A stretch of 20,413 nucleotides of DNA, from the IMG/VR virus record IMGVR_UViG_3300033148_004213, positions 1-20,413 of that record, one strand, 5' to 3'. Each line of letters opens with the position of its first letter. The first letter of the stretch is position 1. The notes under the pieces were generated by a model. The model made no database searches. It worked only from the letters and a program-made list of their open reading frames with translations, and was not told where the DNA came from. The translations under genes were made by a program, and so were the position numbers. Shown here in pieces: positions 1 to 20,413 of the stretch. The stretch is from a virus.

Positions 1-1
1 A

Positions 2-160
2 TTTCACGGTCTATTTATTGAGTTAAAAAAATGCGGTAAGTCTAAAGTTAGTACAGAGCAAAATAAAAAATTAGAAGATTTAAAGTCAAAAGGTTTTGAG
101 GCATTGATTTGTTATGGTGCTGAAGATGCTTTAAATACCATTAAAAGCTATTTGGATTAA
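2..160 (+). CDS. VRR-NUC domain nuclease, C-terminal part (5' end outside window)
   Basis: The reading frame is open from the window edge and ends with TAA at 158-160, giving 52 residues of a protein whose start lies upstream. The fragment begins FHGLFIELKK and then has TEQNKKLEDLKSKGFEA and a C-terminal ALNTIKSYLD. This matches the last part of VRR-NUC (PD-(D/E)XK superfamily) domains: a strand carrying the E-x-K catalytic pair (IELK), a conserved glutamine in the following helix, and a final strand and helix. Phage stand-alone VRR-NUC proteins are small, roughly 90-150 residues, and usually sit in replication/recombination regions, where they are thought to cut branched or structured DNA. 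The first catalytic acidic residue is off the window. Family assignment is fairly secure; the exact substrate is unknown. Confidence 0.78.
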   Translation, partial: FHGLFIELKKCGKSKVSTEQNKKLEDLKSKGFEALICYGAEDALNTIKSYLD

Positions 161-180
161 TTAAATAGGAGATTCATCTT

Positions 181-223
181 AAAGTATTTTTCTCACCCAA
201 AAATAAGCCTAATTAAATACTTT
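181..223. repeat. AT-rich inverted repeat in the leader region
   Basis: AAAGTATTT at 181-189 is the exact reverse complement of AAATACTTT at 215-223, with a 25 nt spacer. It lies just after the nuclease stop codon. The arms are AT-rich and no T-run follows, so it is a poor intrinsic terminator. It could be a binding site for a dimeric regulator or a chance match. Confidence 0.3.
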
Positions 224-306
224 GACATATGACCCCTTGCAATATCCCCTCCGTAATTAAATTGATCATTGGCGTTATTTCACATAGTTGCAGTGCATAA
301 TATCCC

Positions 307-335
307 TTTATTTGTATGACAATATGTGTTATAAT
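307..335 (+). promoter_or_regulatory. Extended -10 promoter for the small early genes
   Basis: A perfect TATAAT at 330-335 is preceded by TG at 327-328, giving TGTTATAAT, the extended -10 form recognised by sigma-70-type RNA polymerase. The -35 position 17 bp upstream (TTTATT, 307-312) is weak, which is usual for extended -10 promoters. Transcription would start near 342, leaving a short leader before the strong ribosome binding site at 354-360 and the ATG at 366. Confidence 0.6.
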
Positions 336-365
336 ATATGTATAGAAACAAACAAAGGAGATCAC

Positions 366-530
366 ATGACCAAGCATTTTTACGTAGATACACTAGAAGA
401 GTTGGTTGAATCAATGATCCATACTGGATTACGTTATGAACAGATCATTGAGATTTTTGATCGCCTTGATGATGGTCCCGAAGAAGGATTAGTTGAGGCA
501 ATTATCAACAAGACATCAGAAAATGAATAA
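366..530 (+). CDS. Small acidic protein of unknown function
   Basis: This is a 54-residue protein. The start is set by AAAGGAG at 354-360, five bases before ATG 366. An ATG at 288 in the same frame would lie upstream of the predicted transcription start and adds residues that look like translated leader, so it was not used. The protein is strongly acidic: 14 D/E against 4 K/R by count. It has a pattern of short helices: DTLEELVESMIHTG, then EQIIEIFDRLDDG. No known domain was recognised. The order D-x3-L-x3-M-...-I-x-x-F-D loosely resembles the two paralogues at 917 and 1084, so it may be a distant member of the same family. It is the first gene of a small operon and overlaps the next start by a few bases. 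A host-takeover or anti-defence role is conceivable for such early genes but is not shown. Confidence 0.65.
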   Translation: MTKHFYVDTLEELVESMIHTGLRYEQIIEIFDRLDDGPEEGLVEAIINKTSENE

Positions 531-678
531 AAAAGGACGGCCAAGGAGGGCCGACTCTAAAAATAAAAGAATAAGCGCAAGCTTAACTCAAGAAAATTGG
601 GACTTGTTAATCGAAAGATTTGGATCGATTCAAGTTGCCGTAGATTTTATGATTAAAAAATTAAAGGGGGAATTATGA
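523..678 (+). CDS. Small basic ribbon-helix-helix-like protein
   Basis: The protein has 51 residues from ATG 523, which overlaps the preceding stop codon. A TTG at 493 in the same frame has an AAGGA-like site (484-488) in front of it and would add 10 residues; ATG 523 has no clear ribosome site and would rely on coupling, so the start is uncertain. The N-terminus is very basic (MNKKGRPRRADSKNKR). It is followed by a strand-like RISASLT, a helix QENWDLLIERFG and a helix SIQVAVDFMIKKLK. That strand-helix-helix order is the layout of Arc/CopG/MetJ-type DNA-binding dimers, in which the strand enters the major groove. This is inferred from pattern only. Placed first to second in the early operon, it could autoregulate the promoter at 307-335 or modulate host transcription. 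Confidence 0.6.
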   Translation: MNKKGRPRRADSKNKRISASLTQENWDLLIERFGSIQVAVDFMIKKLKGEL

Positions 679-893
679 CTTTAAGAAATTTTAAAACAAT
701 ATATACGTCAATAGGTTATGAGGAAGGCAGGACTGAGGGGGTCGCCCTATTAGAGGAGACGCTTAGTGATGGATCACTAGCATATTCAATCAAAAGCTAT
801 GATAGTTACGATGATGAATTTTTAGTTGACTGTGTGGATGAAGTTACTGCCAAGGCATTGCTTGAGGTATTAATAAAAGCTCAAGGTCTATAA
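675..893 (+). CDS. Small acidic protein of unknown function
   Basis: The protein has 72 residues. Its ATG overlaps the previous stop as ATGA, and AAAGGGGG at 663-670 is a good ribosome binding site four bases upstream. The product is acidic (14 D/E, 6 K/R). It seems to have an N-terminal strand-rich half (TIYTSIGYEEGRTEGVALLEE), a middle with SLAYSIKSYDSYDDEF, and a C-terminal helix (DEVTAKALLEVLIKAQGL). No signal peptide, membrane segment or known motif was seen. The overlapping arrangement implies translation coupled to the RHH-like gene before it. Function unknown. Confidence 0.65.
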   Translation: MTLRNFKTIYTSIGYEEGRTEGVALLEETLSDGSLAYSIKSYDSYDDEFLVDCVDEVTAKALLEVLIKAQGL

Positions 894-916
894 TTAAAAA
901 ACTAAAGGAGTAACAA

Positions 917-1069
917 ATGGACAACACAATTTATATAATTGCAGTACGATGCCAAGACGATGACAACTTCATTGCTGAATTCTACGACCCAGCAGATTTA
1001 ATGAATTTCTTCATGGATATGCAAGACAAAGGCTGCCCAAATGAAATGGCGATAGCAGTACTTGATTAA
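917..1069 (+). CDS. Very small acidic protein, paralogue of the next gene
   Basis: The protein has 50 residues from ATG 917, with AAAGGAG at 904-910 six bases upstream, ending in TAA at 1067-1069. It is short enough to be missed by usual length cut-offs. It contains 11 D/E and only 2 K/R. The core EFYDPADLMNFFMDMQDKG aligns without gaps to EFDDPADLMNTMMSLCDDG in the next gene, and both share an identical 22-base DNA block (984-1005 and 1154-1175). The pair is therefore a tandem duplication. The predicted form is strand (TIYIIAVRC), strand (NFIAEFYD), helix, short strand (MAIAVLD). No known function is recognised. High acidity at this size is compatible with a DNA-mimic or inhibitor, but that is only inference. 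Confidence 0.68.
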   Translation: MDNTIYIIAVRCQDDDNFIAEFYDPADLMNFFMDMQDKGCPNEMAIAVLD

Positions 1070-1175
1070 TAAAGAGGGGGTAAATGATGAATAAAGAATA
1101 TTACATATTATTTATATGGTCGTTAATTGGGAATAGCATAAGGCTAGAGTTTGACGACCCAGCAGATTTAATGAA
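984..1175 (+). repeat. Direct repeat marking the tandem gene duplication
   Basis: A 22-base block at 984-1005 is repeated exactly at 1154-1175, a 170-base offset. Each copy starts ACGACCCAGCAG and encodes the DPADLMN core of one of two adjacent small genes. Sequence on either side has diverged more, which suggests an old duplication with this core under constraint. Confidence 0.75.
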
Positions 1176-1269
1176 CACCATGATGTCCTTGTGTGATGAT
1201 GGATACGATGGAGCAATGACAATAGAATTATTTGATCAATCCGGCTTAACATTAGTAGAAGTTGACTAA
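1084..1269 (+). CDS. Very small acidic protein, paralogue of the preceding gene
   Basis: The protein has 61 residues starting at ATG 1084 (a second ATG follows at once at 1087), after a G-rich ribosome site AGAGGGGG at 1073-1080. It contains 12 D/E and 2 K/R. It opens with two strand-like segments (EYYILFIWSLIG, SIRLEF) and then the DPADLMN core shared with the previous gene. It is about ten residues longer at the C-terminus (LFDQSGLTLVEVD). It is the last gene of the small-gene block; beyond its stop lie 164 bases without a gene. Function unknown; duplication followed by divergence suggests two related targets or a dosage benefit. Confidence 0.67.
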   Translation: MMNKEYYILFIWSLIGNSIRLEFDDPADLMNTMMSLCDDGYDGAMTIELFDQSGLTLVEVD

Positions 1270-1278
1270 CCCACTTCC

Positions 1279-1307
1279 TTGACCTCACCTCAAATCCCAA
1301 TTATTCT
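1279..1307 (+). promoter_or_regulatory. Candidate sigma-70 promoter upstream of the hairpin
   Basis: TTGACC at 1279-1284 and TATTCT at 1302-1307 are separated by 17 bp. Each hexamer matches consensus at four or five positions. A transcript from here would begin about 30 bases before the hairpin at 1346-1386 and would carry it in its leader. It could also be a chance match in AT-rich DNA. Confidence 0.33.
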
Positions 1308-1345
1308 ATTATAGTTCTCAACCATGGATGGTATTAATGAGATCA

Positions 1346-1386
1346 AGGGGCACCGTGGGTATAGCTTTCTTCCCACATATGCCCCT
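1346..1386 (+). terminator. Strong two-part hairpin; terminator or structured leader
   Basis: AGGGGCA at 1346-1352 pairs with TGCCCCT at 1380-1386. Inside, TGGG (1356-1359) pairs with CCCA (1372-1375), leaving a small internal bulge and a 12-base loop. It is the most G+C-rich structure in the non-coding DNA of this window. The following bases (CTATTTG) are only moderately T-rich, so it is at best a weak intrinsic terminator closing the small-gene operon. A leader RNA element controlling the methyltransferase gene 48 bases downstream is the alternative. Confidence 0.5.
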
Positions 1387-1390
1387 CTAT

Positions 1391-1419
1391 TTGACAAAAA
1401 TGATCTAATATTCAATACT
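1391..1419 (+). promoter_or_regulatory. Candidate promoter for the methyltransferase gene
   Basis: A perfect TTGACA at 1391-1396 is followed after 17 bp by AATACT at 1414-1419, which matches TATAAT at four of six positions. Transcription would begin around 1426, only a few bases before the GTG at 1434, giving an almost leaderless message. It lies directly after the hairpin, as expected where one transcription unit ends and another begins. Confidence 0.45.
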
Positions 1420-1433
1420 GATGATTAACCTTT

Positions 1434-2666
1434 GTGAGGTGCCTCATCGAAATCAAATCAAAAGAAATTAAAATTGTTCCAATTGAAAAATTAACTCCCA
1501 ACCCTAAAAATGAAAACGTCCACTCTGATAAACAAATAGAAGTGCTGGCTAAAATCATTGATGCAAACGGATTTAGAATCCCCTTAGTTGTCTCCAATAG
1601 GTCTGGTTATATTGAGTCAGGGTGTGGTCGATATGCTGCTGCTAAATTAAGAGAATGGGATGAGCTACCAGTTATCTATCAAGACTTTGAAAATGAAGCT
1701 GAGGAAACTCGACATAGATTAGCAGATAACGAAATTGCACGTCACGCCCAACTTGATGAATCTAAAATGTTGGATAATTTGAAAGATTTAGATTTTGATT
1801 TAGATACCTTCGATTTTTCTGAAATCGGATTGCTGGACTTCGAATTGCCTCAAGTTGAAGTTGTTGGTGAATGTGACGAAGATGAAATACCTGAAGTAAA
1901 AAATGATCCCGTGACAATTCGTGGTGATGTTTGGTTGCTTGGTGATCATCGTTTGAAATGTGGAGATTCCACAATGGTCGACGACGTAGAAGACCTAATG
2001 AATAGCGAGAAGGCCGATATGGTTTTTACTGACCCACCCTACGGGTATTCCTACGAGAGTAACTATCAATCAAAGCATGAAGAACTAAAAAACGACGATA
2101 AGATATTAGATTTTTTACCTATTGCAAGTGCTAATATGTCCCACGACTCAACGATATATTTATGCGGTAGTCATCAGACAATAGATAAATGGAAGCCGTT
2201 GGTTGAGGATAGTTTTAATTATAAAAATATGATTGTTTGGAAAAAAAATAATTGGTCAATGGGTGATTTAAAAGGCGCGTTTGCAGGTCAACACGAGTTA
2301 ATTATTTTTGCATCAAAAGGCAAGAATACAATAATAGGAAAAAGGGATACTGACGTGTGGTCTTTTGATAGGGTTCCACCAGAAAAGCATCCAACAATGA
2401 AGCCAGTCGATTTAATAGAATACGCTTTATCAAAATGGCAAAGCGGGAAAGTTCTTGATTTATTTCTCGGCTCCGGTTCAACTCTAATTGCTTGTCACAA
2501 GACAGGGAGACGTTGCTTTGGAATGGAAATTTCAGAACATTATTGTGACGTAATTATTCAAAGGTTCCAAAAGTTCAGCGGCAAAGAAGCCAAACTCGAA
2601 TCAACTGGCAAAACCTATAACGAATTACTAGCGCTAAAAGAAGACAGCATCCCTCGGAGTTGTTAA
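1434..2666 (+). CDS. ParB-like domain fused to N4/N6 DNA methyltransferase
   Basis: The 410-residue protein has an N-terminal ParB/Spo0J-like nuclease-fold domain (about residues 12-105). It opens EIKIVPIEKLTPNPKN and includes ESGCGRYAAAKL, equivalent to the GxxRxxAAK box of that family, and LADNEIARHAQLDE. The C-terminal half (about 160-385) is an amino-methyltransferase: CGDST, then DPPY at 200-203 (target-base motif IV), then VLDLFLGSGST at 340-350 (S-adenosylmethionine motif I), and FGMEIS. Motif IV before motif I is the beta-class order. It should methylate adenine N6 or cytosine N4 in a short DNA motif. No restriction partner is nearby, so it is an orphan, likely protecting phage DNA or marking it. 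The start is GTG with no clear ribosome site, possibly leaderless; no other normal start codon is near. It lies directly upstream of the terminase genes, an arrangement common in phages. Confidence 0.9.
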   Translation: MRCLIEIKSKEIKIVPIEKLTPNPKNENVHSDKQIEVLAKIIDANGFRIPLVVSNRSGYIESGCGRYAAAKLREWDELPVIYQDFENEAEETRHRLADNEIARHAQLDESKMLDNLKDLDFDLDTFDFSEIGLLDFELPQVEVVGECDEDEIPEVKNDPVTIRGDVWLLGDHRLKCGDSTMVDDVEDLMNSEKADMVFTDPPYGYSYESNYQSKHEELKNDDKILDFLPIASANMSHDSTIYLCGSHQTIDKWKPLVEDSFNYKNMIVWKKNNWSMGDLKGAFAGQHELIIFASKGKNTIIGKRDTDVWSFDRVPPEKHPTMKPVDLIEYALSKWQSGKVLDLFLGSGSTLIACHKTGRRCFGMEISEHYCDVIIQRFQKFSGKEAKLESTGKTYNELLALKEDSIPRSC

Positions 2667-2687
2667 TGTTTGAAAATATGCTACAAT
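2660..2687 (+). promoter_or_regulatory. Extended -10 promoter for the late morphogenesis operon
   Basis: TACAAT at 2682-2687 is preceded by TG at 2679-2680, giving TGCTACAAT, an extended -10 element. TTGTTA at 2660-2665 is a partial -35 at 16 bp spacing. Transcription would start near 2694, about 26 bases before the small terminase ATG. It resembles the promoter at 307-335 (AATATG shortly before the -10), so both may use the same host polymerase form. Confidence 0.5.
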
Positions 2688-2719
2688 CTAACCAACAACA
2701 TAATCAAGGGTAGAAAATT

Positions 2720-3082
2720 ATGCCTGCAGGCGCCCCTACAAAATACAAACAAGAATACTGTCAAATGCTGATAGACCACATGGCACAAGGTTTATCATTC
2801 AAATCTTTCGCCGGACTAATTAGCGTTAACTACGATACTCTATTCGAATGGTGCAAAGTTCACTCTGAATTTTCCGAGTCCAAAAAGATTGGCCAACCTA
2901 AAAGCCTCTACATGTACGAGAAAACTATATGGGCAGCAACCCATGGTAAAATAGAAAACTTTAACAATACCGCAGCGGTTTGGTTTGGTAAAAATGTCCA
3001 CGGTTGGACTGATAAGCAAGAAGTATCCATTGACGCTGGCAAAATAGAAATCAATATAAGTGACAACGAATCCAAGCTTTAA
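2720..3082 (+). CDS. terS: Terminase small subunit (DNA recognition)
   Basis: This 120-residue protein starts MPAGAPTKYKQEYCQMLIDH, typical of a widespread family of phage DNA-packaging small subunits. It is followed by a helix-turn-helix-like stretch (about residues 24-46: LSFKSFAGLI, then YDTLFEWCKVH). The middle (SLYMYEKTIWAATHGKI) and the ending AVWFGKNVHGWTDKQEV also fit the family. Small terminase binds the phage packaging start site as a ring and hands DNA to the large subunit. ATG 2720 is preceded by AAGGG about ten bases upstream. The large terminase gene begins within its last codons, so the two are translationally coupled. Length is normal for the family. Confidence 0.85.
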   Translation: MPAGAPTKYKQEYCQMLIDHMAQGLSFKSFAGLISVNYDTLFEWCKVHSEFSESKKIGQPKSLYMYEKTIWAATHGKIENFNNTAAVWFGKNVHGWTDKQEVSIDAGKIEINISDNESKL

Positions 3083-4331
3083 AAATACAATTACTCAAGA
3101 TGAGGCAGTAAAAAAAATAGTCTCATCGCTAGCAACAGACTTTTGCCTCTATGGTTCTTCTCGTAGTGGTAAATCTTTTATTATAATGAAAGCAATTATT
3201 GTTCGAGCATCCAAGGCAATGTCTGACCACATAATTGTTAGAGAAACATTTAGCGCTGCAAAGATTTCTATTTGGCAAAAAACCTTACCCGATGTTTTAA
3301 GAATAGCGTTTCCTAATTTAAAACATACAATGAATAAATCAGATTATGTCTGCACTTTAGCAAATGGATCAACAATAAAAATAGCCGGGCTAGATGATGA
3401 CAAAAGAATAGAGCGTTTACTTGGAACAGAATATAGTACGTTATGGATTAACGAATCTAATCAAGTGCCTTATGCTGGTGTTAATAAATTAAAAACCAGA
3501 TTAGCTCAAAAAAATATACTAAAAAAATTGGTCTTTTATGATCTTAACCCTACAAAAACTAGCTCCTGGGTTTACCAATTGTTTGAACAAAAGATTGATC
3601 CACAAGATGGGGAGATGCTAGATAATCCAAAAGATTTTGAATCTTTTCAAATGAACATTCAAGGCAATCTAGAAAACGTTGATGAGAATTATCTGAAAAT
3701 GTTATCTAAACTTCCTGAGAAAGAAAAATTAAGATTTCTACTCGGAGAGTTTGACTCTGATAATTCAGGCGCTGCCGTTTATGCATTCAACAGGGAAGAG
3801 CATATTGATGAAAAAGCCGAGAGACTACCAGGAACTGACTGGGTCGGAAGTGATTTTAACATTGCTTATAACTCAGATGTTTTGGCCAGTGGTCATGCCA
3901 ATGGAATTCATGTATGGAATGAAATACAGATAGCTGGTGATACTTTTAAGAAGTGTAGTGAGTTGAAAAATAAAGGGGTAAGTGGTGCGAGTATCGTTGC
4001 AGATTCCACTGGTAAAGCGAGAAGAACATCGGGTAAATCAGATCATATTATTTTAAGAGAAGCTGGCTTTGAAATCATCCCAACAGTTAACCCATTAGTG
4101 ATAGACAAGATTGCTAATCTTAATCGTTGTTTTACTTTGGGCTTAATTAAAATTCATCCACGTTGTAAAAAGTTAATCAGAGACCTTATGCAGCTAGTAT
4201 GGGATAAAAATATGAAGCTTGACCAAAAAACTGATCCGAGTTTATCACATCTGGTTGACGCGCTCGCCTATCTTTGTTGGAAATTATACCCCTTGAAAAC
4301 CAACAGAAAGTCAACTACAATAGCATTATAA
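3060..4331 (+). CDS. terL: Terminase large subunit (packaging ATPase and nuclease)
   Basis: The 423-residue packaging motor has both domains intact. ATPase: Walker A GSSRSGKS at 32-39; Walker B STLWINE at 126-132 with catalytic E132 (N131 stands where many relatives have D); coupling motif LVFYDLNPT about 30 residues on. Nuclease (RNase H fold): aspartates at D265 (WVGSDFN), D315 (IVADSTG) and D400 (LVDALAY), the expected triad. It pumps DNA through the portal into the prohead using ATP and cuts the concatemer. The start is GTG at 3060, overlapping the small subunit by 23 bases, with no strong ribosome site; a later start would remove the Walker A region. No intron or frameshift was seen. Confidence 0.93.
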   Translation: MTTNPSFKNTITQDEAVKKIVSSLATDFCLYGSSRSGKSFIIMKAIIVRASKAMSDHIIVRETFSAAKISIWQKTLPDVLRIAFPNLKHTMNKSDYVCTLANGSTIKIAGLDDDKRIERLLGTEYSTLWINESNQVPYAGVNKLKTRLAQKNILKKLVFYDLNPTKTSSWVYQLFEQKIDPQDGEMLDNPKDFESFQMNIQGNLENVDENYLKMLSKLPEKEKLRFLLGEFDSDNSGAAVYAFNREEHIDEKAERLPGTDWVGSDFNIAYNSDVLASGHANGIHVWNEIQIAGDTFKKCSELKNKGVSGASIVADSTGKARRTSGKSDHIILREAGFEIIPTVNPLVIDKIANLNRCFTLGLIKIHPRCKKLIRDLMQLVWDKNMKLDQKTDPSLSHLVDALAYLCWKLYPLKTNRKSTTIAL

Positions 4332-4354
4332 AACATTTTTTAAGGATGAAATAC

Positions 4355-5719
4355 ATGAATCCAGCTCTACTGAAGGAGATTTTAGAAGCGATAAAAGCCA
4401 ACGAATCTACTAGTGCATATAATCAAAAAGTATTTGAAATATTAGAAGGCGGTTTATTAAACCATATAGTAGAATCTTTAGCTCAAGAATTATCTGAGAA
4501 GAATCTAAAAGATGCTATAACAAGAGCAGCTCCAATAAATGTACTTAGAAAAATAATAGACAAACTTACTAAGTTGTATTCTCAGGACCCTACGAGAACC
4601 ACCGATAACCCTGCCGACCAAGAATTAGTTGATTTTTATACGAAACAAATGCGCCTTAATCATCACATGAACAATGGTAATAGCAATTTTAACTCCTATA
4701 AAAATACTTCTCTTGAAATATATCTTGATGGTAATAAGCTCCAAACGAGAGCGTTGCCCTCATCTCAATTCATGCCTTATTCAAACAATTTAATCAATCC
4801 TCTTATCCCAACTCACATGGTTAAGTTTATGGGAAAAACCTCTGATAATAAAAATCTATTTTGGGTTTACTCAGATGAAGAATTCCATGTAATTGATGAC
4901 CATGGTGGGTCTTACAAAATGGACGAGGATGATGTTAATCCTTATGGCATCATTCCATTTACCTATGTTAATCGTTCAGAGTATTCACTCATTCCACATA
5001 TTGATAGCGATACTTATCAAATGGCAGTGCTTATCGGTAAGCTATTGGTAGACATTAATTTCTCATCTAAATATTTAGCTAACCCCATTTTATTTGGTGT
5101 TGACCTCAACATGGATCAGTTAGAAAGATCTCCTAACATATTTTGGAACCTTAAATCAGAAGATGATAAGAAGCCCGAGATTGGCGTCGTTAAAGCAGAG
5201 GCCGATATTGCTGCTCAAATGGAAAATGTTATTCAGCAAGTATCTCTATGGTTACAAACTAGAAACATCAGACCGGGGACAGTTGGAAGTGTCAGTGGTG
5301 ATAAAGCAGCGTCAGGCATCTCACTTGTAATTCAACAAATGGATACAACTGAAGATGTTAACCGACAAAAAGGTTATTTCGAGAGAGCAGAGCAGGACTT
5401 CTGGGTACGTCTCGCAACAATTCATAATTACCTAGCAGCAGCTGGTAAATTAAATAACAGGGCAATGTTTACTAACCCAGAACTATTAGAAGTATCAATT
5501 GAGTACCAGTCAGCAGAAGTTATTGAAGATAGAACTACGGTAATTGAAAGAACAGTAGTTCAGCTACAAGCAGGCATACTCTCCAAAAGAAGCGCAATCG
5601 AGCAACTCTACCCAAAGTTATCTGAGCAAGAAATTGATATGAAATTAGATGAATTAAAAAACGAACAACCAGCTTTTAATATAATGGTGGATGATGGGAT
5701 TAATAAGGAAACGGTCTAG
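4355..5719 (+). CDS. Portal protein
   Basis: The 454-residue protein follows the large terminase, as portal genes usually do. The start at ATG 4355 is supported by AAGGA at 4342-4346, eight bases upstream; an ATG at 4346 sits on that ribosome site and is less likely. Portal-like features include an early segment INVLRKIIDKLTKLYSQDP; the stretch NPYGIIPFTYVN (wing region); a region near LLVDINFSSKYLANP; the segment KAASGISLVIQQMDTTEDV followed by a long helix (stem/clip area); and a C-terminal part AGILSKRSAIEQLYPKLSEQE, common in portals. Twelve copies form the ring at one capsid vertex through which DNA enters and leaves and on which the head-tail adaptors sit. Its 3' end overlaps the next gene by 29 bases. 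Confidence 0.87.
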   Translation: MNPALLKEILEAIKANESTSAYNQKVFEILEGGLLNHIVESLAQELSEKNLKDAITRAAPINVLRKIIDKLTKLYSQDPTRTTDNPADQELVDFYTKQMRLNHHMNNGNSNFNSYKNTSLEIYLDGNKLQTRALPSSQFMPYSNNLINPLIPTHMVKFMGKTSDNKNLFWVYSDEEFHVIDDHGGSYKMDEDDVNPYGIIPFTYVNRSEYSLIPHIDSDTYQMAVLIGKLLVDINFSSKYLANPILFGVDLNMDQLERSPNIFWNLKSEDDKKPEIGVVKAEADIAAQMENVIQQVSLWLQTRNIRPGTVGSVSGDKAASGISLVIQQMDTTEDVNRQKGYFERAEQDFWVRLATIHNYLAAAGKLNNRAMFTNPELLEVSIEYQSAEVIEDRTTVIERTVVQLQAGILSKRSAIEQLYPKLSEQEIDMKLDELKNEQPAFNIMVDDGINKETV

Positions 5720-6284
5720 CGACATTCCAAAAGACTATACTCCAGCAGAGAGAAAAGCGATCACTGAGGACGTTGTTGCATTCATTCGTCAACGTACAGA
5801 CAAAGGTATCGATAGAAACAATAAATCATTTCCCAAGTACTCTAAAGCTTATATGAAATCTAATGAGTTTAAAGAAGCGGGTAAATCATCGAAGGTTAAT
5901 TTAAAACTGTCCCACGACATGATGTCAGCACTCAAAGCACTGCCTTCAAACAGTGGGAGCATAACGTATGGGTACGAAAAAGGATCCCCCGAGATTGGTA
6001 AAGTGGACGGCAATGTTCGAGGGACTTATGGTCAGAGAGTTTCCACTAGCAAAAAACGGGATTTTCTTGGGATATCGCGAGGCGATCTTTCTAACATACT
6101 TAAAAAATACCCGATTAAAGACAGAGAGAAAAGTAAATCAAGAGCAGCGTTAATAAATGCAATAAGTGAATTATCAGACAAGCAAGCAAAGAAACTAGCA
6201 GTAGACATGGTTGCAGAAGATCAGATTACAATAGCACTAGCAAATATAGTGTTAGAGGAGCAAGGTCTTGACCCAATCGGATAA
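5691..6284 (+). CDS. Virion morphogenesis / adaptor-like protein, first of a related pair
   Basis: The 197-residue protein starts inside the end of the portal gene (ATG 5691, or ATG 5694 one codon later; no clear ribosome site, so coupling is likely). The sequence DYTPAERKAITEDVVAFI, then FPKYSKAYMKS, KLSHDMMSALKAL, SGSITYGYEKG, VRGTYGQ and KRDFLGISRGDL is characteristic of phage proteins related to tail-completion / Mu gpG-like virion morphogenesis proteins. The next gene shares its landmarks: a hydrophobic D-M-x-x-A turn, SGSI, and a closing F-G-I-S. In most siphophages such proteins are encoded after the capsid gene, not between portal and scaffold. The exact role (inner head component, adaptor, or tail completion) cannot be settled here. 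Confidence 0.68.
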   Translation: MMGLIRKRSSDIPKDYTPAERKAITEDVVAFIRQRTDKGIDRNNKSFPKYSKAYMKSNEFKEAGKSSKVNLKLSHDMMSALKALPSNSGSITYGYEKGSPEIGKVDGNVRGTYGQRVSTSKKRDFLGISRGDLSNILKKYPIKDREKSKSRAALINAISELSDKQAKKLAVDMVAEDQITIALANIVLEEQGLDPIG

Positions 6285-6699
6285 ACTCAATATTGAGCTG
6301 AATAAATATATTAAGTCTTTTACTAAAAAAAGAAACATGAATAAAATTGCCAAAGAAGGTGCATCTATTATCAAGAGAAGAACCAGAACAGCAGGCAATG
6401 ATATCAATGATGAAAAACTTAAAAAGCTTGCTGATTCAACTATTAGACAAAAAAGAAAAAAAGGTAGACCTCAACCTAAAAAATCACGTTTGACAGATAC
6501 AGGTGACATGCTTGATGCTATACAAGGCGAAAGCAAAAAAGACAATAGCGGATCAATATATTTAAATGATATAAATGAGATTAAGAAAACATCATGGAAT
6601 GAAAAAATGGGTAGAAAATATTTCGGTATATCTCCCAAAGATGAAATAAAATTAAGCATTTTTATAAATGCATTGTTTAGAAAAACAGGAGGACTATAA
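6268..6699 (+). CDS. Virion morphogenesis / adaptor-like protein, second of the pair
   Basis: The 143-residue, very basic protein begins with TTG at 6268. The start is well supported by AGAGGAG at 6254-6260, seven bases upstream, although it overlaps the previous gene by 17 bases. Motifs KLADSTIRQKRKKG, PKKSRLTDTGDMLDAI, NSGSIYL and GRKYFGIS match phage virion-morphogenesis (gpG / HK97 gp10-like) proteins. They line up with LKLSHDMMSAL, NSGSITY and KRDFLGIS of the preceding gene. The two are therefore probably distant paralogues sharing a fold. The family commonly acts at the head-tail joint or tail end. Position before the scaffold leaves open a role in the procapsid. Confidence 0.68.
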   Translation: MTQSDKLNIELNKYIKSFTKKRNMNKIAKEGASIIKRRTRTAGNDINDEKLKKLADSTIRQKRKKGRPQPKKSRLTDTGDMLDAIQGESKKDNSGSIYLNDINEIKKTSWNEKMGRKYFGISPKDEIKLSIFINALFRKTGGL

Positions 6700-7302
6700 A
6701 TGACTGAGGAGAAAAGTGGTAGTGCCACAACAGATACTGGTAGTGCCAGTACTGGTAATGAAGAGATGATTTCTTATTCAACTCATAAGCGATTATTATC
6801 CCAACGTAAATCGGATCAAGAGAAAATGCGTGACCTTGAAAAACAACTTGAGACGATTAACACCGAGACTAAATCAAATGCTGATGCTGAATTAGAAAAA
6901 CAAGGTGAGTACAAAAAGTTACTTGAGACTAGAAATGCAGAGTTAGACAAGGCGAGAGGAGATAATTCTTTGCTCGCTACCGAGCTAACAAACACATGGA
7001 AGAAACAAGCATTTTTTGGCAAGCTTAAAGGCAAGTTGAGAAAACCGGAATACGAAAAATTCGTAGACTATTCCAACATTGCCCTTGATCCTGAGACTAA
7101 ACTTGTCGATGATGAGTCAGTCAACCTTGCAGTCAATTCATTTATGGATAATTATGCAGACTTGTTAGAGACAACAAGTGTCAGGACCTTGCCTGCTAAT
7201 GCTCCAACAAATCAAACTCCACAGTCAATTAACTCAATGTCTCAAGCTGAAAGGCAAGTAGCATTGAATAGTGAATTAACAAAACTTTTATCAGGAGTAT
7301 AA
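6700..7302 (+). CDS. Capsid scaffold protein
   Basis: The 200-residue acidic protein has a low-complexity, S/T/G-rich N-terminus. A long coiled coil follows (about residues 30-95: RLLSQRKSDQEKMRDLEKQL, then AELEKQGEYKKLLETRNAEL), and a polar C-terminal tail. Coiled-coil proteins of this size directly in front of the major capsid gene are typically scaffolds that guide capsid assembly and leave before or during packaging. The EKQGEYKKLLE pattern is common in phage scaffolds. A strong AGGAGG site (6687-6692) precedes ATG 6700, which touches the previous stop. The capsid gene follows after one base. No protease active site is seen in it or its neighbours. Confidence 0.8.
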   Translation: MTEEKSGSATTDTGSASTGNEEMISYSTHKRLLSQRKSDQEKMRDLEKQLETINTETKSNADAELEKQGEYKKLLETRNAELDKARGDNSLLATELTNTWKKQAFFGKLKGKLRKPEYEKFVDYSNIALDPETKLVDDESVNLAVNSFMDNYADLLETTSVRTLPANAPTNQTPQSINSMSQAERQVALNSELTKLLSGV

Positions 7303-7303
7303 A

Positions 7304-8158
7304 ATGGCCGATGCAAACATTGGGATCACAGAGGTAACCGCAGCTAGTGAAGCTCGGATTGCTCAGTTGGTTCAATCATTTCTCATTCAAGAATCAGTCT
7401 TACTTGGAAAAGTAACCGACTATTCTTTTCTCGCTGCCCCCGGAGCGAAATCTGTTTCTCTTCCTAAGTCACCCGGCTTTAATGCTGTGTTAGACAAGGG
7501 CGAGAATACAAGTGCTGTACTTGATGACACTAACCTTTTTAGTGTTGATACTATTGCTTTAAATAAGCATAAGTATATTCAGTGGTTGATCGAGGACTTT
7601 GCTGACACACAAGCAAAAGTTAACGTAGTTCAGAATCATCTTATGCAAGCTGCTAAGCAATTAGCGCTTCAGATTGATAAAGATCTTATCGTTGAGCTTA
7701 AACTTGCTAGTGCTTCAACTCCAGACATGTTGATTAAGTATATCGATACGGCAACAAATGTAATCGCTAGGGGAGATATCCTTGCGGCACGAGCTCTACT
7801 TGTTAATCAGCATATCAATCCTAGAGAGTGCAACATTTGCATCTCTCCAGCGAAAGAAGCTGAAATGCTAAATATCAGCGACTTTATTGATGCTAGTAAA
7901 TTTGGTTCTAACGAGCCTATTTCTAACGGTGTGATTGGAAAAGTTTATGGAATGCCAGTAATGATTCACTCTGAACTTACTGCCGATGAAACTCTCGTTT
8001 GGCATCCAAGTGCATGTGGTTTCGCATCTCAGATAGCTCCTAGAGTTAAGTCTGAATACGACCTTAAGGAACTTGGAACTCGTTACTCTATTGATACTGT
8101 TTATGGAATGGAAGTTCTTGACAGCGGTAAGAGAAATGTTGAAATCTCTGAGACCTAA
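7304..8158 (+). CDS. Major capsid protein, HK97-fold
   Basis: The 284-residue protein directly follows the scaffold, with AGGAG at 7293-7297 before ATG 7304. The sequence opens with a short helical arm (ASEARIAQLVQSFLIQESVL) and then TDYSFLAAPGAKSVSLP. A long helix (spine-like: KVNVVQNHLMQAAKQLALQI, ending near KDLIVELK) follows, then ARALLVNQHINPRECNICISP and GKVYGMPVMIHSEL. The C-terminal part is SEYDLKELGTRYSIDTVYGMEVL. This order (arm, E-loop, spine helix, A-domain ending in a G-ME motif) is that of HK97-fold coat proteins. It lacks the long N-terminal delta region that is cleaved in HK97 and instead has a separate scaffold gene. It forms the icosahedral shell. A stable hairpin lies just after its stop. 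Confidence 0.87.
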   Translation: MADANIGITEVTAASEARIAQLVQSFLIQESVLLGKVTDYSFLAAPGAKSVSLPKSPGFNAVLDKGENTSAVLDDTNLFSVDTIALNKHKYIQWLIEDFADTQAKVNVVQNHLMQAAKQLALQIDKDLIVELKLASASTPDMLIKYIDTATNVIARGDILAARALLVNQHINPRECNICISPAKEAEMLNISDFIDASKFGSNEPISNGVIGKVYGMPVMIHSELTADETLVWHPSACGFASQIAPRVKSEYDLKELGTRYSIDTVYGMEVLDSGKRNVEISET

Positions 8159-8168
8159 TTTGATTAAT

Positions 8169-8190
8169 GAGGGGGAGGTAACTCCCTCTC
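8169..8190 (+). terminator. GNRA-loop hairpin after the capsid gene
   Basis: GAGGGGGAG (8169-8177) pairs with CTCCCTCTC (8182-8190) over nine positions, one of them a G-U pair, around a GTAA tetraloop of the very stable GNRA class. A short pyrimidine run (TCTTTACTT) follows, not a full T-tract. The likely role is a partial terminator or an mRNA 3'-end stabiliser that keeps capsid mRNA more abundant than the downstream message. Confidence 0.6.
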
Positions 8191-8208
8191 TCTTTACTTG
8201 GAAAGTTT

Positions 8209-8400
8209 ATGCATATTAATGAAGTAAAGTTATATCTTGAAGCAAGCAGTAAGGAAGAACTTATTAAAAAGCAGATTGATAACAATAGATTTCATGGAAT
8301 GGGATTCCAGTATGACTCTCCAATTAAAGATGGCAAGAAATGGGTGATATGGTTCGTTGCAAATATAGCTGAGTATTTCAAGAAGGAGCAAAATAGATGA
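8209..8400 (+). CDS. Small conserved-looking phage protein, unknown function
   Basis: The 63-residue protein starts at ATG 8209 with a modest ribosome site (GGAAAG, 8200-8205). It has a helical first half (ASSKEELIKKQI) and a strand-rich middle with aromatic residues (GMGFQYDSPI, KKWVIWFVANI), ending with a charged tail. No signal peptide or clear membrane span is seen. It is the first gene after the hairpin and its stop overlaps the next start as ATGA. It is probably a small virion or assembly protein by position; no family is recognised. Confidence 0.6.
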   Translation: MHINEVKLYLEASSKEELIKKQIDNNRFHGMGFQYDSPIKDGKKWVIWFVANIAEYFKKEQNR

Positions 8401-8801
8401 CCCTTCCCGGAAATATTAGAGACAGAGAATTAAAAAAGTTTGTTGAAGATTCTAATGGTGATACCGCTGTTAGGACTTTGTCAGAAATACTTGGGTCAGT
8501 TACGGGATCGTTCTCACCATCGGGTCTAAAAACAGCAATTAAGATAACTAATTTAACTGCCAATACGGCAGCAGCGGCACTTCCTTTGACTCCATTAACA
8601 GATAGAAACTCAATTATAATACTAAACAGAAGCACTACTGATTCTCTATTTATTGGCAACTCAGATGTAACATCAAGTGGTGCTCTTGAGGGTTGGGAGG
8701 TAGAAGCGGGTAGTTTTTTTACAGTAGATATCACCGACGCTATAGTTATTTATGGAATAAGCACAGCGACTATTAACCTCAAAATAATGGAATTAGCGTA
8801 A
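8397..8801 (+). CDS. Beta-rich virion surface protein with C-terminal sandwich domain
   Basis: The 134-residue protein starts in an ATGA overlap with the previous gene. The first 45 residues are polar and partly helical, and may anchor it to the capsid (LPGNIRDRELKKFVEDSNGD). The rest is a beta domain: IKITNLTANTAAAALPLTPL, then DRNSIIILNRSTTDSLFIG, DVTSSGALEGWEVEAGSFF and a final IYGISTATINLKIMELA. The same arrangement (LP-x-x-PL, R-x-x-I-x-I-x-N, G-x-x-x-VTSS, G-S, AT-N-I-x-I-x-E) is seen at the end of the gene at 9131, and more weakly in the gene at 8801. Such domains are common in phage decoration, head-fibre and tail-fibre proteins. Exact location on the particle is unknown. Confidence 0.68.
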   Translation: MTLPGNIRDRELKKFVEDSNGDTAVRTLSEILGSVTGSFSPSGLKTAIKITNLTANTAAAALPLTPLTDRNSIIILNRSTTDSLFIGNSDVTSSGALEGWEVEAGSFFTVDITDAIVIYGISTATINLKIMELA

Positions 8802-9118
8802 TGCCTGTATCATCCCCAGTCTTTAAACCAGTTATAAGTACGGGCGCTACTTCAAAGCTTATAACAAATTTGTCATTACCAACTATTAATACAGAAGTAT
8901 CTCACTCGCTGCAGGATGGATTAAGGGCGATAATGATTAGATCGAGAGTACTCGCTAAGATACAAGTTGGTTTTGTAGCAACAGAGTCAGGTACTAACTA
9001 TGTAACTGTAAACGCTGGTACAGTATTTTATTTAAATGAAATAGAATTTGAAAGCTCTACTATCTTTCTACAATCTGATACAATAACGACTGTAGAAATA
9101 TTAGAACTATACACCTAG
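8801..9118 (+). CDS. Small beta-sandwich virion protein, paralogue of neighbours
   Basis: The 105-residue protein overlaps the previous stop by one base (TAATG). It is almost wholly made of strand-like segments: SKLITNLSLP, LRAIMIRSRVLAKIQVGFVA, NYVTVNAGTVFYLNEI and TITTVEILELYT. It appears to be a bare copy of the C-terminal domain of the proteins on either side, with the LP turn, the I-x-I-R/N strand, a G in the following turn, an A-G-T/S turn, and a final V-x-I-x-E-x-Y/A. It lacks any N-terminal anchor. It is likely a small capsid or tail decoration protein, inferred from composition and context. Confidence 0.64.
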   Translation: MPVSSPVFKPVISTGATSKLITNLSLPTINTEVSHSLQDGLRAIMIRSRVLAKIQVGFVATESGTNYVTVNAGTVFYLNEIEFESSTIFLQSDTITTVEILELYT

Positions 9119-9130
9119 GGAGGGGTAATA

Positions 9131-9766
9131 ATGATTACACTAGATACAATTCTTTCGGATCTTCACTCAATAGAAATCAAAGATGCTTCAGGACAAGCTC
9201 TTGCAATCGATGGATCAGGTTATTTAACAGCAAACATTAATGGATCGGTAACTGTCTCTGCGTCTGATTTAGACATAAGAGATTTAACAAGTGTCAGTGA
9301 CTCCGTTGCAGCAGTACAATCAGGCGCATGGACAGTTGCGGCTACACAATCAGGGACATGGAACATTGGTACGGTAGCTTCAATTACAGCTGATGTAACA
9401 GTTACCGCATCTGATTTAGATATCCGTGATTTAGCATTTGCAAGTGATTCGGTTACCGCTCATCAGGGTGGTTCTTGGTCAATGACTATTGATAATATTA
9501 GTTCTTGGAAGAATACAGCTTCATCAGTGACAAATACTGCTGCTGAAATAGTCGCAACTCCATTAGCGAATAGAGTTAAAATGTTAATTCAAAACCTTGG
9601 GGCTAACGATGTATACGCAGGACCGGATAATGCAGTGACAAGTTCAAATGGAATGAAGATTCCTAAAGGTTCTTCAATGGAAATGAATTTTGATACTGGG
9701 TCAGACATATGGTTGATAACTTCGGCAGGTACCGCAAATATAAGGGTAAGTGAGTATGCAGCTTAA
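9131..9766 (+). CDS. Repeat-containing virion protein with C-terminal beta domain
   Basis: The 211-residue protein follows a GGGAGGGG ribosome site. Residues 1-38 form a lead-in with DGSGYLTANINGS. A 28-residue unit then occurs twice, at residues 40-67 and 89-116, with 20 identical positions; its core is ASDLDIRDL...SDSV ending in a G-x-W. Between them lie short AAVQSGAWTV and AATQSGTWNIGTV turns. The C-terminal domain (about 130-211) carries LANRVKMLIQNLGANDVYAG, AVTSS, KGSSMEMNF and TANIRVSEYAA, matching the gene at 8397. Phage structural proteins often carry the SDLDIRDL / QSGTWNI style of repeat in elongated shafts. A short fibre or decoration protein exposed on the virion is therefore the best guess. 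Confidence 0.7.
   Translation: MITLDTILSDLHSIEIKDASGQALAIDGSGYLTANINGSVTVSASDLDIRDLTSVSDSVAAVQSGAWTVAATQSGTWNIGTVASITADVTVTASDLDIRDLAFASDSVTAHQGGSWSMTIDNISSWKNTASSVTNTAAEIVATPLANRVKMLIQNLGANDVYAGPDNAVTSSNGMKIPKGSSMEMNFDTGSDIWLITSAGTANIRVSEYAA
9248..9478 (+). repeat. Two-copy internal repeat in the shaft-like protein
   Basis: Bases 9248-9331 and 9395-9478 encode the two 28-residue repeat units of the protein at 9131, 147 bases apart in register. Twenty of 28 encoded residues agree while many third positions differ, so the copies are conserved at protein level and are not a recent duplication. Confidence 0.8.
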
Positions 9767-9956
9767 TAGCGAAGATTTAAAAATGCATAAGGCATTTAAA
9801 AACCTTATGAACTCAGCTAAGTTTGAAGTAAAAGGAGATGCCGTCTTTATGATGGCGTCTCTTTACTCTTGGTTTGATAGTATTGGTGTTAGGATGGAAG
9901 AGCATTTTGAACCACCTAAAGAGAAAAAAGAAAAAATAAAGAAGGTTGGAAAATGA
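9756..9956 (+). CDS. Small helical protein with a lysine-rich tail
   Basis: The 66-residue protein starts at ATG 9756 with AAGGG at 9742-9746 nine bases upstream; a GTG two codons earlier is too close to that site. It overlaps the previous gene by 11 bases. The first 45 residues look helical (LNSEDLKMHKAFKNLMNSAK, VFMMASLYSWFDSIGVRMEE). The last 20 are lysine-rich (PPKEKKEKIKKVGK) and probably disordered. No family is recognised. A basic tail could touch DNA or an acidic capsid surface. The ATGA junction with the next gene suggests coupled synthesis of the two. Confidence 0.58.
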   Translation: MQLNSEDLKMHKAFKNLMNSAKFEVKGDAVFMMASLYSWFDSIGVRMEEHFEPPKEKKEKIKKVGK

Positions 9957-10171
9957 CATTCAGTGATCTAAGCCCAGAGAATACTATTACTGATGATGAT
10001 GGCAATGTCATTGGGATTAAAGACAGCCCTGTTCATACAACAGCAGAATGGGGCGCTCTAGCAGAAGCATTTAGTTCTCAATTAGATGAAATACTAAAAC
10101 AGTTAAGATATATCAATATACATTTATCGCATCTATCAGATCAAGAGCTAGATGAGGGAGATTTTGAATGA
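9953..10171 (+). CDS. Small acidic coiled-coil virion-associated protein
   Basis: The 72-residue protein overlaps the previous stop as ATGA. The N-terminus has TITDDDGNVIGIKDSPVHTT, a D-G-N turn common in phage structural proteins. A probable coiled coil follows (FSSQLDEILKQLRYINIHL) and an acidic ending (LSDQELDEGDFE). Helix-plus-acidic-tail proteins of this size occur in many phages next to decoration and fibre proteins, where they may help oligomerise them. This is by resemblance only. It pairs with the basic-tailed protein before it, so the two may bind each other through opposite charges. Confidence 0.6.
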   Translation: MTFSDLSPENTITDDDGNVIGIKDSPVHTTAEWGALAEAFSSQLDEILKQLRYINIHLSHLSDQELDEGDFE

Positions 10172-10749
10172 GTGGAACAATAATTAGAGATGGAACAGGT
10201 AAAGGGTATTCATTGCAGATTGATGACCATGGCCGCGCTTATGTGAATTCTACCAGTATTTCACATTTTTCCCATCATAGCAGTTATCATAAGGATGCGT
10301 TTATATCTTGCGCTTCATGTCATCTAAATTCCACTAGTAAAGAAGCAGTAATGTTTTTCAAGAATAGCTCATCGGATAAAGATATTGAGCTGTATTGGGC
10401 ATACATATCAGGTAATGCCAATCTAGAGTGGTATGCATACTTTGGAAGTGAGTATACCTCAGGAGGTACATTGCTAGAAGCTGCAAATTTAAATGTTGGT
10501 GAAGCTGTCCCAGATTACTTTACGATTTATGAAGGGTTAAAAGCAGATGTACTTACGTTAGATACGACTAATGAAAAAAGAGTTCAGGAGATATTTGCAG
10601 GAGCTTTTTCTGGAATGTATATGCCATTAGAGGGTGCTGTTATAGTCCCTCCCGGTAAAACAATGAGTATGTATGCCAAGGGTGCGGTAGATACAGAAGC
10701 AATCTTTACGCTTGGATTTGCAACACACGATGCTGGAACTAAATTATAA
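10168..10749 (+). CDS. Virion structural protein, family B, with CxxCH and His cluster
   Basis: The 193-residue protein starts in an ATGA overlap. It begins with the family tag IIRDGTGKGYSLQIDDHGRA then YVNS, which recurs in the next two genes. Then comes a histidine-rich stretch (H33, H36, H37, H41) leading directly into C48-A-S-C51-H52. The remainder is beta-rich: AVMFFKNSSSDKDIELYWAY, YTSGGTLLE and AVIVPPGKTMSMYAKGAV, ending LGFATHD. The next gene has matching FKN/LKN, YTSGGT, and G-x-VI-x-x-x-G-x-x-x-x-x-x-KG blocks, so they are paralogues. CxxCH is the heme c signature, but without a signal peptide and in a cytoplasmically assembled virion protein a metal site or disulphide is more likely. 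It is probably a virion-surface protein. Confidence 0.68.
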   Translation: MSGTIIRDGTGKGYSLQIDDHGRAYVNSTSISHFSHHSSYHKDAFISCASCHLNSTSKEAVMFFKNSSSDKDIELYWAYISGNANLEWYAYFGSEYTSGGTLLEAANLNVGEAVPDYFTIYEGLKADVLTLDTTNEKRVQEIFAGAFSGMYMPLEGAVIVPPGKTMSMYAKGAVDTEAIFTLGFATHDAGTKL

Positions 10750-10759
10750 GGGGTAAGAG

Positions 10760-11332
10760 ATGAGAATAGAAGATGGTAAGGGAAGAGGTAATTATGCTGA
10801 AGTTTCTAACAGTAAAAGGTTGGCGGTCAATTCTGTTAATTTCTCCCCACAGCATTACGCTGCTCATGAGGGTGGTTTAGCATACCAGCTAATAGTTCCG
10901 TCCTTGGATATAACAACTTCTGAACAAGGGGTAATTTATTTAAAAAATACTTCTGATCAGGCAATTGTTATTACCTATATTAGGGTGCAAAGTGCCGGGG
11001 CAGCAGACACAAGTGAGGACGCATATTTTAGAGTGCTAAGAAATCCGACTTATACCAGCGGTGGAACAGCTACAGATCCAATGAATACTTTATTCTCTAG
11101 TTCCAAGGACGCTATAGCAGATGCATATATTGGTGATGGGACAGCTCTTGTATTGGGAAATACAACTGAAGAGATAGATAGAAATTATCAAGCTAACTCA
11201 ATGCAGTCATATAGCAAAGAGGGATCAGTAATACTTGAGACTGGTAACTCTATTGCGATTATGCACAAAGGCAGTACAACTGCTGGAGTAGTGACAGCAA
11301 GACTTAGTTTTTATTTTGCTGAACATGATTAA
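10760..11332 (+). CDS. Virion structural protein, family B paralogue
   Basis: The 190-residue protein starts at ATG 10760 after AAGGGG. The N-terminal tag is RIEDGKGRGNYAEVSNSKRL then AVNS, followed by SPQHYAAHEGGLAYQL. The beta-rich body (GVIYLKNTSDQAIVITYIRV, NPTYTSGGTATDP, GSVILETGNSIAIMHKGST, LSFYFAEHD) aligns along its length with the gene before it, but the Cys pair and most histidines are absent. Proteins with this tag are widespread in tailed phages as uncharacterised virion proteins between capsid and tail genes. Function is likely decoration or a short fibre; no enzymatic motif is visible. Confidence 0.7.
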   Translation: MRIEDGKGRGNYAEVSNSKRLAVNSVNFSPQHYAAHEGGLAYQLIVPSLDITTSEQGVIYLKNTSDQAIVITYIRVQSAGAADTSEDAYFRVLRNPTYTSGGTATDPMNTLFSSSKDAIADAYIGDGTALVLGNTTEEIDRNYQANSMQSYSKEGSVILETGNSIAIMHKGSTTAGVVTARLSFYFAEHD

Positions 11333-11343
11333 CAGGATTTAAC

Positions 11344-11964
11344 ATGAGTAAAGCAGCATTTGGAATAGAGGATGGAGTAGGTACTAAAACAAGAGTACGT
11401 ATAACAGACAAACACGCAATGCTTGTTAGTAATGTCCCTCCTCCAATTCCTCCACATAATACACCAAATGATTATAGATTATATTCAGAAAATCTAGACG
11501 GGATGGACGTTGACGGATCTTCAACACCACAAGAATTTTCCATAGTATCATCTCAGGAATATGACATTCACGTTATGCAGTTAATAGTGACCATATCTGA
11601 TACTCAAGTTAGCTTGTCTAAGTTTGGTGGGATAGGTGCATTGGATAACGGCATAGATATATTATTCCATGAATCAGGTGTTGACACTTATTTAATCAAG
11701 GGAGCAAGAACTACAGGTATGGTTGTTCAGCAATCAGGTATGTTTGATCCTTATGGTAGTGCATCTTCAACTTATCAAATTAGTAGTTTTATTGGTAACT
11801 CCGATGCTGCTTTAATTCGTATGGCAGCAAGTGAGTTAGTGCCCGGTGGTTTTAGACTAGGTCGTGCAAGCAATGATAATATTAAAGTAATTGTAAACGA
11901 CGACATAACAAATCTGGATGCCTTTGAAGTTAGATTTCTAGGTTATAAACATTTTGAGGTATAA
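11344..11964 (+). CDS. Virion structural protein sharing only the family-B N-terminal tag
   Basis: The 206-residue protein starts at ATG 11344, preceded by AGGA in the short gap. The N-terminus FGIEDGVGTKTRVRITDKHA then MLVSN corresponds to the IxDGxG tag of the two previous proteins. A proline-rich linker (PPPIPPHNTPND) follows. The body differs: YDIHVMQLIVTISDTQVSLS, NGIDILFHESGVDTYLIKG, NSDAALIRMAASE and AFEVRFLGYKHFEV, all strand-like. A shared tag with a swapped body suggests the tag docks to a common partner on the virion while the outer domain varies. No known receptor-binding motif was recognised. Confidence 0.68.
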   Translation: MSKAAFGIEDGVGTKTRVRITDKHAMLVSNVPPPIPPHNTPNDYRLYSENLDGMDVDGSSTPQEFSIVSSQEYDIHVMQLIVTISDTQVSLSKFGGIGALDNGIDILFHESGVDTYLIKGARTTGMVVQQSGMFDPYGSASSTYQISSFIGNSDAALIRMAASELVPGGFRLGRASNDNIKVIVNDDITNLDAFEVRFLGYKHFEV

Positions 11965-12324
11965 ATGGATATAGTACATAGTGCAGGAGGTTTTAAGTTT
12001 AGGGGAGCTAGAATTGTATCCGGAACTGTCCCTGCAGGGGGAACTGTACCTTTCGATTTTACATTAACAGAGGACAGATTTTTTACGGGTGTTGCTATCA
12101 AGGCATACAACTCAGGTCATTTTGATTATGGAAAACTTCAAGTAATGTATGGAGATACTGTATTAGATGAGTTTGTGTTAAGTTGGGGTATATCAGATGA
12201 ATTGCAGATTCTTGAGATCTATAGGGCACATTTACCAGCAGGATTAAAAATAAGAATAACGTATTATAGTACTGGCACAGAAGATGTAGACTTCTGGGTT
12301 AATGCTTTTTTACACGAGAAATAA
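11965..12324 (+). CDS. Small beta-sandwich virion protein
   Basis: The 119-residue protein starts at once after the previous stop, with a GAGG-type site inside the upstream gene. After a short lead (HSAGGFKFRGARIVSG), the rest looks like one beta-sandwich: GGTVPFDFTLTEDRFFTGVA, then GKLQVMYGDTVLDEFVLSWG, LPAGLKIRITYYST and VDFWVNAFLHEK. The layout recalls small jelly-roll domains of phage surface proteins, but no clear family match is made. It closes the island of ten structural genes between the capsid and the hydrolase. Confidence 0.63.
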   Translation: MDIVHSAGGFKFRGARIVSGTVPAGGTVPFDFTLTEDRFFTGVAIKAYNSGHFDYGKLQVMYGDTVLDEFVLSWGISDELQILEIYRAHLPAGLKIRITYYSTGTEDVDFWVNAFLHEK

Positions 12325-12325
12325 A

Positions 12326-12829
12326 ATGATCAAAGCACTGTTTCTTAAATCAGACAAAATCGGCGCACGCCTAATTAGCTTTGGGACGAAAAGAGATGGA
12401 CAAACAGCAGAGGACACTCCTAGCCATGTGGCTTTTTTATTTTTTGATACCATTATTATTGATTCTACTCTGTCAAACGGAGTGAGAGAGGTATCACTTG
12501 GCTACATTAAAGATCATTATAGAATAATTAATTGCATTGAACTACCTGTCAGTGAGGAAGAGACATATAGATATTTAGAGAAAGCTAGAGGAGAGATACT
12601 TGGGGCCCGTTACGATTGGGCGGCAATTGCTTACTTCTCATGGAGAGTATTACTCAACAAAATTGGTATACCATTCCCTAAAAAGAATAAGCTTAATTTT
12701 AAAAACAAATATTTCTGCACAGAAGTTTACAGCATTATTACAGGCGAGAGATACGGCATCGTAAGCCCTAACGACCTACTGTTGAAAATGATAGAGAAAA
12801 AATATATAATAATTGGAAAGGAAGTTTAA
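12326..12829 (+). CDS. Permuted NlpC/P60-like cysteine hydrolase
   Basis: The 167-residue protein has a papain-like order reversed by circular permutation: the conserved histidine first (TPSHVAFLF, H34), a following acidic strand (TIIIDSTL), and the nucleophile late (KYFCTEVYSIITG, C131). That order is found in permuted NlpC/P60 (YiiX/LRAT-like) families, which hydrolyse amide or acyl bonds in peptidoglycan peptides or lipids. The segment GARYDWAAIAYFSWRVLL between them is also typical. ATG 12326 lies just after the previous stop; an upstream ATG at 12302 would only add residues overlapping the previous gene. No signal peptide is present. Placed between surface proteins and the head-tail adaptor, it may be a virion-borne wall hydrolase or process an assembly partner. 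Confidence 0.72.
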   Translation: MIKALFLKSDKIGARLISFGTKRDGQTAEDTPSHVAFLFFDTIIIDSTLSNGVREVSLGYIKDHYRIINCIELPVSEEETYRYLEKARGEILGARYDWAAIAYFSWRVLLNKIGIPFPKKNKLNFKNKYFCTEVYSIITGERYGIVSPNDLLLKMIEKKYIIIGKEV

Positions 12830-12830
12830 T

Positions 12831-13628
12831 ATGATGGCCCAATGGATTCGATTAGTAAAAGACACTACCGAAGTTTCTGTTCAAAATGGAAGAGAGTCGG
12901 ATACTATCGCAATTGATGGTACTCCTATTTTATACTTAGGTAAGAAAGCTCCCTTTAATAATTTCTTTTTATGGATGGATACACTAAACATTAGTGCATC
13001 TAATATCCAAGTAAGTTATTATTCTGGTAAGACATGGGTAAGTGCAGTTGATATTCTTGATGGGACAGATTCAATGATCGCATCAGGGGTTGTTCAATTC
13101 TCCCCTAATAAAAATCATAGATGGCAAAAGACAGCAGATACAAGTGATGAGACAGGGAGTGGACTAGAGTCATTTACTATTTATGATTTATATTGGTTGA
13201 AAATTGAATTTAGTGTTGCCTTAGATGCGGGTACAACTCTTAAGAAAGTGGCATATAAGTTTACAGACGAAGAAGAGCTCAAAGATTATGACTCCGATAT
13301 TGATGAATTCTTAACTGCATTTGGTCAAGTGAACTGGACTAATCAAATATTAAAAGCATCTATTGAGGTCGCAAATGATTTTAAAAAGAAGGGATTGATA
13401 ACAGATGATGGTCAGTTATTAAGATTCGATGATGTCACTCTACCTACTGCTTACAAAACATTATTATTGATTTATTTATCTCTTGGTGATTCCTATAAGG
13501 ATAGGAGAGATGAAATTAAGAAACTATATGATACATCATTTAAAGGTATTTATTCAATTGATAAAAATAAAGATGGCATGGAATCGGCTAGTGAATCTAA
13601 TGTATCATCAGGGCAGCTTACCCGATGA
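12831..13628 (+). CDS. Head-tail adaptor-like protein with N-terminal carbohydrate-binding-like domain
   Basis: The protein has 265 residues from ATG 12831 (ATG 12834 also possible), with AAAGGAAG at 12817-12824. The N-terminal half is a jelly-roll-like domain: PILYLGKKAPFNNFFLWMDT, then IQVSYYSGKTWVSAVDILDG, SGVVQFSPNKNHRW and YDLYWLKIEF. It resembles carbohydrate-binding folds carried by phage tail and connector proteins. The C-terminal part (EVANDFKKKGLITDDGQLLR, TAYKTLLLIYLSLGDSY, RRDEIKKLYDTSF, DKNKDGMES) is helical and resembles the phage head-tail connector (gp6-like) family. Position before the tail terminator agrees. The combination is read as an adaptor ring with an outward-facing domain; moderately sure. 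Confidence 0.62.
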   Translation: MMAQWIRLVKDTTEVSVQNGRESDTIAIDGTPILYLGKKAPFNNFFLWMDTLNISASNIQVSYYSGKTWVSAVDILDGTDSMIASGVVQFSPNKNHRWQKTADTSDETGSGLESFTIYDLYWLKIEFSVALDAGTTLKKVAYKFTDEEELKDYDSDIDEFLTAFGQVNWTNQILKASIEVANDFKKKGLITDDGQLLRFDDVTLPTAYKTLLLIYLSLGDSYKDRRDEIKKLYDTSFKGIYSIDKNKDGMESASESNVSSGQLTR

Positions 13629-14056
13629 ACGGTATATATGACTCCATATTTACAATTATAGAGGCAACGTTCCCTAATAAAATGGAGCTAATTAATCCAT
13701 ATGTGATTGAGGATAATAACGAATTATTTTTAAAAGAGGGCTATGGTATAGAGCTTGGTTCAGTCGTGCTGAGCGATGCTTTTGCTAGGGTCCAGAGACA
13801 ATTTCAACGTAATATTTCTATCTCTTTTACAAAGCAAGTTATTGCAACAGACAAGAAAGCAGCGCCACGCATTGTTGCTGAAAAGTTACTCTTCACTGAA
13901 GAATTGCAATTAATTACAGCTTTGAAAAATGGTCTACCTTGCGACTTTTGTGAATTCGTAGGTGATGAGGGGATAGAATTTATTGGCGAGGGTACTGTTA
14001 ATTTTATGAGGTCACGAATGAATTTTATTATTAATTACAATCAACAAGTGAGATAA
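13625..14056 (+). CDS. Tail terminator / tail completion protein
   Basis: The 143-residue protein starts in an ATGA overlap. It has an N-terminal helix (GIYDSIFTIIEATFPNK), strands, and a central block (DAFARVQRQFQRNISISFTK). A helix follows (APRIVAEKLLFTEELQLITA), and closing strands (GIEFIGEGTVNFMRSRMNFI). Size, alpha-beta pattern and place between adaptor and tail tube gene match tail terminators such as lambda gpU relatives, which cap the tail tube and join it to the head. Sequence resemblance to named examples is weak by eye, so context carries most of the weight. Confidence 0.68.
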   Translation: MNGIYDSIFTIIEATFPNKMELINPYVIEDNNELFLKEGYGIELGSVVLSDAFARVQRQFQRNISISFTKQVIATDKKAAPRIVAEKLLFTEELQLITALKNGLPCDFCEFVGDEGIEFIGEGTVNFMRSRMNFIINYNQQVR

Positions 14057-14058
14057 AT

Positions 14059-14925
14059 ATGGCGTTAAGTACACCAAGGACAGTATTTGGGATACACTCA
14101 ATTACTCCTTACAATAGAACAACTGGAGAGTACTATGGTACATCCAAGATTCTAAAGTCAGGCAACTTCTCTTTGTCAGGTGAGACAATTTCTCTAACAG
14201 GTGGTTCGAGTAAATTCCCATGGCAAGTCGAAGATGGATTAATTGAATCAACCCTTGAAGTAACAATGAACGAATACTCTAATTGGGCATTCGAGTTATT
14301 TCTTGGTCAATCTTTAACAAGTGGATCTGCAGAAGCATCTGGTAATGTCTCAGCATTAGTGAACAAGTACGGGACATCTGCTTTTGATGCAACAACTGGT
14401 TGTGCATCTGTAGCTGCATTAGCTGGTAGTGAGGCGAATCTTAAATTTAGTAAGTACGTTGCCAAAGTTACGGCAGCTGATGAGCTCACTATTTATGCTG
14501 GGTCAGACTTAAATTTCGGTGGTGAAGTATTTGTTGACGATACTCTTGCTATTGGATCCGTAACTATACCAGACAGTGGGGCAACTGTTGATCTAACCGC
14601 TTTCGGACTTCAGTTTACCGGGGGAAGTGGAACAGTAGCAATGACTATTGGTGACACAGCAACATTTGATGTACGAGGCATTAACAACGGTGTTTATACT
14701 GCATCATTTGGTTCTTCTAGCGCTGTTTATCCTGAGTTTGGGGCGGTCCTTGATGCACAAGCGCAAGGTTCTGGTCGATTATTTGAGATTGATATTTACA
14801 AGCTTAAAGCGATTGGGATGCCGATCAACTTTAGTGCAAATGAATTTAGTGAATACAGCGTTTCGATGATTGCTGCATTTGACTCAGTTAGAGATGGTGT
14901 TTTCTCAATAAAAGAGACCACATAA
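14059..14925 (+). CDS. Major tail (tube) protein
   Basis: The 288-residue protein starts at ATG 14059 two bases after the previous stop. It opens MALSTPRTVFGIHSITPYNR, then has LKSGNFSLSGETISLTGGSS and PWQVEDGLIESTLEVTMNEY, usual for one family of siphophage tube proteins. The middle (about 125-225) seems an added beta domain, including LQFTGGSGTVAMTIGDTATF. The end returns to tube-like strands (RLFEIDIYKLKAIGMPINF, SEYSVSMIAAFDS). It polymerises as hexamer rings around the tape measure. It is followed directly by the chaperone pair. The ribosome site is modest for a protein needed in many copies. Confidence 0.8.
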   Translation: MALSTPRTVFGIHSITPYNRTTGEYYGTSKILKSGNFSLSGETISLTGGSSKFPWQVEDGLIESTLEVTMNEYSNWAFELFLGQSLTSGSAEASGNVSALVNKYGTSAFDATTGCASVAALAGSEANLKFSKYVAKVTAADELTIYAGSDLNFGGEVFVDDTLAIGSVTIPDSGATVDLTAFGLQFTGGSGTVAMTIGDTATFDVRGINNGVYTASFGSSSAVYPEFGAVLDAQAQGSGRLFEIDIYKLKAIGMPINFSANEFSEYSVSMIAAFDSVRDGVFSIKETT

Positions 14926-15314
14926 TGAAACTTAGGGAGATTTATCCAACGGCACCATGTTTTAAACTAAATGCCACAGGTAAAAAACATAAACTTAGAC
15001 TATTAAATCTTAGTGATGAAATATGGATTGATGAGACATTTGGAGAAAAAGGGCCTAACCTCGCCCAAGATATGGATGCTCTATCAAGAATCGTATTCCA
15101 CCAGCTAGAGGATAGATCTCCCTTTAAAAAACAAGATGTCACATTTATAGATGAGGATGGGACAGAAAATATTAAAGAATTCGGTGGTTACAAACTACTC
15201 CAATCTCAGATTAGTGGAATAGAAGAAAAAACTGAAATGTTAACCGCATGGTTAGAATGTATCGGGTTGTCTCGTAAACAACAAAATGACCTTGTAAAAA
15301 AAAAGGCAATGTAG
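14925..15314 (+). CDS. Tail assembly chaperone, short form (gpG-like)
   Basis: The 129-residue protein overlaps the tube gene stop by one base (TAATG). It has an N-terminal beta part (APCFKLNATGKKHKLRLLNL), helices (EIWIDETFG, QDMDALSRIVFHQLED) and a C-terminal helix (EMLTAWLECIGLSRKQQNDL). The last codons contain the slippery run described separately, followed by TAG at 15312-15314. In lambda-like phages the short form (gpG) and the -1 frameshift form (gpGT) bind the tape measure and tube protein during tail building and are absent from the virion. Order between tube and tape measure genes fits exactly. Confidence 0.85.
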   Translation: MKLREIYPTAPCFKLNATGKKHKLRLLNLSDEIWIDETFGEKGPNLAQDMDALSRIVFHQLEDRSPFKKQDVTFIDEDGTENIKEFGGYKLLQSQISGIEEKTEMLTAWLECIGLSRKQQNDLVKKKAM

Positions 15315-15577
15315 AGACTGACTGGGGGGAAATATTTGATCTCTTATCAGCAGAATACGGGTGGACTACAGAAGAGATACTTAAAATAACAATGAAAGAA
15401 GTATCTTGGAGATTAGAGGCAATAGTAGAGAGAAATAGTGGTAAGAGTGAATTTGATGCTGCTATTCATGGGGTAAAACTTAAAGGGAGCGGACAAAAAC
15501 AAGTGAAACTCTCAGACGAACAGCAAAAAAAGATTGATAAAGCTATTGAAGCAAGGATGAATAATGGCAGACACTAA
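14925..15577 (+). CDS. Tail assembly chaperone, -1 frameshifted long form (gpGT-like)
   Basis: Reading through the slippery site with a -1 shift joins the first 127 codons to the frame GGC AAT GTA from 15305, which is open to TAA at 15575-15577, for about 217 residues. The added 90 residues contain DWGEIFDLLSAEYGWTTEEI and LKITMKEVSWRLEAI, the typical T-domain pattern, then a charged ending (LSDEQQKKIDKAIEARMNNG). The T part lacks a credible start of its own: its first ATG at 15392 is inside the conserved domain and has no good ribosome site. It overlaps the tape measure start by 14 bases. Confidence 0.85.
15299..15305 (+). other. Programmed -1 ribosomal frameshift site
   Basis: A run of nine A (15296-15304) followed by G gives the heptamer A AAA AAG in the correct zero-frame phase (AAA at 15300-15302, AAG at 15303-15305). 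This is among the most efficient slippery sequences known in bacteria. It lies two codons before the TAG of the short form. No strong pseudoknot is evident; a weak AGAGA (15313-15317) / TCTCT (15340-15344) pairing could form a loose stem. No strong upstream ribosome-binding-like sequence stands out near it. Confidence 0.85.
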
Positions 15578-17441
15578 ATTTACAATCAAGATTGATGCCG
15601 ATGGGAAACAGGCCGTAAAAGGTCTTAAGAAAGTTGAGAAACAGGCAAAGAAGACCGAAAAAGAATTTAAAGATTTAAGTGATATATCAAATACAATATT
15701 TAGTACTAAGGCAGCATTAGGTTTTGGTGCTGCAATCTTTGGTATAGGTGTTGCTGTCAAAGCTGTAATAGAAGAAGCATCCAAGATGCAAGACATTGCT
15801 GTTCAATTTGAGGTTTTAACCGGCTCAGTACAAGGTGCTGAAAAAGCAATGAAAGATTTGTCTGATTTTGCTGCAGGTACACCTTTTCAATTTGAGGAAA
15901 TTGCGAGAGCGGGAAAACAATTATTAGGTTTTGGTTTTTCAGTTGATGAGTTAAAACCAAGATTACAAGAGTTAGGTGATGTTTCGGCAGCATTAGGTAC
16001 ACCATTAACAGATCTAACTCTTATTTTTGGTCAAGTTAAGGCCGCTGGAAAATTAACAGGTGAGAGACTACTCCAATTGCAAGAAAGAGCTGTTCCTATT
16101 GGGCCCGCACTTGCGAAAACCCTTGGTGTAGCAGAGACAGCAGTAAAAGATTTAGTCTCTAGAGGCAAAGTTGACTTTGATACATTTTCTAAAGCATTTG
16201 CATCTTTAAACGACGAGGGAGGGGTAGCCTTTGGGGGATTAGAAAAGAAATCTAAAACGTTATCTGGAAGGATAAGTACACTTACTGATAATTGGAAGTT
16301 ATTGCTAGCAGCGATGGGAAAAGAAGGATTGCCCGTATTAGGAAGCGTTGTATCTGGGTTTACTAAGATAGTTAAAATTGCAAATCTTCTAGTGAAGGCC
16401 GGAGGAAAAGATTATGCTCTCAAAGAGAGGTTAGACGGGGTAAGAGAGTCTGTTAAGTTACTGGAAGCGGAGTTAGCAAAAGAGCCAAAATCTTTGTTAC
16501 TAACAAAAGTAAACTCCGAAAAAATACAAGAATTAAACAAACTTAAACTAGAAGAATACGAATTAACTAAAAGACAAAATGAAATTAGTGGTGCAGGGAG
16601 TGAAGCTGCTATTGCATCAGCAAAGAAAGAGTTAGAGGCGAAAAGAAAATTAGAACAAGACAAACTAGACATACAATTAGAGTTTGACAAGGCACTTAAA
16701 AATCTAAAAGAAGAAATAGATATCACTCCTGAAGATGATACAGAATTAGCAAGCTTACAGGCTTCATTAGAAGAAAAGAAAATATTAAAAGAGATTGCCG
16801 CAATTGAAGAGCTAGAAGCAAAAGGATTCCATGCTGAAGCATTGGCAGCGATAGATAAAAAATTAACAGAAGAAGAGATAAAACAAATTCTAATTGTAGC
16901 TAAAGCAAACGAAAAGCAAGACAAAGTAGACAAAGAGCGCGAAAAACAAAAAATAGCAGATAGAAGATCAACGTTAGGAAGTCTTACAGCGTTAACTCAG
17001 AGTAGTAATAGCGAATTAAAGGCAATTGGTAAGGCAGCATCATTAGTTCAAATTGGCATTGCAACAAACGAAGGTGCAATAAAAGCCTACTCATCACTTG
17101 CCGGTATCCCAATTATAGGGCCCGCATTGGGTGCTGCTGCCGCTGGAGCATTAATAGCATTTGGATTAGAACGATCAGCAAAAATAGCAGGTCTGAATAA
17201 AGGTGGTATTGTTACAGGTGGTATTTCTGGAATTGATTCTGTTCCAGCAATGCTTACTCCTGGAGAGCTGGTGGTTCCTCAACAAAACTTTAATGAAGTG
17301 GTTGGGGCAGTGGCAAGTAATAGAGATAGTGAGACAGCAGGCGGTGGGATAATGGAACATGTTATAACATTTAAAGATGACGCCTTTGAGATAATAGAAT
17401 CTAAACTCATTGAGAGACAAACAATAGGGATTTCAGCATGA
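15564..17441 (+). CDS. Tape measure protein
   Basis: The 625-residue protein starts at ATG 15564, with AAGGA at 15553-15557. It has a basic helical start (KQAVKGLKKVEKQAKKTEKE), a hydrophobic segment (about 51-68), and the tape-measure N-terminal domain (about 75-200). That domain includes VQFEVLTGSVQGAEKAM, FAAGTPFQFEEIARAGKQLL and LTGERLLQLQERAVPIGPAL. A long charged coiled coil (about 285-480) follows, then a glycine/alanine-rich hydrophobic stretch (GIPIIGPALGAAAAGALIAF). The family C-terminus LNKGGIVTGGISGIDSVPAM then LTPGELVVPQ closes it. It sets tail length and is released into the host envelope with DNA. At about 1.5 angstrom per residue the tail would be roughly 90-95 nm. Confidence 0.93.
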   Translation: MADTKFTIKIDADGKQAVKGLKKVEKQAKKTEKEFKDLSDISNTIFSTKAALGFGAAIFGIGVAVKAVIEEASKMQDIAVQFEVLTGSVQGAEKAMKDLSDFAAGTPFQFEEIARAGKQLLGFGFSVDELKPRLQELGDVSAALGTPLTDLTLIFGQVKAAGKLTGERLLQLQERAVPIGPALAKTLGVAETAVKDLVSRGKVDFDTFSKAFASLNDEGGVAFGGLEKKSKTLSGRISTLTDNWKLLLAAMGKEGLPVLGSVVSGFTKIVKIANLLVKAGGKDYALKERLDGVRESVKLLEAELAKEPKSLLLTKVNSEKIQELNKLKLEEYELTKRQNEISGAGSEAAIASAKKELEAKRKLEQDKLDIQLEFDKALKNLKEEIDITPEDDTELASLQASLEEKKILKEIAAIEELEAKGFHAEALAAIDKKLTEEEIKQILIVAKANEKQDKVDKEREKQKIADRRSTLGSLTALTQSSNSELKAIGKAASLVQIGIATNEGAIKAYSSLAGIPIIGPALGAAAAGALIAFGLERSAKIAGLNKGGIVTGGISGIDSVPAMLTPGELVVPQQNFNEVVGAVASNRDSETAGGGIMEHVITFKDDAFEIIESKLIERQTIGISA

Positions 17442-18253
17442 GTTCACAAATACTTTTGTTCGAAAAGAATAAGATAGATTTAGATAATCCTAATGGCTCC
17501 ATAACGGTCACTGATAGCGTTGCAAGTTCAACAGGTGATACTATCATAGACTTTGTTCGTAATCGCTCAAATAATAGCTCATGGTTAACTACAGGATCAA
17601 CTGATGCTGCTAATACAGAACTGCTTGTAGACTTTGGGGACAACTCAGACATTAGTGATATTATCCTTATGCAGCATAACTGGGATAGCTACACTGCGCA
17701 ATATTGGAATGGAAGTGCTTATGTTGATTTCTCACCAGCAATTAATGAAACTGGTACAGTTGTTGATACTACTCATCATACTTTCACGAATGTAAATACT
17801 AATAGGGTTAAGATTATTATTGGATCAACTCAGGTAGCTGATGCAGATAAGCAATTGAGTCAGTTGATTTGTACTGAGAGATTTGGGCAGTTAAATGCAT
17901 GGCCTACAATTAAAAAGCCGACTGTCTCATTGAATAAGAAAAAATCTAGAATGTTGTCGGGTAAAACTTTTGTTACGGAGACAACTGGTTATTTCTCATG
18001 TGAACTAGAAGTGAAGATATTAAAACTTGATGCAGATTTAACTATTGTTGAGAATGTATTCTTTGCAAGACAAGGGGTGTTGGTTTGGTTGTGCGGTGGT
18101 GACGAAGATCAGTTTAGCTCTAAAAGAATTGGGTATCGATTAAAAGATTTGTACTTGATGCGACCTACTAATGAATGGCAGCCTGAGTGGTATAAGGGTG
18201 TTTATACAGCGGGAATGAAAGTAGTTATTAAACTAGAAGAGAGTATTGATTGA
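17438..18253 (+). CDS. Distal tail-like protein with discoidin-like domain
   Basis: The 271-residue protein starts in an ATGA overlap with the tape measure gene. The N-terminal half contains a beta domain resembling F5/8 type C (discoidin-like) sugar-binding modules: AANTELLVDFGDNSDISDII, then HNWDSYTAQYWNGSAYVDFS and FTNVNTNRVKIII. The second half (AWPTIKKPTVSLNKKKSRML, GYFSCELEVKIL, VLVWLCGGDEDQF) looks like a structural core. The gene right after the tape measure normally encodes the distal tail (Dit) ring. A sugar-binding insertion in Dit is known from other phages and would aid host binding. Family assignment rests on position and fold-like patterns. Confidence 0.62.
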   Translation: MSSQILLFEKNKIDLDNPNGSITVTDSVASSTGDTIIDFVRNRSNNSSWLTTGSTDAANTELLVDFGDNSDISDIILMQHNWDSYTAQYWNGSAYVDFSPAINETGTVVDTTHHTFTNVNTNRVKIIIGSTQVADADKQLSQLICTERFGQLNAWPTIKKPTVSLNKKKSRMLSGKTFVTETTGYFSCELEVKILKLDADLTIVENVFFARQGVLVWLCGGDEDQFSSKRIGYRLKDLYLMRPTNEWQPEWYKGVYTAGMKVVIKLEESID

Positions 18254-19470
18254 GCAATTTAAGAGTTTACATTAGGCCCTTGGATGAGACAGGAGCATAT
18301 ACTACGGAATATGTTGAGGTCACTAAAGATGTAAATGCAAATGCAATTTCTAAAATATCACAAAAATTAGATAGCTCTGAGTATGATGTTGGTGTATTTA
18401 GCTTTAGCAATATTAATCTAAAGATGAGAAACAGCCATGGATTATATTCAGAAGTTGGCACTTCAAGAACTATATTTAAATCAAAAAGAAACGATTCACT
18501 GGTTAAAATTATCTGGTTGCCTCAGCCTAATCAAACTATTTTGGGTAATGCCATTGTTGGAGAGTCAATACTGGGTACAACTGTAGAGATATTTAAGGGT
18601 TTTCTTTCGGACGAAAATCTAAAAAGTGACATTAATACTCAAGATGTTTCTTTCACTGTATTAGGATTGGAATCAATATTTGATAGAGTTGAAACACCAT
18701 ATAGCTCTCTATCTGCTACAGGGACAGAGACACTACTTTATAATATTATGAATGTCTCAGAGGTCACTAGCTTATTAGATGTTAGTGCTATTAATATTAC
18801 TGTCCCAGACGAACAGACAGTTGATGATATATCAGAATTGGAAAACACCACGATAAAAGAAGCTCTTGCAATAATATTAGAGGCATCTAACTCAGTGCTT
18901 TATGTGAAAGACGATACAGTTTATGTCACTACAAGAGAAGAAACTGCTGCTGATCCGGTAACTTTTTATGGACAAGCTTCAAATATTGGGATCGAAAATG
19001 TTGTCAAAATTAGTAATATTCGTTCAGGACGAAACAAGATGTTTAACCTGTGGCGCTGGTCAGATTCTAATTTAGTTTCAAGGTCAACAAGTTCAATTGA
19101 TAGTTATGGAGTTAAGGATAAAGAGGTAGATTTTTCCCTCTTTACAAATACCACCAAAAGACAAGCAATACTTGATGAGTTTCGTGATGAGTTTAGTGAA
19201 CCAAAACAGGAAATGGATGTGACTGTTCCAATGACATATGATCATCTAGATTTATTTTTACTTGATAGAGTCAATATTGATTATCCGACTATCTATATGC
19301 CTTCGACTGAGGGTGGAATGCCCATTTATGGGGTTAGTAAATATGGGGAAGCAGTTTATCCTCTAAGTCAGTGGTCATTATCTCTTGAGTTAACAGACAT
19401 ATTTAAAATAATTGCAATTGATTTAATGGTAAAAGATAACTTAATTAAATTTCATTTGAAGAAGGTGTAA
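18250..19470 (+). CDS. Tail hub / baseplate-like protein
   Basis: The 406-residue protein begins with TTG at 18250, overlapping the previous stop (TTGA), with GAGAG at 18239-18243 six bases upstream. It opens with strands (SNLRVYIRPLDETGAYTTEY) and continues with FSFSNINLKMRNSHGLYSE, VEIFKGFLSDENLKSD and VSFTVLGLESIFDRVETPY. Then come ELENTTIKEALAIILEASNS, VLYVKDDTVYVTTREE and a C-terminal VTVPMTYDHLDLFLLDRVNI. The pattern (beta barrel, helix-rich middle, more strands) fits the central hub or tail-associated protein that closes the tail tip below the distal tail ring. No lysozyme or peptidase motif is visible. Called from position and layout. Confidence 0.62.
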   Translation: MSNLRVYIRPLDETGAYTTEYVEVTKDVNANAISKISQKLDSSEYDVGVFSFSNINLKMRNSHGLYSEVGTSRTIFKSKRNDSLVKIIWLPQPNQTILGNAIVGESILGTTVEIFKGFLSDENLKSDINTQDVSFTVLGLESIFDRVETPYSSLSATGTETLLYNIMNVSEVTSLLDVSAINITVPDEQTVDDISELENTTIKEALAIILEASNSVLYVKDDTVYVTTREETAADPVTFYGQASNIGIENVVKISNIRSGRNKMFNLWRWSDSNLVSRSTSSIDSYGVKDKEVDFSLFTNTTKRQAILDEFRDEFSEPKQEMDVTVPMTYDHLDLFLLDRVNIDYPTIYMPSTEGGMPIYGVSKYGEAVYPLSQWSLSLELTDIFKIIAIDLMVKDNLIKFHLKKV

Positions 19471-19472
19471 GC

Positions 19473-20189
19473 ATGGGAACAGATACAATTCAAACTGCAA
19501 TAGATGGAACAGTGGTACCAGCGGACCATCATAACTCTATTAAAGGTGCTTTATCTCAAGACTTCTTGCCGAGAAATACGAGTGGAGTTGTTGCAGATGA
19601 AGCTGGTGACCTAGGAAGCTCAACATACTCATGGAAAGACCTTTATGTAAAATCATTAAATATCTTACCTCCAGGAATGATGGTTCCTTACGCGGGTTCA
19701 ACTGCTCCAAGTAAATGGTTACTAACCGATGGTGACACAATAGGTAATGTTGGAAGCGGTGCGGATCATGAGAGTGCAGACTATGAAACTTTGTTTGAGT
19801 TACTAAAAACATCGTGGGGGAACGCTGGTACAGAAGTCTGGGCAAGTGGTCATACCGTATTATTGCCAGATACGAGAGGTCGCTTTATTAGGTCATGGGA
19901 TAATGGAGCGGGCATCGACAGTGGCAGATCGATAGGGACAACCCAGACAGGCGAATTCGAGCAGCATGATCATTATTATGAAGTTACAGGCAAAATAAAT
20001 GTCACTGGTAGTTCGCCAAGGTATTTAGATGAAACTCCATATGAGGCATGGACAGAACCAGCTAACTTTCTTGGTAATGATGGTACAGGTGCAGATGTAA
20101 CCTTTAAAAGAGGGACAAAAGTAACTGCTGGTACCGCAGCAGAGACCCGCCCAACCAACTTAAGTGCAAACTACATAATTAAAATATAG
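19473..20189 (+). CDS. Tail fibre with phage collar domain
   Basis: The 238-residue protein starts at ATG 19473 after AAGGTG. The N-terminus (TIQTAIDGTVVPADHHNSIK) is probably an attachment peptide, followed by a linker (NTSGVVADEAGDLGSSTYSW). The C-terminal two-thirds is a tail collar domain: PPGMMVPYAGSTAPSKWLLT, ADYETLFELLKTSWGNAG, LLPDTRGRFIRSWDNGAG, a histidine site near EFEQHDHYYE, and the signature ending ETRPTNLSANYIIKI. Such domains form trimeric fibre tips; the H-x-H motif often holds metal. It probably contacts the host receptor. The next gene starts nine bases later and shares the N-terminal pattern. Confidence 0.88.
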   Translation: MGTDTIQTAIDGTVVPADHHNSIKGALSQDFLPRNTSGVVADEAGDLGSSTYSWKDLYVKSLNILPPGMMVPYAGSTAPSKWLLTDGDTIGNVGSGADHESADYETLFELLKTSWGNAGTEVWASGHTVLLPDTRGRFIRSWDNGAGIDSGRSIGTTQTGEFEQHDHYYEVTGKINVTGSSPRYLDETPYEAWTEPANFLGNDGTGADVTFKRGTKVTAGTAAETRPTNLSANYIIKI

Positions 20190-20197
20190 GAATAACT

Positions 20198-20413
20198 ATG
20201 AGCATTTTTTCAGACATACCATCAAGAGTTAACGGGCAAGTCATAACAGGAGATTTTTTCAATACGATTAAATCTAAATTAGAGATAGCTTTTGGTGATG
20301 GAACAATTGGTGCAGAATCTTTATGGGAAACGGTTAGCACTACCGCTGGAGTTGTTGCTGCTCCTAAGATGACTGAAGTACAAAGAGATTTAATATCAGT
20401 CGACGCTGGCAGT
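20198..20413 (+). CDS. Second tail fibre protein, N-terminal part (cut by window end)
   Basis: Starts at ATG 20198 with AGGA at 20188-20191; 72 residues are visible before the window ends in frame. The opening SIFSDIPSRVNGQVITGDFF then NTIKSKL aligns with DTIQTAIDGTVVPADHHNSI then KGAL of the preceding fibre: D-I-x5-G-x-V-x6-N-x-IK-x-x-L. Both thus appear to use the same docking peptide. The last visible part (KMTEVQRDLISVDAGS) resembles the start of common phage fibre repeat regions. The rest, including any receptor-binding tip, lies outside. Confidence 0.7.
   Translation, partial: MSIFSDIPSRVNGQVITGDFFNTIKSKLEIAFGDGTIGAESLWETVSTTAGVVAAPKMTEVQRDLISVDAGS

Follow-up and report, generated by a model that had tools for sequence, protein, structure and literature searches.

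The stretch of DNA analyzed here (the window) spans an entire IMG/VR virus record, is 20,413 bases long and is probably a fragment. It carries, on the plus strand, a siphophage late region with genes for the terminase, an SPP1-type portal, a scaffold candidate and the major capsid protein, then an island of small genes and a hydrolase candidate, downstream of which are genes resembling connector and tail genes. ORF analysis agreed with the first-pass annotation of this DNA that ten small genes (g01 to g10) fill the interval between the capsid gene and the hydrolase candidate. All ten are on the plus strand and tightly packed, with overlaps or gaps of a few bases between them (Table 1). The start of g05 is more likely the ATG at 9756 than the GTG at 9750.

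Table 1. Positions of the island genes and of the features at their 5' border, with the evidence for each.
Feature	Position	Strand	Description	Evidence
Major capsid protein gene	7304..8158	+	Major head protein	phrog_267, E 1.6e-25
Terminator-like hairpin	8169..8190	+	Between capsid gene and island	Pattern scan, consensus match only
g01	8209..8400	+	63 aa; first gene after capsid gene	Relatives likewise placed in L005, L008
g02	8397..8801	+	134 aa; C-terminal F1 beta domain	Kin of g04 C-terminus
g03	8801..9118	+	105 aa; predicted jelly roll, strand order as F1	Predicted fold, orthologues
g04	9131..9766	+	211 aa; repeat stalk and C-terminal F1 domain	phrog_30212, E 8.6e-6; model; repeat 9305-9362
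g05	9756..9956	+	About 66 aa; partner of g02-g04 set	Position of relatives
g06	9953..10171	+	72 aa; C-terminal helix motif, proposed adaptor	Motif profile, E 2.6e-4
g07	10168..10749	+	193 aa; F2: IxDGxG tag and predicted jelly-roll body	E 3e-8 to g08; family alignment; homologue model
g08	10760..11332	+	190 aa; F2: tag and predicted jelly-roll body	Full-length relatives in L002-L004 and many others
g09	11344..11964	+	206 aa; F3: tag and different, predicted jelly-roll-like body	Family alignment; tag common with F2
g10	11965..12324	+	119 aa; last gene in island	Family 3' of F3 in L098, L104; same place in L008

The window had no DNA match among the 50,697 phage records searched, and no RNA families were found in it. 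The capsid protein, whose gene is the 5' neighbor of the island, has 26% identity with capsid proteins annotated in Streptomyces phages. The terminator-like hairpin directly 3' of this gene may lower expression of the island, judging by its sequence; annotated terminators are likewise placed in Pantoea phage LIMEzero and Klebsiella phage GP-1. On the other side of the island, the hydrolase candidate (12302-12829) appears by eye to be of the NlpC/P60 or YiiX type, based on an FCTEVYS stretch, and its PHROG match, phrog_1128, bears the unlikely label of enoyl-CoA hydratase. Near the start of the window, an ORF of 410 residues (1434-2666) seems by eye to join an N-terminal domain of ParB type to a DNA methyltransferase.

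Sequence comparisons within the island revealed homology between g02 and g04 over approximately their last 80 residues (Smith-Waterman Z 8.2, p<5e-4), and the two C-termini also met in iterated HMM searches. We refer to this region as the F1 domain. The first-pass annotation had assigned the same beta domain to g03 as well; no sequence relation of g03 to g02 or g04 was found (Smith-Waterman Z -0.3 and -0.6; hhalign P 0.049), and g03 was dropped as a sequence homologue of the two. Structure prediction, one of the checks that had been proposed, gave a g03 model with the same eight strands as the g04 domain at a near-constant offset, and the strand strings of the two agreed at 86% of positions versus a permuted mean of 60% (p 5e-5). 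The shared beta domain therefore holds at the sequence level for g02 and g04, and for g03 at the level of the predicted fold only. Homology of F1 to the families of the second half of the island (F2 and F3, below) was without support and was rejected.

Orthologues of these genes were identified in other contigs, those of g02 in L005, L006 and L007 and those of g03 in the same three and in L086 and L121, while relatives of g05 lie directly 3' of g04 homologues in L006, L007 and L086. L006 keeps the order g02-g03-g04-g05 3' of its capsid gene (the L005 contig ends within g04). L007, whose contig encodes a T7-like portal, has the quartet 5' of the terminase gene with an F3 gene after it, and parts of the quartet occur in L086 and L121. 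Because the quartet recurs in this manner, it moves as a set between unlike phages, and we define g02-g03-g04-g05 as a portable cassette.

The second half of the island includes two further families, F2 (g07, g08) and F3 (g09). The F2 proteins g07 and g08 are homologous end to end (E 3e-8; Z 16). The body of g09, with the motifs VDGSxTP and LxNG, is different, and its N-terminus has the IxDGxG tag in common with that of g08 (Z 5.9). The alignment of the F2 profile with the F3 profile covers the N-terminal tag plus the first strands (hhalign probability 92%, E 5.5e-7) and does not extend further. These data bear out the earlier reading that g07, g08 and g09 carry a common N-terminal tag on bodies that are either related or replaced.

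The distribution of the tag differs with gene context. In F3 proteins encoded next to F2 the domain begins around residue 39, and a tag score was obtained for 13 of 29 (and none for the remaining 16), whereas F3 proteins encoded elsewhere have long N-terminal parts, with a domain start near residue 137, and the tag in 1 of 46. The Fisher p of 6e-6 for this difference is optimistic because related sequences are not independent. In F2, mean identity is 39% in the tag versus 22% in the body, a pattern that a docking element would be expected to show. F3 has the reverse, with lower identity in the tag region than in the body (23% versus 30%), and for this reason the case for docking draws mainly on F2.

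Scans of viral contigs with the single sequences of g02 and g09 found no relatives; a profile scan succeeded for g09. Profile scans added 67 loci for F3, for which 68 related loci were counted, and 28 for F2, and the F2-F3 pair was present in 40 other uncultured phage contigs. Loci have from one to four F2 copies, and F3 directly follows F2 in 39 of 48 loci, those cut by a contig end being left out, and in 18 of the 24 found via F2 alone. The gene at the position of g06 is variable in length, with approximately 35 conserved C-terminal residues. The conserved end of genes 5' of F2 is roughly LLxxILxELKxxNxHLxxxTDExIxxxDIE, and the corresponding motif of g06 itself is LxxILxxLxxIxxHLxxLxDxELxxxDxE. 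A profile of 20 such ends, built without the window, matched window g06 with an E of 2.6e-4. Among the 26,671 ORFs in the loci the profile had 36 matches, every one upstream of F2 genes: in 33 cases the matching ORF ends where the first F2 gene of the locus starts, and the other three are 5' of a different F2 copy (L126, L132) or separated by one gene (L110). Gene g06 is, then, a regular partner of F2, and the portable unit is a g06-type gene, one to four F2 copies and F3, an order that is present in the window as g06-g07-g08-g09. In L003 (1242-1871) and L004 (4813-5439), a collagen-like (Gly-X-Y) protein, possibly a fiber stalk, is encoded just 5' of this cassette.

The first-pass annotation had derived all ten genes from two paralogous families. 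Two families of paralogues were indeed found, F1 (g02, g04) and F2 (g07, g08); g06 belongs with the F2 set, however, and g10 represents a family separate from both sets. What had been missed was that g05 and g06 are constant partners and that the sets have spread between unlike phages. The assessment that the genes are poorly characterized was correct. None of the ten exceeded the cut-offs of Pfam, and PHROGs linked g02 (weakly) and g04 to functionally uncharacterized families. Matches to phrog_30212, phrog_25585 and phrog_22789 were obtained for the F1 domain in g04 and its relatives; these PHROGs carry no function and do not describe the quartet order. F3 has no PHROG family. No description of the gene set was found in the literature searched, and searches of 50,697 cultured-phage records with g04, g08 and three relatives produced no protein matches. 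When 84,980 species of bacteria and archaea were scanned with a pattern, one F3 contig was found, L137, from a Phycisphaerales MAG; it may be a phage contig that was placed in the bin of its host.

Among cultured phages, F2 has a distant relative in phrog_5335, the family of LIMEzero ORF57, which has relatives in 117 phage records. One of 32 F2 members matched it (L123, E 6e-6), and a TGGT..P.N.N stretch is common to both families. The PHROGs search gave no match of g07 or g08 to phrog_5335, and we treat the window proteins as outside that family. The F2-LIMEzero link runs via phrog_5335 only, since ORF57 was not significant against the F2 profile by hhalign. In Klebsiella phages, phrog_5335 is likewise found a few genes 3' of the capsid gene. 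It differs in being the C-terminal part of a longer protein (annotated as hypothetical, or as a tail fiber in one record), and a g06 or F3 partner is not annotated in the Klebsiella phage regions examined. No functional study of phrog_5335 relatives was found in the literature searched.

Structural models were obtained by folding g03 with g04 of the window, and F2 with F3 of the homologous locus L053, as joint chains in which one stop codon was read as Gln; this served the folding alone and implies no readthrough. In the L053 model, which represents homologues of the window proteins, pLDDT reached 97 in the F2 body and was mostly 80-90 in the F3 body, whereas confidence in the tag was low. Fold matches of the F2 body were to trimer-forming jelly rolls, including the knob of the 7-7-1 long tail fiber (9rkv, Z 8.0), Pgp3, C1q and exosporium proteins, with Z 6-8 to several members. 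For a monomer model of a homologue, Z 6-8 to TNF/C1q-like trimeric jelly rolls is near the level of common arrangements. The F3 body aligned to a jelly roll of the PRD1 coat protein. Because Z values of 7-8 lie close to those that common arrangements reach, these F2 and F3 matches give a fold class only. For the g04 domain the match was to the receptor-binding domain of spike P1 of PM2 (Z 9.3), and for g03 to a particle protein of SH1 and HCIV-1 (Z 8.6-8.8); both aligned to small jelly rolls that include viral surface proteins (PM2 spike P1, SH1/HCIV-1, the STIV turret), although matches of Z 7-9 may reflect a common arrangement only. No convincing sequence relatives were found in the PDB. Together, the models predict that the bodies of both cassettes are jelly rolls, a fold that viral knobs and fibers also employ.

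In a tree of 70 F2 domains, copies from one phage were almost never nearest neighbors; first copies often clustered with first copies and last with last. Window g07, for example, grouped with copy 1 of L043, and copy 1 of L116, L118 and L120 grouped together. This pattern does not support a recent local duplication of g07 and g08, and indicates that the duplication is old and that what moves is the set, as a cassette. The duplication and swapping envisaged in the first-pass annotation were thus upheld in so far as there are paralogues and one tag on different bodies, and not as a recent local event.

Islands next to the capsid gene occur in the window and in L005, L006, L008, L086, L104 and L107. 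The closest capsid relative, L008 (1e-81), nonetheless has a largely different island, in which g01, one F1 domain and g10 are kept with other proteins between, and the island of L104 contains F3 and g10. The capsid-connector interval is therefore a slot that holds different sets in related phages. In L008 (2912-3540) and L017 (6575-7242) a similar-looking beta protein is followed by a coiled-coil gene, as judged by eye, perhaps a third exchangeable set.

These gene positions bear on where in the particle the proteins might be located. In some short-tailed relatives the F2-F3 cassette is 3' of a tail-hub-like gene (L002) or beside terminase and portal genes (L007, L113, L127), and this variation makes a tail site possible. 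If the set formed a fiber complex of the tail or neck, as its place after the tail-hub-like gene in L002 and relatives would suggest, its adjacency to the capsid gene would be incidental. The 7-7-1 knob among the best F2 fold matches and the tail fiber label of one F2-related Klebsiella protein are consistent with such a complex. In the window, however, the set precedes the connector and tail genes, a separate collar-type fiber gene ends the tail block (19473), and several relatives have the set next to the capsid gene. We consider a tail or neck complex unlikely, and the capsid the most likely site for the proteins of the window, as judged from gene order.

Based on these findings, we propose, with a probability of roughly 0.55, that the island is a variable slot holding two portable cassettes of surface attachment or decoration proteins that are docked by conserved motifs. 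The first cassette (g02 to g05) would provide small jelly-roll domains, that of g04 on a repeat stalk, and the second (g06 to g09) a helical adaptor, g06, with three jelly-roll display proteins that have the IxDGxG hairpin tag in common. The conserved tag would combine with the conserved helix of g06 to dock the proteins on the particle, and the bodies, which diverge rapidly, would face outward, probably as trimers, where they may bind cell-surface or environmental ligands. Bodies would be exchangeable because the tag stays constant.

The same jelly rolls could instead act as capsid cement, sitting between capsomers and strengthening the shell, with ligand binding not their task. The position of the island directly 3' of the capsid gene and the small, single-domain g02 and g03 fit this role, and many known decoration proteins stabilize capsids (PMC7602432). 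Cement would be harder to reconcile with F2 bodies that diverge while the tag is kept, or with the largely different island of L008, and the g04 stalk and the long N-terminal parts of other F3 proteins suggest outward display. On balance we regard cement as improbable. Far less probable still is that the products are not part of the virion and act in assembly or leave with the lysed cell, given the predicted jelly-roll folds, conserved tags, repeat stalk and location within the structural block.

Docked attachment or decoration proteins remain our preferred interpretation, and a broader version of it is more speculative. We suggest only tentatively, with the odds against it, that environmental phages have a plug-in display system in which a helix-plus-tag dock carries jelly-roll adhesins that are exchanged between long- and short-tailed phages, independently of the tail receptor-binding proteins. 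The families of the island are frequent in uncultured phages, and cultured-phage records contain almost none of them; should they prove to be exchangeable adhesins of the surface, they would offer a handle on how uncultured phages attach. Overall, our best guess, held with moderate confidence, is that the island encodes surface-type jelly-roll proteins in two exchangeable sets, of which one has a docking tag and a helical partner, and that they have a role in attachment.

Among known systems, T5 pb10 is a decoration protein with a conserved anchor that contrasts in conservation with the rest of the protein (PMC5292684). Both pb10 and T4 Hoc would resemble the island proteins, as interpreted here, in having a display domain on a conserved anchor, at the capsid surface and with a proposed role in adhesion (PMC5292684, PMC7602432). 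They differ in being single proteins with Ig-like domains, whereas the island encodes several predicted jelly-roll proteins that share a tag and an adaptor gene. The folds known for decoration proteins include the beta-tulip, beta-tadpole, OB, Ig-like and knotted helical folds, a list that may not be exhaustive; the best matches found here were jelly rolls. The 7-7-1 long tail fiber knob (9rkv; PMC12796354), Chlamydia Pgp3 and C1q share the fold class predicted for F2 bodies, with matches of Z 6-8; they belong to different settings, no sequence relation to F2 was found, and the fold class is silent on function. With decoration and head fiber genes the island shares a place beside the capsid gene, directly 3' of it in the window and capsid-adjacent in the six contigs named above.
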